64,000 nucleotides of DNA from Nitrospira tepida (GTDB lineage: Bacteria > Nitrospirota > Nitrospiria > Nitrospirales > Nitrospiraceae), in the NCBI RefSeq assembly GCF_947241125.1, contig NZ_OX365700.1:2636001-2700000 (forward strand). The letters run 5' to 3'. The position numbers and the translations under genes were made by a program. Positions 1 to 64,000 of this stretch are shown here, in pieces (positions within the stretch are counted from its first letter, which is position 1; each line of letters begins with the position of its first letter). Under the pieces are notes generated by a model. The model worked only from the letters and a program-made list of their open reading frames with translations, ran no database searches and had not been told where the DNA came from.

Positions 1-551
1 TCGCCGATTCCGTCAAGGGCCTGACGCGCGCCCCCACGTTTGCACCCTGCCGCCTGGCCGATGTCGTCAGTAGCGTCTATGCAACGCTCCGCATCCTGGC
101 CGACGAACGAGGGGTGACGCTTCGCACCGAGGCTCTCGAAGCCCTGCCGGTGATTCGGGCCGATGAGAGCCGGCTCTTCAACGCCATCTATAATCTGGTG
201 AACAACGCGATCCCCGAAGTGCCCTCGGGTGGATCGGTCACCGTGCAGGGCCGCACCGATGAATCGGGAAAGCACATCCTGCTTTCGGTCATCGACACGG
301 GGAAGGGGATGTCACCCGAAGTCCGGGACAGCCTCTTCACCTACCAGGCGATCAGCCGTAAGGTGGGAGGGACGGGACTCGGAACGAAGATCGTGAAGGA
401 CGTGGTGGATGCCCATGGCGGCGCCATTACGGTTGAAAGCCAGGAAGGAGTGGGGACGACATTCCACATCACGCTGCCGATCGAGGGTCCGTCCTCTCCA
501 CCTCCGAATAGGGCTCCGGCTCAGCCTGACGCAGGCCGCAAAACATCTTGA
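1..551 (+). CDS. Sensor histidine kinase, C-terminal part (5' truncated by window)
   Basis: The open frame is already open at base 3 and ends at the TGA before 552, so the gene starts outside the window. The visible part is a HATPase_c ATP-binding domain: an N box (NLVNNAI), a G1 box (DTGKGM), a G2 box (GTGLGTKIV), and the usual ending in which a GTTFHITLP stretch closes the domain. Such domains phosphorylate a histidine and pass the phosphate to a response regulator. The N-box aspartate/asparagine pattern is slightly unusual (NNAIPEV instead of NAxxA). Input domain and partner regulator are not visible. Confidence 0.9.
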   Translation, partial: ADSVKGLTRAPTFAPCRLADVVSSVYATLRILADERGVTLRTEALEALPVIRADESRLFNAIYNLVNNAIPEVPSGGSVTVQGRTDESGKHILLSVIDTGKGMSPEVRDSLFTYQAISRKVGGTGLGTKIVKDVVDAHGGAITVESQEGVGTTFHITLPIEGPSSPPPNRAPAQPDAGRKTS

Positions 552-572
552 GCGTCATCTGCCCCCCATTTC

Positions 573-630
573 CTCATCATTCCTCGCCATTCCTCATTCA
601 TCATTTCTCATTTCACATTTCGCATTCTCT
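573..630. repeat. Pyrimidine-rich intergenic repeat tract (CATTCCTCATTTC type)
   Basis: The short gap between the kinase and the convergent beta-propeller gene is filled with imperfect copies of a unit like CATTCCTCATTTC and CATTTCGCATT. Tracts of the same unit occur at 2609-2656, 8581-8643, 9325-9806 and 36655-36716, always with the pyrimidines on the plus strand. The function is unknown. Confidence 0.7.
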
Positions 631-1813
631 ACCGTGCGTTGGCCCGCAACCCGCCTTGTTTGAAGTGATTCGGCAGCAGCATGATGCAGTTGGGGTTGAA
701 CCCCTGCGCTTTCAACGTATCGATGCTGCCCAGGACTTTGTCATCCTTGAGATCGATCACCGTGATCGACCCGTCGCTCATGCCTTCCAGGTTCAGCAGA
801 CTGTTCTGGACAAATAGATACCGCTCATCCGGAGACAGCACGCTATGGTGGGCGCCGGGAGCGGCGGGAATGGCTTTCAGAAACTTCGGCTGCCGCGGAT
901 CGCTGTTGTCATAGAGATTCACGAACCCCGGCTTGGCCGTGGTGACGTACAACCGGTCTCCCTTCGCGTTGTAAAGCATTTCCAACGGCATGCCCTGTTG
1001 CCGTGGACCAAAGTCATCGATCTGGTGGAAAGAAAATGTCTGGGTCTTGGGATCCCAGATTCCGGCCCACAGCGTGGCCTCGAGCATATTGGTAATGTGG
1101 ACCACCGGCGGGTCGGCATTCGGAGCGAACATGATCTCGACGGGGGCGGATTTGGCGGGAGCCGGTTTCGAGGCCAGCTTGTGCGTCGACAGCACCTTGC
1201 CAGTCTTGGCCTCCAGCACCGTCACCGTGTCGCCCTGTTCCGACATATCCGGCTTCACCGTGCTGGTGATGAGCACCCGGTCGATGCCGTTATGAATCGC
1301 AATGCCGTGCGGATACAGGATGAAGGCGTCGGCCGACCCAGACGCGCTGATCGTCTTGATCGGCTGGTCCTTCACCGCATCACCCATGATGACCGTGCTC
1401 GATCCCATGCAGGTGAGATACCAGGTCTGGTTATCTTCCGACACGACGAGATCCTCGCCGACCTGGCAATCCGGCACGTCAATCGCGTGGAGCCGGTACG
1501 GAAATTTAGTCAGGTCCACGACGTGCAAGATGCTCTTCCCCAGGGCCGTGATATAAGCCTTGGTCCGATCGCGGTTGAAGAAGATGTGATGCGCGACGAG
1601 ATCGGGCGGGAGCGGAATCTCCATCAAGATCTTCCCGAAGTCCGACGACTCGGGATCGATCTCCATGATCGCGATCCCTTCCCGCCTCACCGACTGATTC
1701 GGCTTACTCTCATAGTTCAAGAGGGCCAGCAGATCGGCCAAGGCCGGGGTCGTGAACGAGAGCAGCAACGCAACGGTCAGGGCGAAAAGCCGGAGCGGTT
1801 TCAGCGATCTCAT
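629..1813 (-). CDS. Secreted YncE-like beta-propeller protein
   Basis: About 394 residues. I start it at 1813 because an AAAGGAGG ribosome site lies just upstream and a clear signal peptide follows (MRSLKPLRLFALTVALLLSF, cleavage expected after ALA near residue 26). The frame stays open to 2158, but that extension has no signal or family match. The body holds repeated propeller-type blades (for example DRTKAYITALG, GDRLYVTTAKPG, DERYLFVQNSLL). Proteins of this kind are periplasmic or exported seven-bladed propellers, often of unknown ligand. It converges on the histidine kinase gene. Confidence 0.75.
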   Translation of the reverse strand: MRSLKPLRLFALTVALLLSFTTPALADLLALLNYESKPNQSVRREGIAIMEIDPESSDFGKILMEIPLPPDLVAHHIFFNRDRTKAYITALGKSILHVVDLTKFPYRLHAIDVPDCQVGEDLVVSEDNQTWYLTCMGSSTVIMGDAVKDQPIKTISASGSADAFILYPHGIAIHNGIDRVLITSTVKPDMSEQGDTVTVLEAKTGKVLSTHKLASKPAPAKSAPVEIMFAPNADPPVVHITNMLEATLWAGIWDPKTQTFSFHQIDDFGPRQQGMPLEMLYNAKGDRLYVTTAKPGFVNLYDNSDPRQPKFLKAIPAAPGAHHSVLSPDERYLFVQNSLLNLEGMSDGSITVIDLKDDKVLGSIDTLKAQGFNPNCIMLLPNHFKQGGLRANAR

Positions 1814-2145
1814 AGGAACCTCCTTTGCTAAAAGCGGGCCGGAGAAGAAGCTACTCTTCTTCTTGAAAGGACGCAACAGGCGAAATACACGTATTTTCCA
1901 CGCCTCCTTGAGGTCTGTTGCTGTCGCGTTTGGCCATTGGCTTTCCCCACCGCCGGCGAATGACAGGTTGGCGATGAACCTGTGCAACTTGCACGACATG
2001 CAGCGGTACCGCTTCGTCGTCCTCAATACATCCAAGTTCCCCTCGGCAGCTCGTCCGCGAGTCCTCACCGCTGATTGTGTGACATCGACCCGACGGGGTA
2101 AGGTGGGACGTGCGCGCATGAAAGAAGTCCGGAAGAGACCAGGCC
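1814..2145. other. Divergent intergenic region with a short hairpin
   Basis: This 330 bp gap separates the propeller gene from the divergent membrane-protein gene and should hold both promoters. A small inverted repeat (GAAGAAG CTACT CTTCTTC) near 1841-1862 lies in the leader of the minus-strand gene. No gene is supported here. Confidence 0.4.
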
Positions 2146-2511
2146 GTGATAGAACCAAAAACCAGTCTTGGCACCATGCTCCTGGCTCTGGGCGTGGCCC
2201 TTGGGGTGGCCGCGCTCGATTATCGGGCAGGTTTCGGCGACGTGCCCTGGCATGCGTTGTTCGTCATCCCGGTGGTGTGGATCGCCCTCTGGTCGGCCGA
2301 GGACGACATCCTGCCGGTGACCATCATGGCCGCCATTGCCACGATGCTCGCACTTGCCCGCGTGATCATGTCGCATGGCATTGACAGCTCACCTTCTTTT
2401 GGCGAGCGGGCCGTGATCGTCGGCATCATCTGGATCACCGTCCTCCTCGCGCTTCTGCGCAAACGCACCCGCCGCACCTTCAAATGGATCAAGTTCTCCC
2501 GCAGACTCTGA
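2146..2511 (+). CDS. Small integral membrane protein, unknown function
   Basis: 121 residues from a GTG start; an in-frame ATG at 2176 is an alternative. It has about four hydrophobic segments (roughly residues 9-27, 37-52, 56-75 and 90-107) and a basic tail (KRTRRTFKWIKFSRRL). Layout and composition resemble the membrane part of the protein at 34364-35005 and sensor-type membrane domains of the MASE class, but no signalling domain follows. It may be a truncated sensor or a stand-alone membrane protein. Confidence 0.6.
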   Translation: MIEPKTSLGTMLLALGVALGVAALDYRAGFGDVPWHALFVIPVVWIALWSAEDDILPVTIMAAIATMLALARVIMSHGIDSSPSFGERAVIVGIIWITVLLALLRKRTRRTFKWIKFSRRL

Positions 2512-2963
2512 CCAAGCGGTTTGACGCGCGCCAATCGACCGCTGCTCATCCACGCCTCAGCACCCGTCCCTCAACGCTGCAGAGCAGCCGCTTGACGACT
2601 GAGGGCTGACAACATTCCTCATTTCACATTCCTCATTTCTCATTCTTCATTCACCCCTCAGCACCCAGCACTGAGCACCTCTTGGCGTGACCCAGGATGT
2701 CACAATGGCGGAAGCCGAAAGCCCGTCGGCGAATTGCAAGTCCCCGACAAGCAAGGCCTTCTTGCATTTCCAATCCGGTCCCTCTGCTGTGACCCCAGAT
2801 GTCGCAGTGCGCCGCTACAATGGCAGTCTCGTAACCCTGGTGTTGCGTCATGGAAGTTCATTGTACTGATCTGCGGGTCGTTCCCCCTCTCCCGTGCCCT
2901 CTCGCCCGTGGGGAGAGGAGACGGTGAGGGGATGGGCCACAGGACCTGGGAAACGTATCGTTA
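2512..2963. repeat. Gene-free stretch of mixed intergenic repeats
   Basis: Contains a CATTCCTCATTTC tract (2609-2656), a CAGCACCCAGCACTGAGCAC tract (about 2655-2680), and two copies of a TTGGCGTGACCC/GATGTCAC-type motif (about 2683-2706 and 2788-2815). The first motif recurs at 9680-9703. Near 2880-2925 there is a CTCTC/GAGAG hairpin. Short open frames across it are repeat-derived and are not called. Confidence 0.5.
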
Positions 2964-3172
2964 GCCCACATGATTCATGACGGTTCGTGACGAAACCGCC
3001 CGGTCGCGTCGCGAAACGGGCACGCGGAGCCGCGAGGGAGCGACGCCTACTCTTTGCAGTACGTTGATCGACTGAACGACGAGCCCGCCCCTGTATGCAA
3101 AGACAAGGCATGCAGGGTAGTTGCAGCAGCGAATCCACGAATGCAGCAGAAGCGTTCATGGATAATGCGGGG
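2964..3172 (-). mobile_element. MITE-like element, copy 1 (inverted orientation)
   Basis: About 209 bp bounded by degenerate terminal inverted repeats: left GCCCACATGATTCATGACG, right CGTTCATGGATAATGCGGGG. Its interior matches the reverse complement of copies 2 and 3 (shared GACGAAACCGCC and GGCACGCGGAGCCGCGAGGG). TA precedes the left end, but the right end has decayed to GGTG. It encodes nothing. It is the most diverged of the three copies and abuts a gene fragment. Confidence 0.75.
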
Positions 3173-3310
3173 TGGAGCAATCAATTTGGCCGCTACGGCT
3201 CGCCCCTTTCACCGGACTCGATCAATAACCCCTTCGGAGCCGGCAGTCCGTATCGGTATGACTCATCAAACAATCCCTATGGCGAGGGCTGGAGCATCAA
3301 AGGACGGTGA
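3173..3310 (+). pseudogene. C-terminal remnant of an NPYG-repeat small protein
   Basis: Immediately after MITE copy 1, in the frame ending at the TGA of 3308-3310, the translation contains SPDSINNPFGAGSPYRYDSS and then NNPYGEGW. This Asn-Pro-Tyr-Gly repeat pattern is typical of the C-terminus of a widespread small hypothetical, often secreted, protein. The expected N-terminal signal and earlier repeats are missing and are replaced by the element. I therefore read it as a truncated gene; no function is assigned. Confidence 0.55.
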
Positions 3311-3411
3311 CCTCCTGACCTGTCCTTGATACACTGGCGCCCGAATTTTCTGTGGCGGGGCCCGTCAGTCAGTGTTAAGGCCCGTCCGTCAACTGCAAGG
3401 GAGGCTCCTGA

Positions 3412-3627
3412 ATGATCAAAGAGATCCGACGGATCGAAGTGGTCGACGAGGCGATGGCGGAGGTCTTAAGGCGAAAAACGCCGGCCGAGCGCCTCGCGAT
3501 CGGATTTGGATTATGGCGTTCCGCACGCAAGCTGTTGCGGGGTCAGTTAGCCTCCTTGCACCCGGAGTGGGATGCCGAGCAGCTTGACCGGGAAGTGGTA
3601 CGGAGGCTCTCGCATGGAGCTGTATGA
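3412..3627 (+). CDS. Small hypothetical protein paired with a nucleotidyltransferase
   Basis: 71 residues, rich in Arg, Glu and Leu, predicted soluble and helical. An AAGGGAGG-type ribosome site lies at about 3398-3405. Its last 14 bases overlap the start of the next gene, so the two are translationally coupled. Small proteins of this type (RRKTPAERLAIGFGLWRSAR) regularly precede DUF6036-type nucleotidyltransferases. By analogy with other NTase modules it may be the partner or antitoxin-like component; that role is inference. Confidence 0.7.
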   Translation: MIKEIRRIEVVDEAMAEVLRRKTPAERLAIGFGLWRSARKLLRGQLASLHPEWDAEQLDREVVRRLSHGAV

Positions 3628-4183
3628 ATTGCTCGAACAGGTCGTGCGAACGTTCGAGCGGCTTGGGATTCCCTATCTCGTCACCGGTTCGGTCGCGTCG
3701 ATGGCGTACGGCGAGCCAAGATTGACCAACGACATCGATCTGGTCGCCGGAATTCGCGCCGAACAGGTCGCCGATCTGTTGATCGTCTTCCCGGCCGAGA
3801 CGTTCTATCTGAGCGAAGAAGCCGTTCGAATGGCGATCGAACAACAAACACAGTTCAACATTATCCGCCCTACATCTGGATTGAAAGTGGGTGTGATGGT
3901 TCGGAAAGAGACACCCTTCGATCGCAGCCGCTTCGCGCGAGCTCGGAAGCTCCGTCCAGCGGAATCCTACCAGGCCGCCTTTGCCTCGGCCGAGGATGTC
4001 ATCATCAAAAAAATGGAGTACTACCGGGAGGGAGGGTCGGAAAAGCACCTTCGCGACATTACCGGCATGCTGAGAATCAGCGGTGCCGAAATTGACGACA
4101 CCTATATCGCCGAATGGGCTGATCGCCTGGGGTTACGGCCCATCTGGGACATGATCCAGCAGCGGCTGAAAGATCGGCCATAG
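3614..4183 (+). CDS. Nucleotidyltransferase-fold protein (DUF6036/AbiEii-like)
   Basis: 189 residues. The start at 3614 is chosen because GGAGG sits about 8 bases upstream and it overlaps the preceding gene; an earlier in-frame ATG at 3572 lacks a site. The N-terminus has the minimal NTase signature: GxxYLVTGSVASMAYGEPR, then a D-x-D pair in TNDIDLV (about residues 36-42). A conserved KKMEYYREGGSEKHLRDI follows near the middle. Proteins of this family occur as the toxin-like or enzymatic partner in two-gene modules. Substrate unknown. Confidence 0.75.
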   Translation: MELYELLEQVVRTFERLGIPYLVTGSVASMAYGEPRLTNDIDLVAGIRAEQVADLLIVFPAETFYLSEEAVRMAIEQQTQFNIIRPTSGLKVGVMVRKETPFDRSRFARARKLRPAESYQAAFASAEDVIIKKMEYYREGGSEKHLRDITGMLRISGAEIDDTYIAEWADRLGLRPIWDMIQQRLKDRP

Positions 4184-4257
4184 GGCCTGAAGCATATTCG
4201 GATTTGGTTTAACGGGCAAGGCCGCAAGATCGAAAAAGGACGTTGAAGTCGGATCGG

Positions 4258-4303
4258 CACTCAGCATTCAGGACTCAGCACCCAGCACTCAGCACTTCCT
4301 GGC
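4258..4303. repeat. CACTCAGCAC-type intergenic repeat tract
   Basis: Several imperfect CACTCAGCA and CACCCAGCA units ending in AGCACTTCCTGGC. The same unit recurs near 2655, 6530-6560, 9390-9420 and 9660-9685, each time ending in AGCACTTCTTGGC or similar. The rest of the 4184-4393 gap holds no gene. Confidence 0.6.
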
Positions 4304-4393
4304 AGCCGTTCGACGAATGACGTGCGCCATCTAGGCGGCGGCTTGAGGAGAACGCGAATGTGTAGTACGCTGGCGTCATACAGGAGGAACGAC

Positions 4394-4426
4394 ATGCCAT
4401 TGACGGTTCGAATCGACACGAAAACC
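4394..4426 (+). pseudogene. vapB-like antitoxin, 5' fragment cut off by IS3 copy A
   Basis: ATG preceded by AGGAGG at 4383-4388, encoding MPLTVRIDTKT. The IS begins right after the ACC of codon 11, and the same frame resumes beyond the IS at 5820. Joining the halves across the 3-bp duplication ACC restores an 87-residue ribbon-helix-helix protein. Confidence 0.85.
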
Positions 4427-4627
4427 TGAGCTTCCCCCCAGCTTCCCCCCATTGTTTGGACAGGTTTTCATCCGAATTAAGCTAATGGATCTTTCCCTCC
4501 TTCCCTCCTTTCCTTCAGCGTTCTTCTGGCTCCTGTTTCCCCAGGGGCGCGGGGGCACTTCAAAACTTCGCTCCAGGATCGGTTATACGAGGCGATCGCC
4601 TGTCGGTCCCGGAATAGCCCCCTCGAC

Positions 4628-5479
4628 TCAGCCAAAATGCACCTCGGCCGGGGTCCGGCGGCCAAGGCTCTGGTGTCGGCGTTCGGTGTTGTAGAACACA
4701 AAATACCGCTGCAACCCCCTCCAGGCCTCGGCGCCATCGGCGTAGTCCCGCAGGTAGACCTCCTCGTACTTCACGCTCCGCCACAGCCGCTCCACGAAAA
4801 TGTTGTCCAGCGCCCGGCCGCGCCCATCCATGCTGATGCGGATCCCCGCGCCCTCCAGCCGTCCCGTGAACTCGTCGCTTGTAAACTGCGCCCCTTGATC
4901 CGTGTTGAAGATCTCCGGCTGGCCGCTCCCCAACGCGTCCTCCAAGGCCTCCAGGCAGAACAGCGCGTCCAGCGTGTTGGACAAGGCCCAGGCCAGCACG
5001 TAGCGGCTGTACCAGTCCAGCACCACGACCAGGTACAGGAACCCGCGCCGCATCGGGACGTACGTGATGTCCGCACACCACACGTGGTTCGGTCGCGCCA
5101 CCGCCAGATCCCGCAGCAGATAGGGATACGTCGGATGCGCGGCCTGCCGGCGGCTCGTGTGCGGCCCCGGCAGCACGGCCTGCAAGCCCATGATGCGCAT
5201 CAGGCGGGCCACCCGCTTGTGATTGATCACATGCCCCAAGGTCTGCAGCCAGTCAGTCATCCGGGGCACCCCGTAAAATGGCCGTTGCAAGTACAGTTCA
5301 TCGATCAACCGCATCAGCGCCAGATTCTCCTCGCGCTCCGGCACCGGCTCGTAGTAGTAGGTCGAGCGCGCCAAGCCCGCCACCGCACACTGCTGCACGA
5401 TCGACACGGCACCCGGGTCGGCGTGGATCCACCCGCGTCGGGTCTCCCGCGGCACGCTCAGAGCTTTTTTCTGAGCCAC
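4628..5479 (-). CDS. IS3-family transposase orfB (DDE integrase domain), copy A
   Basis: 283 residues from the GTG at 5479; it is probably made mainly as an OrfAB fusion. The rve-type DDE core is complete: D in WCADITYVPM, D in NTDQGAQF, E in FVERLWRSVKYEE, followed by YNTERRHQSLGRRTPAE. An HTH_21-like region (RPFYGVPRMTDWL) precedes the core. It catalyses cut and strand transfer of the IS. No frameshift or stop interrupts it, so this copy may be active. Confidence 0.93.
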   Translation of the reverse strand: MAQKKALSVPRETRRGWIHADPGAVSIVQQCAVAGLARSTYYYEPVPEREENLALMRLIDELYLQRPFYGVPRMTDWLQTLGHVINHKRVARLMRIMGLQAVLPGPHTSRRQAAHPTYPYLLRDLAVARPNHVWCADITYVPMRRGFLYLVVVLDWYSRYVLAWALSNTLDALFCLEALEDALGSGQPEIFNTDQGAQFTSDEFTGRLEGAGIRISMDGRGRALDNIFVERLWRSVKYEEVYLRDYADGAEAWRGLQRYFVFYNTERRHQSLGRRTPAEVHFG

Positions 5480-5736
5480 TCCAGCTCCATTTTGAGGCGG
5501 CCGATCTCCTGGTACAGCGGGGCCGTCACCACTTCCTCGCTGCGGCCCCCGCTGGCGGGACCCCGCCGGAACACCTCCGGCGCCCCGTCCAGCAACTGTC
5601 GCTTCCAATGGGCAATCACCGTCGGGTGCACCCCGTGGACCGCACTCAATTCACTGAGGGTCCGCACCCCCTTGATCGCCTCCACCGCCACCCTCGCTTT
5701 GAATTCCTCCGAATGGGTCTTCCGCTTTGGGGCCAT
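5458..5736 (-). CDS. IS3-family transposase orfA (HTH), copy A
   Basis: 92 residues: an N-terminal helix-turn-helix (SEEFKARVAVEAIKG, then LSELSAVHGVHPTVIAHWKR) and a C-terminal helical zipper (IGRLKMELEWLRKK). It overlaps orfB. At the overlap the sequence reads A AAA AAG in the orfA frame, a classical slippery heptamer for -1 frameshifting that would fuse OrfA to OrfB. Confidence 0.93.
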   Translation of the reverse strand: MAPKRKTHSEEFKARVAVEAIKGVRTLSELSAVHGVHPTVIAHWKRQLLDGAPEVFRRGPASGGRSEEVVTAPLYQEIGRLKMELEWLRKKL

Positions 5737-5816
5737 GTCTACCTCCCGGTTTTTGCGACGGTCGTTCTACCACAATCTTGGCTTCACGACCTGTCCAAAA
5801 AACGGGGGTAACTTCA

Positions 5817-6050
5817 ACCGAACGGGTGATCGAGCGCCTCGCCCGAACACGCGGGCGCACCAAATCGGAAGTCGTGCGCGAGGCCATTGGGGTGCTGGCC
5901 AAGCAGACGGAAGGCCGCGACAAAGCGGACCGGCCGTACGAGACCATCCGCGATCTGATTGGGATCGTGCGAGGCGGGCCGCCCGACCTCTCCATTCAAA
6001 CGGGCAAGGCCTTTCGTCGCCTCGTCGCTGTCAAGCGACAGGGAGCCTGA
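5817..6050 (+). pseudogene. vapB-like ribbon-helix-helix antitoxin, 3' fragment
   Basis: Begins with the duplicated ACC and continues the frame of 4394-4426 (TERVIERLARTRGRTKSEVV), ending in TGA at 6048-6050. The N-terminal half is a CopG/Arc-type DNA-binding fold; the C-terminal half (LIGIVRGGPPDL) would bind the toxin. The IS separates it from its promoter and start codon, so functional antitoxin is unlikely unless the IS supplies a new start. The PIN toxin gene follows two bases later. Confidence 0.85.
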
Positions 6051-6052
6051 AC

Positions 6053-6511
6053 GTGGTGCTCGTCGATGCAGGGCCGCTCATTGCGTTGATCCACGCCGAT
6101 GACCGCCACCACGAACGTTGTGTGGCGACGCTGCAGACCTTGGATGAATCACTGGGCACGGTCTGGCCGGTTCTGACTGAAGCCATGTATCTCTTCAATT
6201 TCTCGTGGAAGGCGCAGGAAGCCCTATGGGAAATGCTCGAACGAGGGTTTGTGACGCTTCTTCCCGTCGAGAACCCCGATCTCGCTCGGATGCGCGATCT
6301 CGTGAAGAAGTACCGGAACTTGCCCATGGATTTGGCCGATGCCGCCCTGGTGACGGTGGCCGAACGAGAAAAGATCCGGCGAATCTTCACGATCGACCGC
6401 CGAGACTTTGCAGTCTATCGGCCGGCCAAGCTCGGCCGCTTTGCAATCCTGCCAGCTAGATTGTCAAGTCATTCAGCGGAGGACCGGCATCCATTGGAAA
6501 TCCATTCCTGA
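6053..6511 (+). CDS. VapC-like PIN-domain toxin
   Basis: 152 residues from a GTG directly behind the antitoxin stop. It has a PIN ribonuclease core: LVDAGPLIAL (first Asp), an E in LTEAMYLF, D in PMDLADAALV and D in IFTIDRRDF. PIN toxins cleave tRNA or other RNA, and the upstream VapB normally neutralises them. Here the antitoxin has been split by IS3 copy A, so the toxin is either silenced along with it or is an orphan. The C-terminal about 15 residues run toward the repeat tract and may not be native. Confidence 0.85.
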   Translation: MVLVDAGPLIALIHADDRHHERCVATLQTLDESLGTVWPVLTEAMYLFNFSWKAQEALWEMLERGFVTLLPVENPDLARMRDLVKKYRNLPMDLADAALVTVAEREKIRRIFTIDRRDFAVYRPAKLGRFAILPARLSSHSAEDRHPLEIHS

Positions 6512-6560
6512 TTCCTCATTCGGGCTCTACAACTCAGCACTCAGTCCTCAGCACTTCTTG
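6500..6560. repeat. Mixed CATTCCTC / CACTCAGCAC repeat tract
   Basis: CATTCCTGATTCCTCATTCGGG is followed by CTCAGCACTCAGTCCTCAGC and the usual ending AGCACTTCTTGGC. A second copy of the 'CCTCATTCGGGCTCTA...CAGCACTCAGCACTTCTTGGC' order is seen at 9645-9685, so the two repeat families travel as one composite block. Confidence 0.55.
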
Positions 6561-6634
6561 GCATTCCTCAGCCCTTTTCTGAACACGTAATCCGGCCTTA
6601 GCCCATGCTCAGTTGCCTTTCACCCAGGGATAAT

Positions 6635-6652
6635 GGTAACGTATGTGTTACC
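6635..6652. promoter_or_regulatory. Palindrome upstream of higB-like gene (putative operator)
   Basis: GGTAAC GTATGT GTTACC, a perfect 6-bp inverted repeat, lies 4 bases before the ATG of the higB-like gene. Its position suits autoregulation by the HigA-type repressor, but this is inferred. Confidence 0.5.
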
Positions 6653-6656
6653 TTAC

Positions 6657-6970
6657 ATGGAATTCGAAATTCGGCTGCTTGAGTATGTCGATCCGCAAAG
6701 TCGGTCACCCTTTGCGGCATGGTTTGAAGGACTCAATCCACCTGCGGCCGCCAAGGTAACTGCAGCCCTCACCCAATTGTCGATGGGCAACTGATCGAGT
6801 GTGAAAGGTGTCGGGGGGAAGGCGTTTTCGAGCGGAAAATCGACTTTGGACCTGGCTACCGGGTTTATTTCGGCAAGGATGGTGACAAGCTTGTGATTCT
6901 GCTTGGGGGAAGCAGCAAGCAACGTCAGCAACAAGCGATCGAGGCGGCGCAAGCGCGATGGACGGACTAG
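6657..6970 (+). pseudogene. higB-like (RelE superfamily) toxin, frameshifted
   Basis: From ATG 6657 the frame encodes a HigB-type N-terminus (MEFEIRLLEYVD, SPFAAWFEGL) but stops at 6792-6794 after MGN. The rest of the family consensus reappears in another frame: GVFERKIDFGPGYRVYFGKD, then KLVILLGG, ending at TAG 6968-6970. About 8 expected residues around the junction are also disturbed. These toxins are ribosome-dependent or free RNases. This copy cannot make a full protein, so it is called a broken gene. Confidence 0.8.
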
Positions 6971-7162
6971 CCCGCATTATTCATAAACGTTTCTGCTGCA
7001 ATCGCGGATTCGCCGCTGCGACAGAGCCTGACGGCGGGCGTGCTCGCCGCTCAGTCTCTCGACGTACTGTTTCAAGTACGCCTTGGTCCTTCGCGGCTGT
7101 GCTTGCCCGTCTCGCCTGGCGACTGCGCGATTTCGCGACGAACCTTCATGAATAATGCGGGC
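6970..7162 (+). mobile_element. MITE-like element, copy 2
   Basis: 193 bp with 18-20 bp terminal inverted repeats (GCCCGCATTATTCATAAACG and, on the other end, CTTCATGAATAATGCGGGC) flanked by TA on both sides (6968-6969 and 7163-7164). The interior matches copy 3 (CGTACTGTTTCAAGTACGCCTT against CATACTGTTTCAAGTATGCC) and includes a small palindrome. It encodes nothing and sits between the higB-like remnant and higA. TA duplication is typical of IS630/Tc1-type transposases. Confidence 0.85.
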
Positions 7163-7212
7163 TAGCGGCGTCGCAAGGCTAGCAAGAAGGGATAGATGAG
7201 ACGGAGGGTACC

Positions 7213-7533
7213 ATGGCACTGACACGCGAATTTAAGGAAACAGTGGCGGCGCGTGTGCAACGCGATGATCGTTTCCGGGAAGCACTCTTTATCGAGGCCA
7301 TCAATGCCTATTTGGCCGGCGAGACCGCCGTCGGCAAAGCGATGCTCCGGGACCTCGTTAATGCCACGGTGGGCTTCGAGGCGCTCGCGACCACGCTCAA
7401 GAAGCCGAGCAAGAGTCTGCATCGGATGTTGGCTCCACACGGGAATCCGAGTACCGAGAACTTCTTCGGCATCGTCAACGCACTCCAAAAGAAGGCCCAT
7501 GTGAAGCTCCGCGTGACAGCGAAAGCAGGCTGA
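7213..7533 (+). CDS. HigA-like HTH antitoxin
   Basis: 106 residues; ATG with GGAGG 8 bases upstream. The N-terminus (MALTREFKETVAARVQRD) and the central region (AMLRDLVNATVGFEALATTL, then KPSKSLHRMLAPHGNPS) match the COG3636-type helix-turn-helix antidotes that pair with HigB-type toxins. It would bind the operon promoter and the toxin. The toxin upstream is frameshifted and a MITE separates the genes, so it is now probably a solo repressor. Its own promoter may lie in the MITE. Confidence 0.85.
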   Translation: MALTREFKETVAARVQRDDRFREALFIEAINAYLAGETAVGKAMLRDLVNATVGFEALATTLKKPSKSLHRMLAPHGNPSTENFFGIVNALQKKAHVKLRVTAKAG

Positions 7534-7744
7534 TTCGGACCGGCGCGGCCCAGCAATCTGCCATCAGCATTCCTCATTCGCAAATTGCACCGCGTGACCG
7601 GTGACGGCCGACGCTTGTCTCCTCTGAACCCTCGTCCACAACCAGCCGGCATCCGACCGCCGATGAACTGGGGCAGATCAGCAGGGTGTGGGGCATAAGG
7701 GATCGGATGGGCAGGTGAATGGTTGGACGATGCGGCCGATCCGG
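7534..7744. other. Short intergenic region, repeat remnants only
   Basis: Includes one short CAGCATTCCTCATTCGC remnant near 7564-7582 and a GTGACCGGTGAC repeat. No gene or clear signal is seen. It separates higA from the convergent relE-like gene. Confidence 0.4.
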
Positions 7745-8002
7745 CTAACGATAGACCTCTCGCCGGTGACCGATCTTGACGATTTCAACGACGTGAGCAG
7801 AATCATCAACGCCGTAGACTATGCGATAGTCCCCCTGCCGGATGCGATATCGCTCGGCTTCGCCTGAAAGCTTTTCACAGCCTGGAGGGCGCGGCCGCTG
7901 AGTCAGCCCGCGGATGCGGTCGACCACTCGGCGAAGGTCGTCCACGGGCAGTTTCCTGAGTTCCTTCTCAGCCGACCGCTTGATGACGAGACTAGCCCAC
8001 AT
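7745..8002 (-). CDS. RelE/ParE-family toxin with start codon supplied by a MITE
   Basis: 85 residues: KRSAEKELRKLPVDDLRRVV then RIRQGDYRIVYGVDD and a C-terminal VEIVKIGHRREVYR, the typical RelE/ParE core. These toxins cleave mRNA on the ribosome or inhibit gyrase. The present ATG (8000-8002) lies in the end of MITE copy 3 and gives MWASLVIK. Removing the MITE and one TA joins this frame to GTG ACG GAC TCC TAT (8221 downward), i.e. MTDSYSLVIK, overlapping the end of the antitoxin gene as is usual. The native start is thus displaced; whether the new one is translated is unknown (no good ribosome site is seen). Confidence 0.85.
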   Translation of the reverse strand: MWASLVIKRSAEKELRKLPVDDLRRVVDRIRGLTQRPRPPGCEKLSGEAERYRIRQGDYRIVYGVDDSAHVVEIVKIGHRREVYR

Positions 8003-8205
8003 TATTCATGACCGCTTCTACTGCACCCGCCGAGACGCCGCTGCGACAAGCTTGGCTGCCAGGTTCCCGCGGCCAAGCGGGCAGGCTCGCCGCTCGGTCG
8101 GTCGACATACTGTTTCAAGTATGCCTTCCTCCCTCGCGGCTCCGCGTGCCCGTCTCGCATGGCGTCTCGGCGGTTTCGTCACGAACCGTCATGAATAATG
8201 TGGGC
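7995..8205 (+). mobile_element. MITE-like element, copy 3
   Basis: 211 bp with near-perfect ends (GCCCACATTATTCATGAC and GTCATGAATAATGTGGGC) and TA on both flanks (7993-7994 and 8206-8207). It is inserted between the relB-like and relE-like genes. On the minus strand the TA plus the element's first G recreate the antitoxin's TAG stop, so the antitoxin is intact, while the toxin loses its first five codons. Confidence 0.88.
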
Positions 8206-8435
8206 TATAGGAGTCCGTCACGCTTGAGATCCTCAAGCACTTTCTCGAACGAACGTGACGGTTCCTTCGCTCGGCGATCAAACGCTTCCAGATCGACCGC
8301 ATCTTCGCGCAACGATTCCAGCACGGCGGCGTTCACCAGATCCGAGATGGAGCGGTCGGTCGTGGCAGCCTTGACCTTCAGGGCACGATACACCTGGGGC
8401 TTCAAATAGACAGTGGTGCGAGTGTCAGCAGGCAT
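8205..8435 (-). CDS. Ribbon-helix-helix antitoxin (RelB/CopG-like)
   Basis: 76 residues. The N-terminal beta strand and helices (TRTTVYLKPQVYRALKVKAA, then SISDLVNAAVLES) form an RHH DNA-binding fold. The acidic C-terminus (REDAVDLEAFDRRAKEPSRS) would bind the toxin. An AGGGAGGAG site precedes the ATG. It is the partner of the RelE/ParE-like gene downstream, now separated by MITE copy 3. The antitoxin reading frame is undamaged. Confidence 0.85.
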   Translation of the reverse strand: MPADTRTTVYLKPQVYRALKVKAATTDRSISDLVNAAVLESLREDAVDLEAFDRRAKEPSRSFEKVLEDLKRDGLL

Positions 8436-8580
8436 CCGACTCCTCCCTTGTGACGTTGTTGCATTATAGCATTATGGCATCAAAGCGTCACACCAGGGAT
8501 AGTAAGGAAAAGGCCGCATGGCCAATGACCAGTCGCGAATGACGCTTTTTATCCCCTTTAATCCTTGTCTTCGCCAATTG

Positions 8581-8643
8581 CTGATTCCACATTCCTCATT
8601 TCGCATTTCCTATTTCCCATTCCTCATTTCGCATTTTCATTCT
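8581..8643. repeat. CATTCCTCATTTC repeat tract
   Basis: At least four imperfect units (CATTCCTCATTTCGCATTTC, then CATTCCTCATTTCGCATTTT). It leads directly into the duplicated leader at 8644. An 87-codon open frame across it is repeat-derived and is not called. Confidence 0.65.
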
Positions 8644-8740
8644 CCCAGTGCCGATCGGCGGCATGAGAAATACGTTCATCTGTCTAACGTCTGGTGGATG
8701 ATTTCCCAGATGGAAACGGGTATCCTGCGCCGGCAAGGTA
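8644..8740 (+). promoter_or_regulatory. Leader repeat, copy 1 (upstream of DUF4160/DUF2442)
   Basis: Starts CCCAGTGCCGATCGGCGGCA and matches 9807-9903 over about 95 bp at roughly 80 percent by eye. Shared blocks include CATGAGAAATACGT, TTGTCTA or CTGTCTA, and GGATGATTTC. Copy 2 lies directly upstream of the defence operon, so this is probably a shared promoter or control region. Confidence 0.6.
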
Positions 8741-8802
8741 GTTGGGAAATCGACCATATGCTGCATGACCGCTTCTTCTGAAAGACACGACGGAGGCAAC
8801 CG

Positions 8803-9045
8803 GTGCCGACCGTACTTCGGGTAAAGGGCTATCGCTTCTTCTTTTTCAGTCTGGAAGGCAAGGAGCCCCCACACATTCATGTGGAACAAGCTGAACGGTA
8901 TGCGAAATTGTGGTTGGACCCCGTCTCTATCGCTCGCGCGAAGGGGTTTCGGAGCAGCGAATTGACGGACATCCTCCACATCGTTCAAAATAACCAACAG
9001 CTATTCCGGGAGCAGTGGCATGAGTACTTTGGCCATAAAATTTGA
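8803..9045 (+). CDS. DUF4160 domain protein (toxin-like partner)
   Basis: 80 residues from a GTG with GGAGG nearby (cggaggcaaccg). The family signature is clear: GYRFFFFSLEGKEPPHIHVE followed by AKLWLDP and a C-terminal ELTDILHIVQNNQQLF. DUF4160 proteins nearly always pair with a DUF2442 protein, as here, with a 26-base overlap. The pair is regarded as TA-like, but the biochemical activity is not established. Confidence 0.85.
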   Translation: MPTVLRVKGYRFFFFSLEGKEPPHIHVEQAERYAKLWLDPVSIARAKGFRSSELTDILHIVQNNQQLFREQWHEYFGHKI

Positions 9046-9262
9046 GCCGCTTGCCGTTGATGTCGTGTTCACGGACACGATGCTGCGCGTGGTTCTAGCC
9101 GATGGGCGCGAAGTATCCTCCCCATTGGCGTGGTTCCCGCGTTTGTTGAATGCCACGGACGAACAGCGTCGTAACTGGCGCTTGATCGGCGGAGGAATCG
9201 GTATCCACTGGGAATCCATTGACGAAGACATTTCTGTCGAAAGCCTCCTCTCCGTGCAATGA
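9020..9262 (+). CDS. DUF2442 domain protein (antitoxin-like partner)
   Basis: 80 residues. The pattern VVFTDTMLRVVLADGREVSS then PLAWFPRLLNAT and GGGIGIHWESIDEDISVESL is the standard DUF2442 fold. Its start lies inside the end of the DUF4160 gene, so expression is coupled. It is the likely binding partner and repressor of the preceding protein. Confidence 0.85.
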   Translation: MSTLAIKFEPLAVDVVFTDTMLRVVLADGREVSSPLAWFPRLLNATDEQRRNWRLIGGGIGIHWESIDEDISVESLLSVQ

Positions 9263-9324
9263 TCGAAATGGCCATTCCGGCATCTCCCATCCTCACCCAT
9301 CCACGAACCTGATAGGATCATCTG

Positions 9325-9806
9325 CAGTCATTCCTCATTTCTCAATTCCCATTCCTCATTTCCCATTCCTCATTTCCCATTCAGCCCCTCAGCACTGAGC
9401 ATCCAGCCCTCAATCCTCACCACCTTCTAAGAGCACTTCCATATGTATGTTCAGCCATTTACGTGTTAACTCCTCATTTTTAACTTCACATTCCTCATTC
9501 CCCATTCTGAACCCTTTCCTCAGCAGCCAGCCCTCAGAACTGCCGAGCAGCCGCTGTACGACGGACGGGTGACAATTGACGTTTGTTCTCCCTCCGGTAG
9601 CCCTTTCTTCGCAAATTTCTCATTCCACATTCCTCATTCGTCCTCATTCGGGCTCTATTAGCCAGCACTCAGCACTTCTTGGCGTGACCCCGGGTGTCAC
9701 AGCCACCAGGTATCCTGCATGCCCATGAACTGGCAGGAATCAAGGCGACAGCATTCCACATTCCGCATTCCACATTTCGCATTCCACATTTCGCATTCCT
9801 TATTCG
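9325..9806. repeat. Large block of intergenic repeats before the defence operon
   Basis: CATTCCTCATTTCCC units dominate 9329-9380, 9468-9512, 9612-9645 and 9748-9803. CACTCAGCAC units fill 9385-9415 and 9660-9683. At 9680-9703 the motif TTGGCGTGACCC and GGGTGTCAC forms a small palindrome (GTGACCCCGGGTGTCAC). No protein-coding gene is supported in 9263-9919. Confidence 0.65.
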
Positions 9807-9919
9807 CCCAGTGCCGATCGGCGGCATGAGAAATACGTCCATTTGTCTATAGTCCGGCGGATGATTTCTGAGAAGGAAAAAGGTATTCTTCGGCGCTGAA
9901 GTCTTGCGGGAGGGAGCCT
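9807..9919 (+). promoter_or_regulatory. Leader repeat, copy 2 (upstream of defence operon)
   Basis: Second copy of the CCCAGTGCCGATCGGCGGCA leader. It ends in GGGAGGGAGCCT, the ribosome site of the SNF2 gene. TATAGT at 9848-9853 could serve as a -10 element, but no convincing -35 is seen. It likely holds the operon promoter. Confidence 0.5.
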
Positions 9920-12900
9920 GTGACCGCCATTGCCCCGATCAAGGAAGGTCAGATTCTTACTGGCTCTTTGTTCAGCGAACCAATGCGGGTCGAGACCCTT
10001 CGACCGGGCGGTGCGGATTCGTGGATTGTTGGCCTCGTCGGGACGCAGAGCGAACGGTTCAGAAATGTCACCCTCACACCCTCCGACATTAAAGCACTTC
10101 GGATTCAAGATCCCATATACACCTATACCGGTGACGGCAATCTCCTCCGCTTAGGTCTCCAGGCCTACGTCCTTGGCATCGCATACGAATTTGATCCCTA
10201 CTTTGGTCTTTCAATTTCTCGCGTCGATCCGCTCCCTCATCAGCTCGAAGCGGTTTACGATCACCTCCTTAAGTTGGCACGCGTCCGATTTCTCCTCGCC
10301 GATGATGCCGGCGCAGGGAAAACGATCATGGCCGGCCTGCTCATCCGCGAGCTCAAGCTGCGTGGCCTGGCTGAACGCATCCTCATCGTCTGCCCAGCCA
10401 ATCTCACCTTCCAATGGCAGCGTGAGCTGAAGGAAAAGTTCGACGAGAAGTTCCTGGTCCTTAAGGGAGATGATATTCGTGACCAGTTTGGTGTGAATCA
10501 GTGGATGGAACAAAAAACGGTCCTTACATCGCTTGATTTAGCCAAACGAACCAACATCTTGCCGGGACTCCGGCAGGTTCGCTGGGACCTCGTCATTGTC
10601 GATGAAGCGCATCGCATGTCGGCCTCGGATGCGGAGCACAAAAGCCAACGATACCGCCTCGGTGAGTTCTTGCGCGACTCCAGCGACCATATCTTGCTGC
10701 TCACCGCGACACCGCACAAAGGTATCCCGGAAAACTTCAGCCTGTTCCTGCAGCTCTTGGATGAGGACGCCTATGCCGATGTCCGGTCGATTCGAGAGGC
10801 CATGAGCCGCCGTCATGCACCGTTCTATCTGCGTCGCACCAAAGAGGCCATGGTCTATTTCCCGGAGCGGCAACCCGACGGCCAATGGATTGCGCGAAAA
10901 ATCTTCACCAAGCGTATTCCACATACGGTGGACTTCAAAATCGACGGGCCGGAGGACCGTCTCTATCGTGACGTGACGGCGTACGTGAAAGCTCAATCGC
11001 ACAAAGCGGCAGCGCAAGGGGACGATCCGCGAGCCCGTGCCGTGGGCTTCCTGATGGCGCTCTATCAGCGTCGGCTTGCTTCCAGCACCTATGCGCTCCG
11101 CCATTCCCTCCAGAATCGTGCGCGGCGTTTGGAAGAGGGACTGAATCCCGCGCAGGAACTGGCCCGGCTGGCGCCGCCGCAACTGCCTGACCCGGACGAA
11201 TTGGAGGAGATGGAAGAATCCCAGCGGGAACGGCTGGAAGAAATTCTGGAGGCCATTACGCTGGCGCAGAATCCCGAACAGGTCCGCGAGAAAATCGAGG
11301 ATCTCAAGGTGCTCGCGATTCAAGCTCAGCAAGTTGAAGAGGCCGGCGTGGAGGCGAAGCTGTCCCGTCTCAAAGATGTGCTGCAGGAGCAAGGCTTCTT
11401 CGATCACCCAGAACAGCGCCTCCTCCTCTTCACCGAATTCAAAGACACACTGGACTATCTCGTGAAGTGCCTCAAGAGCTGGGGGTTCCGCGTCGGGTTC
11501 ATCCACGGTGGCATGAAGCCCGGCTCACGGGATGAACCGGGCAGCCGGTTGTATGCGGAACAGCAGTTCAAAGATGGGGCCATCCAAGTGCTCCTCGCCA
11601 CGGAGGCCGCAGGTGAGGGGATCAATCTGCAATGTTGCCACATCCTCTTTAATTACGACATTCCGTGGAATCCCAATCGGCTCGAACAGCGCATGGGCCG
11701 CATCCATCGCTACGGCCAGGTCAAGGACTGCCTCATCTTCAATTTCGTGGCGACAAATACGGTCGAGGGCCGAGTCTTGCAGAAACTGTTGGAGAAGCTT
11801 CAAGAGATCAGAGACGCCCTGGATGACGATGCGGTGTTCAACGTGGTGGGCGAAATTCTTCCGGCAGCGAGGCTCGAAAGCGTGCTGCGCGATTACTACG
11901 CCGGGCGCATGGGAGACGCGGATCTAGAGGAGCGGTTGCTGCGTGACGTGAAGGAAAAGCGCTTCCGCGAGATCTGTCAGCACGCGTTGGAGGGATTGGC
12001 CTCCAAGAAGCTGAACCTCGAAATGTTGCTCGAACGGCGGGCGAGGGCTCAGGAGCGGCGAGTCGTGCCGGAAACTATCGCGCGCTTCATCCGTGAAGTG
12101 GCGCCGCTCGTCCCATTGACGCTGAAGCCGGTCCCTGCGTTACCCCACACCTTCGAACCTGGCAGCACACCGCAAGCGCTTCGGCGATTCGAAACAGAGC
12201 CGGATTGGAAGTGCCAATCTCTGGCGAACCGGTATCCCCGGCTTTCAACTGACCGCGAGACGGCCGAGTCGCACAATCTGGAATGGGTCACGCCGGGCCA
12301 TCCGCTGTTTGAGGCACTGAGGCGCCATGCACTGGCCCAGGCTCAGGACAGTCTCGCTGTGGGAGCATGCTTCTACTCGCTGGAACAATCCGCGCCGGCG
12401 AGAATCGATTTCTATCGAGCTCGCATTGTGGACGGATTGGGCTATGTGGTCCATGAACGCCTGTTTGCCGTGCAGGTCGCGGAGGATGGAACCTGTCGCC
12501 TGCATGAGCCCAGTGTTCTGGGTAATTTACAGGCAGCACCTCTTCCAAAGACGCTTCCATCCGTCGCCACGTCACATGACGCCCAGAATTGGCTGCAGCA
12601 AGAAGCGCTCACACCATTTCTGGAAGAAGTCCGAAAGGAGCGCCTGGATGAGGTGGACCGAATCAGGGCGCACGTCGAACTATCGCTGCAGGAGTTATTG
12701 GAAAAGGAAGATCGGCTTATCGGGCGATTTGCCGAAGAAGCGGAAAGGGGAGTGGAAGGGGCCGCGGGCAGTCTCAAGCTCGCGGAAGACCGGCATGCCG
12801 TAATGCTCGCCCGGCGAGAAAAGCGGCGGCAAGAACTGGAGCGCCAACGATCGCTGACCCTCCAATCTGTCGAGCGAATGACGAGCATTCTCGTCTTCCC

Positions 12901-13372
12901 CCATCCGGAACGGAACAAGCCGGAAGTGAAGAATCTTCGACCTGATCCGGAAACGGAAGCCATCGCCATGCGCGTGGTCATCGAGCATGAGCAGGCGCAA
13001 GGCCGCACGGTCACCGACGTTCATGAAAAGGATTTGGGGTACGACATCACGAGTTTGGACACGCAATCCGGCGAGCTGCGCCTGATTGAGATCAAAGGCA
13101 TCGGTGGTGACGCTGGAACGGTTTGCCTCACGCCGAACGAGAAGCGGGTGGCTGAGGATCGTCGCGACTGTTACTGGCTCTATGTGGTCACGCACTGTAA
13201 GACGCAGCCGCGGTTTCAAGACCCGATTAAAGATCCGGCACGGCTTGATTGGCACGAGGTCAAGAAAGTCGATCACTACTATTTGTCCGTGGATGCAATG
13301 ACTCAACCGATGAAAGTCCGTGAAGATTCACCGCCATACAGCGGGCAGAACGAGTACAGGAGTAAGTCATGA
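9920..13372 (+). CDS. SNF2-family helicase with C-terminal DUF3883 nuclease-like domain
   Basis: 1150 residues, GTG start behind GGGAGG. It begins with a domain of about 100 residues, then a SNF2/SF2 ATPase: Walker A DDAGAGKT (128-135), DEAH (228-231), TATPHKG, and an EQRMGRIHRYGQ motif VI near 590. A long helical region follows. The C-terminal DUF3883 domain carries D1042 in GYDI and E1057-x-K1059 in EIKG, a PD-(D/E)xK nuclease pattern. Such helicases translocate on DNA in antiphage systems (DISARM DrmD is related). It overlaps the next gene by ATGA. It is probably the DNA-sensing or degrading engine of the operon; nuclease activity is inferred. Confidence 0.9.
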   Translation: MTAIAPIKEGQILTGSLFSEPMRVETLRPGGADSWIVGLVGTQSERFRNVTLTPSDIKALRIQDPIYTYTGDGNLLRLGLQAYVLGIAYEFDPYFGLSISRVDPLPHQLEAVYDHLLKLARVRFLLADDAGAGKTIMAGLLIRELKLRGLAERILIVCPANLTFQWQRELKEKFDEKFLVLKGDDIRDQFGVNQWMEQKTVLTSLDLAKRTNILPGLRQVRWDLVIVDEAHRMSASDAEHKSQRYRLGEFLRDSSDHILLLTATPHKGIPENFSLFLQLLDEDAYADVRSIREAMSRRHAPFYLRRTKEAMVYFPERQPDGQWIARKIFTKRIPHTVDFKIDGPEDRLYRDVTAYVKAQSHKAAAQGDDPRARAVGFLMALYQRRLASSTYALRHSLQNRARRLEEGLNPAQELARLAPPQLPDPDELEEMEESQRERLEEILEAITLAQNPEQVREKIEDLKVLAIQAQQVEEAGVEAKLSRLKDVLQEQGFFDHPEQRLLLFTEFKDTLDYLVKCLKSWGFRVGFIHGGMKPGSRDEPGSRLYAEQQFKDGAIQVLLATEAAGEGINLQCCHILFNYDIPWNPNRLEQRMGRIHRYGQVKDCLIFNFVATNTVEGRVLQKLLEKLQEIRDALDDDAVFNVVGEILPAARLESVLRDYYAGRMGDADLEERLLRDVKEKRFREICQHALEGLASKKLNLEMLLERRARAQERRVVPETIARFIREVAPLVPLTLKPVPALPHTFEPGSTPQALRRFETEPDWKCQSLANRYPRLSTDRETAESHNLEWVTPGHPLFEALRRHALAQAQDSLAVGACFYSLEQSAPARIDFYRARIVDGLGYVVHERLFAVQVAEDGTCRLHEPSVLGNLQAAPLPKTLPSVATSHDAQNWLQQEALTPFLEEVRKERLDEVDRIRAHVELSLQELLEKEDRLIGRFAEEAERGVEGAAGSLKLAEDRHAVMLARREKRRQELERQRSLTLQSVERMTSILVFPHPERNKPEVKNLRPDPETEAIAMRVVIEHEQAQGRTVTDVHEKDLGYDITSLDTQSGELRLIEIKGIGGDAGTVCLTPNEKRVAEDRRDCYWLYVVTHCKTQPRFQDPIKDPARLDWHEVKKVDHYYLSVDAMTQPMKVREDSPPYSGQNEYRSKS

Positions 13373-14385
13373 ACTACCGTGGTTCGCATAGAAGACTCCT
13401 GGACAATGCAAAGGCTGCGATCGTTGCCGCGATTGAAATTTACAACAAGCCTTCTTTCCGCTATCGCGATGAGTGTGTAGTTATTTTGCTGTTGAATGCG
13501 TGGGAATTAATCTTAAAAGCTATGCTTTCGAAAAGTGGCGCATCGATCTTTTACAAGAAAAAGCGGGGCCAACCCTACCGTACTCTGTCATGGCAAGACG
13601 CATTGACAAGTGCTGCAAAGATATTTCCCAGAGGCATCAATGTTCTGCCCGTTCAAAGAAATTTGGAGTTGCTAGGAACCTACCGAGACAATGCGGTGCA
13701 CTTTTACAATGCAGATGGATTCGGTGCTGTAATGTACTCGTTGACTCAGACCTGCATAAAAAATTTTCGTGATGTCCTTGAAGCAGCCTTTCATCAACAA
13801 CTAGAAAAAGACATAAATTGGCAACTCCTCCCGCTAGGCATTACCCCACCTATAGATATCATTTCATATATCTCCGGGAAAGGGAGTGCCTCCCAAAAGA
13901 AAACGTCCGCAGTTCACCAATTTCTTGCTGGGCTCGCCGAAGCAGCGGAAGAAATTAAAAAGGCCGGGGAGGATAGCGGAAGGCTCATGACGATTTTCAG
14001 CGTGAAGCTGGAATCGGTCAAGAAAATCGGCGATGCCGATGTGACAGTCGGTGTGGGGAAAGCAGACGCAACGACTGGACCGCTGGCCATTGTGAAAACT
14101 CAGGATCCAAATGTGAGTCATCCCCTTCGCCAAAAGGACATTATCGACCATATCGGTAATCTTCATGGAAGGGAATTCACTGGTCATGTTTTCCAAGCCA
14201 TAGCTTGGAAGCATGATCTCAAATCGAAGCCGCAGTACTGTTGGAAGGCCAGCGAAGGTGTACTCACTAAATACTCGAATGATGTTATTCCCTATATCAA
14301 TCGTTTGACTGCATCGGAAGTAGATTCAGCGGTTTCGAGTTACCGACAGTTTCTCAAGGCCCAACAACCAAAGAAGAAAAAGTGA
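13369..14385 (+). CDS. DUF3644 protein with HEPN-type Rx4H motif
   Basis: 338 residues. The N-terminal DUF3644 region (RYRDECVVILLLNAWELILK, about 31-50) is followed by YRDNAVHFY, giving R106-x4-H111, the signature of HEPN ribonucleases. The C-terminus is Lys-rich (QQPKKKK). The gene is visibly more AT-rich than its neighbours, suggesting separate acquisition. It overlaps both flanking genes by 4 bases (ATGA and GTGA), so it is made stoichiometrically with the helicase and methylase. A likely role is RNA cleavage on infection or a regulatory partner; this is inference. Confidence 0.8.
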   Translation: MNYRGSHRRLLDNAKAAIVAAIEIYNKPSFRYRDECVVILLLNAWELILKAMLSKSGASIFYKKKRGQPYRTLSWQDALTSAAKIFPRGINVLPVQRNLELLGTYRDNAVHFYNADGFGAVMYSLTQTCIKNFRDVLEAAFHQQLEKDINWQLLPLGITPPIDIISYISGKGSASQKKTSAVHQFLAGLAEAAEEIKKAGEDSGRLMTIFSVKLESVKKIGDADVTVGVGKADATTGPLAIVKTQDPNVSHPLRQKDIIDHIGNLHGREFTGHVFQAIAWKHDLKSKPQYCWKASEGVLTKYSNDVIPYINRLTASEVDSAVSSYRQFLKAQQPKKKK

Positions 14386-17300
14386 TCCCCAAAGAATGTA
14401 AACGTCTCGCTGAGGTCGATTTCCCGATTGCCGTGGTGTCGAAGCATGCGGCGCGGGAGAAGTCCATTCGGCATGGACATCCGTCCACCTTGCACTTGTG
14501 GTGGGCGAGACGGCCACTCGCGGCCTGTCGGGCGATGCTGCTGGCCCTACTCCTTCCCGATCCTTGTGATGAGCATTGCCCACACGAGTTTAACCAAGAA
14601 GCGCGACAACTTCTGAAACAGCTTGTGCGAGGCGTTGGGCCGAAAGACATCGATCTGCGGCAAGCCCTGCTCAAGTTCATCGGCGATTTCGCCAACTGGG
14701 ACCTCTCAGCCGATCGCACCTACCTAGAAGTGTCGCGTGGGCTCGTAAAGGCAGCGCACGGGGAAGAGGCACCGCTGGTCGTGGACCCGTTCGCCGGTGG
14801 CGGCTCGATTCCGTTGGAGGCGTTGCGACTGGGATGCGAAGCTTTCGCGAGTGATCTGAATCCAGTGGCCTGCCTCATCTTAAAGGTCTTGCTCGAAGAC
14901 ATCCCGAGACATGGTCTGGAACTGGCCGACGAGTTGCGGCGCGTATGCGGCGAGATCAAGGCGGCGGCTGAAAAGGAACTTGCTGAGTTTTATCCGCCCG
15001 ATCCGGACGGGGCGAGGCCTATCGCCTATCTTTGGGCCAGAACGGTTCGATGCGAATCCTCCGGCTGCGGAGCCGAGATTCCCTTGGTTCGTTCGTTCTG
15101 GCTTTCACAGAAGCCAAAGAAGAAGCGAGCGTTATGCTGTAAAGTGCTTCGGTCAAAAGGTAAGTCCCCGCGAGTAGAGTTCGAGGTCTTCACGCCCACG
15201 AAGGATTCGGACGTTTCTCATGGAACTGTCACTCTTGCCAAGGCGATCTGTCCAGCATGCCGGATGGTGCTTCAGCCGGACAGGGTGAGAGCACAACTCC
15301 GAGAACAGCGGGGTGGGGCCGATGTCATTTTTGACAAGAATGGCCACCGTATCGGAGGTGCATTTCTTCTCGCAGTTATGACGATGAATCCTTTGGAACA
15401 AGGTCGGCGTTTCCGGGTTGCAACAGACCGTGACTACCAAGCAGTTTCAAAATCGTCAACAGCGCTCCAAAAACTTGCCAAGAATTTTGCTGGGGCTGAA
15501 CCGATTCCAAATGAGCCTACGCCTCAAGATGGGACAGGAAGTCTAGGGGGTGGTTATCGCACACGGAAATATGGCGTGTACAACTTCGGTGATTTTTTTA
15601 CGTGCCGCCAGAAGCTGGCCCTCCTAGCTCTGATGCACAAGCAAAAGCCTGGGCTGTTGGTAAATGAGCTTCTTGCACTTTCAATATCGAAGCAGGCCGA
15701 GCGGCTTTCCTCTCTCGTTTCATGGATAGCAAGTACTGAAGCACCACGGGGCACCTTCGCTAGACAGGCCTTACCGATCGTATGGGATTTTTTGGAGTTG
15801 GTCCCTGTTGTTGAAGACGAGGAATATCCTGAGTTGCTTCACGCTATCGCCGCCGTTGTTGGGTGGTGGAGCCGAGCTCATCCTAGTCCGGGACAAGTCC
15901 AACTGGCTGATGCCACAAACTTACCGCTGCCGGATCATGCAGCAAACATTTTCTTTACAGACCCTCCGTACTACGACGCAGTTCCATACGCTGACCTTTC
16001 GGATTTCTTTTTCGTCTGGCTGAAGCGTGCACTGCCTAAGCATCCGCTCATGCGAGATCCGTTCGATGCATCCAACCAGCTTACGCCAAAAACACGGGAG
16101 GCTGTCCGAGACGAACAAGAGCATTTAGACAATCGAGCGAAAAAGCCTGTCGAATGGTACGAGCATGCAATGCATAAAGCCTTTGTTGAAGGGCATCGAA
16201 TCCTTCGGGAAGATGGTATTGGTTCAGTAGTATTTGCTCATAAAACAACCGAAGGATGGGAGGCACTACTCTCAGGCATGATAAAGGGCGGATGGACGAT
16301 AACTGGCTCATGGCCTATAGCTACAGAGCGACCAGGTCGTCTCCGCTCCCGTGAATCGGCTGCGCTCGCTACCAGTGTCCATTTGGTTTGTCGGCGACGA
16401 GGTGAGGACGCCTCCGTCGGGGACTGGGGAGAGGTGTATCGAGAATTACCTAACCGCGTTGGGGAGTGGGTTGAACGGTTGCAATCCGAGGGTGTGCGTG
16501 GTGCAGATCTGGTCTTCGCCTGCATCGGTCCGGCGATGGAAATCTATAGCCGGTATTCCAAGGTGGAGGATGCTGAAGGACGAGAAATACCATTGGGTGG
16601 TAATCCAGAAGCCAGCGAGCCTTACTTGCGGGGCTTCCTCGCCTATGTGTGGGAAACCGTCGGTCGGTTGGCGCTGCAGCAAGTGCTCGGGACGGCAGAG
16701 GCGAAAGCCCGCAATGGTGCGGCAGGGGCGCTCGAAGAAGATGCTCGACTCACGGCTCTCTTTCTCTGGACTCTGCAGAGCACAAACGGAGAGGTTGAGG
16801 TTAAGGCTGAGGTTGAGGATGAAGAAGACACGCAAGACGAGGATGAGCAAGACGAAACGAGCGGGAAGAAGAAAGCCAAAGGCTACACGCTGATCTTTGA
16901 TGTCGTTCGCCGCTTCGCCCAGCCGCTGGGCATCCACCTCGATCAATGGGAAGGCCGCATCATCGAAACAGAGAAGGGGATCGTCCGGCTCTTGCCCGTG
17001 AGCGAGCGGGCCGAGCAGCTCTTTGGCGAAGACGACGCTTCCGCGGTTGCCACACGCATCGAGCAGGAGGCCCGCCGCAATCCGCAGATGACCTTGGACT
17101 TCATGCTACCAGAGCCGGAGGCGCCAGCGATTAGAGGCCGCGGGCCAGGCAAGAAGGGTAAGGTGAAAGCGATCAAAGACGTGAGTGATGAGGCGCTCAC
17201 TACCAGAAGAGAAGCTACGACTCTCGACCGCGTCCATGCTGCGATGCTGTTACAGTCCAGCGGCCGGGCCAATGCCTTGCGGGCACTGCTCAAAGCCGAG

Positions 17301-17414
17301 CAGGAGCGAGGGCCGGATTTCCTACGCCTTGCCAACGCGCTCTCTGCGCTCTACCCAAAAGATAGCGAAGAAAAACGATTGCTCGACGCGATGCTCTTAG
17401 CTGTTCCGCGGTGA
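14382..17414 (+). CDS. DUF1156 family DNA methyltransferase
   Basis: 1010 residues, GTG start overlapping the DUF3644 stop. The N-terminal DUF1156 block (EVDFPIAVVSKHAAREKSIR, HPSTLHLWWARRPL) is followed by SAM motif I DPFAGGG (135-141). Cysteine pairs near 224/229 and 290/293 suggest a zinc ribbon inserted before the catalytic motif IV DPPY (527-530). The acidic linker near 810-830 (EVEDEEDTQDEDEQDE) is low-complexity. Members are amino-methylases of adenine or cytosine found in predicted antiphage loci. Here it probably marks self DNA for the helicase/ATPase partners. Target sequence unknown. Confidence 0.9.
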   Translation: MIPKECKRLAEVDFPIAVVSKHAAREKSIRHGHPSTLHLWWARRPLAACRAMLLALLLPDPCDEHCPHEFNQEARQLLKQLVRGVGPKDIDLRQALLKFIGDFANWDLSADRTYLEVSRGLVKAAHGEEAPLVVDPFAGGGSIPLEALRLGCEAFASDLNPVACLILKVLLEDIPRHGLELADELRRVCGEIKAAAEKELAEFYPPDPDGARPIAYLWARTVRCESSGCGAEIPLVRSFWLSQKPKKKRALCCKVLRSKGKSPRVEFEVFTPTKDSDVSHGTVTLAKAICPACRMVLQPDRVRAQLREQRGGADVIFDKNGHRIGGAFLLAVMTMNPLEQGRRFRVATDRDYQAVSKSSTALQKLAKNFAGAEPIPNEPTPQDGTGSLGGGYRTRKYGVYNFGDFFTCRQKLALLALMHKQKPGLLVNELLALSISKQAERLSSLVSWIASTEAPRGTFARQALPIVWDFLELVPVVEDEEYPELLHAIAAVVGWWSRAHPSPGQVQLADATNLPLPDHAANIFFTDPPYYDAVPYADLSDFFFVWLKRALPKHPLMRDPFDASNQLTPKTREAVRDEQEHLDNRAKKPVEWYEHAMHKAFVEGHRILREDGIGSVVFAHKTTEGWEALLSGMIKGGWTITGSWPIATERPGRLRSRESAALATSVHLVCRRRGEDASVGDWGEVYRELPNRVGEWVERLQSEGVRGADLVFACIGPAMEIYSRYSKVEDAEGREIPLGGNPEASEPYLRGFLAYVWETVGRLALQQVLGTAEAKARNGAAGALEEDARLTALFLWTLQSTNGEVEVKAEVEDEEDTQDEDEQDETSGKKKAKGYTLIFDVVRRFAQPLGIHLDQWEGRIIETEKGIVRLLPVSERAEQLFGEDDASAVATRIEQEARRNPQMTLDFMLPEPEAPAIRGRGPGKKGKVKAIKDVSDEALTTRREATTLDRVHAAMLLQSSGRANALRALLKAEQERGPDFLRLANALSALYPKDSEEKRLLDAMLLAVPR

Positions 17415-17444
17415 ATCGAGCGTTACTCAAAGGAGAGTATACCT

Positions 17445-17693
17445 ATGAGCGAACAAAATCTTCTTCGACGCATAACCGCCAACTCTGAGATCTTTAGTGG
17501 CAAGCCGATCATCCGTGGCATGCGGATCTCGGTCGAACTCATTCTGAGCCTGCTGGCCCAGGGAGAAACCGTGGAGGCGATTCTCGCGGACTATCCGGAC
17601 TTGGAGCCGGAAGACATTCGCGCCTGCCTGGCCTATGCGCATGCCGTTATCGCGCATGATTCACTTGACGCTGTTCAAGTCGGTGGAAAGTGA
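17445..17693 (+). CDS. DUF433 antitoxin (operon-embedded)
   Basis: 82 residues with an AAAGGAGAG site. The DUF433 signature is complete: RITANSEIFSGKPIIRGMRI, then LLAQGETVEAILADYPDLEP and EDIRACLAYAHA. These helix-turn-helix proteins pair with DUF5615 PIN-like proteins. It sits 30 bases behind the methylase and overlaps the toxin gene by 4 bases (GTGA), placing a full TA pair inside the defence operon. Confidence 0.9.
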   Translation: MSEQNLLRRITANSEIFSGKPIIRGMRISVELILSLLAQGETVEAILADYPDLEPEDIRACLAYAHAVIAHDSLDAVQVGGK

Positions 17694-18040
17694 GGTTTCT
17701 CATTGATCGGTGTGCGGGGCATCGCTTGGCTGAATGGCTACGGCAGCAAGGACACGACGTCGTTGAGTCGCGCGAACGAGGGCCCGATCCCGGGGATCGC
17801 ACGCTCTTGCACTGGGCCGCGTCGGAACAACGAATCCTCATCACAATGGACAAAGACTTCGGAGAAGTCATCTTTAGGGAAGAGGCTTCTCACAGTGGAC
17901 TCGTGCGGTTGCCGGACGTTCCAGCCACGGCGCGTATCGCGTTGATGGAAAAAGTCCTCGATCGGCACAGTCGGGATCTTGCAGAATCCTCGATCATTAC
18001 GATTAGAGGCGGACGGATTCGAGTCTCACGGTCCCCATAG
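17690..18040 (+). CDS. DUF5615 PIN-like toxin (operon-embedded)
   Basis: 116 residues from a GTG inside the antitoxin stop. PIN-like core: FLIDRCAGHRLAEWLRQQGH, then RGPDPGDRTLLHWAA and ILITMDKDFGE, whose Asp residues would bind metal. A basic C-terminus (RGGRIRVSRSP) closes it. The family is considered ribonuclease-type and is neutralised by DUF433. It sits between the methylase and the DUF499 ATPase, 26 bases before the latter, so it is likely co-transcribed. A guard or suicide role is plausible but not shown. Confidence 0.88.
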   Translation: MRFLIDRCAGHRLAEWLRQQGHDVVESRERGPDPGDRTLLHWAASEQRILITMDKDFGEVIFREEASHSGLVRLPDVPATARIALMEKVLDRHSRDLAESSIITIRGGRIRVSRSP

Positions 18041-18066
18041 TGATCGGAAAAGCTTGAGAGGAGCCT

Positions 18067-20820
18067 ATGGAACCTTGGTACAGAGTCGCGACGCCCCGTC
18101 CTGAAGTGCGGGAGGGCCGGTCGTTCAATCCTGACGAGTTCGCCATCGCCCTTGAACAAGTCCTGGCCGGCACTGCTCCCAAGGATTACAAAGACCCCAT
18201 CCAGTTCTTCAATCGCACCTGCTTCACTCGCGCCTTGCGAGAACACGCGGGCATGGTTCTGCGCCGTCTGTCGGGAAAGACCGAGAACTCGGCGCCAGTC
18301 CTTACGTTGGTTACCCAGTTTGGTGGCGGAAAGACCCACACCCTGACAGCGCTGTATCACCTCGTGGAACATGCCAAGACACTAGCTGGTCATAACGGTG
18401 TGAACGAACTGGTTAAGAGCGCTGGTCTTTCCGAAATCCCTAAAGCCAAAGTGGCGGTCTTTGTCGGGAATGCCTGGGATCCACGTGAAGGACGCGAGAC
18501 GCCTTGGATTGATCTCGCTCGCCAACTGGCCGGCGATGCTGGTGTGGCTGCACTTGGACCTGCTTCCAAGACGACGCCTCCTGGGACAGAGACCATCGGC
18601 CGTGTGATCGAAGCCGCTGGAGGCAGCGCCCTCATTCTTTGTGACGAGGTGTTGAACTTCCTGAACCGCCATCGTGGGATGGCGGAGGGATTTCATGCCT
18701 TCATCCAAAACCTGACGGTTGCCATGACCGGCACCACCCGCGGCGCGGCGATGATCAGCTTACCCCGCAGCCAGGTGGAGATGACGGATTGGGATAAAGA
18801 TTGGCAGGACAAGATTACAAAAGTTGTCAAACGAGTGGCGAAAGATTTGATCGCGAACGATGAAACCGAGATTAGTGAGGTTGTCCGGCGCCGGCTCTTT
18901 GAAGATCTTGGACCCGAGAAAGTCCGAAAGGCCGTGGCAAAGACGTATGCCGACTGGTGTTTTGAACGCCGTGCGCAATTGCCTCCTGAGTGGACGGCAG
19001 TCGATACCGCGACCACTGATGCCAAATCACGAGACTTCCTGCGCAGTAGGTTTGAAGCCTGCTATCCATTCCATCCGGCGACGCTCTCTGTGTTCCAAAG
19101 AAAATGGCAGGCGCTCCCTCAGTATCAACAGACACGGGGCACTCTTGCGATGTTGGCCCAGTGGATCTCCTGGGCCTACCGCGATGCCTACCAGCGGGCC
19201 AGACGGGAACCTCTTATCACTCTAGGCTCTGCGCCTCTAGAAGTCCCCGAGTTCCGAGCGGTGATTTTGGGCCAGTTGGGTGAGTCTCGCCTGCTGAGTG
19301 CTATTCAAACCGATCTGACAGACGAGCATAGCCATGCTCGGGCACTTGATGTGGATACGAAAGGACCGCTTCGTGATATACACCGGCGAGTTGGCACCAC
19401 GATCCTGTTCGAATCATCCGGAGGGCAAGGAGACAAAACGGCCCATTTGCCGGAGCTTCGCTTTGCTCTTGGCGAACCTGAAATTGAGACCACGTCAATT
19501 GATAACGCCGCAGTGGCGTTCGAATCGAGAGGCTATTTCATCAGGAAGGTCGGCCATGACGGATTCCGCTTTGGCTTCAAGCCGACTCTCAAGAAGGTCG
19601 TCAGCGATAAGCGAGCTTCGCTGGACGATGATGAGGTGCGGAAGGCTGGCTTGATGGTGGTCCGAAAAGAATTCGAGCGTGGTGCGTCCTTACCGTTTGT
19701 CACGTTTCCAGAAGATGGGACCGCTATCCAAGATACGCCACGCCTCACTCTGGTGATTCTCGACCCTGAATCTGAATGGCGTGGCAATGGTCCACTTCGG
19801 AACACCATTGCCGAATGGACGAAGCAGCGCGGTAAATCACCTCGCCTCTATCATGGCTCTTTGATTTGGTGTGTACGGAAGCCAGGCCGTGACCTCAAAG
19901 ACAAGATTGAGACGTGGCTGGCCTGGAAAAGCGTAGATAAGGGTCTCGCAGATGGCACCCTCACAGGGGAGTTTGACCGTGCCGATCGCTCGGAAGTAGG
20001 CACCAAGGTTCGTGAGGCAGAAGACATCGCCAGGGATGAAGTGTGGGCAAGTTATCGCTATGTCGTGCTCGCAGATAACAAGGAGCCGGACGGGCTCAAA
20101 GTTATTGACCTTGGGGCGGGGCATGCGAGTAGCTCCGAAACGCTCTGTGGGAGGGTGCTGACGGCTTTGAAGTCTCAAGCTCTCCTGAATGAATCACCAG
20201 GAGCCAGTTACCTTGAGAGAAAATGGCCCCAGGCCTTCAAGGAATCTGGTGCGTGGCCTCTCGTCAGTCTTCGCCAGGCGTTCTTGAACGGTTCAATGGA
20301 ACGGGTGATCGATCCTGATAGCTATCTGAAAGCGAAGATCCCTGAATTTGTGGCACGTGGAGATTTTGGCCTTGCTTCAGGGCAACAGTCGGGCGGTGGC
20401 TATACGAGATTGTGGTTTGAAGAGCTGATGCCGGCGGATGAGATCGCCTTCGATGCGGATGTCTATTTGGTTCTGAAGGCAAAGGCCAAGGCTCTGAAGA
20501 CAAAGCCCGAATCCCCACAGACCGGTGATCAGCCTCCGATTGCCGAACCAGAGCCGATCACTCCAACGCCTGCGATACCGAGCCCAACGGTCACAGGAGC
20601 TAAGAAAACAGTGCACATTACGGGTGCAATACCTCCAGAGATCTGGAACCGACTGGGCACGAGACTCCTGCCCAAGTTGCGGAGTGGATCAGATTTACGA
20701 CTCGGCTTGGACTTTAGCGTAGACCTTGATGCCCAGCAAGTCGCCATTTTCCTAACAGAGCTGAGACAAGTCCTACAAGACCTCAATCTTGTGCAAGCAA
20801 TCAAAATTGATGTCGATTAA
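18067..20820 (+). CDS. DUF499 family AAA ATPase
   Basis: 917 residues with a GAGAGGAG site. The N-terminus (PWYRVATPRPEVREGRSFNP) is the DUF499 signature. Walker A is QFGGGKTH (about 84-91) and Walker B is LILCDE (D193-E194). The middle has a helical domain, then a Pro/Thr linker near 830-850 and a C-terminal region (HITGAIPPEIWNRLGTRLLP) like those of BREX/DISARM-type ATPases. DUF499 proteins co-occur with DUF1156 methylases in antiphage loci and are thought to act as ATP-driven regulators or loaders. It is the last gene of the operon. Confidence 0.9.
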   Translation: MEPWYRVATPRPEVREGRSFNPDEFAIALEQVLAGTAPKDYKDPIQFFNRTCFTRALREHAGMVLRRLSGKTENSAPVLTLVTQFGGGKTHTLTALYHLVEHAKTLAGHNGVNELVKSAGLSEIPKAKVAVFVGNAWDPREGRETPWIDLARQLAGDAGVAALGPASKTTPPGTETIGRVIEAAGGSALILCDEVLNFLNRHRGMAEGFHAFIQNLTVAMTGTTRGAAMISLPRSQVEMTDWDKDWQDKITKVVKRVAKDLIANDETEISEVVRRRLFEDLGPEKVRKAVAKTYADWCFERRAQLPPEWTAVDTATTDAKSRDFLRSRFEACYPFHPATLSVFQRKWQALPQYQQTRGTLAMLAQWISWAYRDAYQRARREPLITLGSAPLEVPEFRAVILGQLGESRLLSAIQTDLTDEHSHARALDVDTKGPLRDIHRRVGTTILFESSGGQGDKTAHLPELRFALGEPEIETTSIDNAAVAFESRGYFIRKVGHDGFRFGFKPTLKKVVSDKRASLDDDEVRKAGLMVVRKEFERGASLPFVTFPEDGTAIQDTPRLTLVILDPESEWRGNGPLRNTIAEWTKQRGKSPRLYHGSLIWCVRKPGRDLKDKIETWLAWKSVDKGLADGTLTGEFDRADRSEVGTKVREAEDIARDEVWASYRYVVLADNKEPDGLKVIDLGAGHASSSETLCGRVLTALKSQALLNESPGASYLERKWPQAFKESGAWPLVSLRQAFLNGSMERVIDPDSYLKAKIPEFVARGDFGLASGQQSGGGYTRLWFEELMPADEIAFDADVYLVLKAKAKALKTKPESPQTGDQPPIAEPEPITPTPAIPSPTVTGAKKTVHITGAIPPEIWNRLGTRLLPKLRSGSDLRLGLDFSVDLDAQQVAIFLTELRQVLQDLNLVQAIKIDVD

Positions 20821-21063
20821 GTATTACTGAAGGAACAGAGGAGGTACCGGGAGTCTTTTTCATGACAGCAGGAGTCTTTTTCTGACAAGCGCTGCCATTG
20901 CCGCATATCTGGCTGAACTCGATCAACGAGCCTCTTCTGCTGAGCCTCTTCCCACCGCTGCATGGCGACTTGATTCCTGCATGATCGCCGCCGCTTCCAA
21001 ATGTCTTCTTGCCGATGTATCCTGCGCAGCCGTCCCGGCGGGATGGATCACAGCATGGCAGTC
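20821..21063. other. Intergenic region with GGAGTCTTTTT motifs
   Basis: Two close copies of GGAGTCTTTTTC (20851-20861 and 20870-20882), the first in a GGTACCGGGAGTCTTTTTCATGA context that recurs at 22643-22665. The remaining sequence is open in one plus-strand frame up to the IS but matches nothing I recognise. Confidence 0.4.
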
Positions 21064-21145
21064 TGAAGTTACCCCCGTTTTTTGGACAGGTCGTGAAGCC
21101 AAGAAATTATGGTAGAACGACCGTCGCAAAAACCGGGAGACACCT

Positions 21146-21424
21146 ATGGCCCCAAAACGGAAGACCCATTCGGAGGAGTTCAACGCGCGGGTGGCAGTGG
21201 AGGCGATCAAGGGGGTGCGGACCCTGAGTGAATTGAGTGCCGTCCATGGTGTGCACCCGACGGTGATTGCCCATTGGAAGCGACAGTTGCTAGACGGGGC
21301 GCCGGAGGTGTTCCGGCGAGGTCTGGCGGGCACGGGGCGTAGCGAGGAGGTGGTGACGGCCCCGCTGTACCAGGAGATCGGCCGCCTGAAGATGGAGCTG
21401 GAGTGGCTGCGAAAAAAGCTCTGA
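21146..21424 (+). CDS. IS3-family transposase orfA, copy B
   Basis: 92 residues with the same helix-turn-helix and zipper as copy A; the C-terminus is EWLRKKL followed by TGA. The slippery heptamer A AAA AAG lies at 21411-21418, just before the stop, for -1 frameshifting into orfB. Differences from copy A are few (EFNARV for EFKARV, RRGLAGTGRSEE for RRGPASGGRSEE). Confidence 0.93.
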   Translation: MAPKRKTHSEEFNARVAVEAIKGVRTLSELSAVHGVHPTVIAHWKRQLLDGAPEVFRRGLAGTGRSEEVVTAPLYQEIGRLKMELEWLRKKL

Positions 21425-22254
21425 GCGTGCCGCGGGAGACCCGCCGCGGATGGATCCACGCCGACCCGGGTGCCGTGTCGATCGTGCAGCAGTGTGTGGT
21501 GGCGGGCCTGGCGCGCTCGACCTACTACTACGAGCCAGTGCCCGAACGGGCCGAGAATCTGACGTTGATGCGGCTGATCGATGAACTGTACTTGCAACGG
21601 CCGTTTTACGGAGTGCCCCGGATGACCGATTGGCTGCAGCGATTGGGCCACGTGGTCAACCACAAGCGGGTGGCGCGGCTGATGCGGGTGATGGGGTTGC
21701 AAGCGGTGCTGCCGGGCCCGCACACGAGCCGCCGGCAGCCCGCGCATCCGACGTATCCCTATCTGCTGCGGGAGCTGGCGGTGGAGCGGCCGAACCACGT
21801 GTGGTGTGCGGACATCACGTATGTGCCGATGCGGCGCGGGTTCCTGTACCTGGTCGCGGTGCTGGACTGGTACAGCCGCTACGTGCTGGCGTGGGCGCTC
21901 TCCAACACGCTGGACGCGCTGTTCTGCCTGGAAGCGTTGGAGAACGCGTTGGGGAGCGGGCAGCCGGAGATCTTCAACACGGATCAAGGGGCGCAGTTTA
22001 CAAGCGACGAGTTCACGGGGCGGCTGGAGGGCGCGGGCGTCCGCATCAGCATGGACGGGCGCGGCCGGGCCTTGGACAATATCTTTGTGGAACGGCTGTG
22101 GCGGAGCGTGAAGTACGAGGAGATCTACCTGCGGGACGACGCCGACGGAGCCGAGGCCTGGGCCGGGTTGCAGCGGTATTTTCTGTTCTACAACACCGAA
22201 CGACGGCACCAGAGCTTGGGCCGACGGACCCCGGCCGAGGTGCATTTTGGCTGA
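21403..22254 (+). CDS. IS3-family transposase orfB, copy B
   Basis: 283 residues, GTG start inside orfA; it is probably translated mainly by frameshifting. The DDE core is intact: WCADITYVPM, NTDQGAQFTSDEF, FVERLWRSVKYEE, then YNTERRHQSLGRRTPAE. It supplies integrase activity for both IS copies in the window. Confidence 0.93.
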   Translation: MAAKKALSVPRETRRGWIHADPGAVSIVQQCVVAGLARSTYYYEPVPERAENLTLMRLIDELYLQRPFYGVPRMTDWLQRLGHVVNHKRVARLMRVMGLQAVLPGPHTSRRQPAHPTYPYLLRELAVERPNHVWCADITYVPMRRGFLYLVAVLDWYSRYVLAWALSNTLDALFCLEALENALGSGQPEIFNTDQGAQFTSDEFTGRLEGAGVRISMDGRGRALDNIFVERLWRSVKYEEIYLRDDADGAEAWAGLQRYFLFYNTERRHQSLGRRTPAEVHFG

Positions 22255-22481
22255 GTCGAGGGGGCTACTCCGGTATGGACCGACAGGCGATCGCCCCGTA
22301 TAACCGATCCTGGAGCGAAGTGTTGAAATGCCCCTGCACCCAAACCACGCATTGACGGTTTGTGGCCCGCGCCTCTGGGGAAACAGGAGTCAGAAGAACT
22401 CTAAAAGAAAGGAGGGAAGGAGGGAAAGATCCATTAGCTTAATTCAGATGAAAACCTGTCCAAACAATGGGGGGAAGCTCA

Positions 22482-22571
22482 GTCCTCCGCGATGGCATGA
22501 CGAACTATGGCGAACGGTTGACGTATCGGCAGAACCATGGGAAGTCAATATTCCCAGCGATCATACGTAGG
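22482..22571 (+). pseudogene. hsdM-like 5' fragment 1
   Basis: Right after the IS the frame reads VLRDGMTNYGERLTYRQNHG. It resembles the conserved N-terminus of type I methylase subunits (NVLRDDGMSYGDYVEQLTY), with small insertions. The similarity ends within 20 residues and no methylase domain follows. It is called as a decayed fragment. Confidence 0.4.
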
Positions 22572-22661
22572 TCGATCCGATGAACATACCCAATAGTGAG
22601 CATGCCATCGTCGAACATGAAAAGGTGAGCGTGGAAAGAAAGGGTACCGGGAGTCTTTTCC

Positions 22662-22799
22662 ATGAGTCCATCTGCCATCGCCCCAATAGTCTGTAACTCC
22701 TGTAACCTCCTCCGCGACGATGGGATGAGCTACGGCAACTACGTCGAGCAGTTGACGCCCCTCAGCTTGCACACTGTAGAAGAGAGTCCTCATAGATGA
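22662..22799 (+). pseudogene. hsdM-like 5' fragment 2
   Basis: ATG 22662 gives MSPSAIAPIVCNSCNLLRDD then GMSYGNYVEQLTPL. This is the HsdM N-terminal helix pattern with substitutions; after that it diverges and stops at TGA 22797-22799. The stop overlaps the ATG of the DUF4258 gene by ATGA. It could be a remnant that still couples translation to that gene. Confidence 0.55.
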
Positions 22800-23077
22800 A
22801 TATCAGGTTCTATGTTGATCCTGAAACGGACTTGCCACACATTTATGGTCACCAGGTTGACGAACAGGAGGTCGAAGATGTATTGAGACGACCGGGGGAG
22901 GATCGGCCTGGGCGAGAGGGATCTCGCGTGGCGATTGGACAGACCAGGGCAGGCCGGTATCTCCGAGTTATTTACGTCCCCGATCCAGAACCCGATTCGG
23001 TGTTTGTCATTACGGCCTATCAGTTGAGCGGCAAACCCTTACTGGCATACCGACGCCGCCGAAGGAAAAAAGCATGA
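22796..23077 (+). CDS. DUF4258 family protein (toxin-like)
   Basis: 93 residues. The pattern MNIRFYVDPETDLPHIYGHQ then VEDVLRRPGEDRPGREGSRV and LRVIYVPDPEPDSVFVITAY matches DUF4258, a BrnT/RelE-like small fold used in TA modules. The C-terminus is very basic (YRRRRRKKA), as expected for RNA contact. It overlaps the next gene by 4 bases. A toxin role is inferred from fold and pairing. Confidence 0.8.
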   Translation: MNIRFYVDPETDLPHIYGHQVDEQEVEDVLRRPGEDRPGREGSRVAIGQTRAGRYLRVIYVPDPEPDSVFVITAYQLSGKPLLAYRRRRRKKA

Positions 23078-23274
23078 AACAAAGCAAATTCCCCCCTGGT
23101 TGGGATGAAGCGCGAGTCCGTCGGGTCCTTGCGCACTATGAAGAGCAGACAGAGGAAGAGGCTGTGGCGGAAGACGAAGCCACAGCGGAGGACAGGACTC
23201 AAACGGTCATGGAAATTCCTAACGAACTCGTCCCGGCGGTCAGAGAGCTTATTGCAAAAAGGCGCTCAGGCTAA
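23074..23274 (+). CDS. Small acidic partner of the DUF4258 protein (antitoxin-like)
   Basis: 66 residues. The N-terminus (KFPPGWDEARVRRVLAHYEE) is followed by a strongly acidic stretch (QTEEEAVAEDEATAED) and ends in IPNELVPAVRELIAKRRSG. Small acidic proteins with this opening regularly follow DUF4258 genes. It probably neutralises the basic protein before it. Its stop is directly followed by the ATG of the next small gene. Confidence 0.8.
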   Translation: MKQSKFPPGWDEARVRRVLAHYEEQTEEEAVAEDEATAEDRTQTVMEIPNELVPAVRELIAKRRSG

Positions 23275-23424
23275 ATGCGAAAACCCTATAAACGCAAGCA
23301 GCGCTCCTGTGCGCTCTGCAAGCCGCACAAAGTTGGTTGGGCTAAACGATGGAAAGCAAAAGAAGCCGCGCGGCGTCTCAGCATGTTCGACGATTGTCGA
23401 ATTACTACGCGCGGTGTGCGGTGA
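23275..23424 (+). CDS. Small basic CxxC protein, unknown
   Basis: 49 residues starting immediately after the TAA of the preceding gene. It reads MRKPYKRKQRSCALCKPHKV then GWAKRWKAKEAARRL. The SCALCKPHK motif has a single CxxC plus His, possibly a zinc-binding knuckle, in a very basic protein. Similar small ORFs are, from memory, a recurrent third gene after DUF4258 modules. The C-terminal part after RRLSMF looks eroded compared with the usual length. Function unknown. Confidence 0.65.
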   Translation: MRKPYKRKQRSCALCKPHKVGWAKRWKAKEAARRLSMFDDCRITTRGVR

Positions 23425-23512
23425 TTGCCTCTGAGACCACTACCTGGATGCTCTTCCTGCGTTTCCTTGCTATTCCGCTGCCATCCTATTTCCTCAATTA
23501 GGCCCAGGTCCT

Positions 23513-23641
23513 ATGAGCCCATCAGCCATCGTCCAAAAGCTTTGGAACTACTGTAACGTCCTCCGCGACGACCTGTCTGCGTGGGACCTGCCCGCGCTGC
23601 AGCAGGCGGACGGACAGGCAGGCGGGATGAGCTATGGCTAA
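23513..23641 (+). pseudogene. hsdM-like 5' fragment 3
   Basis: MSPSAIVQKLWNYCNVLRDD is a perfect type I methylase N-terminus. A 51-bp insertion (encoding LSAWDLPALQQADGQAGG, with GC-rich inverted ends CCTGTC and GACAGG) then interrupts it, followed by GMSYG and a stop. The remaining methylase is absent. Confidence 0.75.
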
Positions 23642-23686
23642 GGCTTCCGTGATCTGAAATGGATCTCCCCAACAAGGACCGTGTCC

Positions 23687-23833
23687 AAGTCGAAGGGGCA
23701 TAAGTATATTGTGGATGGCGTTGTACGGACACCCAATGGTCAAACCGCTCTCGTCCGGACCGTGTGGATTGTTGACACAGGTTGTGACACGCCGCGCTCA
23801 GTGACGGCGTATCCGAGAGAACAGGAGCCATAA
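23687..23833 (+). pseudogene. DUF6883-like gene, C-terminal remnant
   Basis: One plus-strand frame gives KYIVDGVVRTPNGQTALVRT then VWIVDTGCDTPRSVTAYP. This is the typical ending of small DUF6883 proteins, which normally precede DUF4926 genes like the one at 23836. No start codon or N-terminal half is present, so this is a truncated gene. Confidence 0.6.
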
Positions 23834-23835
23834 CG

Positions 23836-24066
23836 ATGATCAGAGAACACGATAGAGTTGTCCTGGTCATAGACGCTTCGTCTGAAGGCCTCGTGGCGGG
23901 TGATGTCGGGACGGTGGTTCACATCTATCGTGACGGTGAGGCTTACGAGGTCGAGTTCACCACCCTGGAAGGCAAGACCGCCGCGGTGATCACGGTGGAG
24001 GCCGCCCAGGTTCGTCCTGTGGGCAGACGGGAGATCACTCACGCTGGTGAGCTGGCTTCGCGGTAA
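23836..24066 (+). CDS. DUF4926 domain protein
   Basis: 76 residues, ATG preceded by CAGGAG. The pattern VVLVIDASSEGLVAGDVGTV then YEVEFTTLEGKTAAVITVEA is the small beta-rich DUF4926 fold. These genes usually follow a DUF6883 gene, whose remnant lies just upstream, and the pair is considered TA-like. With the partner truncated, this gene is probably an orphan. Confidence 0.8.
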   Translation: MIREHDRVVLVIDASSEGLVAGDVGTVVHIYRDGEAYEVEFTTLEGKTAAVITVEAAQVRPVGRREITHAGELASR

Positions 24067-24090
24067 CCAAGAGCCCCACGCCTCATCAGG

Positions 24091-24234
24091 ATGGGTATAC
24101 CGCAGGACGTGATCGTCGTGACCCCAGAGGAATTCGAGGCGTACCGCGATGCGCCCGGGACCGTGATTCGAACAGCCCGTCAAGAAGGAAAGGTCCTCTA
24201 TGCCCATTCTCGAGATCTGGTCGGTCTGTTTTAA
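24091..24234 (+). pseudogene. Nucleotidyltransferase (MNT) gene, C-terminal remnant
   Basis: 47 codons: MGIPQDVIVVTPEEFEAYRD then GTVIRTARQEGKVLYAHSRD. This matches the C-terminal end of minimal nucleotidyltransferases of MNT-HEPN modules. The catalytic GSRARG and DxD parts are absent and no HEPN partner follows. It is therefore called as a fragment. Confidence 0.65.
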
Positions 24235-24265
24235 TCTCAAGCCATATGCGCTATGATTTGCAGCT

Positions 24266-24529
24266 ATGACGACCCCGAATCACGAAGACGTTCTCCTCAA
24301 GCGCATCACGGTCAACCCGCGTATCTTTGGAGGAAAGCCGATCATTCGAGGTCGCCGGCTCGCCGTGGAGCATGTCCTTGCCATGCTCGCCGCAGGTGAC
24401 TCGCACGAGACGATCCTCCAAGGCTATCCGTGGATGGAACCAGAGGACATCCAGGCCTGCCTCGCCTATGCGCATCGACTCGTCGGTCACGAACGGATTG
24501 AGCCACTGCCGCTTGAATCCGCCTCGTGA
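24266..24529 (+). CDS. DUF433 antitoxin, second pair
   Basis: 87 residues: LLKRITVNPRIFGGKPIIRG then HVLAMLAAGDSHETILQGYP and EDIQACLAYAHRLVGHE, a complete DUF433 helix-turn-helix protein. It is clearly paralogous to 17445-17693 in the defence operon. It overlaps its toxin gene by 4 bases. Being a free-standing pair, it shows that the embedded pair is not an obligate operon part. Confidence 0.88.
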   Translation: MTTPNHEDVLLKRITVNPRIFGGKPIIRGRRLAVEHVLAMLAAGDSHETILQGYPWMEPEDIQACLAYAHRLVGHERIEPLPLESAS

Positions 24530-24894
24530 AACTTCTGCTCGATACCTGTGTCTGGGGTGGTGCCGTTTATCCGCTGAAAGCCGCGGGGCACGATGTTGTC
24601 TGGGCGGGAGACTGGCCTACTGATCCCGGCGATGACGAGATTTTGGCCCTGGCACATTGGGAGGGTCGAATCCTCATTACCCTCGACAAGGACTTTGGCG
24701 AACTGGCCGTCGTGCGCGGGCAGGCTCATGCCGGGATTATCCGGCTGGTAATCTTGTCCGCTGCACAGCAGGCGCCTACTTGTCTACTAGCCCTGAATCG
24801 CTACGCCACAGAACTCCAATCTGATGCGATCGTGACCGTTGAGCCAGGACGAGTCCGTATTCGTCCTGCGGCTTCAAATCCTGAGTCGTCATGA
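24526..24894 (+). CDS. DUF5615 PIN-like toxin, second pair
   Basis: 122 residues from GTG 24526. Core: KLLLDTCVWGGAVYPLKAAG, GDWPTDPGDDEILALAHWEG, and ILITLDKDFGELAVVRG, with the Asp residues expected of PIN-like nucleases. The C-terminal half (ALNRYATELQSDAIVTVEPG) is more diverged from the operon copy. It is paired with the upstream DUF433 gene and predicted to cleave RNA when unneutralised. Confidence 0.85.
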   Translation: MKLLLDTCVWGGAVYPLKAAGHDVVWAGDWPTDPGDDEILALAHWEGRILITLDKDFGELAVVRGQAHAGIIRLVILSAAQQAPTCLLALNRYATELQSDAIVTVEPGRVRIRPAASNPESS

Positions 24895-25197
24895 CCTGCT
24901 TCGGAGCATGCCGCCAATCCTCTTGTCCATCGCTTGCGATGAGAGCGCGACGTGATTGAGAAGAAAGACCATGTTCCGGGAGTCTTTTCCAGACCGTTAG
25001 CCCCGGTTCTCTCCCTCCCTCGTGACAACCCAAGCCTGCTGGTCACTGCCGGTTCATGCCTTCGTCCGAACGGGAGCCGGTCTTGCTATCCAATCCGCCT
25101 GCTTGACGGCCCGGCTTTCTTGCGCGTACCGTATTGACCAGCCGTCGGTCTGTTGACCCATCTTTTTTCCCATGCTTGGACGAAAGGGGGTACGACG
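24895..25197. other. Intergenic end of the accessory island
   Basis: Contains one more GTTCCGGGAGTCTTTTCC motif (24973-24990), the fourth in the island. No gene, attachment site or tRNA could be recognised. The neighbouring genes to the right are of ordinary lineage type. Confidence 0.35.
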
Positions 25198-25434
25198 ATG
25201 CTGCCCTCCCACCTCTCCTTCATCGAATCGCTCCACGGCGAGATGCGGCAAGCCTTCTACGATCAACACAAGGCGATGGCCCACGTGATGCACCTGGGCC
25301 TGTTCCTGCTGCCGCTCGCGGGGCTGTTGGTCCGAGGCCTGGTCGGCGCGGTCTTAGGCCTGACGCTCTTCATCCTGTGCTATTACCTGCTGCCCTATGT
25401 CTGGGACGTGACGCACGGAAATCGTCACGTCTGA
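25198..25434 (+). CDS. Small membrane protein, unknown
   Basis: 78 residues from ATG 25198, chosen over an upstream in-frame start because an AAAGGGGG site lies just before it. The soluble N-terminal 30 residues are followed by two closely spaced hydrophobic segments (HVMHLGLFLLPLAGLLV and AVLGLTLFILCYYLLPYVW). It has no family I can name. It stands alone between the island and a lipoprotein gene. Confidence 0.6.
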   Translation: MLPSHLSFIESLHGEMRQAFYDQHKAMAHVMHLGLFLLPLAGLLVRGLVGAVLGLTLFILCYYLLPYVWDVTHGNRHV

Positions 25435-25496
25435 GGCGCGTCACGCGACTGTCGGTCAGGGCCGGCGAGTCTTAAGTTGATCCAGTAAAAACAGGT

Positions 25497-25997
25497 TTAG
25501 CGCGGCTGGCACCGTTGCCCGCCCAGTCCGTCCGGCAGGCAGCGGATCGTTCCGTGGTAGTCCGGTCCGACCGGCGCCGGGATCGTATAGGCTGGAACAG
25601 GGTAGTCGGGGAGGCTTGGACGGGTCGGCGGGCTCGGGGTCCACAGTCGTATCGGAGGAACCTGCGTCTGTGCCGAGCCACCCGGCTGCATCGGAATCGA
25701 TGAGGGCACGAGAGGGATGGCATCCGATTGAACATCTGATGGGACAGGCTGGGACTCGATTGTCGAAGACAGCGCGTTGGAGACCGGAGGCGGGGCCGGG
25801 GTTGCCGCCGGCGCACGAGGCTGTTCCACCTGCAGCGCCCGTATCGCCTCAAGGTTTCTTTTTCCGTTCTCTTCAGCAGTCAGTGCTCGCATGTCAACCA
25901 CCTCATCGAACAGGCCGGGCGGACAGGCGGACAGAGCCAGAGAGACGCCGATCATCGGGGCGCCAACCCATCCGATGGAATGCCGCCACTGTCGCAT
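25497..25997 (-). CDS. Proline-rich putative lipoprotein
   Basis: 166 residues. The N-terminus carries a signal with a lipobox-like LSAC (MIGVSLALSACPPGLFDEVV) near residue 25, so lipidation and periplasmic or outer-membrane location are likely. The rest is Pro/Ala/Ser-rich and low in complexity (APAATPAPPPVSN, LWTPSPPTRPSLPDYPVPAY), with a C-terminal RCLPDGLGGQRCQPR that has two Cys. Function unknown. The start could also be the internal Met 15. Confidence 0.6.
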   Translation of the reverse strand: MRQWRHSIGWVGAPMIGVSLALSACPPGLFDEVVDMRALTAEENGKRNLEAIRALQVEQPRAPAATPAPPPVSNALSSTIESQPVPSDVQSDAIPLVPSSIPMQPGGSAQTQVPPIRLWTPSPPTRPSLPDYPVPAYTIPAPVGPDYHGTIRCLPDGLGGQRCQPR

Positions 25998-26223
25998 GTC
26001 CTGGCCCCTGATGACCGACCGACGAAAAGTCTAACGAGGGCAGCGTCGGGCGGTCAAACTGCCTTGCCCTGCGAGGACAGGCCGCGCGTGACGGCATCCC
26101 AGAGTCACCAGCCAGGGGTCTCACGAGTCAGCCGCCGTCGATCCCGCTCCTATGCTGGAGGAAGCAGGGGCTGCGTCGTCCCGCGAAGCGAAACGGAGAA
26201 GCAAAACAGAATGGAGGCATGCG

Positions 26224-26412
26224 ATGGCGAGATACAGTGAGGGCTCGCGCAAATCCGTGAAACGGGCCATGCACAAACGGAAACAAGGCACGCTGCGAAG
26301 CGGAAAAAGCAAAAAGAAGGTGACGCGCCGGAAGCAGGCCATTGCCATCGGCCTGTCCGAGGCGAGACGGAAAGGTCACAAGGTGCCAAGGAAAAAGCCA
26401 AGGAAAAAATAG
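26224..26412 (+). CDS. Small Lys/Arg-rich protein (DUF6496-like)
   Basis: 62 residues starting at ATG 26224 with GGAGG ten bases upstream. It reads MARYSEGSRKSVKRAMHKRK then GTLRSGKSKKKVTRRKQAIA and IGLSEARRKGHKVP, ending in a Lys/Arg run. This composition and pattern fit the DUF6496 family of small nucleic-acid-binding-type proteins. The role is probably DNA or RNA binding, but it is not proven. Confidence 0.7.
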   Translation: MARYSEGSRKSVKRAMHKRKQGTLRSGKSKKKVTRRKQAIAIGLSEARRKGHKVPRKKPRKK

Positions 26413-26622
26413 CCTGGCTCACGCCGCTCGGCCAGCGAAGAGAGGCCGACCGGCGAGGCCCTGGCGGAGTGACGCATGCCTGTCATGATGGTCCAACCGG
26501 CCGCCCGCAGGCGGGTTGGCGGCGTCAGCCGTCTCACTCGCATTTCGCGAGGACAGCAACGATCAGCGCGATGGATAGAGTAGGTGCCGCCGAAGAGCCT
26601 CTCCGCCCGCTCCCGTCCCGCG

Positions 26623-27045
26623 TCAGACTCCGGTGCGAGGATGGCTGTCGGCGAGCGACACGCTCGTCAGGGTTCGATCGTTCGTCCTGCCTGCCGGCGC
26701 CTCGGTCTTTCGTTTGATCCCCAACGCCGTCATGCCCCAACAACCGGCCACGAAGACGACGTGGAACAGGACGTCGCTCCAGGGACCAAAGAGGTAGGCT
26801 GCTTCTCCGCCTTGCGCGTAGGCGAGAAAGAGCGTGAGGGCGCCGACCGTCAGCCAGCGAGTTCCCGCCATCACCGCCGACCGCTCCAGCTTCTCGCGGC
26901 CCTCCAGGGTCGAGTCTGCGTGGAAGGATCGCCGGCCGCTGAGCCAGATCCGTCCGAAATGCGGCCAGTTCCGATGCTGGAGAAATACCAGCCCCCCGAA
27001 GACAATCAAACTTCCCAATAGGGTCAAATCGAACGTGCTGATCAT
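26623..27045 (-). CDS. Membrane protein with three hydrophobic segments
   Basis: 140 residues; ATG at 27045 with an AAGGGAG site. Hydrophobic stretches are near residues 5-22 (FDLTLLGSLIVFGGLVFLQ), 62-80 (RWLTVGALTLFLAYAQGG) and 90-108 (LFHVVFVAGCWGMTALGI). The C-terminus is polar. No known domain is recognised. It is not clearly co-transcribed with any neighbour. Confidence 0.55.
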   Translation of the reverse strand: MISTFDLTLLGSLIVFGGLVFLQHRNWPHFGRIWLSGRRSFHADSTLEGREKLERSAVMAGTRWLTVGALTLFLAYAQGGEAAYLFGPWSDVLFHVVFVAGCWGMTALGIKRKTEAPAGRTNDRTLTSVSLADSHPRTGV

Positions 27046-27382
27046 GCGGCGCTCCCTTGCAGCGAGACACCACCAGACGAGCCGGACTCAGAACTGAGTA
27101 CTCAGAAGCTGAGGAATCGCTCGGCGGGGATGGACGGCAGGCGTTACGACATACGGCTCACGAATCCAGATGACTGCCATGGTGTGAACGGGGCTACCGT
27201 ACAACAAGCGGCCGGCCCGAAACAAGTACCCCAGGCTCCCCATCTGATACACCGCCGATCGAGGGTCCAGTTCTGTCCAACCGCTCAGGCCGACGTGGGG
27301 GATTCTCCTAGTTATGCCCCCTAGGGTTTGGTGTTTTCATAAGCTGTAAGGATTGTTGGATCATCACCGGAGCCCCCTTACG
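27046..27382. other. Intergenic region
   Basis: It separates the membrane-protein gene from the divergent lipoprotein gene. A CTCAGAACTGAGTACTCAG-like near-palindrome lies at 27087-27106, and CCCCCTAGGG at 27317-27326. No gene is supported. Confidence 0.35.
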
Positions 27383-28060
27383 ATGCACAAGACTGGCGGC
27401 CATCACTCTACGTTGCGCTCGCTCGCCCTACTCCTACTGGTCGCCGGCTGTGCGACGACCTACGAGCCGCATCTGGTCCTTCCCTCCGCTTCTCTCAACC
27501 GTTCGATCGATGCGGCCGTGGAGCTGCATCCCCTGGTCGCTTCGGACGAGATCCTTTCAGGGCAGCATCGCTATGGCGTGCTCGCGGATGATTTTACGAA
27601 TCCACCTCCTTCGAAGCTGACCCAGACCCTGACGGCGGAGATCCTGGCGGAGCTGTCGGCTCACAAGGTCTTCCGTACCGTGAGCGCCTACGAACCGGAA
27701 CCAGATCTCTTGCTGACCGGCCGCATCGATCAGTTTTACGAACATGACCGGCGCAAGCCCTGGACCTATGTCCCACACTATTCGGATCAGCTCGCGGCCC
27801 TCTTCCGGCTGAACACCTACAAGCGGACGGGGGAGGTCCGATTGACGCTGATCTTGCTGAAACCCACCGGCGCCCGCGTCGGGTCCTATACCGGCCAGGC
27901 GCAGTTCCAGGAAGACTACACGCCCCATAGTGAACTGAGACCCGGCGATCGGCTCAATCGCGCCTTCGGCCAAGCCCTCGCGCAGATCCGCGACGAGATG
28001 CTGTCGGACCCTGATCTTCCCAAGATGCGCCGAGTGGACGATCACACTGCCCGCCGCTAA
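27383..28060 (+). CDS. Putative lipoprotein, unknown
   Basis: 225 residues from ATG 27383. The signal with lipobox VAGC (ALLLLVAGCATTYEP, Cys near residue 23) predicts a lipoprotein. The mature part has alternating strands and helices (HRYGVLADDFTNPPPSKLTQ, VRLTLILLKPTGARVGSY), similar in layout to GNA1162/LptE-like and YajG-like envelope lipoproteins. No specific family match. A hairpin overlaps its stop codon. Confidence 0.65.
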   Translation: MHKTGGHHSTLRSLALLLLVAGCATTYEPHLVLPSASLNRSIDAAVELHPLVASDEILSGQHRYGVLADDFTNPPPSKLTQTLTAEILAELSAHKVFRTVSAYEPEPDLLLTGRIDQFYEHDRRKPWTYVPHYSDQLAALFRLNTYKRTGEVRLTLILLKPTGARVGSYTGQAQFQEDYTPHSELRPGDRLNRAFGQALAQIRDEMLSDPDLPKMRRVDDHTARR

Positions 28061-28067
28061 GGCGGGC
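28049..28067 (+). terminator. Hairpin around the lipoprotein stop codon
   Basis: GCCCGCC GCTAA GGCGGGC forms a 7-bp GC stem with the TAA stop in its loop. No T run follows, so it may be a terminator without a U tract or an mRNA-end stabiliser. Confidence 0.4.
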
Positions 28068-28155
28068 GGCGACGGCCTGCCTCAGAAGGCTATGAGCCCT
28101 GAAACCGGCCGGCGTAGCCTGTCGAAGCACACATATCGAGTTTTTCCCCAGCCTG

Positions 28156-28545
28156 TTAGACGCTCGGCGGATCTTCGCGATCTTCCCCGGTCAGCACCGT
28201 CGCCTCCCTCGCTTCCAGTGCTTGGACTTCCGTCAGGATGCCGAGGAGCACCTGGCGGCGCTGTTGCAGGGCGGTTTTGGGCAGATCCTTGGCCATCGGC
28301 TCTTGAGCGGATGCCGGCAAGTTCACGATGGCCTCCGCCTCGGCGACCGTTGCGTACTTATAGGCTTCGACATAGCGATGGCCTTGGCCATAAAGCCGGA
28401 CGAGCAGGTCTTCCGTTTCGGCATCGAATGCCTGAAAATTCGGATGGACCGGCGCCCGATGGTCCAACCCTTCGAGCTTGTCGAGTTGTGCCTTGAGCTG
28501 ATCGCTCCTTGTCAGCGGTGAGAACGAGGCGTTGGTGTTGGGCAT
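28156..28545 (-). CDS. Hypothetical soluble protein
   Basis: 129 residues. The start at 28545 is supported by GGAGGAG a few bases upstream; the frame extends further but that part lacks a site. It is helical and charged (LKAQLDKLEGLDHRAPVHPN, HRYVEAYKYATVAEAEAIVN, LQQRRQVLLGILTEVQALEA). No domain is recognised and no obvious operon partner exists. Divergent from the next gene. Confidence 0.55.
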   Translation of the reverse strand: MPNTNASFSPLTRSDQLKAQLDKLEGLDHRAPVHPNFQAFDAETEDLLVRLYGQGHRYVEAYKYATVAEAEAIVNLPASAQEPMAKDLPKTALQQRRQVLLGILTEVQALEAREATVLTGEDREDPPSV

Positions 28546-28745
28546 GACAGCTCCTCCGTGGTGAAGGCCCGAGCTTCGCCCACGTCGATCGGTTCTGTTA
28601 CTCGGAGAAACCCTGGTGGGGCCGTCGCATTCGCAATGCTCTTCAGGCAGCCCGCTCCAGGGGTTCCACCCAGTATGGTTCCAACACCTGTGCCAGTAGG
28701 CTTTGTCACCGGACCCTCTTCTCCATTCCTCTTTATGGTGATGCC

Positions 28746-29060
28746 ATGCCGGAAGAGAAGCCTGATCAGCGACAGCATGATACTTCGGACAGCAGCCGGG
28801 CTGATGCATCGGGCGATACCAAGGACATGAAGATTGCCGGTTGTCCCGTCCATGTGACCTATCATGCTCATCCCGATGGGACCTGGATTGTTCAGGGCTC
28901 TGTCCAATGCGGGGCCGAAGACCAGCGCACCAGCCAGATCGTGACGGTCGGGCCTTATCCCGATCGGGACACCGGCGAGAAGGACCTGTTCGACCGTATC
29001 GCCACCCTGCTCGGCCGCAATGAAGACCGTAATACCTCGCGGATCAAGAACTGGGCATGA
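28746..29060 (+). CDS. Hypothetical protein
   Basis: 104 residues, ATG 28746. After a disordered N-terminus of about 28 residues (DQRQHDTSDSSRADASGD) it has a small beta-rich region: VHVTYHAHPDGTWIVQGSVQ, then DQRTSQIVTVGPYPDRDTGE and a helical end. No known domain is assigned. The start may be the later Met 28 (MKIAGCPVHV), which would remove the disordered part. Confidence 0.5.
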   Translation: MPEEKPDQRQHDTSDSSRADASGDTKDMKIAGCPVHVTYHAHPDGTWIVQGSVQCGAEDQRTSQIVTVGPYPDRDTGEKDLFDRIATLLGRNEDRNTSRIKNWA

Positions 29061-29204
29061 AGGGAATGGGCGGGCTTATTGTTGACATCTCGCAATGGGC
29101 CCTCTGTTGGGAAACCTCCGATCTCGCCTGGTAAACTTGTCCATTCTCCAGCCTCTTTTCCCCTCAGACCGTCTTGTTCCTTGACCCTTCGACAATCGGA
29201 CAGT

Positions 29205-29231
29205 AGAATGGTTCCGTTTTGGAACCATTCT
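29205..29231. promoter_or_regulatory. Perfect 11-bp palindrome upstream of vapB
   Basis: AGAATGGTTCC GTTTT GGAACCATTCT, 22 bases before the vapB start. Such palindromes are typical operators for VapB/VapBC autorepression. It could alternatively act as a hairpin. Confidence 0.65.
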
Positions 29232-29253
29232 GATGTCTTAAATTAGGTGCTTT

Positions 29254-29496
29254 ATGGCCACCGTCACGATCAAAAACATTCCCGAGCCGATCTATCGCGC
29301 CCTCAAGCTCCAGGCGGCCCGCCATCATCGAAGTCTCAATCAGGAGGTCATTGCCCTATTGGAATCCGGCAGCCGGAGCATGCCGAAGGATCCCGACGCC
29401 TTCTTGGCGCACGCCAGACAAATGCGCATCACTCCGCGAAACGGCCGGTTGACCGATGCCAAGCTAAATCGCCTGAAGCGGCAGGGACGATTGTGA
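29254..29496 (+). CDS. vapB: VapB/FitA-like antitoxin
   Basis: 80 residues. An Arc-type ribbon-helix-helix fold forms the N-terminus (MATVTIKNIPEPIYRALKLQ, then HHRSLNQEVIALLES), followed by a C-terminal tail (LTDAKLNRLKRQGRL) for toxin contact. The stop overlaps the toxin GTG by 4 bases. The palindrome at 29205 is the likely operator. This pair is intact, unlike the damaged modules on the left. Confidence 0.88.
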   Translation: MATVTIKNIPEPIYRALKLQAARHHRSLNQEVIALLESGSRSMPKDPDAFLAHARQMRITPRNGRLTDAKLNRLKRQGRL

Positions 29497-29894
29497 TTGT
29501 CGTCGACACGAATCTGTTGGTGTACCTATTCGTGCGAGGGAGCCGGACGGACGAGGCCGAATCGGTGTTCCAGAATGACGCCGTCTGGGCAGCTCCATGG
29601 CTCTGGAGATCCGAGTTTCGGAACAGCCTCGCCGGCCTTGCCCGTCGCGGCGAGGTCACGTTCCATGAGGCCCTCCACCTGACTCAGGAAGCCGAGCGCT
29701 GGATGGAAGGTCGAGAATACATCGTTCGCTCCGCCCATGTGCTTCAACTGGCCGAGCGATCGGGATGCTCCGCTTATGATTGCGAGTTTGTCGCCGTTGC
29801 AGAAGATCTGGCGGTTTCGCTTGTGACCGCCGATCGGCAAGTGCTGCGAGCGTTTCCTTCGATCGCCGTTTCACCCGACAAGTTCATGGTCTAA
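29493..29894 (+). CDS. vapC: VapC-like PIN-domain ribonuclease toxin
   Basis: 133 residues from GTG 29493. PIN core: MIVVDTNLLVYLFV (first Asp), PWLWRSEFRNSL (Glu), CSAYDCEFVAVA (Asp) and VTADRQVLRAFP (Asp). It would cleave RNA when VapB is lost. Its last 11 bases overlap the convergent 3' end of pxpC, so the ends of the two genes share coding sequence. Confidence 0.9.
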   Translation: MIVVDTNLLVYLFVRGSRTDEAESVFQNDAVWAAPWLWRSEFRNSLAGLARRGEVTFHEALHLTQEAERWMEGREYIVRSAHVLQLAERSGCSAYDCEFVAVAEDLAVSLVTADRQVLRAFPSIAVSPDKFMV

Positions 29895-30861
29895 CCTCTG
29901 CGGCTGGAGGCATCGTCTCGTTGAGGTCCTTCCATTGCGCCTTCAGGATGGCCTGGGCCTCGGGGAGGGTCGTCGGCGTGAACGAGACGGTGTCGCCCGG
30001 CAGCAATTGCCCGGCCAGGTGCAGATCCGCCGAGATCACGACCGCGATGATCGGATAGCCGCCGATCGTCTGGCGGTCGGCCATCAGGAGAATCGGCTGA
30101 CCATCGGGCGGGACCTGGAGCGCCCCCAACGCCGTCCCGTCGGAAATCCGCGCTTCCGCCCGTGCCTGCGTCAGCCTTGGTCCTTCCAAGCGATACCCCA
30201 TGCGATTCGATCGGCTGGAGAGCCGGTAGGGGTTGGCGGCCAGCACGTCAAACGCCTGTGGCGCAAAGGACGAGAGCTGTGGCCCGGGCAGGATTCGAAG
30301 CGTGGCGGCGGCCGAGTAACTCGGACGCAGTCGCTCCGGCAGGGAGCGACCGATCATCGCCTGCTGATGCGGTCCGGCTGTTCCACCGATGAGACAGTCA
30401 CCTGCGGCCAACGCACGGCCCTTCAGCCCGCCGGTTCCGCTGGAGACATGGGTGGACCGGCTCCCCAGCACAACCGGGACATCAACCCCTCCGGCGACGG
30501 CAAGGTAGCCGCGTGCGCCGGATCGTCTGGTTCCGAACACGAGTCTGCTGCCGGCCTTCACCGGCACGCTGGTCCAGAGCGGCAGGGCGACACCGTTGAT
30601 CGCGGGACTGAGATCGGCGCCGGCGACTGCCACGACCGAGGCCGTCTCAAACAACAGTTCCGGTCCCTTGAGCGTGATTTCAAGCGCGGCCTCCTGATCG
30701 CGATTGCCGGCGAGCCGATTCGCAATGACATGGGACCGTCGGTCCATCGGGCCGCTGACTGGCATGCCGTATTGCTGGTACCCGTACCGTCCCCCATCTT
30801 GCACCGTGGTGAACCATCCGGGCTTGACCACCGTGATCCGAGCCGGTTTGTCCGCCATCAT
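29884..30861 (-). CDS. pxpC: 5-oxoprolinase subunit C (carboxyltransferase-like)
   Basis: 325 residues. The start region KPGWFTTVQDGGRYGYQQYG then MPVSGPMDRRSHVIANRLAG and the blocks ARGYLAVAGGVDVPVVLGSR and RSNRMGYRLEG are typical of the KipA/PxpC family (cyclophilin-like, biotin-dependent carboxyltransferase fold). With PxpA and PxpB it hydrolyses 5-oxoproline to glutamate using ATP. It overlaps pxpA by 4 bases. Third gene of the minus-strand pxpB-pxpA-pxpC operon. Confidence 0.92.
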   Translation of the reverse strand: MMADKPARITVVKPGWFTTVQDGGRYGYQQYGMPVSGPMDRRSHVIANRLAGNRDQEAALEITLKGPELLFETASVVAVAGADLSPAINGVALPLWTSVPVKAGSRLVFGTRRSGARGYLAVAGGVDVPVVLGSRSTHVSSGTGGLKGRALAAGDCLIGGTAGPHQQAMIGRSLPERLRPSYSAAATLRILPGPQLSSFAPQAFDVLAANPYRLSSRSNRMGYRLEGPRLTQARAEARISDGTALGALQVPPDGQPILLMADRQTIGGYPIIAVVISADLHLAGQLLPGDTVSFTPTTLPEAQAILKAQWKDLNETMPPAAEVRP

Positions 30862-31619
30862 CTCGCCCGCACCGCCGCGACCAGAATCCCCGCAACGTCG
30901 AGCTCCTGCCGGACCATCCGCGCCAGCGCGACCGCCTGCGGCGTATCGCTGTGGAGGCAGAGGCTGTCGGCCTGAATCGGCACCGGTGATCCCTCGACGC
31001 TCGTGACCACGCCCGTGATCAGTTGGCGCAGTTGCCGTCGCACGGCTTCTTCGGTCTCCAGCACAGCCCCTCTTTCTGAACGTGGGACCAGACTGCCGTC
31101 GGCGCGATAAGTCCGATCGGTAAAGGCCTCGTTGACGACCGCCAGGCCCGCGGCCTGCGCCGCCTTGACCAGTTCCGACCCGGCCAGGGCGTAGAGCAGG
31201 AGCGTGCGATCGACAATTTGCACCGCCCGCACAATCGCACGGGCAAGCTCCGGGTCTTTGGCCGCCCGGTTGTACAGTGCGCCGTGCGGTTTCACGTGGG
31301 CGAAGGTCAGCCCGTCACGATCGAGGACCTCGGCCAGCATGCCGAGTTGCCGGATCACCAAGGTCTCGATGTCATCAGGGGCCACGATCCGTTCCGCTCG
31401 CCCGAACTGCTCCGGATCGGGCAACCCAGGATGGGCGCCGATTGCGACTCCCTGCTGAACTGCGAGTCGCGCCGTCCGGCGCATGAGGACCGGCGTGCCC
31501 GCGTGACCACCGCAAGCGATATTCACCGAGGTGATGAACGGCATGAGCGCGGCGTCGATGGCGAGCCCTTCCGGCGTCTCGCGCTCTCCCATGTCGCTGT
31601 TCAGATCAATCCGCGTCAT
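30858..31619 (-). CDS. pxpA: 5-oxoprolinase subunit A (LamB/YcsF family)
   Basis: 253 residues from ATG 31619. It opens MTRIDLNSDMGERETPEGLA with NIACGGHAG and continues with GAHPGLPDPEQFGR and VKPHGALYNRAAKD, all hallmarks of LamB/YcsF. It forms the ATP-dependent oxoprolinase with PxpB and PxpC. Its first 14 bases overlap the end of pxpB, so translation is coupled. Complete and of normal length. Confidence 0.94.
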   Translation of the reverse strand: MTRIDLNSDMGERETPEGLAIDAALMPFITSVNIACGGHAGTPVLMRRTARLAVQQGVAIGAHPGLPDPEQFGRAERIVAPDDIETLVIRQLGMLAEVLDRDGLTFAHVKPHGALYNRAAKDPELARAIVRAVQIVDRTLLLYALAGSELVKAAQAAGLAVVNEAFTDRTYRADGSLVPRSERGAVLETEEAVRRQLRQLITGVVTSVEGSPVPIQADSLCLHSDTPQAVALARMVRQELDVAGILVAAVRAR

Positions 31620-32349
31620 GCTGATGCTTGCGATGGAGGCGATCGAACTCCTCGGGCTTGATCGGGTCGAACCGGACCAGATCACCGGGGCTCAAGAGAA
31701 ACGGCTTGGCATCGGCCGGACGATAAACCGTGACAGGCGTGCGCCCGATCAGCCGCCAGCCTCCCGGCGTCGCGCTCGGATAGATGCCGGTTTGGCTGCC
31801 GGCAATCCCGACCGACCCGGCCGGGACCGACGCGCGCGGTGTAGCCAGGCGAGGCATGGCCAATGGTTCCGGCACGATTCCGAGATAGGGAAAGCCGGGG
31901 CTAAAGCCCAGCATATACACCCGATACTCGACGGATGTGTGCAAGCTGATGACCTCGGCCACGGAGAGGTTGGCAAAATCGGCCAGCTCTTCCAAATCCG
32001 GACCCCAACTGCCCCCGTACAGCACCGGAATCCTATGTCTTGTGCAGGAAGTAGTACGGCTGGTAGGGGCGGTGCGAGCGAACCGGAGGAGTCGATCCGA
32101 CAAGGTCGCCAGGTCCAGGCGGAGCGGATCCACATGGATCGTCATGGAGCGATAGGTGGGGACGATGTCACCTATGCCGGGCCAGCCCTGTGCGCGCAGG
32201 GCGTCGGCGAAGGCGATAACCCGTTCGTTCAAGGCCGGATCGATCTCGTTGCCGAATTCCACCGTGAGCGCCGCATCGCCGAGGGGCAACAGTCGAAAGG
32301 ACTGAGCCGTTGGCGATTCCTCTCCGGCGGATGTCTGCCGATTGGACAT
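31606..32349 (-). CDS. pxpB: 5-oxoprolinase subunit B (KipI family)
   Basis: 247 residues if started at 32349 (MSNRQTSAGEESPT); an upstream frame to 32430 is open but less convincing. Family blocks are clear: LLPLGDAALTVEFGNEIDPA, IPVLYGGSWGPDLEELA, YMLGFSPGFPYLGIVP and TPGGWRLIGRTP. PxpB is the allophanate-hydrolase subunit-1-like partner in the 5-oxoprolinase complex. First gene of the operon; its promoter should lie before 32430. Confidence 0.9.
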   Translation of the reverse strand: MSNRQTSAGEESPTAQSFRLLPLGDAALTVEFGNEIDPALNERVIAFADALRAQGWPGIGDIVPTYRSMTIHVDPLRLDLATLSDRLLRFARTAPTSRTTSCTRHRIPVLYGGSWGPDLEELADFANLSVAEVISLHTSVEYRVYMLGFSPGFPYLGIVPEPLAMPRLATPRASVPAGSVGIAGSQTGIYPSATPGGWRLIGRTPVTVYRPADAKPFLLSPGDLVRFDPIKPEEFDRLHRKHQHDAD

Positions 32350-32558
32350 AGGGACCTGGGATTGACCGTGAACGGGATCGATACCGTACCCGGTTTGCCC
32401 TCCGTCGTAAAGCCGCTCGTCTTCGAGCACAGGACAGTGGCGGGCGCCGTGCCGGTCGTCCTGTCGCTCCTTGACTCCTTTGGTCCGACAGCCTAGCCTC
32501 GGCCTCGAACGGCTGTAAATCGGTTGAGTGGACGTGTTTCAACCGAGAAAGGACGACA

Positions 32559-33299
32559 ATGCGGACCATGTCATGGATCGCGCTCTTGATCGCGTATCTG
32601 ATTGCACCGACGACGGCCTTGGCCGGGGAGGGGGTCAAGCCGGAGCCGCCGGCCCTGACCGTGGCCGCCAACGGCACCGTGACCGTCGCGCCCGACACGG
32701 CGTTCGTGACGCTTGGCATGGAGACGGCCGGCAAGTCGCTGGCGGAAACGCAGAGTCAGAATTCGGCCGTCATGCAGAAGGTGATGGAGCGATTGCGGGG
32801 GCTGAAGATCGAGAAGGAGCGCATTCAAACTTCGTCATTTACCGTGTCACCCCACTATAAGCCACCGCCCAAACGGCCTTCGGATGCGCCGCCGGTCTTG
32901 CCGGAGATCATCGGCTACACGGTGAGCAATACCCTCACCGTGGAGGTCCGGGATCTGGACAAGGTGGCCACGGTGATTGAGGAGGCCTTGTCGGCCGGCG
33001 CCAACCACTTTCACGGGTTGCATTGGGGATTGCGGGACGAGCAACAGGCCCGGCTGAACGCCCTGAAACTCGCCGCAGCCAAGGCGCGGGAAAAGGCGGT
33101 CACGCTGGGCGAATCGCTCAACGTCAAGCTCGTGCGGCTTGTGAACGTGACCGAAGGGGGCCATGTCGTCCATCCCGCGCCCCATATGGCCCGCGCGACC
33201 ATGGCGATGGAGGCCACGGGCGGCGAGGTGCCGATCTCTTCCGGGGAGATCAAGGTCGAGGCCACCGTGACCCTGGTCTACGAGATCACGCCCAACTGA
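32559..33299 (+). CDS. SIMPL (DUF541) domain periplasmic protein
   Basis: 246 residues with a signal peptide (MRTMSWIALLIAYLIAPTTA, cleavage after ALA about residue 22). The SIMPL domain covers the rest: LTVAANGTVTVAPDTAFVTL, then KERIQTSSFTVSPHYKPP, GYTVSNTLTVEVRDLDKVAT and a C-terminal IKVEATVTLVYEI strand. These oligomeric periplasmic proteins have poorly defined roles in envelope stress. An AAAGGA site precedes the ATG. Confidence 0.88.
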   Translation: MRTMSWIALLIAYLIAPTTALAGEGVKPEPPALTVAANGTVTVAPDTAFVTLGMETAGKSLAETQSQNSAVMQKVMERLRGLKIEKERIQTSSFTVSPHYKPPPKRPSDAPPVLPEIIGYTVSNTLTVEVRDLDKVATVIEEALSAGANHFHGLHWGLRDEQQARLNALKLAAAKAREKAVTLGESLNVKLVRLVNVTEGGHVVHPAPHMARATMAMEATGGEVPISSGEIKVEATVTLVYEITPN

Positions 33300-33415
33300 C
33301 GAGCGAACATTCGTCATTCGTCACTCGTCATTCGTCACTCGTCATTGGTCATTCGACGGGTGTCTCCTTCTCGGTCTGTAACGAATGACGCTTGACCATT
33401 GACCATTGACGCATG
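33300..33415. repeat. GTCATTCGTCACTC-type intergenic repeat tract
   Basis: Six or so units of the form CGTCATTCGTCACTCGTCATT, and after a break TTGACCATTGACCATTGACG. Similar units occur near 45598-45690 and 52180-52262. It follows the SIMPL gene directly. The rest of the gap to 33488 shows nothing else. Confidence 0.6.
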
Positions 33416-33488
33416 ACGGCCGTTTGGGATGCCGCGATCACCCGCCAGGCTGGTACCCGGTTGGCGGACTTGTTCAACATCCTGCCGG

Positions 33489-34058
33489 CTAACCGGGAGC
33501 GTTGCCCGGCTTCCACTTGATGCTGCACCCGATGCTGGGTTGTTGCTTGGCATCGACCGGCCGGCCCGCGAGCACCGCATCGATCGCCGCGCGCAGATCG
33601 CGGCCCGTGACCGGCTTGTTGTTGCCGGGACGGCTGTCGTCAAGCTGCCCTCGGTAGACCAGGCGCCGCTGGGCGTCGAACAGGTAGAAATCCGGCGTAC
33701 AGGCAGCCCTATAGGCCTTGGCGACCTCCTGGCTCTCGTCGAAGCAGAAGGGAAACGGCCACCCGAGTCGTTGCGCCAATTCGCTAAGCTGCTCCGGGGC
33801 GTCGTCCGGGTACGAGGCCGGATCGTTGCTGCTGATGCCAACGATGCCCAGTCCGGTCTCCGCATAGTCCCGTCCAAGCCTGCCAAGTTCTCCCTGGACA
33901 TGCTGTACATAGGGGCAATGCCGGCACAGAAACATGACCAGCAAGGCCTGTTTTCCGTGGAACGAATCGAGCGAGATGACCCGGCCGCTTACGACATCGC
34001 GGAGAGCGAACGGAGGAGCGATGGTCCCGAGCGGGAGCATAACCGATGCCACTGCCAT
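33489..34058 (-). CDS. Thioredoxin-family (AhpC/TSA-like) protein
   Basis: 189 residues; start at 34058 with an AGAGG site. It has a peroxiredoxin/thioredoxin-like fold: PLGTIAPPFALRDVVSGRVI, then ALLVMFLCRHCPYVQHVQGE with a CRHC redox or binding pair, and AYRAACTPDFYLFDAQRRLV. This matches the 'thioredoxin family protein' group with CxHC in place of CxxC of typical thioredoxin. No signal peptide, so probably cytoplasmic. Redox partner unknown. Confidence 0.85.
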   Translation of the reverse strand: MAVASVMLPLGTIAPPFALRDVVSGRVISLDSFHGKQALLVMFLCRHCPYVQHVQGELGRLGRDYAETGLGIVGISSNDPASYPDDAPEQLSELAQRLGWPFPFCFDESQEVAKAYRAACTPDFYLFDAQRRLVYRGQLDDSRPGNNKPVTGRDLRAAIDAVLAGRPVDAKQQPSIGCSIKWKPGNAPG

Positions 34059-34160
34059 AGGCACCTCTTCTGGTTGGAATGAACGGCCCCGATGCGATGG
34101 ATTGTGATGGACCGTCCAACTGTAGCAGCGGGCTTCCGTGGGACTCAAGCGTCGCCCGTT

Positions 34161-34188
34161 TTGACAATTTGCGCGGAACCTGTACAAT
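34161..34188 (+). promoter_or_regulatory. Sigma70-type promoter
   Basis: TTGACA (34161-34166) and TACAAT (34183-34188) with a 16-base spacer. It points right and would start transcription near 34195, which argues that the following membrane-protein gene starts after this point. Confidence 0.6.
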
Positions 34189-34363
34189 GGCCCCGATTCT
34201 TCAGTTCCGGCCTTGTCCTGAATCCGTCATTCACGCCTCATTGGGGATGTACACCGATCAAGGAACATGCCCCACCATCGGCCGCGGAGACGGTGACGCC
34301 CGCGATGTGGCAAACCCGGTGTTCTGGGAGACCCGGCATGTCGCCTCGGCTGCAAATCCGTTC

Positions 34364-35005
34364 ATGAATCCCCAAGAGATGGGCTTCCATATTGCGATCG
34401 TGGTCCTGCTCGCCGGGATCTTCTTTATTGATGTCCAGATGGGGTTGGGATTCACGCCCTGGCTCCTCTATATGGTTCCCATCGGCGTCACCTATTGGAC
34501 GACCTACCTCTACGCTCCGTTGGTCGTGGCCGGCCTGTCCACCCTGTTGGTCCTCCTCGGCTATATTGTATCCCCGCCATTGATGCCGGAGTCTGTCGCG
34601 CTGACGAACCGGGCATTCGGCACGATCACGTTCTGGGCGTTGGGCCTCTTGATCGTCGCCTATAAGGTGCTGGCCGCCCGCCTGTCCTTGCTCACCGACC
34701 GGTTGACCGTCGAGCTCAAGGAACGGACCGAAGATCTGGGCCGGGTGGTGCGCGCTCTGAAGGCCGAGCAGGAACATCAGAATCGGCCGGAGGGCAACCG
34801 ACCAAACACCGGCGACGAGTTCAAGCGCGAGATGACGAACGTGTTGGCGGCCGAGAGCCGGCGCCTCCAAGAAAAGGTCGAGGATCTCCAGCAGGGAGAA
34901 CCGCCTGTGGAAAACGGAGAGGAGAGCCTCGAAAAGACCCGGAGCGAACTGGAACGGCTCGGCAAGCAGTTGGAACAACTGCAACGCGACCTCCTCCGTC
35001 CGTGA
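34364..35005 (+). CDS. Membrane protein with C-terminal coiled coil
   Basis: 213 residues from ATG 34364; the frame is open from 34079, but the promoter at 34161 makes the earliest starts unlikely and no strong ribosome site decides. The N-terminal half has about four membrane segments (IAIVVLLAGIFFIDVQM, WLLYMVPIGVTYW, VVAGLSTLLVLLGYIV, FWALGLLIVAYKVLAARL). The C-terminal 100 residues are a charged coiled coil. It looks like a sensor kinase or cyclase without the output domain. Function unknown. Confidence 0.6.
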   Translation: MNPQEMGFHIAIVVLLAGIFFIDVQMGLGFTPWLLYMVPIGVTYWTTYLYAPLVVAGLSTLLVLLGYIVSPPLMPESVALTNRAFGTITFWALGLLIVAYKVLAARLSLLTDRLTVELKERTEDLGRVVRALKAEQEHQNRPEGNRPNTGDEFKREMTNVLAAESRRLQEKVEDLQQGEPPVENGEESLEKTRSELERLGKQLEQLQRDLLRP

Positions 35006-35222
35006 CCATCCTGCCTCCGGCGCTCCGTCTCGATCACTACCGGATGCTTGTTCCTCACATTGGACCTCTTGCGACGGGCCCCTCGCAACGATCCTTCCGG
35101 CGTTTTGACCCGATAAAAAACCGCATGCTATAGTCCGCCGTTCCGTTGCGAGGGCTGGTGACCGACCTTCGGCCCCTTGTCCGCGCATGCCCATTATCTC
35201 CCTACAGCAGAGGTCACGATCC

Positions 35223-36590
35223 ATGGTTGAAATGCCTGTCAGGATGTATCTCTCGGCGCTCCTCAAGAAGGCGCGCGAATCCGTCACCCCCATGGCCCTG
35301 CTCTCGGGACCGGTGAAGGAGGCCACCCTTCGGACTGTGGCCGAGCTGATTACCGAGCGGACGGACGACCTCTTGGCTGCCAACCGGGAGGATGTCCTGG
35401 CGGTGGGGAAAAGCCTCGAAGGCGAGAAGGATAAGGACCGGGTCAAGGCGGCGGTCAATCGCGTGAAGCTGGCGGAGGATGACCTCAAATTGATGGCCGA
35501 CCGTATCCAGCGCGTAGCGGATCTCGACGATCCGGCGGGGCAGGTGGTCGAACAGGGAGAGCGGCCGAACGGCATGCAGGTCCGGCGAGTCCGGGTTCCC
35601 ATCGGCGTGCTCGGGATCATCTCGGAGCTGAACCCCAATACCACGATGGAGATCCTGGCGCTTTGCTTCAAGGCCGGCAACGTGTCGGTGTTTCGCGGCG
35701 CGCCCGAATGGGCGGCCACCCATCAGGCGCTGGCGTCCCTGCTGCGGGAAGCGGGAGAGCGGCACCGGATTCCGGCGGCGGCCATCACCCTGATCGACCG
35801 GCCCGAAAAGGACGTGGCGTTGGAACTGATGCGCGCGACACGCCAACAGATCGACGCGTTGATCGTCCGCGGCGGAGCAGGGCTCCGTAAGGCCGTGGCC
35901 GACACGTCCCGGCTCCCGATCCTCTGCCATGACGGGGCGGTCAATCACATGTACGTCGACGGCGAAGTCGATATCCCCATGGCGCAAAACCTCATCGTCA
36001 ATGCCAAGGCGCAACAGCCCTCGGAGTCCAGTTCCGTGGACACGGTCCTGGTCCAACAGAACATCGCACGCCAATTCCTGCCGGCCCTGATCCGCCGCTT
36101 GCTCGATGAATTCAACGTGGATGTCCTCGGCTGCCCCAAGACGGTCGCCATGATCGGGGCGCAACCGTTGCCGCGGTATCGGAACCTGGTCCCGGCTTCA
36201 GACGAAGATTGGGGCAAGCAATTTCTCGCGCCGACCTTGGCGGTCAAGATGGTCAAGGATCTGGACGAAGCCTTGGCGCATATCGCGCAATATGGGACCG
36301 GCCATACCGCTGTGATCGCTACGCGCGACTATGCCCATGCCATGCGGTTTGTGCGCGAGGTGGATGCGGCGGCCGTGCTGGTCAATGCCTCGTCGCGGTT
36401 GCACGGCGGCGAGGAGTTCGGGTTGGGCGGGGAGGTGGGACTCAGCTCGTCCCGATTGCATGCCCGGGGGCCGATCGGTCTTGAGGCCTTGACCATCCTC
36501 AAATACGTCGTGCTCGGCACCGGCCAGTTGCGACACCCGCATCCGGTCCCGACGGCGTATGAAGATGCCATTATGCTCAAGCGGTTTTAG
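35223..36590 (+). CDS. ProA-like glutamate-5-semialdehyde dehydrogenase, catalytic Cys replaced
   Basis: 455 residues from ATG 35223 (an alternative ATG is at 35187). The fold is that of gamma-glutamyl phosphate reductase: RVPIGVLGIISELNPNTTME, FKAGNVSVFRGAPE, HGGEEFGLGGEVGLSSSRLH and GPIGLEALTILKYVV. Canonical ProA reduces gamma-glutamyl phosphate in proline synthesis through a Cys in a P-S-x-C-N motif. Here that motif reads PSESSSVDT: the Cys position (residue 269) is Ser and the Asn is also Ser. No proB is adjacent. It may be a paralogue with another role or an inactive form, so I give no gene symbol. Confidence 0.85.
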   Translation: MVEMPVRMYLSALLKKARESVTPMALLSGPVKEATLRTVAELITERTDDLLAANREDVLAVGKSLEGEKDKDRVKAAVNRVKLAEDDLKLMADRIQRVADLDDPAGQVVEQGERPNGMQVRRVRVPIGVLGIISELNPNTTMEILALCFKAGNVSVFRGAPEWAATHQALASLLREAGERHRIPAAAITLIDRPEKDVALELMRATRQQIDALIVRGGAGLRKAVADTSRLPILCHDGAVNHMYVDGEVDIPMAQNLIVNAKAQQPSESSSVDTVLVQQNIARQFLPALIRRLLDEFNVDVLGCPKTVAMIGAQPLPRYRNLVPASDEDWGKQFLAPTLAVKMVKDLDEALAHIAQYGTGHTAVIATRDYAHAMRFVREVDAAAVLVNASSRLHGGEEFGLGGEVGLSSSRLHARGPIGLEALTILKYVVLGTGQLRHPHPVPTAYEDAIMLKRF

Positions 36591-36654
36591 TCTCGTATTC
36601 GTGAGAGGTGAGTCGTGAGACGGAAGACGTAGGGTCTCTATGCGAGGACCCCGC

Positions 36655-36716
36655 TCTTCCATTTCATATTTCTCACTTCACATTTCTCATTTCACATTTC
36701 TCATTTCAGTTTCACA
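36655..36716. repeat. CATTTCTCATTTCACATTTC repeat tract
   Basis: Four units of CATTTCTCA(T/C)TTCACATTT directly before the methyltransferase start; the same family as the island tracts but outside the island. It leaves no clear ribosome site for the following gene. Confidence 0.6.
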
Positions 36717-36720
36717 TCCC

Positions 36721-38238
36721 GTGACCGGCACGGAACTGCAGGAAGCCATCGCCGACCATCTGTTTTGGTGGGATCTCCGCCCGTTCACGTCCGACCGTGA
36801 CTACGAACGCTGGCAGCGCGAGCGTCTCCAGGCCGCCGATCTTCATCAATTGAACCTGCTGGCCGAAGCCCGCCACCGGAATCCCTGCGAAGCGGAGCCG
36901 GACCTGGCCTTCTATGAATTTGCGGCGCAGCCCCGGATCTACCCGGTGCTCTATAGTCAGCGGTTCGACTACTACCTGACCGTGGGCGCCGCCATGCTGC
37001 CGCGTCTCGATCAGTCGCGGCTGGTGCTGGACTTCGGCTGCGGCTTGGGCATTCTGACCACTCTCTACGCCCGGCAATATCCAACGGTCTCGTTCGTCGG
37101 ATTGGACCGGTCGCCCGGTTCCATTGCCGTAGCCCGTGAACGGACCGCCGCCCTGGGTTTGAAGAACCTGACGTTCATGGCGCTCGACCCTGACCGCGAA
37201 TCGTTCACCGGCTCATACGATACGGTCGTCTCCAGCCATTCGCTGTTTCAGTCGGAACAGGACCCGGGCCTCCCAAGCCGATCGTGGGACAGCTTCGCAC
37301 GGGCGGTCGATCCGGCGGCCCAGCAAGCATTCGAAGCCAGAACGGGTTTGGGCCGCCGGCTGGATTGGATTGTGAGCCTCCTGGCTCCGGCAGGACGGTT
37401 ATTGCTGTTCGAGAAGGCCCGCCATCTCGGCCGGCGCATCGGCTTGCAACGCGCCCTGGCTGGACGCGGACTTGCGTGCGTTGACCCATCGTTGCCATTG
37501 CATTACCTCTCGGTCGAGGAACCCACCGACGATGGGCCGCTGTTTGTTCTGAGTCGGCACGGCGATCACGCGGCGATTTATCCCTGGGATGAATCGCCTG
37601 AGCGAACCGACGGCGACCATCATTTCATCTGCAAAGGGGTAGCCGCCGAGTCCGTCTGGTCCCGCCTGCCTCGCCGCCGCGTGACACGAAGCCTTTTGTT
37701 CAAGCCGCCCGGGTTGTCTTCCGGCCAACTCGAATGGGGCCGTTCTGACCGGCTTCGCTATCTCTCTCTCGCCCGCGCAAGCGGCGCCCGTGGTTTATGG
37801 GTGGGACTGCCTGGGCCGGACGATGAGCTGGACGGCTCCCTGTTCCGCTCAGTGGCCTCGGCCGATACGATCACATCCGAACACCTGCAACGGCTCGATG
37901 AACTGTTGGCTGCCCGGGGACTCGAGGATGACCCGTCCTTGGTTCCACTCTACGAGAACCATACGGCGGCCGCCCAGTTGTTGTGGAGCGAGCTGCCCGC
38001 GAAGACCCGCCTTAAAGAATATGACTCGCCGCTGCCGGCCGGCCGCCATCTCCATATTGAGTTGGGACGGACGGGAGACCTGTCCTATCTCTACTGCGCC
38101 AACACCTTCGATCAACGACAGCTTGTCCTGGTTGAATCCGATCGCCAATCTCTGCTCGAGCAATATTTCGAAGAACTCACCTCCAGAACGGCTCTGTCCG
38201 CTCCTGTCTCGGGCCATCCCACTGGCCCATCGCGGTAG
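36721..38238 (+). CDS. SAM-dependent methyltransferase-domain protein
   Basis: 505 residues from a GTG at 36721; the start is uncertain because repeat DNA precedes it. The N-terminal region (SDRDYERWQRERLQAADLHQ) is followed by a class I methyltransferase core with motif I VLDFGCGLG and FVGLDRSPGSIAVARERT, then YDTVVSSHSLFQSEQ. The C-terminal 250 residues are of unknown type. It precedes two B12-type radical SAM genes, suggesting a shared pathway. Substrate unknown. Confidence 0.78.
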   Translation: MTGTELQEAIADHLFWWDLRPFTSDRDYERWQRERLQAADLHQLNLLAEARHRNPCEAEPDLAFYEFAAQPRIYPVLYSQRFDYYLTVGAAMLPRLDQSRLVLDFGCGLGILTTLYARQYPTVSFVGLDRSPGSIAVARERTAALGLKNLTFMALDPDRESFTGSYDTVVSSHSLFQSEQDPGLPSRSWDSFARAVDPAAQQAFEARTGLGRRLDWIVSLLAPAGRLLLFEKARHLGRRIGLQRALAGRGLACVDPSLPLHYLSVEEPTDDGPLFVLSRHGDHAAIYPWDESPERTDGDHHFICKGVAAESVWSRLPRRRVTRSLLFKPPGLSSGQLEWGRSDRLRYLSLARASGARGLWVGLPGPDDELDGSLFRSVASADTITSEHLQRLDELLAARGLEDDPSLVPLYENHTAAAQLLWSELPAKTRLKEYDSPLPAGRHLHIELGRTGDLSYLYCANTFDQRQLVLVESDRQSLLEQYFEELTSRTALSAPVSGHPTGPSR

Positions 38239-38395
38239 TCTCGATCCGGCTCAGGGGTAGCTCACCGATAGTCAGACTCCTCGGCGTTCCGGCCTTGACC
38301 CTTGAAAACACGCCAGCTTACAATGCGGAGGTTCGCATGATCGTGGCCTTCATCTTTTGATACGTCTGCCGCTGCCACAAGGCAGCGGGCATGAT

Positions 38396-40297
38396 ATGCG
38401 CGTTGAGTATTCCAAGGGCAATCGCGCTTCCAAGGAGCTGATTCAGCTCCATCGCCGGACTTCTTTCCAGGCCAACGGCCGGAAGATGACGGTCATGCTT
38501 GTCTTCCCGCCCGACTGGTTTCCCTCCGAACCGTACCTGAGCCTTCCCTCCCTCACCTCCGTCCTCCGCCAGGCCGGCCACCGGGTCATCCAAAAAGACG
38601 TAAACCTCGAGATGTGGGACTGGTACTTCAGCGAGGACTTTTTGAAGAAGGTCCTCCGGCGGGTGCCTCAGCAGTTGGACCGTTTTCGTAAGCTCTCCAG
38701 GAAGCGCGAGTTGGCGGAGTGGGAGCTGGATGTCCAGATGGCGCTGTGCGATGTGACCCGGCGTCGGATCGACGAGCTGATCAAGAAGGCCGAACAAGCG
38801 AAGCGGATCGTGCGGGAAGAAGAGAATTTCTACGATATCGATAAGTTGGAATGGGCTATTCAAGTCTTCCGCGAGGTCACACAGGTCATTTCGCTGGTCT
38901 ATTCGCCGGCGCGTATCTGCATGCCGCCGATGGAAACGGATCTCTCTTACAAGCCGTATGTCTCGGCGGAGGTCATGGACGCGGTGGAGGACGAACAGGT
39001 AAACATCTACCGCGACGTGTTCGAGCAGATCCTCAGGCCGGCCATCGTAGATGAAAAGCCGGACGTAGTCGGCATCTCAATCGTGCTCCAGCAGCAGATC
39101 TTCTCCTCGATGACGTTCTGCGCCCTGATCAAGAAACACTTTCCCCACATCCATCTGACGATCGGCGGCAACACGGTGACGCGTCTGCGGGACGTGCTTC
39201 CCAACTCGCCGCTGTTCCAATATTTCGACAGTGTCGTGGTGTATGAAGGGGAGACGGCGTTCGTCCAACTGGTCGAAGCCGTGGGTGCCGGAAGAGATCT
39301 ATCCGACGTGCCCAATACCGTCTATAAGGATGATAAGGGCGTGCATGTGTCGCCCACCACATATGCCGAAGACATGGCCGCCCTGCCGCCGCCCGATTTC
39401 GACGGATTGCCGCTGGAGAAGTATTTCACGCCAACCAAGGTGCTGCCATATCTGGCGACGCGCGGCTGCTACTGGGGGCGCTGCGAGTTCTGCGACCACG
39501 GCGAGGGCTACACGGCCGGTTACCGGTCGAAGAAAATCCAGGACGTGCTCAACGACATCAAGCACCTCAAAGACAAATACGGCGCCCGGCATTTCCACTT
39601 CACCGATGAATCCTATCCGCCCGCGCTGTTTCGCAAGCTCACGCGCGGCCTCATCGAGAACAAGATCGAGATCTTCTGGACGACACACATGCGGTTCGAG
39701 AAAAGTCTCTTGGAGGATGCCGTCTGGGAGGACGCGAAGAACTCCGGCTGCCGCTATTTGCACTTCGGCTATGAGTCGGGAAACGAGCGGGTCCTCAAGC
39801 TGATGGACAAAGCGACGACGACCGAGGTGATGACCAGGCATCTCAAGTATACGGCGGAGGCGGGCATCTGGAACCACTGCATGGGTTTCTTCGGCTTTCC
39901 AGGAGAAACGAGGGAGGAAGCCTGGCAATCCGTGCAATTCCTGGAGCAGAATAAACATTATGTCCATTCGCTGGGCTTCGGCACGTTCGATCTCGGGCGC
40001 CACAATCCCGTGGCCAAGCATCCGGAACGATGGGGGGTGACGCCTTACAAAAATCCGGATTGGGATCTGGCGCTCGACTACTACTTCACCGTGAAAGAAG
40101 GGTTGAGCATCGAAGAGGCGGAGCGGGTGTTCCAGGAATTCGAACGGAATCATTACGCAGGCTGGGACCTTCGCCTCTACATCCGGGAGTATATTTTCCT
40201 GTACGTCTGCCGGTTTGGGCTGAATAAGTTGCCCGATCTGCAATACCAGGCGGCAAAGGTTTTCGGCCAGACGCCGACACTGGCAGGTAAGATGTAA
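38396..40297 (+). CDS. B12-binding-type radical SAM protein 1 (CX4CX2C)
   Basis: 633 residues. The N-terminal half has a B12-binding-like Rossmann region (VMLVFPPDWFPSEPYLSLPS, VVGISIVLQQQIFSS, HLTIGGNTVTRL). The radical SAM core has the cluster motif RGCYWGRCEFCDHG, which is C-x4-C-x2-C instead of C-x3-C-x2-C. Further blocks are HFTDESYPPALF and GYESGNERVLKLMDKA, GFFGFPGETREEA. It would use SAM and [4Fe-4S] for radical chemistry, perhaps methylation. A hairpin terminator follows. Paralogue of the next gene; substrate unknown. Confidence 0.85.
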   Translation: MRVEYSKGNRASKELIQLHRRTSFQANGRKMTVMLVFPPDWFPSEPYLSLPSLTSVLRQAGHRVIQKDVNLEMWDWYFSEDFLKKVLRRVPQQLDRFRKLSRKRELAEWELDVQMALCDVTRRRIDELIKKAEQAKRIVREEENFYDIDKLEWAIQVFREVTQVISLVYSPARICMPPMETDLSYKPYVSAEVMDAVEDEQVNIYRDVFEQILRPAIVDEKPDVVGISIVLQQQIFSSMTFCALIKKHFPHIHLTIGGNTVTRLRDVLPNSPLFQYFDSVVVYEGETAFVQLVEAVGAGRDLSDVPNTVYKDDKGVHVSPTTYAEDMAALPPPDFDGLPLEKYFTPTKVLPYLATRGCYWGRCEFCDHGEGYTAGYRSKKIQDVLNDIKHLKDKYGARHFHFTDESYPPALFRKLTRGLIENKIEIFWTTHMRFEKSLLEDAVWEDAKNSGCRYLHFGYESGNERVLKLMDKATTTEVMTRHLKYTAEAGIWNHCMGFFGFPGETREEAWQSVQFLEQNKHYVHSLGFGTFDLGRHNPVAKHPERWGVTPYKNPDWDLALDYYFTVKEGLSIEEAERVFQEFERNHYAGWDLRLYIREYIFLYVCRFGLNKLPDLQYQAAKVFGQTPTLAGKM

Positions 40298-40299
40298 TC

Positions 40300-40330
40300 G
40301 AGGGACCGGCTTCGGCATCGCCGGTCCCTC
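40300..40330 (+). terminator. Strong hairpin between the two radical SAM genes
   Basis: GAGGGACCGGC and GCCGGTCCCTC form a perfect 11-bp stem with a 9-base loop, directly after the stop of radical SAM 1. No T run follows. It probably ends or attenuates transcription. Confidence 0.65.
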
Positions 40331-40438
40331 TGCCGGTTCTTGGGGTTCGAACCGGGACAGTCGACCGGAGGAATGGCGACGGTTCCAAGCACAAGGCCCT
40401 CTTGACTATCTAGGGTAGCCGGTCGTGGTTGAAGAATA

Positions 40439-42412
40439 ATGAGCGCGAACGGACTCGTACAAATCGAAGGGTTGACGCCCCCTGGGAACGCACACCGCAA
40501 GACCTCCAAGGTCATGCTGCTGTTCCCTCCCGAGTGGGTGCCGACCGCTCCCTACCTTGCCCTGCCAAGCCTGACCGCCGTCCTGCGCCAGGCGGGGCAT
40601 GAAGTCGTGCAAAAAGACATCAACATCGAAATGTACGATCTCTTTTTCAGCGACACCTTTTTGTTCTGGATCAGCGGGCGACTGGACCTCCAACGTCGGT
40701 TATTGGAGGAGCGCGAGCGCCGTGCGGCGCTGACCGACCAGGAAACGGACCAACTGGCTCTCTTGCGGGAGAAGTGCACCGTCGAGGTTTTCGACCTGGC
40801 CGAGCGGGCCGCGGAGGCCAAGCGCATCGTGCGCAGCCAGGACTTCTACGATGCGGACAAGCTCGAGTGGGCGCTCAACATCTTCCGCGAGGTGATGCAA
40901 TACATCTCCGCCGCCTACTATCCGGCTTCGCTCGTCTTCTACCCGATGGAGAGCAATCTCGGCTATCGGCCGGGCGTCTCCCGCGAGGTCTTCGCCTGTT
41001 TGGAGGACGAGCAGGTCAACGTCTATCGCGATGTCTGCCGGCAGCTCGTGCTACCGGTGGTGAACCGGGAGCAGCCGCACGTCGTCGGCGTCTCGATCGG
41101 CACGCAGATGCAACTGTTGGCCGGATTGACCTTCTGCAAGATGATCAAGCAGGCCTTCCCGCACATCCACGTCACGGTGGGCGGCAACGTCGTGACCCGC
41201 TTGCAGGAGGAATGGCCGACCCACCCGCAGTTCTTCAACGAGATCTTCGACACGGCCATCCTCTATGAAGGCGAACATGCCCTCCTGTGGCTGCTGGAGG
41301 CTCTGGCCGGCGGCCGGCCGATCTCATCCGTGCCGAACCTGATGTATCGCGGCACGGTGGGAGTCGAAACCAACAAGGAAATCTACACGGAGAAGACCAC
41401 GGCGCTGCCGCTGCCCGACTTCGACGGGCTCCCGCTGGACCAATACTTCGTCCCCGAGCGCATCCTGCCGTATCTCGCGACACGCGGCTGTTATTGGGGG
41501 CGCTGCACCTTCTGCGACCATGGGCAGGGCTATTTCGACCAGTACCGGGGCGTGCCGGCCCACCAGGTCATCGAGCAGGTGCTGGCCCTGCGCGACAAGT
41601 ACCATTGCCGGCATTTCCTGTTCTCTGACGAATCCTATCCGCCGGCCTTATTTAAAAAAGTGTCGCAACTGTTGGTCGAGCGCAACGCCGGCATCAAATG
41701 GACCACGCTGATCCGGTTCGAGGAAACCCTCCAGGATCAGGAACTCTGGTATCTCGCGGCGAAGTCCGGCTGCTGCACCCTCTATTACGGCATGGAGTCC
41801 GCCAACGAGCGGGTCCTCAACCTCATGGACAAACATGCGAAGAAGAGCGTCATGCGGACGAACCTGATGCAGGCGAGCCAAGCCGGCATCTGGAACCACG
41901 TGATGGCCTTTTACGGCTTCCCCGGCGAAACGCGAGACGAGGCCGAGGACACCAGGCGGTTCATCCTGGAGCACCAGCCCTACATTCACTCGGTGGAGCT
42001 GTTTTATTTCGTGGCCTACCGGCACACGCCGATCGTACGGTCGCCCGAAAAGTTCGGGATCACGATCCACAAGCAGCCGGAGTACGATCTGCCGCTGGAC
42101 TACTACTACACGCTGAATGAACCGGGCGGGTTGTCCTGCCTGGAGGCGATGGAGATGGCGGAGCAGTTTTATCAACAGGACTTTCACCCCTGGGCGGTCC
42201 GCGTCAATGCCAGGGAGCACGTGTTCCTTTACATTTCAAAGTTCGGGACGAACCGATTGCCGCAGATCTACGCGAAACCGGAAGACCGCCTGCGGGGAAC
42301 CGACAGCGTCTCCGGCTTAGTCACCTGGCCGGTGGCGCTCGGGGAGGGGGACGGGAACAAGGAGGACGGCCCGACGATGACGCGCGTCGTCAGCCACGCC
42401 TCCGGTGGATGA
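40439..42412 (+). CDS. B12-binding-type radical SAM protein 2 (CX4CX2C)
   Basis: 657 residues, clearly paralogous to the previous gene over its full length (VMLLFPPEWVPTAPYLALPS; VVGVSIGTQMQLLAGLTFCK; HVTVGGNVVTRLQ). The cluster motif is again RGCYWGRCTFCDHGQGY, C-x4-C-x2-C. Core blocks FSDESYPPALF, YYGMESANERVLNLMDKHA and AFYGFPGETRDEA are conserved. A 50-residue Gly/Asp-rich tail is specific to this copy. Tandem duplication with conserved unusual spacing suggests related but distinct substrates. Confidence 0.86.
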   Translation: MSANGLVQIEGLTPPGNAHRKTSKVMLLFPPEWVPTAPYLALPSLTAVLRQAGHEVVQKDINIEMYDLFFSDTFLFWISGRLDLQRRLLEERERRAALTDQETDQLALLREKCTVEVFDLAERAAEAKRIVRSQDFYDADKLEWALNIFREVMQYISAAYYPASLVFYPMESNLGYRPGVSREVFACLEDEQVNVYRDVCRQLVLPVVNREQPHVVGVSIGTQMQLLAGLTFCKMIKQAFPHIHVTVGGNVVTRLQEEWPTHPQFFNEIFDTAILYEGEHALLWLLEALAGGRPISSVPNLMYRGTVGVETNKEIYTEKTTALPLPDFDGLPLDQYFVPERILPYLATRGCYWGRCTFCDHGQGYFDQYRGVPAHQVIEQVLALRDKYHCRHFLFSDESYPPALFKKVSQLLVERNAGIKWTTLIRFEETLQDQELWYLAAKSGCCTLYYGMESANERVLNLMDKHAKKSVMRTNLMQASQAGIWNHVMAFYGFPGETRDEAEDTRRFILEHQPYIHSVELFYFVAYRHTPIVRSPEKFGITIHKQPEYDLPLDYYYTLNEPGGLSCLEAMEMAEQFYQQDFHPWAVRVNAREHVFLYISKFGTNRLPQIYAKPEDRLRGTDSVSGLVTWPVALGEGDGNKEDGPTMTRVVSHASGG

Positions 42413-42477
42413 AAGAACGTTCTGCGGGGGGGTCGCCAACATGCGGCAATCAGCGGCGCCGATTCCTCGCGGAATGG

Positions 42478-42768
42478 TCATGAAACGGACCGGGACAGCC
42501 AGGTTGAAATGACGCGATAGGCGGCTTCGACTTCTTTAGTCATCACTTCACCTTTCTTGTACATCTCCATGTATTTTCTTGGATTATTCGTCAGGTTCGC
42601 ATACCGGTGCGGATGCCAGATGCGGAGGAGGTCCCGATACCGTTCTTCGACACGCTCCCGGGTGACCGGCCCGGTCAACTCGAACAATTCCAGCGCGCGG
42701 ACCACCTCATGAGGAATCGTGTGTTCCGGCATCGCCTCTGAAGCCATGGTGTCCCAGTCTGGCAACAT
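42478..42768 (-). CDS. J-domain-like protein with HPH in place of HPD
   Basis: 96 residues. The central part is DnaJ-like: ALELFELTGPVTRERVEERY, then LLRIWHPHRYANLTNNPRKY and TKEVEAAYRVISTWL. The canonical His-Pro-Asp of J domains is HPH, so Hsp70 stimulation is doubtful. It lies between the second and third radical SAM genes on the other strand. It may be a degenerate adaptor. Confidence 0.7.
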   Translation of the reverse strand: MLPDWDTMASEAMPEHTIPHEVVRALELFELTGPVTRERVEERYRDLLRIWHPHRYANLTNNPRKYMEMYKKGEVMTKEVEAAYRVISTWLSRSVS

Positions 42769-42833
42769 GACAGGGGCCCCGTCAATCGCCGTCGCCCTGG
42801 TCGCTCCGATCCGGTTTATTCAGGCCTAGCTCC

Positions 42834-44072
42834 ATGTCTCGTCCACTGCCGCTGCTGCAAGCCGCTCCGATCTTTCAGAAGGGGGACTACCGCGAGGTCC
42901 TCCTTCGCGAGATGGATGCGGGGAAGATCCCCTTGAGCCTGGGGAAGGGTTGCCCGGTGAAATGCGAATTCTGCTACGAACTCGACCACAGTTATCGGGA
43001 AACGCTCGATCCTCCCAAGACCTCCGACGAGGACTGGAAGTTCATCCTCGACTATATTAACAAGAAGCCGACCGATCCGTTGCAGTTTTGGTGTCTCGGC
43101 GGCAACGAGTACATGGAATGGACCGATCTGTTTCTCCATCCGAAAGCCATGGAGTGGGTCGAGGACTTTCTCAAATACACGGACAAGAACATCCAGTTTT
43201 TCACGGTCGGCTTCGTGCATGTGCCGAAAATTCACCAGTTGGCGGCGCAATACCCAGGCCGGATCAATTTTGAATTGTCCGTCATCACGCTGGGCTCCTA
43301 CCGCCAGCAACTCATGCCGCACGCGCCCTCGGTCAAGCATGTGCTGAAGGTGTTGGACGGGCCGGCCGTGTCGTCGGCCAACTTCTACTCCTTCGACCAC
43401 CATACGATGTCCGAGGACGCCCGGACGATTTCGGCCGTGAACAAATCGTGCGTGCTCTGGATGGGCTGCCTGACCCCGGTGAACGGGATCAAGCCCGACA
43501 CGGCCGCGCTGATGCGGCGGGGGCGGACGACGCTGCCCGACGAGGCCCGGCGCATTTACGACATGGCCCTCCCGAACTCGACCACGATCCACACCGAGGC
43601 CTCCATCACGGCCTTTCTCAACCGGCGCCGGATCGTGACCGCGTTCGATTCCCTCGAATTGGAGAAGAAGGACACCGTCGTCGTCGCCAAGAGCGTCCAC
43701 CGGATCCTCTCGATGTTTCGCAAGCATCGCGCGCGCCTGCTCTATGTGCCGAACGCCACCCTTGGAGGGGATTCCGACTGCACGGTGCTGCTCACCTTCG
43801 ACGACATTGCCCGCCGGATCACTACGGAAAAGGTGCTCCATATCCCGAAGTGCGTGATGCAGTCGGGACGGGGCATGGATACCGACATCGCGGGCGTGAC
43901 GCTGGAGCAGTTCATGCGAAAAACCGGCGTGAGGGTCAAGGTGTTGCACAAGATCAACACCCAATTCGCAAACCGGCTCCTCTATCGGAACGGGCACCTG
44001 AAGAATTATGTGGAAGACTATCTGGGCAATCCCTTGACGCAACAGTACGAGACGCTTCCGATTCCGGCCTGA
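42834..44072 (+). CDS. Radical SAM protein 3
   Basis: 412 residues. The cluster motif is canonical: GKGCPVKCEFCYELDH, C-x3-C-x2-C, near residues 42-49. A GGNEYMEW block and VNKSCVLWMGCLTPVNGIKP follow. The C-terminal half includes FDDIARRITTEKVLHIPKCV and has a DUF512-like look (DUF512 proteins combine a PDZ-like and a radical SAM part). It shows no close relation to the two B12-type neighbours. Substrate unknown. Confidence 0.8.
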   Translation: MSRPLPLLQAAPIFQKGDYREVLLREMDAGKIPLSLGKGCPVKCEFCYELDHSYRETLDPPKTSDEDWKFILDYINKKPTDPLQFWCLGGNEYMEWTDLFLHPKAMEWVEDFLKYTDKNIQFFTVGFVHVPKIHQLAAQYPGRINFELSVITLGSYRQQLMPHAPSVKHVLKVLDGPAVSSANFYSFDHHTMSEDARTISAVNKSCVLWMGCLTPVNGIKPDTAALMRRGRTTLPDEARRIYDMALPNSTTIHTEASITAFLNRRRIVTAFDSLELEKKDTVVVAKSVHRILSMFRKHRARLLYVPNATLGGDSDCTVLLTFDDIARRITTEKVLHIPKCVMQSGRGMDTDIAGVTLEQFMRKTGVRVKVLHKINTQFANRLLYRNGHLKNYVEDYLGNPLTQQYETLPIPA

Positions 44073-44135
44073 TTCGGCCGAGTCCGCCTGACCTCGTTGA
44101 CAAGACCGCGCCCGGAACCTACAGTACAGACACGC

Positions 44136-45068
44136 ATGCCCGGCGAGCCACGATCTCTCAAGTTCTATCAAGCCGACGTTTTTTCCGACCGTCCCTTCGG
44201 CGGCAATCCGGTCGCGGTGGTGCCCGACGCCGTCGGCCTGGACGATCGGGTGCTGCAGCGGATTGCGCGCGAAATGAATCTCTCGGAGACCGTGTTCGTC
44301 TTTCCGCCCACAGACCCGGCGGCGGTCGCCAAGTTGCGCATTTTCACGCCGACCCAGGAAATTCCCTTTGCCGGGCATCCCGTGGTGGGGACCTTCTACA
44401 TCCTGGCCCTGCTCAAGCGCGTTCCCCTCAAGGAGCCCTGCACCAGAGTGCTCCAGGAGTGCAACCTGGGCCTCTTCCCGGTGGAGATCTATTCCGCAGA
44501 CGACGAGATCCTCCGGGTCATCATGTCGCAGCCGCAGCCCCAGTTCCTGGGCCGGATCGAGGACGTGCGGGATCACTTTGAGATCGCGCAGGCGCTGGGC
44601 GTCGCCAAATCGGCGATCGCCGCGGCCAAGTTTCCGATCGAGATCGTGTCCACCGGGTTGCCGACCCTGATCGTGCCGATGCGGACGCTTACGGCGGTCG
44701 ATTCGATCACCCCCCATCCTCAGGCGATCGCGGAACTCTGCGATCGATTCGGCGCCAACGCCATGCTGGTCTTTACGACCGTGACGGTCGAGCCGCGTTC
44801 CACCGTGCACACGCGCGTCTTTGCTCCGGCCATCGGCATCGTCGAAGATCCCGCCACGGGGAGCGCCAGCGGGGCGCTCGGCGCCTATTTGGTCCAAAAC
44901 GGCGTCGTGCAGGTCAATCCGACGACCGACATCATTGCGGAGCAGGGCTATGAGATGGAGCGGCCGTCGCGTATTCTGATCCGGGTGGAATCGGACGACG
45001 ACGTCATCAAGGACATCAAAGTCGGCGGGCGGGCCGTCATGGTCGTGGAAGGTACGCTGAATTTTTAA
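44136..45068 (+). CDS. PhzF-family isomerase/epimerase-like protein
   Basis: 310 residues from ATG 44136. Signature blocks: [31 protein letters not shown] (catalytic Glu), [16 protein letters not shown] and [18 protein letters not shown]. PhzF-family proteins are trans-2,3-dihydro-3-hydroxyanthranilate-type isomerases or epimerases with varied substrates, including peptide modification. It follows radical SAM 3 by about 60 bases and may share its operon; a strong hairpin follows. Confidence 0.92.
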
Positions 45069-45082
45069 CGGGCAAGGGTGCG

Positions 45083-45112
45083 CCGCCGCGCCGGCTTTGT
45101 CCGGCGCGGCGG
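45083..45112 (+). terminator. GC-rich hairpin after the PhzF-like gene
   Basis: CCGCCGCGCCGG and CCGGCGCGGCGG form a perfect 12-bp stem around CTTTGT (45095-45100). There is no T run. It probably separates this transcript from the CBS gene. Confidence 0.65.
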
Positions 45113-45177
45113 GCGGCTCGGCAGATGACATGAACAGGGGCGGATGGATTCGCGTCGCGAAGAAGGAGGAAGAAGCA

Positions 45178-45579
45178 ATGTCCACAGTCGGTCAGCTCAT
45201 GAATTCCAAACCGGTCACCGTCGGGTCGTCGACGTCCGTGAAAGGCGCGGCCAAACGCATGAAGGACGATCAGATCAGCTCGCTTTTGGTGAAAAAGGGC
45301 GGCAAGATCGTCGGCATCATCACGGATAGCGACATCGTGCGGCGCGGCGTCGCCGGGACCAAAGACCTCAACAAGCTGACCGTCCAGGACATCATGACGG
45401 CGCCGGTGGCGACGATTGAGACGGTCCGCACCGCCCAGGACGCGCACGACATGATGGGTGATCTCGGCGTGCGGCATCTCGGCGTGACGCGCGGCGGCGA
45501 CATCATCGGCATCATCTCAGTCCGGGATCTGCTGGTGTTTTATAAGCGCGTGTCGGAGCCGAAAATCACCCAGGACTAG
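45178..45579 (+). CDS. Tandem CBS-domain protein
   Basis: 133 residues; strong GAAGGAGGAAG site. Two CBS units: MNSKPVTVGSSTSVKGAAKR with GKIVGIITDSDIVRR, then IMTAPVATIETVRTAQDAHD with GDIIGIISVRDLL. CBS pairs bind adenine nucleotides and regulate other proteins. Stand-alone and cytoplasmic. Confidence 0.92.
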   Translation: MSTVGQLMNSKPVTVGSSTSVKGAAKRMKDDQISSLLVKKGGKIVGIITDSDIVRRGVAGTKDLNKLTVQDIMTAPVATIETVRTAQDAHDMMGDLGVRHLGVTRGGDIIGIISVRDLLVFYKRVSEPKITQD

Positions 45580-45597
45580 GCCGAACCGGAGGCGTCA

Positions 45598-45690
45598 TGC
45601 GTCAACCGTCAGTCGCGAGAAGAATGAGTTGCCTTGCAACGCAAAGGCGGGCTCAGTCTTCACGATTGACGGATGACGTAATGACGACCT
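45598..45690. repeat. GTCA-rich repeat tract (CGTCAACCGTCAGTCG type)
   Basis: Short CGTCAxxCGTCA and ATTGACGGATGACG units, related to those at 33300 and 52180. Nothing else is seen before moaB. Confidence 0.4.
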
Positions 45691-45725
45691 CCGGGCTGGT
45701 GATGCCCGAAGGGGGAGAGAGAGGG

Positions 45726-46238
45726 TTATTTGGTCAATTCGCGGACGAGATGGCCGATTTCGGGCAGGATCAGTTTTTCCATCGCCAATCGGACCGCATG
45801 TTCGGACCCCGGCGTGGAAAAGAGCACGCGCCCCTTCACGATGCCGGCCGTCGCCCGGCTGATGATGGCCGGGGAGCCGATTTCCTGGTAGGTCAGAAAA
45901 CGGAAGATTTCTCCGAAACCGTCCAGCCGTTTCTCCAACATCCCGTCCACGGCCTCGAACGTGGAGTCCCGCCGGGCGATGCCGGTGCCGCCGTTGATCA
46001 CGATGGCCTGCACCTCCGGATTCGCGCAGGCCTCTTCGATCTTGGACCGAATCTGCGAGGGTTCATCCTTGATCAGATGGTAGGCGACGACCTCATGCCC
46101 CTGGTCCTTGAACAGGCGCATGATGAGCTGGCCGCTGCTGTCGGTGTCGGGCGTGCGGCTGTCGCTGCAGGTGACAACCATGCAGCCGATACGCTTTGGC
46201 GCCTGTTGCTTGTGCTCGTGATGAGTCGGCGTGGCCAT
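45726..46238 (-). CDS. moaB: MoaB-type molybdopterin biosynthesis protein
   Basis: 170 residues. The MoCF-binding fold is shown by IGCMVVTCSDSRTPDTDSSG, VVAYHLIKDEPSQIRSKIEE and AIVINGGTGIARRDSTFEAV. MoaB/MogA adenylates molybdopterin before metal insertion. The C-terminal SPAIISRATAGIVKGRVLFS then TPGSEHAVRLAMEK is standard. Confidence 0.92.
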   Translation of the reverse strand: MATPTHHEHKQQAPKRIGCMVVTCSDSRTPDTDSSGQLIMRLFKDQGHEVVAYHLIKDEPSQIRSKIEEACANPEVQAIVINGGTGIARRDSTFEAVDGMLEKRLDGFGEIFRFLTYQEIGSPAIISRATAGIVKGRVLFSTPGSEHAVRLAMEKLILPEIGHLVRELTK

Positions 46239-46315
46239 CGGGAGAAGGGTTGGGGCTCTACCCGAACGTCAGAGGATGGCCCGGCAGCGTCGGACCGACC
46301 GGGCCGGTGCTGCCG

Positions 46316-46642
46316 CTAGTTCCATACCGAATCCGGCCGAAGCTTTTCTACCGGCTGCCCCTTCACGATATGTTCATCGAGAATGGCCGTCACGTCCGCT
46401 TCCGTCACCTTGGCGTACCAGGTGCCGGTCGGATAGACGACGACCGTCGGGCCCTGCTCGCAGGGACCGAGGCATCCGGTTCCCGTCACCAACACCTCGC
46501 CAGGCTGAATGCCTCGTTGCATGAGCCCCATGTTGAAGGCCATGAGCAGTTGCTGGGACCCGGCCGAGCCGCAGGAAGGCTTCGGATGTCCGGGTGGCCT
46601 GGTATTGGCGCAGACGAGAATGTGATATTTTGGCTTCGGCAT
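46316..46642 (-). CDS. Thioredoxin-like [2Fe-2S] ferredoxin
   Basis: 108 residues; ATG 46642 behind GAGAGAAAGGA. Four Cys in the expected pattern: HILVCANTRPPGHPKPSCGS and GTGCLGPCEQGPTVVVYPTG. This is the thioredoxin-like ferredoxin fold. It probably acts as an electron carrier or Fe-S sensor. Same strand as the genes either side. Confidence 0.9.
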   Translation of the reverse strand: MPKPKYHILVCANTRPPGHPKPSCGSAGSQQLLMAFNMGLMQRGIQPGEVLVTGTGCLGPCEQGPTVVVYPTGTWYAKVTEADVTAILDEHIVKGQPVEKLRPDSVWN

Positions 46643-46722
46643 ACGTCGTCCTTTCTCTCCATGAAACGACTCGACGGAGCACCCACCGGTCGAGCCGAGC
46701 TGTGCGACCATCGTGATCCTGG

Positions 46723-47166
46723 TTATCGGGGATAGTAGCCCTTCCAGATCTCTTCCGTTTCCTCACCCAACTTCCAATGTTTGATGCCCTTCATCACCCA
46801 ATCAAGATAATGGTCCTTCGGCTTGAACTTCCCGATCGGCGGCGCCGCGTGGGTGGTGACCAATTGCTTCTCTTCCTGCTCATCGATCACGGTCACGGAG
46901 AGGTGGCGGTAGGCCCCCTCCGGCACATCGCCCTCGAACAGATCCATGCTCTTCAGATCTTCTTCCGTCATCTCCACGATCATGCCCCAGACCCGCTCGC
47001 CGGGGGAGGGCACGACGCTCGCCAGCCCGCAGCGCCACTGCGAAGACCAGCGGCAAAACTGAATCGTGTGGTCGGGAAGATAGGCCTTGCCAACCGGTTG
47101 ATGCTCCGGAGCCCGGCGCTTCAGTTGGGACGGGTTGAGATTGTCTGCATACACAAAGACTTTCAT
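46723..47166 (-). CDS. Gamma-glutamylcyclotransferase-like protein
   Basis: 147 residues. The pattern MKVFVYADNLNPSQLKRRAP then LPDHTIQFCRWSSQWRCGLA and SVVPSPGERVWGMIVEMTEE matches the GGCT/AIG2 fold, with the usual Glu-containing loop (DLFEGDVPEGAYR). GGCT enzymes cyclise gamma-glutamyl groups to 5-oxoproline; notably pxpABC, which consumes 5-oxoproline, is in the same window but not linked. Substrate unproven. Confidence 0.8.
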   Translation of the reverse strand: MKVFVYADNLNPSQLKRRAPEHQPVGKAYLPDHTIQFCRWSSQWRCGLASVVPSPGERVWGMIVEMTEEDLKSMDLFEGDVPEGAYRHLSVTVIDEQEEKQLVTTHAAPPIGKFKPKDHYLDWVMKGIKHWKLGEETEEIWKGYYPR

Positions 47167-47370
47167 GACATCTTCATCCTCGCGGCATGGGATCGCTCAC
47201 ACCTCGACCGCCTGCTGCCGCTCGCAGGACGGGACCGCTGCCTGGAGGTTGCGCGACGGATGTGGATCAGCCCGACAAAACCACAGACTTGTAACACAGT
47301 CGCTCGTGGGATTGCCAGTGTGCCGCGCAGCCGATCCCCTCGCAGAACCCGCGGCTCAATCCTATCAAGC

Positions 47371-48928
47371 CATTTAAAAATCTTACCCAGCGGGGGATCG
47401 TTGAGTCATTTGTGAATCTTACCGAGCGACGCATCCCCTGAGCCTGGAGTTGGGATTCTTCGGGCGCTCGGTCGGAAAACCGGCTTCCGTATTTGGCCTA
47501 GGATCAACGATCGCCGCTCGGTCCATACTGGAGATCCCCCCTTATGAGCGTCCTGTCCGGGGCAGCGCCGGTGTCTGGCGCTGGACCCTCGGGCTGAAGG
47601 TCCACCCACGCCAGGGCGTGCTCGCCCGCAGCTGCGGCGGCCGAGGCGCCGCTTCGCGCGGGGTGCGCGTGGCTCGGGTGGCCAGCGCCCAGAGTCGCTC
47701 CAGGTGCCGGTCAATCCGCTGCGAGAGCGCAAACGGATCGGTCGTCTTCAGGACTTGCTCCAGGGCGGCCACCTTCTGCGGATCGGCGTCGGCGCAGGCC
47801 CGCACCCGCTCGAACGGCGTCTGCGGCGCCTCATAGCGCCGGATCAACCGCGAGCCCACCCGGACCTTGCGGACGAGTTTCATCGCGGGCTGAAAGAGGT
47901 TCTGGAAGAGCCGCAGGTCCGCATACAGCGCGTTGAGCGCGGTGCGCGCCGCCTCGGTGTCGTACCGCTCCCAACCCACTAGCTTGCGGACATGCGTCCA
48001 GTTCTTCTGCTCCACATGCGCGTTGTCATCCTTCTTATACGGGCGCGAGCGCGTGAACTGGACCTGTCGACCAACAGGCCGCTGCTGACACCACGCCAGC
48101 AGGTGGTCATGGATGAACTCGCTCCCGTTGTCGGAATCCACGCCCCGCAGGGGGAACGGGAGCTGCGACTCGATGGTCGTCATCGCCTGCACGACCCCGT
48201 GACGGCTCTTGCCCATCACGGCCTGGCGCTCCACCCAGGTCGTGTGGATGTCCACACCGTCCACGGTGTGCAGGAACTCGCCGGCGGCCGAGGCGCCCGC
48301 GTGCGACACCAGATCGATCTCCAGATAGCCGGGCGTACGGACGTCCCAGTGCTCCGTCTTGATCGGGATCTGCTGCTTCAACAAGGACCCCGGGCGCGTC
48401 GTGCCATACAGCCGCCGCTTGAGCCGTCGCTTCCGGTCCCGCAGCCGGCGGTCGATCTGCCGGGCACTGATCCGCCGGAGTTGGGCTTCCACCGCCGGCG
48501 TGACCGCGGTGCGCCGCGTCAGCCAGGGCAGCCAGTGCGGCAGCGCCGCCTTCAGTCGCTGACCACACAGATAGCCCGAGGCCGCCCAGATTTCTGCCAG
48601 CAGGCGAATCACGGGCTCCCCATACGTCGGCCGTCGCCGGATCACCCGGCGCACGGGCGGCCGAGGTGGGGCCGCTCGGCTCAGCAACCCAATCGCATAC
48701 TTGCGATGATATCGACAGACTCGTGTCACTTCGTCCAGGAGGGCCGATCGCTCGCGGCGCCCCGCCCGCTGATACCGCTGCCACATCACCCGCAGATACT
48801 CGTGCTTCGACCGTCGCGCCATCCCCGCTGCCTCCATCCTCCCCCTCCTTCTGGCCCGCCCCATGCGGACTCGGAGGGTAAGATTGACAAATGACGCAAC
48901 GATCGGTCGCTCGGTAAGATTTTAGATG
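47371..48928 (-). mobile_element. Insertion sequence with ~50-bp composite inverted repeats
   Basis: Left end CATTTAAAAATCTTACCCAG, continuing with GATCGTTGAGTCATTTGTGA. The right end, reverse complemented, reads CATCTAAAATCTTACCGAGC and GATCGTTGCGTCATTTGTCA. Each end has two related ATCTTACC iterons. A single DDE transposase gene lies between. Exact boundaries and target duplication are not resolved. The stretch 47167-47370 to its left has no recognisable gene and may be interrupted sequence. Confidence 0.8.
47542..48837 (-). CDS. Transposase (integrase-type DDE, ISNCY-like)
   Basis: 431 residues from ATG 48837, which has an AAGGAGGGGG site; an in-frame ATG at 48864 is possible. The N-terminal helix-turn-helix (SKHEYLRVMWQRYQRAGRRE) precedes an rve-like core: EIDLVSHAGASAAGEFLHTV (Asp), LRGVDSDNGSEFIHDHLLAW (Asp) and NAHVEQKNWTHVRKLVGW (Glu). 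This is the single long protein of an unclassified/ISNCY-type IS. The reading frame is intact. Confidence 0.88.
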   Translation of the reverse strand: MEAAGMARRSKHEYLRVMWQRYQRAGRRERSALLDEVTRVCRYHRKYAIGLLSRAAPPRPPVRRVIRRRPTYGEPVIRLLAEIWAASGYLCGQRLKAALPHWLPWLTRRTAVTPAVEAQLRRISARQIDRRLRDRKRRLKRRLYGTTRPGSLLKQQIPIKTEHWDVRTPGYLEIDLVSHAGASAAGEFLHTVDGVDIHTTWVERQAVMGKSRHGVVQAMTTIESQLPFPLRGVDSDNGSEFIHDHLLAWCQQRPVGRQVQFTRSRPYKKDDNAHVEQKNWTHVRKLVGWERYDTEAARTALNALYADLRLFQNLFQPAMKLVRKVRVGSRLIRRYEAPQTPFERVRACADADPQKVAALEQVLKTTDPFALSQRIDRHLERLWALATRATRTPREAAPRPPQLRASTPWRGWTFSPRVQRQTPALPRTGRS

Positions 48929-49011
48929 ACTCAATACGTCAATTTGACTTGCACCGCAACGATCCCTATTCTCCATGGAGGCCGGCCGACGGGACCGCGC
49001 CGTGAACACAT

Positions 49012-49545
49012 ATGGACAGCCCTGCATCACCCATTCAGCCGGACCAGCCGAATCCACCTTCCGGTGTTTCAGCCGCACAAGCGCGCCAGCCCTTCTCGCG
49101 CCCGTCTCGCAGCGCCTTGTGGCATGGGCTTGCACTCGGCCTGCTGGTGATCGGCGGGGCCATCTACTGGTTCGTGAAGCCTCCCAGCTTGAACCTGTTG
49201 GCCGATCCGGCCTCCGCCGAAGCCCTGGCGCTGGTGCAGACCCATCGAGCCAAACAGGCCCCGACGATCCTGCAAGGTGTGAACGAGATTGCGCGGTCGC
49301 GGGAAGCACGGGGGGCGAAAACCCGTCTTGGACAGTGGATGGTGGAGAAGCAGGCCGAGGACCTGTATATCGTCAAGGTCATGTTCCGGGAGCAGGGAAG
49401 CCGCAACTGGGTCGAGCGGGAGTACACTTGGCAAGTGGATCTGAAGGACAAGAAGATCAGCGCGCTGTCGATGCCGGCGATTGACCTGATGCCGGAGGTA
49501 GATTTGGCCCCGTTGAACCCCGCGATGCCGCTGCCGGTGAGATAG
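49012..49545 (+). CDS. Single-pass membrane protein, unknown
   Basis: 177 residues. A Pro-rich cytoplasmic N-terminus of about 35 residues is followed by one membrane segment (HGLALGLLVIGGAIYWFV). A periplasmic domain follows (NEIARSREARGAKTRLGQWM, LYIVKVMFREQGSRNWVERE, YTWQVDLKDKKISALSM). The family is not recognised. The gene stands alone after the IS. Confidence 0.65.
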   Translation: MDSPASPIQPDQPNPPSGVSAAQARQPFSRPSRSALWHGLALGLLVIGGAIYWFVKPPSLNLLADPASAEALALVQTHRAKQAPTILQGVNEIARSREARGAKTRLGQWMVEKQAEDLYIVKVMFREQGSRNWVEREYTWQVDLKDKKISALSMPAIDLMPEVDLAPLNPAMPLPVR

Positions 49546-49595
49546 CCTTGACGGAGCGCCCGTGGTCGTTACACGGAGCCCGACTCTCGAGACGG

Positions 49596-49925
49596 CTACG
49601 ACCCTGGGCGATCGAGTGGAATCTCCGCCATGATCAGACCGTCTTCCACCGTCACATCAAAACAGTCCACGCGAAAATCAGGATTGTCCACCCGCTGTCC
49701 GGTCTTTACGTTGAACCGCCATCCGTGCCAGGGGCACACGACGCAATCGCCTTTCATCTGACCTTCGCCCAGCGGTCCGCCTGCATGGGGACAGACGTCG
49801 TCGGTGGCATAGATCCGCCCTTCCACATTGTAGAGCGCCACCCATCCGGCCTCGGTCTCGACCGACCGGCAGGTTCCCGGGGGCAGTTCTTCCAGGCGAA
49901 CAAGGGGGAAACGCTTAGCCTTCAT
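49596..49925 (-). CDS. Rieske [2Fe-2S] protein (NirD-like ferredoxin)
   Basis: 109 residues. The Rieske motifs are CPHAGGPLGEG (CxH) and CPWHGWRFNV (CxxH). The N-terminal strands VRLEELPPGTCRSVETEAGW are typical of small stand-alone Rieske ferredoxins. It transfers electrons to an oxygenase or reductase not present in the window. Confidence 0.92.
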   Translation of the reverse strand: MKAKRFPLVRLEELPPGTCRSVETEAGWVALYNVEGRIYATDDVCPHAGGPLGEGQMKGDCVVCPWHGWRFNVKTGQRVDNPDFRVDCFDVTVEDGLIMAEIPLDRPGS

Positions 49926-50247
49926 ATGGTAATCGTCAAGATCCGGTTACGGGGAAGGCGGGCGCGGCCGGGGAGCCTGTCCGACATTACCGTTCGTAGC
50001 GAGGCAAAGGAGGCATGAGCAGATGCGCGGCCGCAGGCCCTGAAAGACCGGAGGCGTACTCGCTGGAGTACGTTGAGGATTTTTCGGGGCCGAGAACAAC
50101 GCAGATGCTCGTGGATCATTCGCCATAGCAGAATGTGTAATATCGCACGGGCTCCTATGGCCGGCCCCTTGCTTGATTTCATCCGGTGAGTATGGCATAG
50201 ACCTGGATGCTATACTCTCATCTAAGGGAGGGAAAAAGGGACTCTGT
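49926..50247. other. Intergenic region with palindromic repeat
   Basis: Contains GGAGGCGTACTCGCTGGAGT, whose CGTACT/AGTACG halves (50056-50073) form a hairpin, followed by TTGAGGATTTTTCGGGGCC. This resembles dispersed hairpin elements of the kind found near IS elements. No gene is seen. Confidence 0.4.
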
Positions 50248-50793
50248 ATGGAACTGACCCTGTTGCTCAACGCGACGTATGAACCGTTGCGAGTGGTGCA
50301 TTGGCAGAAGGCGATTTCGCTCCTCTGGCAAGGGAAGGTCGAAGTGCTCGAGTTCTACGACCGGGACGTGCACGGCGTCTCGATTACCTTCAAGCTTCCG
50401 TCCGTCATGCGGCTGCTCAAGATGGTCAAGCTCAAGGACAGCCACCGTGCGGTCAAGTTTTCGCGCATCAATATCTTCACCCGCGACGGCTATACCTGCC
50501 AGTACTGCAGCGTGAAGTTTCGGACGGAGGAGTTGACCTTCGATCACGTCGTGCCCATCGCCAAAGGCGGCAAGAAGACCTGGGAGAATATCGTGACGGC
50601 CTGCTGGCGTTGCAACAACCGCAAGAGCGGACGGACGCCGGAGGAAGCCGGCATGAAGCTCATCAAGAAACCCGTCAAGCCCCGTTGGAGCCCCGTCGTC
50701 ACGATCACCATCGGGATCCGCAATGCGCCGCAAAGCTGGCGCGACTATCTCTATTGGAACATGGCGCTCGACGAGGACGCCGCCGACACCTAG
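50248..50793 (+). CDS. HNH endonuclease
   Basis: 181 residues from ATG 50248; an AGGGAGGG stretch lies somewhat far upstream (50226-50233). The N-terminal domain (LLLNATYEPLRVVHWQKAIS) is common in this family. The HNH core is C-x2-C (YTCQYCSVKF), DHVVPIAKGGKKTWENIVTA and CWRCNNRKSG, giving a zinc-bound nuclease. The IS5 element inserted at the CTAG that contains its stop codon, leaving the coding sequence unchanged. Confidence 0.92.
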   Translation: MELTLLLNATYEPLRVVHWQKAISLLWQGKVEVLEFYDRDVHGVSITFKLPSVMRLLKMVKLKDSHRAVKFSRINIFTRDGYTCQYCSVKFRTEELTFDHVVPIAKGGKKTWENIVTACWRCNNRKSGRTPEEAGMKLIKKPVKPRWSPVVTITIGIRNAPQSWRDYLYWNMALDEDAADT

Positions 50794-52118
50794 CAGGATG
50801 TTGAAAAAGCCATTGACTTTCACAGAATAAGTATTAGCACCGTGCAGCCGTTCACACAACCAGGGGGGAGAACGATGCGCGGTGAGGTGACTGCTCAGCA
50901 AGCCATGTTCAGTTACGTGTCTCCCGAAGCCCGAGTTCCGGCCACCCACCCCCTGCGAGCGATCAAGGCGAGGGCTGACGAAGTCTTGGCGACCCTGGAG
51001 CGGACCTTTGACGAGATGTACAGCTCGACGGGACGGCCGTCGATCCCTCCCGAGCGGCTGCTGAAGAGCGAGTTGCTGATCGCGCTGTTCTCCATCCGTG
51101 GGCATCGGCTCTTCTGCGAGGAGCTCAACTACAACATCCTGTTTCGCTGGTTTCTGGACATGAATCTCGATGAGCCGGGGTTCGATCACAGCACGTTCAG
51201 CCAGAACAGTGAGCGGCTGCTCCAGCACGAGGTGGCCCAGCGGTTCTTTGACGCGGTGGTCACCGCCGCGCGCCGCGAGGGGCTGCTCTCGGATGAGCAC
51301 TTCACCGTGGACGGCACGCTGATCGAAGCCTGGGCCTCGCTCAAAAGTGTCACGCCCAAGGCCGCCCCGGCGGCGGCACCGCCGGACGATCCCGGTAATC
51401 CTACCGTGGACTTTCATGGGGAGCGGCGCACCAACGCCACGCATCAGAGCACGACGGACCCGGAAGCTCGGTTGGCCCGTAAGGGCCAGGGCAAAGAGGC
51501 CAAGCTCTGCTTCTCCGGCCATGTCTTGATGGAGAACCGGCACGGCCTGTGTGTGGATCTGCAGATCGCGCCGGCCACCGGGACCGCCGAGCGGGAGACG
51601 GCCCTGGCCATGCTGCGCCGGCAGGCCAGCCGGGGCATTCGCCCCCGTACACTCGGGGCGGACAAGGGCTATCACTGCAGGGACTTCGTGCGCCAATTGC
51701 GTCGGCGCCACATTCGTCCCCATCTGGCGCGGGTGGCAGGCCGGCGCACACCCGGCCTCGATGGCCGCATCACGCGCACGGTGGGCTACGCGCTGAGCCA
51801 ACGGATTCGCAAACGGGTGGAAGAGATCTTCGGCTGGCTCAAGACCGTGGGCGGCTTGCGCAAGACCCGCTTCCGAGGTCTCGCACGGACGCAGCATGCC
51901 GCCTTGCTCGTCGGCGCCGCCTACAACCTGCTCCGTATCAGCCGCCTGCAGGCGCCGGCACCGGCCACCTGATCTCCCCAAGGGGGACTGGTTATGTTCA
52001 GCGAGCCGCAACAGACCAGAAGACGACGGCCAGGCTCCTCTCGGATTGCCAGAAGCTGTTGGCGGTTGAGCGAGGTGGGGAAAATTTGAGCCGTGCATGC
52101 TAGTTTTTCAACACCCTG
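50794..52118 (+). mobile_element. IS5-family insertion sequence
   Basis: 1325 bp; ends CAGGATGTTGAAAAA and TTTTTCAACACCCTG form inverted repeats. CTAG flanks both sides (50790-50793 and 52119-52122), a 4-bp duplication matching the YTAR preference of IS5-group elements. One transposase gene. It sits right at the HNH stop codon. Confidence 0.93.
50875..51972 (+). CDS. IS5-family transposase
   Basis: 365 residues from ATG 50875 with a GGGGGG site (the frame is also open from 50842). The N-terminal DUF772-type part (MFSYVSPEARVPATHPLRAI) leads into the DDE_Tnp_1 core: HFTVDGTLIEAWASLKS (Asp), LGADKGYHCRDFV (Asp) and RVEEIFGWLKTVGGLRKTRF (Glu, with the Y/R-E-K box). Intact, so possibly active. 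Confidence 0.92.
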   Translation: MRGEVTAQQAMFSYVSPEARVPATHPLRAIKARADEVLATLERTFDEMYSSTGRPSIPPERLLKSELLIALFSIRGHRLFCEELNYNILFRWFLDMNLDEPGFDHSTFSQNSERLLQHEVAQRFFDAVVTAARREGLLSDEHFTVDGTLIEAWASLKSVTPKAAPAAAPPDDPGNPTVDFHGERRTNATHQSTTDPEARLARKGQGKEAKLCFSGHVLMENRHGLCVDLQIAPATGTAERETALAMLRRQASRGIRPRTLGADKGYHCRDFVRQLRRRHIRPHLARVAGRRTPGLDGRITRTVGYALSQRIRKRVEEIFGWLKTVGGLRKTRFRGLARTQHAALLVGAAYNLLRISRLQAPAPAT

Positions 52119-52179
52119 CTAGACAGGACGCTTAAAAATCCCGTCCAGCTATGCTCTCGGGTGCCTCAGCGAGGACGTC

Positions 52180-52262
52180 AAGTGTCATTCGACAACCGTC
52201 ATTCGTTCAGGATTTAGACCGAGACATCCTTCGAATGACCAATGACGAGTGACGAATGACGG
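52180..52262. repeat. GTCATTCG / CGAATGAC inverted repeat tract
   Basis: GTGTCATTCG and CCGTCATTCGTT on the left are mirrored by CGAATGACCAATGACGAGTG and GACGAATGACGG on the right, so the tract can fold back on itself. Related to the tract at 33300. Confidence 0.5.
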
Positions 52263-52286
52263 GCTTTCGCTGGGTGCGGCCACCGC

Positions 52287-52733
52287 TCAGCGCAGGTCCT
52301 TCAAGGTGATATCCACGTCGTCTCCGCCGACCATCGTCGGATTTTTTTCGAACTCGCCTTCGATATCGCCCGGCTGAGCCGGTCCGGCTTGGCCGTCGCG
52401 GTCCAATCTCGCCACCACCTCGACCACGCCCCGCAATTCCGTGCCCTGCATCATCACGTCGGCGTTGGTGATTTCGTAGGTCACGGGAAATTGCGGGTTA
52501 TCGAACCGTTTGGCCGCTAACGGGCGTTTGGCCTGCGGCCGCCTCACGATCACGAACAACACGTCCGTCGCCTTGACCTGCCCGGCCAACTCGGGAAGGA
52601 TCGTGACACGGCCGGCAATGCGGCTCACGCCGGGCTTCTCGCAGCCGTGGGCCAGGCCGAAATAGGCGGCGATCGCCGCCAAGGCGATGATACCGCCCGC
52701 CATCCCGAACGTCCCCATCGTATGCTTTGCCAC
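52287..52733 (-). CDS. Cytochrome c biogenesis-like (CcmH/CcmI C-terminal type) protein
   Basis: 148 residues; GTG at 52733 with AGGAG five bases before it. One N-terminal membrane segment or signal (GMAGGIIALAAIAAYFGLAH) precedes a periplasmic domain: RIAGRVTILPELAGQVKATD then VLFVIVRRPQAKRPLAAKRF and NPQFPVTYEITNADVMMQGT. The same SGRVTLxPELAG pattern ends CcmI/CcmH-type proteins of cytochrome c maturation. No other ccm gene is nearby, so the role is open. Confidence 0.75.
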   Translation of the reverse strand: MAKHTMGTFGMAGGIIALAAIAAYFGLAHGCEKPGVSRIAGRVTILPELAGQVKATDVLFVIVRRPQAKRPLAAKRFDNPQFPVTYEITNADVMMQGTELRGVVEVVARLDRDGQAGPAQPGDIEGEFEKNPTMVGGDDVDITLKDLR

Positions 52734-52924
52734 AATTTCTCCTTGTCGCCGGGCCCCACTATTATTCCGGGCGACGCCTCCGGCGCCTATGCAAAGATTC
52801 GCATTATAACGATCGGGCTCGAAAAATGGGAGGTCCCTTTTGTGCGCGGCGAGTCCTGTTGTATGATACGCGACCGTCCGCTCTAGACCATGCGACGGAC
52901 GGCAGCCAGAAGGAGAGGTCAATC

Positions 52925-53569
52925 GTGAATCCAGGATTTCCACTGTCACTCGATGTGAAAGGCTGGCCCTGTCTCGTGCTCGGAGGAGACGAGGAAGCCG
53001 CCGAGAAGGCGATCCGGCTGCTGGAGGCCGGCGCCAAGGTCACCGTGATCAATCCCACGCTCAATGATACGCTGAAGAAACTCACGGCCAGCGCCAAGGT
53101 CATTCACCGCGGGCGGCTGTTCCGCGCCACCGACACGCCCGGCGTCGTCCTAATCCTGAACTGCCTCAGGGATAATCGGGAATTTGCAGAATCGCTGATG
53201 GAGCTGGCCCGCAAGGACAGGTTCCAGCTCTGGACCGTGGACCAGCCGGAATACTCCACCGTGATGATGCCGGCCGTGGTCAGTCGCGGACACCTGCGAA
53301 TCGCGGTGAGCACGAGCGGGGCCTCGCCGGCGCTCGCCTCCAGGATTCGCCAGGACCTTGAATCCATCTTCGGCCCTGAAGCGGCGGAGTTTCTCTCATG
53401 GCTGGGCGAGCTTCGTGACGAGACCAAGGCCACTCAGGCCGACTATGCGCAGCGCAAGGACATCCTTCGTCGCGCCGTCCAGGAGTTCAGACTGACCGGC
53501 CACGTCCAGTACCCGTCCGCCTGGCTCCAGCAGCGAACGGCGAACCCCGAAACCAATCCCGCGAAATAG
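52925..53569 (+). CDS. Siroheme synthase / precorrin-2 dehydrogenase-like
   Basis: 214 residues from a GTG with AGGAGAGG before it. The NAD-binding start PLSLDVKGWPCLVLGGDEEA then AAEKAIRLLEAGAKVTVINP is typical of the CysG N-terminal/Met8p family. A block MMPAVVSRGHLRIAVSTSGA and SPALASRIRQDLESIFGP follows. The enzyme oxidises precorrin-2 to sirohydrochlorin and may add iron. A short MTH1187-type gene follows 13 bases later, so they probably share a transcript. Confidence 0.9.
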   Translation: MNPGFPLSLDVKGWPCLVLGGDEEAAEKAIRLLEAGAKVTVINPTLNDTLKKLTASAKVIHRGRLFRATDTPGVVLILNCLRDNREFAESLMELARKDRFQLWTVDQPEYSTVMMPAVVSRGHLRIAVSTSGASPALASRIRQDLESIFGPEAAEFLSWLGELRDETKATQADYAQRKDILRRAVQEFRLTGHVQYPSAWLQQRTANPETNPAK

Positions 53570-53582
53570 GAGAGAGGCCATC

Positions 53583-53894
53583 ATGGTGTTGCTCGAAGTC
53601 AGCATGTCGCCGTTGGGCAAGGGCGAAAGCGTGGGCAAATATGTCGCCCGCTCGCTGGAGATCATCGATAAGAGCGGCGTAGAGTACCGGCTGAACCCGA
53701 TGGGGACGGTGCTGGAAGGCGAGTGGGACGAGGTGATGGCCGTCGTCAAGCAGTGTTACGAACGGATGCGCAAGGACTGCAATCGCATCTCCTGTTCCAT
53801 CAAGATCGACTATCGCAAGGGGGCCGTGGGCCGTCTCGACAGCAAGGTGGCCAGCGTGCAGAAACGACTGAAGCGGACGCTCAAAACGTCATAA
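53583..53894 (+). CDS. MTH1187-family thiamine-binding-type protein
   Basis: 103 residues. MVLLEVSMSPLGKGESVGKY then VARSLEIIDKSGVEYRLNPM and GTVLEGEWDEVMAVVKQCYE is the standard MTH1187/YkoF-like UPF0045 fold. These bind thiamine or related ligands. The ribosome site AGGAGAG precedes the ATG. Likely co-transcribed with the siroheme gene. Confidence 0.92.
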   Translation: MVLLEVSMSPLGKGESVGKYVARSLEIIDKSGVEYRLNPMGTVLEGEWDEVMAVVKQCYERMRKDCNRISCSIKIDYRKGAVGRLDSKVASVQKRLKRTLKTS

Positions 53895-53916
53895 GAGGTG
53901 GTCTCAGGGCCAGCCG

Positions 53917-54450
53917 CTACCAGCGGCGACCCCAATAGCGGTAACGGGGACCAAAATAGGGAGGTCCCCAGAGGTACGGCCGATAGAACGAGGAGGGGCC
54001 GTAGAGCCACGGACGCCCGATGTACAGACCAAACCCGATCGGCGGGACCACGGAGGCATAGCCGTAATAGGCATATCCGAAAGGCACGTAGCCATAGGGA
54101 CCGGGCGAGACGACCGGCGGCCGGTCCTCCAAGGACCGTTGGAGATCCGCCGTGGCTGCGGCTTGCCGATCGACCTGGTCTCTCAGCCGGCCCAGCGCCC
54201 CCTGCTGGTCACGCAGCTCCTCTTCAAGCTTCCCGATCTTTTCCCGTTGGACTTCGATATAAGCCTGGAGGCAGCGCGTTTGAGCCGGCCCCTCGTAGCC
54301 GGTGCACTCCCAGGGGATCGAGCTCTCACCGGCTTGAACCGAAGTCACGCCGAACAGCAGCCATGCGGAGAGCCCCCACAGGGCGAACGCGCCCCTACGC
54401 CGGCGGCCGCTTTGGAAAGATTTCAGATGATCGATCTGAAGCCGTCCCAT
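53917..54450 (-). CDS. Secreted protein with coiled coil and Tyr/Gly/Pro-rich C-terminus
   Basis: 177 residues. A long N-terminus with a membrane/signal segment (ALWGLSAWLLFGVTSVQAGE) is followed by an acidic coiled coil (YIEVQREKIGKLEEELRDQQ). The C-terminal 70 residues are Tyr/Gly/Pro-rich (YGYVPFGYAYYGYASVVPPI, FGPRYRYWGRRW). Function unknown; it may be an outer-surface protein. AGGAGG precedes the ATG. Confidence 0.7.
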   Translation of the reverse strand: MGRLQIDHLKSFQSGRRRRGAFALWGLSAWLLFGVTSVQAGESSIPWECTGYEGPAQTRCLQAYIEVQREKIGKLEEELRDQQGALGRLRDQVDRQAAATADLQRSLEDRPPVVSPGPYGYVPFGYAYYGYASVVPPIGFGLYIGRPWLYGPSSFYRPYLWGPPYFGPRYRYWGRRW

Positions 54451-54590
54451 TGTCTCACCTCCTGCCCGGTCTCTCGATCACACGCTATCACATCACAAAG
54501 GTCTTGCACAGGCCTGAGCCGGACAGGCATCTGGCGGGGCGGGAAGCGGGACGAGCAGGGCCGTCCCAGCCTCCCTGTCGTTGAGTCGGC

Positions 54591-55268
54591 TTACGGCTTG
54601 ACGATGTCGAGCAGCTCGACCTCGAAGATCAACGTGGCGCCCGGTTTGATATCCGGCGGCGCCCCACGGTCTCCGTAGGCCAGGTTCGATGGGCAGACCA
54701 ACCGGCTTTTCCCCCCGACTTTGATATGCTGCAAGCCTTCGGTCCAGCACTTGATGACGTTGCCGAGCGGGAAGGTCGCCGGTTCCTTGCGCTGGACCGA
54801 GCTGTCGAACACCGTCCCGTCGATCAGGGTTCCATGATAATGCACCTTGACCGTGTCGGTCGCCTGCGGGGTGGCGCCTTTGCCCGGCGTGATGGACTTG
54901 ACGATCGCGCCAGATTCCGTTTTGGTCGCGCCCGGTTCGGCCGCGGCCTTGGCCAGAAATGCCGCGCCCGTCTTCTTCTCGGCTTCGGCAAGCACCGAGG
55001 CCCGCGCCGTTTGCAGTTGCTTGATCTTCGGGCCGAAGGCCTGAAAATCAACCTTGGCCGGCTTCTTCAGCACGCCGTCGGTGATGCCGCTCTTGACGAA
55101 ATCCAGCTCACCTTCGCTCAACGCGAACGTGCCGAGCGATTGGCTGATCGCCAGACCCAGGGCATAGAGAGTCTTCTGATCATCGGTCGTCGGGTCCGCC
55201 GCGGTCGCAACACCGCCGGCAAGGCCAAGACCGATGAAAGCTGAAAGGCAGAGGACGGGAAATCGCAT
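54591..55268 (-). CDS. FKBP-type peptidyl-prolyl isomerase
   Basis: 225 residues; start at 55268 with AAAGGA, and a signal peptide ([20 protein letters not shown]). An FkpA/Mip-like N-terminal helical domain ([39 protein letters not shown]) precedes the FKBP domain: [40 protein letters not shown] and [20 protein letters not shown]. Periplasmic foldase, probably dimeric through the N-domain. Confidence 0.94.
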
Positions 55269-55525
55269 GGGTGATCCTTTCTTATGGGTGGCAGGAGATA
55301 GGCCAACAGCCCTGGTCGCATGCAGACGAATAACAGGGTCGCGCACACCTTAGCATACCCATGGACGGCATCCCAAACTTTCCTTGCCGAAGGCCGGTCT
55401 CGTGACAGGCAAGACAGGCTTCCTGAACGAGAGGAATGCCGACCGAAGTCCTATGGAAAGGGCAGGCCGGAATTGCCTGCTCTTCGAGGCCGGCCAAACG
55501 TTCTCACACCCGTGAAACTCCCCGT

Positions 55526-56374
55526 TCAAGGAACATCAAAGGTCAGGACCATTCCTTTGGCGGCATGAGACTGAGGGGTGTTCGGATTAGGAAACAGACA
55601 GATGAGCGAATAGCGACCGGAAGCCAGCATGGCAGTAAAGACCCCTTCTCCCCCCGGTTCCAAACCGGTCATCCCGCCCGCCAACTGCCACGGCCATGAG
55701 GGAAGATCGGATGCCGGCGCGAGGGCGGCCGCCACATGGCCGTCCGATGCGCTGGGATTCAGCCTGACCAAACTGACCTGATGGACCTGCGTGCCGCGAT
55801 TCTTGACGTAAAAACTGTGCAGTCCGGCCGTCATGGGCTCGATCACCGCCACCTCGTAATCCCGCAGCGAGAGATGGTAGTTTGCGGCAAACGACTGCGG
55901 CCGATCTCCCTGCTCGACCACCGTGAGCGCCTTGTACATGCCGAGCGTGATGTGAGGTTGACGGTCTGTGGTCGGGATGGTGCAGAGCAGGGCATAGGAG
56001 CCCGGCTCCAAAAACAACGTCGCCTCCGCGCGCCCCCCTGGGCCGATGCCATTGGGGCCTCCCATATGTTTCGCCCAATTGGGCATCTGGACCACCGGGG
56101 CCTGCAACGCTTCGACGAGGTGATCCAGGTTCATCCCGTCGGTGAGTTTGACAAGTTGGATGTGATGCGGCTGCTGGCCGTGATTCACTAATCGGACGAC
56201 CGTCTGCCCGGCGGGCAATCGGTCAGGCCCTTCGAACCCAAAGTCCGACGCATGGAACGTCGCGACTGTCGTGGTGCCTGTGATGTGGGGACCCGATGGA
56301 TCGGTGGCGCAGCCTGTCCCGAGGACAAGGAGAAAGAGCACGAAAGAATCAAACCCACGACCAGCTCTCGCCAT
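55526..56374 (-). CDS. Lipoprotein with cupredoxin-like domains
   Basis: 282 residues from ATG 56374. Signal with lipobox-like LGTGC (FLLVLGTGCATDPSGP, Cys near residue 22). Two related halves follow: TTTVATFHASDFGFEGPDRL with ALLCTIPTTDRQPHITLGMY, and SLRDYEVAVIEPMTAGLHSF with YSLICLFPNPNTPQSHAAKG. The His/Cys/Met-type positions suggest beta-sandwich, copper-protein-like folds, though a full copper ligand set is not certain. Confidence 0.75.
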   Translation of the reverse strand: MARAGRGFDSFVLFLLVLGTGCATDPSGPHITGTTTVATFHASDFGFEGPDRLPAGQTVVRLVNHGQQPHHIQLVKLTDGMNLDHLVEALQAPVVQMPNWAKHMGGPNGIGPGGRAEATLFLEPGSYALLCTIPTTDRQPHITLGMYKALTVVEQGDRPQSFAANYHLSLRDYEVAVIEPMTAGLHSFYVKNRGTQVHQVSLVRLNPSASDGHVAAALAPASDLPSWPWQLAGGMTGLEPGGEGVFTAMLASGRYSLICLFPNPNTPQSHAAKGMVLTFDVP

Positions 56375-56580
56375 AACGACGACCGCTGACCTGGTGGCAG
56401 GACAAGAGGTTTCTCCCCGGGGAGAAACCGTGCGAGTCACGAAAGGGCAGCCTGCTTATACTCCCTTCGGAAACATTTGGCAACAGCCGGCAACGGGAAC
56501 GAACGACGCCGACGCCACCCTCGATCGGAGGCGGTCTTGCATGAGATCTGACGGCAGTAGTCCCGAAAAGGAGAGCCTGC

Positions 56581-57711
56581 TCAATAAATATGCAGGCGGC
56601 GGACTCGCGGACCGATCGCGCAGAGCACTTCGTAGGGGATCGTCCCTTGCCAGCGGGCGAGGTCCACCGCGCTGATCCGTTCGGCTCCCTGTTCGCCGAT
56701 CAGCGCCACATCCGCGCCCACCTGCGCCTCCGGCACATCGGTGACATCCACCATGGTCATGTCCATGCAGACGCGGCCGACTACCGGCGCCCGCTTCCCT
56801 CCGATGAGCACCGTCCCCTTGTTCGAGAGCAGCCGGTTGTACCCGTCGGCATAGCCGATCGGAAGCACGCCGACCCGCGTCGCACGTGAAGCCCGAAACG
56901 TGCGGTTGTAGCTGACAGTTTCACCAGGCCGGATGGTCCGAACCTGGACAATCTGCGTCAGCAGCGAGAGGACCGGCCGCAAGGGGACGTCCGCCTCCTG
57001 ATTCGTGGAGTGATGATACCCGTAGAGGCCGATGCCAGGCCGGACGGCATCCAAATGGGAGGCGGGAAAACGAAGGATGCCGGCGGTATTCGCCACATGC
57101 GCCAGCGGCACGGTCACGCCGGCGCGCCGGATTCGCTCCAGCAGGCCGGTAAACTGCGCAAGCTGGCTTTGGGTGTAGGACGGATCATCGCTGTCCGCGT
57201 CGGCGAAATGACTCATCAGCCCTTCCAGCCTCAGCGGCCCCTTGAAGGCGGGGGCTTGCAGAAGGTTCAACAGGCGGTCCTGGTCCACTCCCAACCGTCC
57301 CATCCCGGTTTCCACCTCGACATGGACGGGGTAGGGGACCGTTTGATCCCGCAGCACCCTTGCAAGATCGAGCGCGAAATCCTCGCTGTAGATGACCGGC
57401 GTGAGGCGATGCGCCGCCAGGTCGGGCATCTCGCCTTGGACGAGCGGTCCCATGACGATGACGCCGGCGTCGATCCCTGCCTCTCTGAGCTGGATGCCCT
57501 CCGCAAGGGTCGCCACGCCCAACAGGGTGACGCCGGCCTGCGCGAGGGCGCGCGAGACGGCCACCGCCCCATGTCCATAGGCATTGGCCTTCACGATGCC
57601 GATCACTCGGCACGAGGGAGCCAACCGGGCACGTAGGCGCTGAAGATTGTGGATCAGAGCCCCAAGATCGACGATGGATCGGGTTGGAGAAGCCGAATGA
57701 GTGGGCAGCAC
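56581..57711 (-). CDS. alr: Alanine racemase
   Basis: 376 residues. PLP lysine in IVKANAYGHGAVAVSRALAQ (Lys about 44), then VHVEVETGMGRLGVD, SYNRTFRASRATRVGVLPIG with YADGYNRLLSN, and VCMDMTMVDVTDVP. It makes D-alanine for peptidoglycan. Located 28 bases after frr on the same strand, so probably the last gene of the rpsB operon. Confidence 0.95.
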   Translation of the reverse strand: MLPTHSASPTRSIVDLGALIHNLQRLRARLAPSCRVIGIVKANAYGHGAVAVSRALAQAGVTLLGVATLAEGIQLREAGIDAGVIVMGPLVQGEMPDLAAHRLTPVIYSEDFALDLARVLRDQTVPYPVHVEVETGMGRLGVDQDRLLNLLQAPAFKGPLRLEGLMSHFADADSDDPSYTQSQLAQFTGLLERIRRAGVTVPLAHVANTAGILRFPASHLDAVRPGIGLYGYHHSTNQEADVPLRPVLSLLTQIVQVRTIRPGETVSYNRTFRASRATRVGVLPIGYADGYNRLLSNKGTVLIGGKRAPVVGRVCMDMTMVDVTDVPEAQVGADVALIGEQGAERISAVDLARWQGTIPYEVLCAIGPRVRRLHIY

Positions 57712-57739
57712 GAAACTGGTCAGGAGGAGGGTGAGGTGA

Positions 57740-58297
57740 TCAGACTTCGAGAATTTCCTCCTCTTTCTTCTTTAACACATGATCGACCTTTTCGATATAT
57801 TGGTCAGTCAATTTCTGAATTTCCGCCTCGGCTCGGCGCAGGTCGTCTTCGCTCATCTTGCCGTCCTTCTGAAGTTTCTTGAGCTCCTCGTTGGCCTCGC
57901 GCCGCACGGTTCGGATGTGGACCTTGGTGTCCTCGCCGTGTTTCTTGCAGATCTTGATCAGCTCCTTGCGCCGCTCTTCGGTCAACGGCGGGAGCGGCAC
58001 CCGGATGGTCTTGCCGTCGTTCGAGGGCGTCACGCCCAGATTCGAGGCGGCGAGCGCCTTTTCGATTTCCTTGATCAGTTTCACATCCCACGGCTGGATG
58101 GTGATCAGCCGCGGCTCCGGCGTGGACAACGTGCCCACCTGTTTCAGCGGCGTCATCGTGCCGTAGTAATCCACCTTGACGTTATCGAGCAACGCGATGG
58201 AGGCCCGCCCGGTGCGCATCGTGCTCAATTCCCGCTTGAGATGCTCGAGGGTGCGCTCCATCCCCTCCGTCGTTTTCTGATGAACCGGATGTGCCAT
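57740..58297 (-). CDS. frr: Ribosome recycling factor
   Basis: 185 residues, the usual length. MRTGRASIALLDNVKVDYYG, LITIQPWDVKLIKEIEKAL, IRVPLPPLTEERRKELIKIC and DDLRRAEAEIQKLTDQYIEK are the family blocks. It splits post-termination ribosomes together with EF-G. It follows pyrH by about 45 bases. Confidence 0.97.
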   Translation of the reverse strand: MAHPVHQKTTEGMERTLEHLKRELSTMRTGRASIALLDNVKVDYYGTMTPLKQVGTLSTPEPRLITIQPWDVKLIKEIEKALAASNLGVTPSNDGKTIRVPLPPLTEERRKELIKICKKHGEDTKVHIRTVRREANEELKKLQKDGKMSEDDLRRAEAEIQKLTDQYIEKVDHVLKKKEEEILEV

Positions 58298-58343
58298 AGC
58301 CGTGTCCTGCGACCCTGTCGTGGTTTGACCGAATATCGGTCCG

Positions 58344-59069
58344 CTATTGGGACCCCGCCGTCACCAAAGTGCCCAGGGCCTCGCCTTGCATGATCCGTTT
58401 GAGATTCCCCCGCTGTTTAAGATTGAAGACGATCAGCGGCAGGTTGTTGTCCATGCAGAGCGTGACGGCCGTGGAATCCATGACCTTCAAGTTCTGATTG
58501 ATGAGCGAGAGAAACGGCAGCCGATCGAACCGCTTGGCCGTGGGATTCGTGACCGGATCGGCTTCATAGACGCCGTCCACCTTCGTGCCCTTCATGATCA
58601 CATCGGCGCCGATCTCCATCGCCCGGAGCGCCGCCGCCGTATCGGTCGAAAAGTACGGGTTCCCGGTGCCGCCCGCAAAAATCACCACCCGCTTCTTTTC
58701 CAGATGCCGGATCGCCCGCCGGCGGATATAGCCTTCGGCCAATTGCCGCATTTCGATGGCCGATTGCACGCGGGTCATCACGCCGCGTCGCTCAAGGCTG
58801 TTTTGCAGCGCCAGCGCGTTCAGGACAGTGGCGAGCATCCCCATGTAATCGGCGGAGGCGCGCTCCATGCCCTTGGCGCTGGCGGCGATCCCTCTGAAGA
58901 TATTGCCTCCGCCGATGACCAGCGCGACCTCGACGTCCATCGCGACGACATCCGCGATCTCGCCGGCCAGCCCGTCCAATATGGACGGTTGGATCCCATA
59001 CCCCTGATCGCCCGCCAGCATTTCGCCGCTGACTTTCAGGAGAATGCGCCGGTACTTCGCCGCCGTCAT
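58344..59069 (-). CDS. pyrH: UMP kinase
   Basis: 241 residues. [50 protein letters not shown] and [20 protein letters not shown] identify bacterial PyrH, which phosphorylates UMP in pyrimidine synthesis. Its start overlaps the tsf stop by 4 bases, so they are coupled. Complete. Confidence 0.97.
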
Positions 59070-59662
59070 GCCTGACCGAGTTCATAACGGGTGAACCGCC
59101 GAATGACGATGTTTTCTCCGATCTTGGCGATCCGCTGGGTCAACAGGTCCTTGACGGTGACGCTCGGATCCTTGATGAACGCCTGCTCCAGCAGACACAT
59201 TTCCTGATAGAACTTCTCCAGCTTCCCCTCGATGATCTTCGGCCAAGCCGCCTCGGGCTTGCCCATTTCCCTGCATTGGCCTTGATACACCGCCTTCTCG
59301 CGCTCGATGACCTCGGCGGGGATATCCTCGCGCGAGACGTAGGCGGGACGCGCCGCCGCGATCTGCAACGCGATATCCTTGACGAACGCCTGGAATTCGT
59401 CGTTTCGCGCGACGAAGTCGGTCTCGCAATTGACCTCCACCAACACGCCGATCCGGCTGCCCGGATGGATGTAGGCCGAGATCAATCCCTCGTTGGCCTC
59501 GCGCCCCGCTCGCTTTTGCGCGGCGGCCAGGCCTTTCTGCCGAAGGTAGTCGATCGCCTTCTCGATGTCGTTGCCGTTTTCAGTGAGCGCCTTCTGGCAA
59601 TCCAGAATGCCCGCTCCGGTTTTGTCGCGTAATTCCTTCACCAACGTTGCAGAAGCCGCCAT
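59066..59662 (-). CDS. tsf: Elongation factor Ts
   Basis: 198 residues, the short EF-Ts type. [20 protein letters not shown], then [20 protein letters not shown] (TDFVAR core motif) and [17 protein letters not shown]. It recharges EF-Tu by GDP release. Between rpsB and pyrH, as in many bacteria. Confidence 0.97.
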
Positions 59663-59730
59663 GAATCGTCACCCTCGCATGTCAAAAAGTGAATAGTGAT
59701 TTCCAACCCCGGTGAGCGCCGCCTTGGCGG

Positions 59731-60513
59731 TCAACGGGCCGCCAATCCGACCACGTCGAGCGGGGCCGGTCCGCGCTTCTCCGCGCCCGCTGCCAGGACG
59801 GGAGTTTCCGCTTCTTCGCGCTGCGCGCGGAGATGGGCGCCTTCGATACAGGCATCCGCAATATGGGTGGTAATCAACTTAATGGACCGGATGGCGTCAT
59901 CGTTGCCCGGAATCGGGTAGGTGATGAGGTCCGGCTCGCAATTCGTATCGACAATCGCCACGATCGGGATGCCCAACCGGTTCGCCTCGAGCACCGCGAT
60001 GCGCTCGACCCGCGTGTCCAGCACGAACACGCACCCCGGCAGCGACCGCATGTTCTTGATGCCGCTGAGGTACTTCTCGAGCTTGACGCGGTCCTTTTCC
60101 ATCTGATTGAGTTCTTTTTTGGTGAGGCCCTGCCGCACGCCGCCGTCCGCCAGCGTCGCTTCCATCTTCTTCAGCTTCTCGATGCTCCGTCGAATAGTTT
60201 GGAAGTTGGTGAGCATGCCGCCCAGCCAACGCTGGTTGACGAAAAACATGTTGGCCCGTTTCGCTTCCTCTTCGAGCACGTCCGCAGCCTGCCGCTTGGT
60301 CCCGATGAACAGGACCGAATCGCCGTTGGCCACCGTGTCGCGGATGAAGGCATAGGCCTGCTCCAGCCGCTCCAACGACTGCTGCAAATCGATGATGTAG
60401 ATCCCGTTGCGCTCGCCGAAGATGAACCGCTTCATTTTTGGGTTCCACCGGTTGGTCTGGTGCCCGAAATGCACACCCGCTTCCAGTAGATCCTTCAACG
60501 TGACTTCTCCCAT
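59731..60513 (-). CDS. rpsB: 30S ribosomal protein S2
   Basis: 260 residues; GGAGGTGAAGG site. [60 protein letters not shown] and [20 protein letters not shown] define S2. The C-terminus ends in a short Ala-rich tail. It heads the rpsB-tsf-pyrH-frr-alr cluster. Confidence 0.97.
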
Positions 60514-60754
60514 ACCTTCACCTCCTTCCCCGCTTGCGGAACGCCGGTCAATCCGGCCGGCGAGGGGCGTGAGCCCCTTGCTCCCAAGCGAGCGGCGTGT
60601 CAGACGCCGATTTCAATTTGAACGGTGGACGCGACAGGCCCATTCCAGTCGCATCATCTCGATTTCCCGGCACAATTTGCTGGAACGCGAGAGCCTAGCA
60701 CGGCGGGCAGGGCTTTTCAAGCCGATGGAGACGCCCTGGAAACATCCCACGCGT
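60514..60754 (-). promoter_or_regulatory. rpsB leader/promoter region
   Basis: 241 bp between argJ and rpsB. In the minus-strand direction it has two GC hairpins before the ribosome site (AGGGGC TCAC GCCCCT and CGCCGG CCGGATTGA CCGGCG). These may serve S2-dependent or other leader control. No clear -10/-35 pair could be fixed. Confidence 0.4.
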
Positions 60755-61960
60755 TCAGGAGCGGTAGCTCGCGTTGATCCGGACGTATTCATAGGACAGA
60801 TCGGTCGTCCACATCCGGCTTGATCCTGTGCCCAGTCCCACATCCACTTCGATGCGAAATTCCTTGCGCCGGAATATCCGGGCCACGCGCCGCTCGGCAG
60901 CCGCGCCCAGTCCCATCCCGCGGCGGTAAATCGGCACGCCGCTGAAGGCAAGACTGATTCGCTCCGGCTTGAGCGCCGCGCCGGCCCGTCCGACGGCCGC
61001 CATGACCCGTCCCCAGTTGGCGTCCTCTCCAAAGAGGGCGGTCTTGACCAGACAGGACGTGGCGATGGTCTGGGCAATCCGGCGGGCATCCTGCTCATGC
61101 CGCGCCCCCGTCACCACAATTTCGACGAATTTGGTGACCCCTTCGCCGTCCCGGCAAACCTGGTGGGCCAGGTTCTCGCAAGCGGCCCGCAACAGCCGCT
61201 CAAAGGCCCTGAAGGCCGTCGAGCCGGCTTGAATCGTCCGATTGCCCGCCATGCCGTTCGCCAGGCACAACACGGTGTCGTTGGTGCTGGTATCGCCGTC
61301 GACCGAGATGCAGTTGAACGACTCATCCACGGCCTTCCGCAGGGCTCGTTGCAGAGCCGGCTGGGCGATTGCCGCATCGGTCGAGAGGTACGCCAGCATC
61401 GTGGCCATGTTCGGGTGGATCATGCCGGACCCCTTGGCCATGCCGCCGATCGTGATCACGGCTCCGCCGATCTTTTGCCTGAACGCCGTCTGCTTCACAT
61501 GGGTGTCGGTCGTCATGATCGCCCTGGCGGCTTCCTCGCCGCCGCCACGGCGGAGCCGCACGACCAGGCGGGGAAAGCCGGCCCGGATCCGCTCGATCGC
61601 CAGCGGTTTGCCGATGACGCCGGTCGAGCCGATGAAGACCTGGCGAGGAGGGATGTGGAACCGGTCTGCGGCCAGACGCACCATCTCCTGCGCCGCCCGC
61701 ATCCCGTGAGGACCCGTGCAGACGTTCGCGCAACCGCTGTTGACGAGCAGGACCCGGCCGATCCTACCGGCCAGATGCGCTCGATCGACGGTCACCGGGG
61801 CGGCCGTCACTTGATTGGTCGTAAAGACTCCGGCGATGGGACCGGGGCGCTCGGACAGCACCAGCGCGAGATCCAGGCCGGGCGGCTTCTTGATGCCGCA
61901 ATGAAGGCCAGCGGCGACAAATCCGATCGGCGCGGTAATGCCCCCACGACTAGACTTCAT
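60755..61960 (-). CDS. argJ: Bifunctional ornithine acetyltransferase / N-acetylglutamate synthase
   Basis: 401 residues. The autocleavage/nucleophile motif KGSGMIHPNMATMLAYLSTD is present (Thr of MATML), with SGVPIYRRGMGLGA and EDANWGRVMAAVGRAG. The usual NSGNANACTG reads NSGCANVCTG here, a small oddity in the oxyanion region. It recycles the acetyl group in arginine synthesis. Follows argC by about 54 bases. Confidence 0.95.
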   Translation of the reverse strand: MKSSRGGITAPIGFVAAGLHCGIKKPPGLDLALVLSERPGPIAGVFTTNQVTAAPVTVDRAHLAGRIGRVLLVNSGCANVCTGPHGMRAAQEMVRLAADRFHIPPRQVFIGSTGVIGKPLAIERIRAGFPRLVVRLRRGGGEEAARAIMTTDTHVKQTAFRQKIGGAVITIGGMAKGSGMIHPNMATMLAYLSTDAAIAQPALQRALRKAVDESFNCISVDGDTSTNDTVLCLANGMAGNRTIQAGSTAFRAFERLLRAACENLAHQVCRDGEGVTKFVEIVVTGARHEQDARRIAQTIATSCLVKTALFGEDANWGRVMAAVGRAGAALKPERISLAFSGVPIYRRGMGLGAAAERRVARIFRRKEFRIEVDVGLGTGSSRMWTTDLSYEYVRINASYRS

Positions 61961-62014
61961 GTTGCTCCCACGCGTGAAAAGGAATGAACGGGCGGGAAGA
62001 GCTGGCGGAACCGG

Positions 62015-63094
62015 TCACGGAAACAGGCCGGCGGACAACAGTCCGGTCTCTTCAGGATAGCCCAACATGATATTCAGCGCCTGGATTGCCTGACCTGCGG
62101 CCCCCTTCACCAGATTGTCCAGCGCCGCCACGGTCACGACCGACCCGGTCCGACGATCGAGATGGACCGAAAGGTCGCAGAAATTGGAGCCGCGGACGTG
62201 CCGCGGATTGGCCGCCTTGTCGCCCTCTTGAAGCCGGACGAACCGCTCGCCCTTATAAAAGGTCGCGTACAGATCCCTAAGCGCAGCCTGATCCAGGTCG
62301 CGCGTGAGCTTCGCGTAGCCCGTGCTGAGGATGCCCCGGTTCATCGGCACCAGGTGGGGCGTAAACGTCACCGTAACCGGCCCCGAAGAGGCGGTGCCGC
62401 GCTGCGCCAGCAAACCGAGTTCTTGCTCGATCTCCGGAATGTGCCTGTGCTGGCCGATCTTATAGGGCTCCAGAGACTCGTGCGCCTCCGGGAAATGATA
62501 GGGCAGGGCCGGGCTTCGGCCCGCTCCTGACACGCCGGATTTTGCGTCGATGACGATGGAACGGAGGTCGATCAGCCTTTCCGCGGCTAGCGGCGCGAAC
62601 TGAAGAATGCCGGCGGTCGGATAGCAACCCGGCGACGCCACCAGCTTTGTTCGTTGGATGGCGGCACGGTGCAGTTCTGGCAGGCCATAGACCGCCTGGC
62701 GAAGCAGATCGGGATAGGGGTGCGTCGCTTGATACCAAGCCGGATAGCTCGCCGCCTCCCTCAATCTGTAATCGGCGCTGAGGTCCACGACCTGCTTGCC
62801 GGCCTTGAGACAGGTGGCCACCGCGTCAAAGGACTTGGTATGGGGCAGCGCCAGCAGCATGACATCGGCGCGATCCGGCAGCGCCTCGGGGGCGAGGGCT
62901 TCAAATGTCAGGTCCACGATACCGGCCAAATGGGGAAAGATCGACGACACGCGGGACCCGGCCGATTTCTCGGAGGTCGTCACGGTGAGATCGAGATAGG
63001 GGTGCGCGGCGATCAGCCGCAGGAGTTCCCCTCCTGCATAGCCGCTTGCGCCGGCCACTGCCACACGGACCTTCTGTGAGGTTGATGAGGACAT
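62015..63094 (-). CDS. argC: N-acetyl-gamma-glutamyl-phosphate reductase
   Basis: 359 residues. NADP fold RVAVAGASGYAGGELLRLIA, catalytic Cys in VASPGCYPTAGILQFAPLAA, then GVSGAGRSP and HRHIPEIEQELG. It makes N-acetylglutamate semialdehyde in arginine synthesis. It lies behind the rpsI terminator and ahead of argJ, probably in one transcript with it. Confidence 0.95.
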   Translation of the reverse strand: MSSSTSQKVRVAVAGASGYAGGELLRLIAAHPYLDLTVTTSEKSAGSRVSSIFPHLAGIVDLTFEALAPEALPDRADVMLLALPHTKSFDAVATCLKAGKQVVDLSADYRLREAASYPAWYQATHPYPDLLRQAVYGLPELHRAAIQRTKLVASPGCYPTAGILQFAPLAAERLIDLRSIVIDAKSGVSGAGRSPALPYHFPEAHESLEPYKIGQHRHIPEIEQELGLLAQRGTASSGPVTVTFTPHLVPMNRGILSTGYAKLTRDLDQAALRDLYATFYKGERFVRLQEGDKAANPRHVRGSNFCDLSVHLDRRTGSVVTVAALDNLVKGAAGQAIQALNIMLGYPEETGLLSAGLFP

Positions 63095-63130
63095 GCATAA
63101 TCTCTTTCGGCGACTCGGTGGCCGTACACA

Positions 63131-63166
63131 TAAAAAAAGGGAAGGCCGCCGGACCTTCCCTTTTCG
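63131..63166 (-). terminator. Rho-independent terminator after rpsI
   Basis: On the minus strand AAAAGGGAAGG TCCGGCGG CCTTCCCTTTTTTT: a 9-11 bp stem followed by a T run. It ends the rplM-rpsI transcript, so argC needs its own promoter in the short gap or read-through. Confidence 0.85.
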
Positions 63167-63186
63167 TCACCGTAGCTGGTCCGGTC

Positions 63187-63579
63187 TTAGCGCTTGGAGT
63201 ATTGGAAGCGGCGCCGCGCGCCCTTCTGTCCGTACTTCTTCCGCTCCTTGACGCGCGAATCCCTCGTCAGGAACCCTTCCTTCTTCACCGGCTCGCGGAG
63301 CCCGGTGTTCAAGGTGACCAGGGCCTTGGCAATGCCGTGTCGCAAGGCTCCCGCCTGCCCGGCATGCCCGCCTCCCGCCACCGTGGCGCGGACCGAAAAC
63401 TTGCCGGCCGTGTTGCTGACCACAAAGGGCAGTTGCACCAAGTTCCGGAGTATCTCGCGCCCGAAGTACTGATCGAGCGAGCGATTGTTGACGACGATCT
63501 CGCCGTTGCCGGGGGTCAGCCAGACCCGCGCGACCGCGGTTTTACGTTTCCCGGTGGCGTATTGAACTGCAGCAGCCAT
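63187..63579 (-). CDS. rpsI: 30S ribosomal protein S9
   Basis: 130 residues from ATG 63579 with a GAAGGAGGACG site; a longer frame upstream is not S9-like. [40 protein letters not shown] and the basic C-terminus [17 protein letters not shown] are diagnostic. It follows rplM by about 40 bases. Confidence 0.97.
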
Positions 63580-63619
63580 TCGAATTCGTCCTCCTTCGCG
63601 AAAGGGTGTGTCAGATCGG

Positions 63620-64000
63620 TTAGAGCGACAGGGACTGAGGTTGTTGCGCCTGATGCGGATGGACCGCGCCGGCATAGACCCTGAGCTTCTTGGCCAGTTT
63701 TTTTCCAAGCGGCGTCTTCGGCAGCATGCCTTCGATTGCGGTGCGCAGCAATCTGGTCGGATCCTTGGCAAACACCTGTTCGGCGGTGGCCGATTTCAAT
63801 CCCCCGGGATAGCCCGTGTGGTAGGCATAGGTCTTCGTCCGCATCTTGTCGCCTGTCAATTTGATCTTCTCGGCATTGATCACGACCACGTGATCGCCCA
63901 TGTCCACGTTCGGTGTAAAGGTCGGGCGGTGCTTCCCCCTCAGATAGGACGCAACGCGGGCGGCAAGCCGGCCCAACGTTTTGCCCTCCGCGTCGACGAG
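63620..64000 (-). CDS. rplM: 50S ribosomal protein L13 (start outside window)
   Basis: 127 visible codons; the reading frame is open to the window edge ([20 protein letters not shown]), so the true start lies beyond 64000. [35 protein letters not shown] and [20 protein letters not shown] are L13 blocks. It heads the rplM-rpsI transcript. Confidence 0.95.

Follow-up and report, generated by a model that had tools for sequence, protein, structure and literature searches.

A MITE in the stop/start overlap of a RelE/ParE-type toxin-antitoxin module of Nitrospira tepida leaves the antitoxin intact and probably weakens the toxin

Introduction

It is well documented that MITEs can end genes, fuse to reading frames, carry promoters, or undergo RNase III cleavage (PMC2229807, PMC10969869). 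The Correia/NEMIS, ERIC, and RUP elements share with the Nitrospira MITE reported here a short, noncoding sequence, TIRs, a target duplication, and a stable RNA hairpin, and, like it, they occur in many copies that are inserted beside or inside genes (PMC2229807, PMC10969869). Pneumococcal BOX repeats often cover the 3' ends of genes, including the stop codon, and some of them give a start codon to the outgoing frame, without a good Shine-Dalgarno sequence (PMC3049150). In a literature search, largely without subscription papers, we found neither a description of this Nitrospira MITE nor a report of a MITE in a toxin-antitoxin overlap.

Here, we describe such an insertion in the genome of N. 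tepida (4.73 Mb in a single contig), whose close relatives include Nitrospira MAGs. All coordinates refer to the window, the whole stretch of 64,000 nucleotides that was analyzed (NZ_OX365700.1, positions 2,636,001 to 2,700,000).

Results

The gene pair and its neighborhood. The antitoxin open reading frame (ORF; 8205 to 8435, minus strand) encodes a 76-amino-acid ribbon-helix-helix protein (RelB/CopG-like) that matched RHH_1 (E value, 1.6e-4), with a RelB-like match below the cutoff, and was 87 to 93% identical to its closest orthologs. The toxin ORF as it is now open (7745 to 8002, minus strand) encodes 85 amino acids of the RelE/ParE family, beginning with MWA and not with MTDSY; it matched Pfam ParE_toxin PF05016 (E value, 3.5e-11) and the RelE structures 9g12, 2khe, and 3g5o. 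By the toxin domain and the adjoining DNA-binding antitoxin, we classify the pair as a putative type II toxin-antitoxin module of the RelE/ParE superfamily. A promoter-like site of the module, which is a consensus match only, was located at 8463 to 8491 (minus strand; GTGACG-17-TATAAT with TG).

Several features adjoin the module. Downstream, at 8577 to 8640, there are short runs of ATTCCTCATTTCGC-like 14-bp units in a tandem-like arrangement, and ATTCC/ATTTC-rich runs of a similar kind seem to be present again near 9300 to 9830, as judged from ORF translations. A small gene pair, DUF4160/DUF2442, occupies 8803 to 9262; such pairs are often regarded as possibly toxin-antitoxin-like. A large SNF2-type helicase whose C terminus carries a NOV_C domain (9920 to 13372) is found beside the module, in a layout reminiscent of defense islands.

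The element and its family. A 209-bp element (7996 to 8204) is located exactly at the antitoxin-stop/toxin-start overlap of the module. Its ends, CCCACATTATTCATGA and TCATGAATAATGTGGG, form a perfect 17-bp TIR, and the outer 47-bp arms are 81% complementary. Within the same genome the element returned 57 matches, and the TIR with no more than one mismatch occurred 116 times in the 4.73 Mb, versus 0 times for a reversed control pattern; 38 of 61 related genomes matched a 691-bp query, mostly in its element part. Since the element is multicopy, its TIR matches exceed the reversed control, and it is present in related genomes, it is not a chance palindrome. Members of the family share their ends, with a terminal repeat of about 16 bp, and range from 36 to 450 bp. 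With its TIRs, short length, lack of a transposase gene, dispersed copies, target duplication, and empty sites in relatives, the element is a MITE, and the claim of the preliminary description that a MITE splits a relBE-like module was borne out. Two more diverged copies of the family were found in the window, at 2962 to 3171 and 6968 to 7164. An Rfam search gave no match.

The divergence of the window copy from the consensus of its subgroup and from its closest copies is about 2% (a few bases), whereas synonymous divergence from the nearest ortholog is near saturation. Judged by these divergences, the insertion is young.

No autonomous partner carrying the MITE ends was found among the TIR pairs listed for this genome and for further genomes, and the TIR searches in the further genomes gave no long TIR pair around a transposase. 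One TIR pair of 1354 bp was considered as an autonomous element and rejected, as it consists of a MITE into which an IS110-like element has inserted. Such an IS110-like (DEDD) element was found at the same internal site in two MITE copies (L091, G000:C1:2769062-2770415; L108, G000:C1:1088294 onward), which may be compared with the Coxiella QMITE2 loci that are hot spots for IS1111 (PMC5896051). IS1380 (PF13701) is present in the genome but was also rejected as a mobilizing partner, since its ends (CCCTATTCTCCGGC) are unlike those of the MITE.

Across the family, 18 of 52 copies coincided exactly with the stop codon of a flanking ORF (90 amino acids or longer), compared with 9 of the 129 YTAR sites that the window contains (P = 9e-6); against noncoding YTAR sites, the difference was not significant (P = 0.11). 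A preference of the family for stop codons was not adopted, because the loss of intragenic insertions explains the siting equally well. One further copy (L072, 1310 to 1497; G034:C5) lies on the stop codon of another, unrelated RelE-family toxin gene. In-frame exits from the element ahead of other genes were found as well (e.g., L009, L012, L025, and L048), often followed at a short distance by a possible native start.

Empty sites in orthologs. The orthologous modules came from genomes of Nitrospirales and from three MAGs in public records (two Nitrospira and one Nitrospirae), with toxins about 59 to 83% identical to that of the window. All 27 comparable modules lacked the element at this site, and in each of them the antitoxin stop overlaps the toxin start (typical junctions are GGATCTCAAGCGTGACGGACTCTTATAAG in L064 and AAGCGTGACGGACTCCTATAGTCTG in L152). 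The native start in the orthologs is the overlapping GTG or, in a few, an ATG at the next codon; most have GAGG or a similar sequence 9 nucleotides before the start, and nearly all of the toxins begin M-T-x-x-Y-S at the GTG or ATG. The window has retained these parts on the far side of the element. GAGG is found at 8231 to 8234 (minus strand), 9 nucleotides before the GTG, and is identified as the native Shine-Dalgarno sequence by its sequence, its anti-Shine-Dalgarno energy, and the orthologs; the GTG with the first codons (MTDSY) follows at 8221 to 8207 (minus strand), arranged as in all 27 orthologs and now cut off from the toxin. Because the orthologs are element free and overlapping, they confirm the native start, which had been proposed from the window alone, and they show that the split is specific to this genome. 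Here, the two genes neither overlap nor directly adjoin, as the element stands between them, whereas they do so in all of the comparable orthologs; the overlap coupling has been lost. The unoccupied allele expected in relatives was thus found, and a toxin that begins MWAS without any element, a case that would have spoken for a different native start, was absent from the 27 orthologs. In a sister module (L067, in G010:C72), which contains no element, an in-frame TAG interrupts the toxin start. Toxin decay is therefore not unique to the window module, as L067 lost its toxin start without an element.

Target duplication and the antitoxin stop. The flanks of 70 copies of the family were compared. 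A 4-bp duplication was exact in 28 (18 CTAG, 6 TTAG, 2 TTAA, and 2 CTAA, all of them YTAR), and 32 more copies had one mismatch over the 4 bp (60/70 with zero or one mismatch), while the fifth flanking base agreed in only 16/70, which is the chance level. The target duplication of the family is best read as 4 bp, YTAR, rather than as TA. In the window, the duplication pair is imperfect, with CTAG on the toxin side (7992 to 7995, plus strand) and CTAT on the antitoxin side (8205 to 8208, plus strand). Since the orthologs read TATAG at the insertion place (CTATA on the plus strand), matching the antitoxin-side copy, CTAT probably represents the ancestral sequence, from which the toxin-side CTAG would differ by one base. 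For the window copy alone, a TA-only duplication may apply: the TATAG of the orthologs fits it, and l4 was the complement of r1 in 38/50, as often as l4 equaled r4 (38/50). However, l1 equaled r1 in 40/50, which favors 4 bp.

According to the preliminary description, the antitoxin TAG was recreated from the TA target and the element's first G. This part was not upheld, because the YTAR duplication in the flanks of the 70 copies assigns the terminal G to the target and not to the element. As read from these flanks, the TAG (8207 to 8205) is the antitoxin's own ordinary stop and was not rebuilt with element DNA, and it survives because the duplicated target includes the stop codon. The antitoxin ORF remains open over its full length with its native stop, in agreement with the earlier view that the antitoxin was kept intact.

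The reading frames left to the toxin. From the native GTG, a leftover frame (8221 to 8189, minus strand) now reads MTDSYSPHYS (translation, VTDSYSPHYS*) and is closed by a TGA within the end of the element. No part of the toxin frame is open before ATG TGG GCT (8002 to 7994), which continues in frame into SLVIKRSAEK. The ATG (8000 to 8002, minus strand) is derived from the element and, because there is no ATG near the N terminus downstream, is the only plausible start for a full-length toxin. In a YTAR-flanked copy, the three outward frames meet a TAA in the terminal repeat, a TAR in the target copy, or this ATG (read from the repeat); since one of three exit frames has the ATG, an in-frame start is a 1-in-3 chance and not design. 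In the alignment, the new protein lacks the near-invariant Tyr that precedes SLVIK, together with two further residues before this motif. Downstream of these the toxin frame is intact, with 1 unusual change in 35 near-invariant columns, which is a point against attenuation. However, this is weak evidence for function since the insertion, because the element is young and synonymous sites are near saturation.

Predicted output from the element ATG. The read-through RNA was predicted to fold at -161 kcal/mol, versus -105 ± 5 kcal/mol for shuffled sequences (z, -11.4). All three bases of the ATG were paired with a predicted probability of at least 0.998, and opening the start region was predicted to cost 37.1 kcal/mol, versus 13.0 kcal/mol at the antitoxin start; the native toxin start in two orthologs (L109 and L110) had a predicted cost of 16.5 kcal/mol. 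No Shine-Dalgarno sequence was found at the element ATG, where the anti-Shine-Dalgarno energy (-3.2 kcal/mol) was at the background mean (-3.1 kcal/mol); the native toxin start and the antitoxin gave -6.0 and -11.3 kcal/mol. A scan of the element found no sigma-70-like promoter site on the toxin strand, and the same scan showed no terminator. The earlier proposal that the insertion gives the toxin a new start codon thus stands as far as the in-frame ATG TGG GCT is concerned, but this start is predicted to function weakly, with a stable hairpin around it and no Shine-Dalgarno sequence.

Discussion

We consider it likely that a young MITE insertion, an intact antitoxin, a hidden makeshift toxin start, and reduced toxin output together explain this locus. 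In the proposed sequence of events, a young copy of a Nitrospira-family MITE inserted itself where stop and start overlap in a RelE/ParE-type module on the chromosome, at a target that includes the antitoxin stop, so that the duplication left the antitoxin untouched. The toxin was thereby deprived of its native Shine-Dalgarno sequence, its GTG, its first five codons, and the overlap coupling, and its remaining frame now opens at an ATG that belongs to the end of the element and is in frame by a 1-in-3 chance. In read-through mRNA, the element would fold into a long hairpin that buries the ATG, and toxin output would be strongly reduced or abolished, with antitoxin expression persisting. Low toxin output is expected from this model because the hairpin buries the ATG and the ATG has no Shine-Dalgarno sequence. 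The missing near-invariant Tyr also speaks for this explanation. A toxin strongly attenuated beside an intact antitoxin is the most likely state of the module, which probably is tamed or dying.

A second point against attenuation, and an argument for a working element ATG, is that in silico the stem is opened by ribosomes that finish the antitoxin at its TAG, which could rescue translation. A ribosome at this TAG, or at the TGA of the decapeptide, would strip the 5' arm and couple the toxin across 211 nucleotides. The calculated opening cost of the ATG fell from 37.1 to 10 to 15 kcal/mol with a ribosome at the TAG and to 11 to 14 kcal/mol with one at the TGA, while a ribosome elsewhere in the antitoxin had no effect (38.3 kcal/mol), and RNA unfolding is an established model of coupling (PMC12548453). 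We nevertheless regard such a start as unlikely: the ATG has no Shine-Dalgarno sequence and, once opened, must be used before the stem refolds; one screen, as quoted in PMC12548453, correlated structure just past the upstream stop negatively with coupling; and the allele was read in no other genome and hence shows no conservation. Taken further, the hairpin might serve as a structural bridge that brings the start beside the upstream stop, with the terminating ribosome unzipping it and carrying coupling across the 211 nucleotides. We hold this to be very doubtful; if true, the MITE would be a portable device for joining cistrons, since the ATG at the exit is the same in every copy and copies are often placed on stop codons.

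Scarcely more probable is a toxin mRNA without the 5' arm, made from a promoter in the element or by an RNase III cut and translated from the element ATG independently of the antitoxin. A transcript beginning at 8100 would open the ATG for a predicted 10.6 kcal/mol, and Correia-type MITEs have promoters and are cleaved by RNase III (PMC10969869). However, the element has no sigma-70-like site on the toxin strand, the ATG would again have no Shine-Dalgarno sequence, and uncoupled toxin expression is expected to be costly. That no insertion took place, the toxin natively beginning MWAS after an ordinary intergenic palindrome, has only the open ORF in its favor and is hardly credible against a multicopy element with target duplications and a direct, element-free overlap in every comparable ortholog.

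The locus offers a clean case from nature, set against many unoccupied relatives, in which a mobile hairpin parts a toxin from its antitoxin at their translational link, and it shows a possible way in which toxin-antitoxin pairs are tamed without harm to the cell. It also lends itself to a simple test of whether the end of a repeat can act as a start codon and whether translational coupling can pass over a long gap by way of a hairpin. Otherwise, it is mostly ordinary mobile-element tinkering.

The module resembles other RelE/ParE toxins paired with ribbon-helix-helix antitoxins in its ParE_toxin and RHH_1 matches, in having the antitoxin first, and in the overlap that its orthologs display, and it differs in that a MITE parts the native toxin start from the toxin body. 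The 4-bp YTAR duplication is like that of IS5 (PMC10359306), although we claim no kinship of the MITE to IS5. Compared with Correia/NEMIS, ERIC, and RUP elements, the window MITE has a different sequence, a 4-bp YTAR target, and Nitrospira-family hosts. Like BOX repeats, it lies on a stop codon and supplies a start to the outgoing frame without a Shine-Dalgarno sequence; however, the downstream frame encodes a conserved toxin domain here and a hypothetical ORF in the case of BOX.

Follow-up and report, generated by a model that had tools for sequence, protein, structure and literature searches.

A ProA (gamma-glutamyl phosphate reductase) homolog encoded by Nitrospira tepida, designated ProA2, lacks the catalytic cysteine of this enzyme family, and its gene lies directly upstream of a class I SAM methyltransferase gene in every genome of the order Nitrospirales in which it was found. 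The reading we favor, at a probability of roughly 0.5, is that ProA2 is a ProA-derived pseudoenzyme that acts as a scaffold or regulator of the methyltransferase encoded directly downstream. The analysis started from a DNA stretch of 64,000 nucleotides (here termed the window), taken from a genome that consists of one contig (4.73 Mb) and belongs to family f1 of Nitrospirales. The features identified are listed in Table 1.

Table 1. Features of the proA2 region, with positions in the window and the evidence or remarks for each.
Feature	Position	Strand	Evidence or remarks
Sigma-70-like promoter match upstream of proA2 (TTGACC-18-TATAGT, TG before the -10)	35105..35134	+	Weak evidence
proA2, Cys-less ProA paralogue, 455 aa	35223..36590	+	NCBIfam/Pfam matches, orthologue alignment, tree clade, AF2 model
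Ser-Ser at the canonical Cys-Asn site (codons 269-270, TCC AGT)	36027..36032	+	Codon reading and alignment
C-terminal tail HPHPVPTAYEDAIMLKRF, clade-specific, past the canonical ProA end	36534..36587	+	Pro441 and Asp448 in 57/57 ProA2
Methyltransferase gene paired with proA2 (532-aa ORF)	36640..38238	+	Pfam Methyltransf_25 and others
Core class I SAM-methyltransferase domain (residues 129-205 of the 532-aa ORF)	37024..37254	+	Pfam, AF2 model
Methyltransferase C-terminal repeat 1, missing in most f1 relatives	37621..37914	+	hhalign, alignment
Methyltransferase C-terminal repeat 2, conserved (YENH...YLYxANTFDQRQ)	37951..38199	+	hhalign, alignment
CATTYCN-like arrays	2612-2652, 8592-8636, 9328-9382, 9751-9799, 33308-33355, 36660-36717		

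An earlier note on this DNA had described an intact gene for a ProA-like protein with a conserved fold, and the coordinates, the residue number 269 and the motif that it gave are all correct. The frame is open over its full length, counted from the ATG at 35223; this codon was preferred to a longer in-frame start at 35187 because orthologues start at MVE(V/M)P. In profile searches, ProA2 scored 422 bits against NF001221 and 336 bits against TIGR00407, which exceeds both curated cut-offs (289 and 317, respectively), and by sequence family it is therefore ProA. The best structure matches of its AF2 model (mean pLDDT 74, pTM 0.59, weak from residue 381 onward) are likewise ProA proteins (1o20: Z 37.2, rmsd 3.3, 388 residues aligned). 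Residues 264-276 read QQPSESSSVDTVL, i.e. P-S-E-S-S where ProA has P-S-x-C-N, and Ser269-Ser270 align with the Cys-Asn of the E. coli, T. maritima and other ProA structures. Thus, both the codons and the alignment confirm that the catalytic Cys is lacking and that the following Asn is also replaced by Ser. Two sigma-70-like promoter matches were found in the region (0.7 expected), and no terminator-like site was found between proA2 and the methyltransferase gene.

Comparative analysis of 57 distinct orthologous sequences, picked out by residues 134, 163 and 273, revealed that position 269 is occupied by Ser (20), Thr (15), Ala (13), Pro (8) or Gly (1) and never by Cys, in tallies that count distinct sequences and not independent events. 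Since all 71 other ProAs, read in the same way, have Cys at this position, its absence from ProA2 is neither strain-specific nor due to chance or sequencing error; the earlier note had reckoned with such an error or mutation if orthologues carried Cys, and none does. Asn270 is retained in 55 of the 57 sequences, the exceptions being Ser in the window protein and Thr in the relative closest to it (G020/L005), so the loss of this residue is atypical within the clade. In the window genome and 60 relatives, full-length ProA2 matches show 45-63% identity to the window protein, and the canonical ProAs form a separate set (42-49% identity, full-length matches). Phylogenetic analysis of 32 ProA2 sequences together with 17 canonical ProAs from Nitrospirales and 32 others placed ProA2 in one clade (support 100/100), whose stem measures 0.64 changes per column.

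The active site of ProA2 is dismantled coherently, with several catalytic and substrate residues gone besides the Cys. Among 49 canonical ProAs, 118 columns reach a conservation of 93% or more; 70 of these are retained in at least 80% of 32 ProA2, and the retained canonical residues include Arg216 and Asn153. The lost columns include Cys269, Asn139, Arg137, Tyr134, Glu273, Glu333, Lys235 and Ser359. Asn139, by analogy with ALDHs the putative oxyanion-hole Asn, is lost in 56 of the 57 sequences and Arg137 in all of them; Glu273 is replaced by Asp, Glu333 by Gln or Lys, and Lys235 by Gly, Cys or Ser in 57/57, Tyr134 by Ser in 56/57, Ala163 by Trp in 55/57 and Ser359 by Pro in 53/57. The catalytic role of the Cys has been described for T. 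maritima Cys255 and Drosophila P5CS Cys598 (excerpts of PMC4271523 and PMC8963878): the reductase mechanism requires it, and Cys598 makes the thioacyl intermediate (PMC8963878). According to a review (PMC10650815), ALDH18A1 has just one member of the ALDH catalytic triad, namely this Cys. ProA2, with Ser in the window and Cys in 0/57 orthologues, lacks this hallmark of a ProA enzyme.

A second hallmark, the substrate-binding Arg712 and Asp715 of Drosophila P5CS (excerpt of PMC11061531), was mapped onto ProA2 residues 392 and 395 by the RFxD pattern. It is also incomplete: Arg392 is present in 57/57 sequences, and Asp395 is present in 12 and lost in 45 (Gly in the window). The specificity residue close to the Cys, E. 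coli Glu383 (PMC4271523, in part), maps to position 404, where E (28), D (24), Q (3) and G (2) were found. Arg525, which contacts adenine (PMC8963878, in part), maps via the plant P5CS alignment to position 196, with K (28), R (17), P (11) and H (1), i.e. Lys or Arg in 45/57. Judging from these residues, ProA-type catalysis has very probably been abolished, and cofactor binding may survive in part. This weighs against the favored reading: with Arg392 invariant and Lys/Arg196 kept in 45/57 sequences, a ligand may still fit the pocket, or other chemistry may take place there.

ProA2 also extends beyond the usual end of the family. The canonical ProAs compared (17 from Nitrospirales and 8 others) terminate at GQ(I/V/L)R(E/Q/S) and lack the tail of ProA2 (consensus GQLRxPHPVPxxYEDAIMLK).

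Clustering of neighboring genes revealed one SAM methyltransferase gene directly downstream of proA2. Among the 146 genomes of the order with a completeness of at least 90%, 138 contain both genes and 8 contain neither (G149 and G157 of family f1, four genomes of f2 and two of f4). In all 138 carriers proA2 is located directly upstream of the methyltransferase gene; the two share contig and strand, and the ends of their profile matches are 18-320 bp apart. In a phylum-wide sample of 245 genomes, 77 encode the methyltransferase, of which 76 have ProA2 over the strict cut and the remaining one (G004) has a split ProA2; no carrier of either gene was found outside families f1 and f3 among these 245 genomes. 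A pattern-based, non-exhaustive scan of 84,980 species genomes yielded full-length ProA2-like matches almost exclusively in records with Nitrospirota names (Nitrospira, Nitrospirae, Nitrospirales, Nitrospiraceae, Nitrospiria and Nitrospirota, plus one Nitrospinota). The Nitrospinota-labelled contig (L036) carries ProA2 in the neighbor order typical of f3, and a naming or binning problem is probable.

Apart from the methyltransferase gene, the neighbors of proA2 differ between families: the f3 loci contain a divergent run of genes whose translations resemble, by eye, rpsB, tsf, pyrH, frr and alr, and the f1 neighbors are different. In a mirror-tree analysis, the partial correlation of ProA2 with the methyltransferase, given canonical ProA, was 0.33 (as high in 50 of 2000 permutations), lower than that of ProA2 with canonical ProA (0.70), and the signal specific to the pair is weak. 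The proposed partnership of the two proteins is deduced from the linkage of their genes.

A connection of the gene pair with nitrite oxidation is suggestive at most. In a TIGR03478 search (tool name DMSO_red_II_bet) of 19 chosen genomes no match reached the family cut-off. Matches of roughly 435 aa, which we take to be NxrB-like, are present in f1 and f3 genomes that carry the pair; families f2 and f4 gave weaker matches or none. A strict tie is not supported, as an NxrB-like match is present in G157, which has no pair, and missing from G005, which has one.

Two further observations concern these loci. Genome G013 encodes another complete Cys-less ProA2, accompanied by a methyltransferase gene of its own (L147; G013:C1:28000-41000); as this genome is listed at 5% contamination, the additional copy may be a contaminant. 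In the window, the pair is followed by a gene with B12-binding and radical SAM domains (38357-40297) and then by a second gene of the same cluster; this arrangement recurs in the f1 relatives L034, L116, L117, L118, L121 and L125, and not in the others.

The downstream protein has the glycine-rich loop of motif I (LDFGCGxGILTxxYA; Asp131, Gly135, Gly137 and Asp156 invariant in 28 sequences) together with the fold of a class I SAM methyltransferase. Its true start is probably the GTG at 36721 and not 36640, since translation from the latter would cross the tandem repeat at 36660-36717 and the GTG fits the orthologues better. The AF2 model and the structure matches cover residues 55-309, the part to which the structure search was mainly confined, and the core is shared with NodS (3ofk, Z 16.0), ChlM (4qdk, 15.4) and UbiG (4kdr, 14.8); the best NCBIfam matches are far below their cut-offs. 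Beyond this core, the protein has an extra N-terminal helical stretch and one or two C-terminal repeats. Repeats 1 and 2 are related to each other (hhalign probability 96.7, E 4.7e-10), and no Pfam match over the cut-off (E at most 1) was obtained for the C-terminal part. These alpha-beta repeats (37621-38199) may represent an undescribed domain.

We interpret ProA2 as a non-catalytic subunit or regulator because the Cys has been lost, the fold has been kept, new features have become fixed and the gene is never separated from that of the methyltransferase. According to this model, proA would have been duplicated long ago in the ancestor shared by two Nitrospirales families, giving rise to proA2; the product of proA2 would have lost the catalytic Cys and further active-site residues while retaining the aldehyde-dehydrogenase fold, and would now serve the downstream class I SAM methyltransferase as a scaffold or allosteric regulator. 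The old pocket perhaps still binds a nucleotide or another small ligand, and the fixed surface changes and the new C-terminal tail are candidate contact sites. A physical complex of the two proteins, and regulation through it, are what we infer from this arrangement. In a more specific and more tentative version, ProA2 might be an obligate, prozyme-like subunit of a methyltransferase of unrelated fold; methylation might then be gated by a metabolite sensed in the pocket of ProA2 that formerly accommodated glutamyl phosphate.

The strongest alternative, which we regard as rather unlikely, is that ProA2 is an active enzyme with changed chemistry (without a thioester) that works in the same pathway as the methyltransferase. 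It could, for example, bind NADP(H) together with an acyl phosphate or imine, reducing the latter directly, and the methyltransferase would use the same metabolite. In favor of such an enzyme are the retained Rossmann and ALDH fold, the retention of Arg216, Arg392, Asn153 and 70 of the 118 canonical columns, and the residues newly fixed (53-57 of 57) at the former active-site positions 134, 163, 273 and 359. However, position 269 offers no conserved nucleophile, no Cys has been newly fixed in the clade, the oxyanion-type Asn139 has disappeared from all but one of the 57 sequences and the substrate residue Asp395 from 45, and the specificity residue 404 varies (E/D/Q/G).

ProA2 is not necessarily required for proline synthesis, since a canonical ProA (motif PSTCN; C1:2999075-3000253) and a ProB (C1:1399795-1400877) are encoded elsewhere in the same genome. 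The earlier note had envisaged a second, canonical proA next to proB; both genes exist, but they are not adjacent. The same note considered that ProA2 might be the only ProA of the genome, and the separate canonical copy shows that it is not. ProA2 could nevertheless be a dead partner of canonical ProA or ProB that regulates proline synthesis, with the adjacency of the methyltransferase gene reflecting shared expression: its paralogue, canonical ProA, is encoded in the same genomes, ProA forms oligomers in its structures (“EcGPR tetramer”), and dead-paralogue regulators have general precedent (PMC10211241, in part). We consider this role improbable, given that proA2 lies away from proA and proB in its own genome and from canonical proA at the other loci examined, that its strict partner is the methyltransferase gene (138/138), and that families f2 and f4 possess canonical ProA without ProA2.

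The earlier note had proposed Ser269 as the nucleophile and raised the question of its conservation. Ser is not conserved, and because the residue at this position varies (S/T/A/P/G), no replacement nucleophile is conserved there; Ser269 was therefore rejected as a substitute. A relocated cysteine was likewise rejected: of the invariant cysteines of ProA2, Cys148 and Cys304, the second is also canonical and the first sits in an LCLK stretch also present in the E. coli and Burkholderia ProA structures, and Cys at position 235 occurs in only 26/57 sequences. An esterase- or acyltransferase-like reaction with Ser269 (or Thr) as the nucleophile would suit the 35 of 57 sequences, that of the window included, that have one of these residues, but it is very hard to reconcile with the Ala, Pro or Gly, incapable as nucleophiles, in the other 22 members of the same methyltransferase-linked clade.

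In the two closest genome pairs (>80% identity), the dN/dS values of proA2 (0.043/0.679 = 0.063 and 0.050/0.727 = 0.069) are as low as those of canonical proA (0.051/0.710 = 0.072 and 0.061/0.780 = 0.078), which indicates strong purifying selection in these two close pairs. Over 91 genome pairs the mean identity was 0.575 for ProA2 versus 0.706 for canonical ProA, with ProA2 more conserved in 3/91; this lower overall conservation counts against the favored reading. A decaying pseudogene or sequencing artefact, which the loss of a single motif residue would fit on its own, as would the split copy of G004, can practically be dismissed in view of this low dN/dS, the full-length open frame, the clade-wide loss of Cys with fixation of new residues, and the single unbroken profile match in 137 of 138 carriers (cut at a contig edge in G162); a strain-specific mutation and a frameshift were rejected on the same grounds (orthologues, unbroken matches and dN/dS). 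The split copy (L153; G004:C47), in which the ProA2 match falls into two pieces with the middle unmatched, is the only one among the 138 carriers. The suggestion of the earlier note that selection acts on a different function is in agreement with the purifying selection, the orthologues without Cys and the presence of canonical proA and proB elsewhere. ProA2 thus combines the features of a pseudoenzyme, i.e. an ALDH fold, missing catalytic residues and maintenance by selection, and is predicted from its sequence to be inactive.

With ProA (TIGR00407, NF001221; T. maritima 1o20, E. coli 8zok), ProA2 shares sequence family and fold; it differs in the absence of Cys from 57 members, the replacement of other active-site residues, the extra conserved tail and the genetic linkage, which is to a methyltransferase gene and not to proline genes. 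The human pseudo-aldehyde dehydrogenase ALDH16A1 also belongs to the ALDH superfamily, lacks catalytic residues and is thought to act via protein partners, of which maspardin and HPRT1 have been suggested (PMC10650815). However, it represents another ALDH branch with eukaryotic partners, and the parts of the review consulted mention no methyltransferase linkage. In the PRMT1 enzyme-prozyme and AdoMetDC-prozyme pairs of T. brucei, a dead protein is needed for, or boosts, the enzyme (excerpts of PMC10211241 and PMC6221367). PRMT1 is a methyltransferase, as is the proposed partner of ProA2, but the prozymes described there are paralogues of the enzymes they activate, whereas the partner proposed here has an unrelated fold. 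The likeness lies in the proposed mode of working, for which the evidence in the present case is the gene pairing (138/138). No description of a Cys-less ProA or of the ProA2-methyltransferase pair was found in the open-access literature, the scope of the search being exclusive of subscription papers and preprints.

Because ProA2 passes the ProA thresholds on which automatic naming relies, the label glutamate-5-semialdehyde dehydrogenase is probably given to it and its orthologues, a chemistry that, to judge by the residues lost, is almost surely gone; metabolic models of Nitrospira would therefore be misled by such labels. The proA2-methyltransferase pair constitutes a conserved two-gene module in Nitrospira lineages. 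If the pairing is physical, it would provide a clean, deeply conserved example of an inactivated enzyme that became a subunit of a methyltransferase, with canonical ProA as a natural control in the same cell and with the tail and the residue set as defined targets for mutation.

Imperfect 7-base tandem repeats (CATTYCN-like) form six arrays in the window, one of which is located between proA2 and the methyltransferase gene. The strict form of the pattern (reversed control, 0 matches) has 17 matches genome-wide, 10 of them within the 64-kb window.
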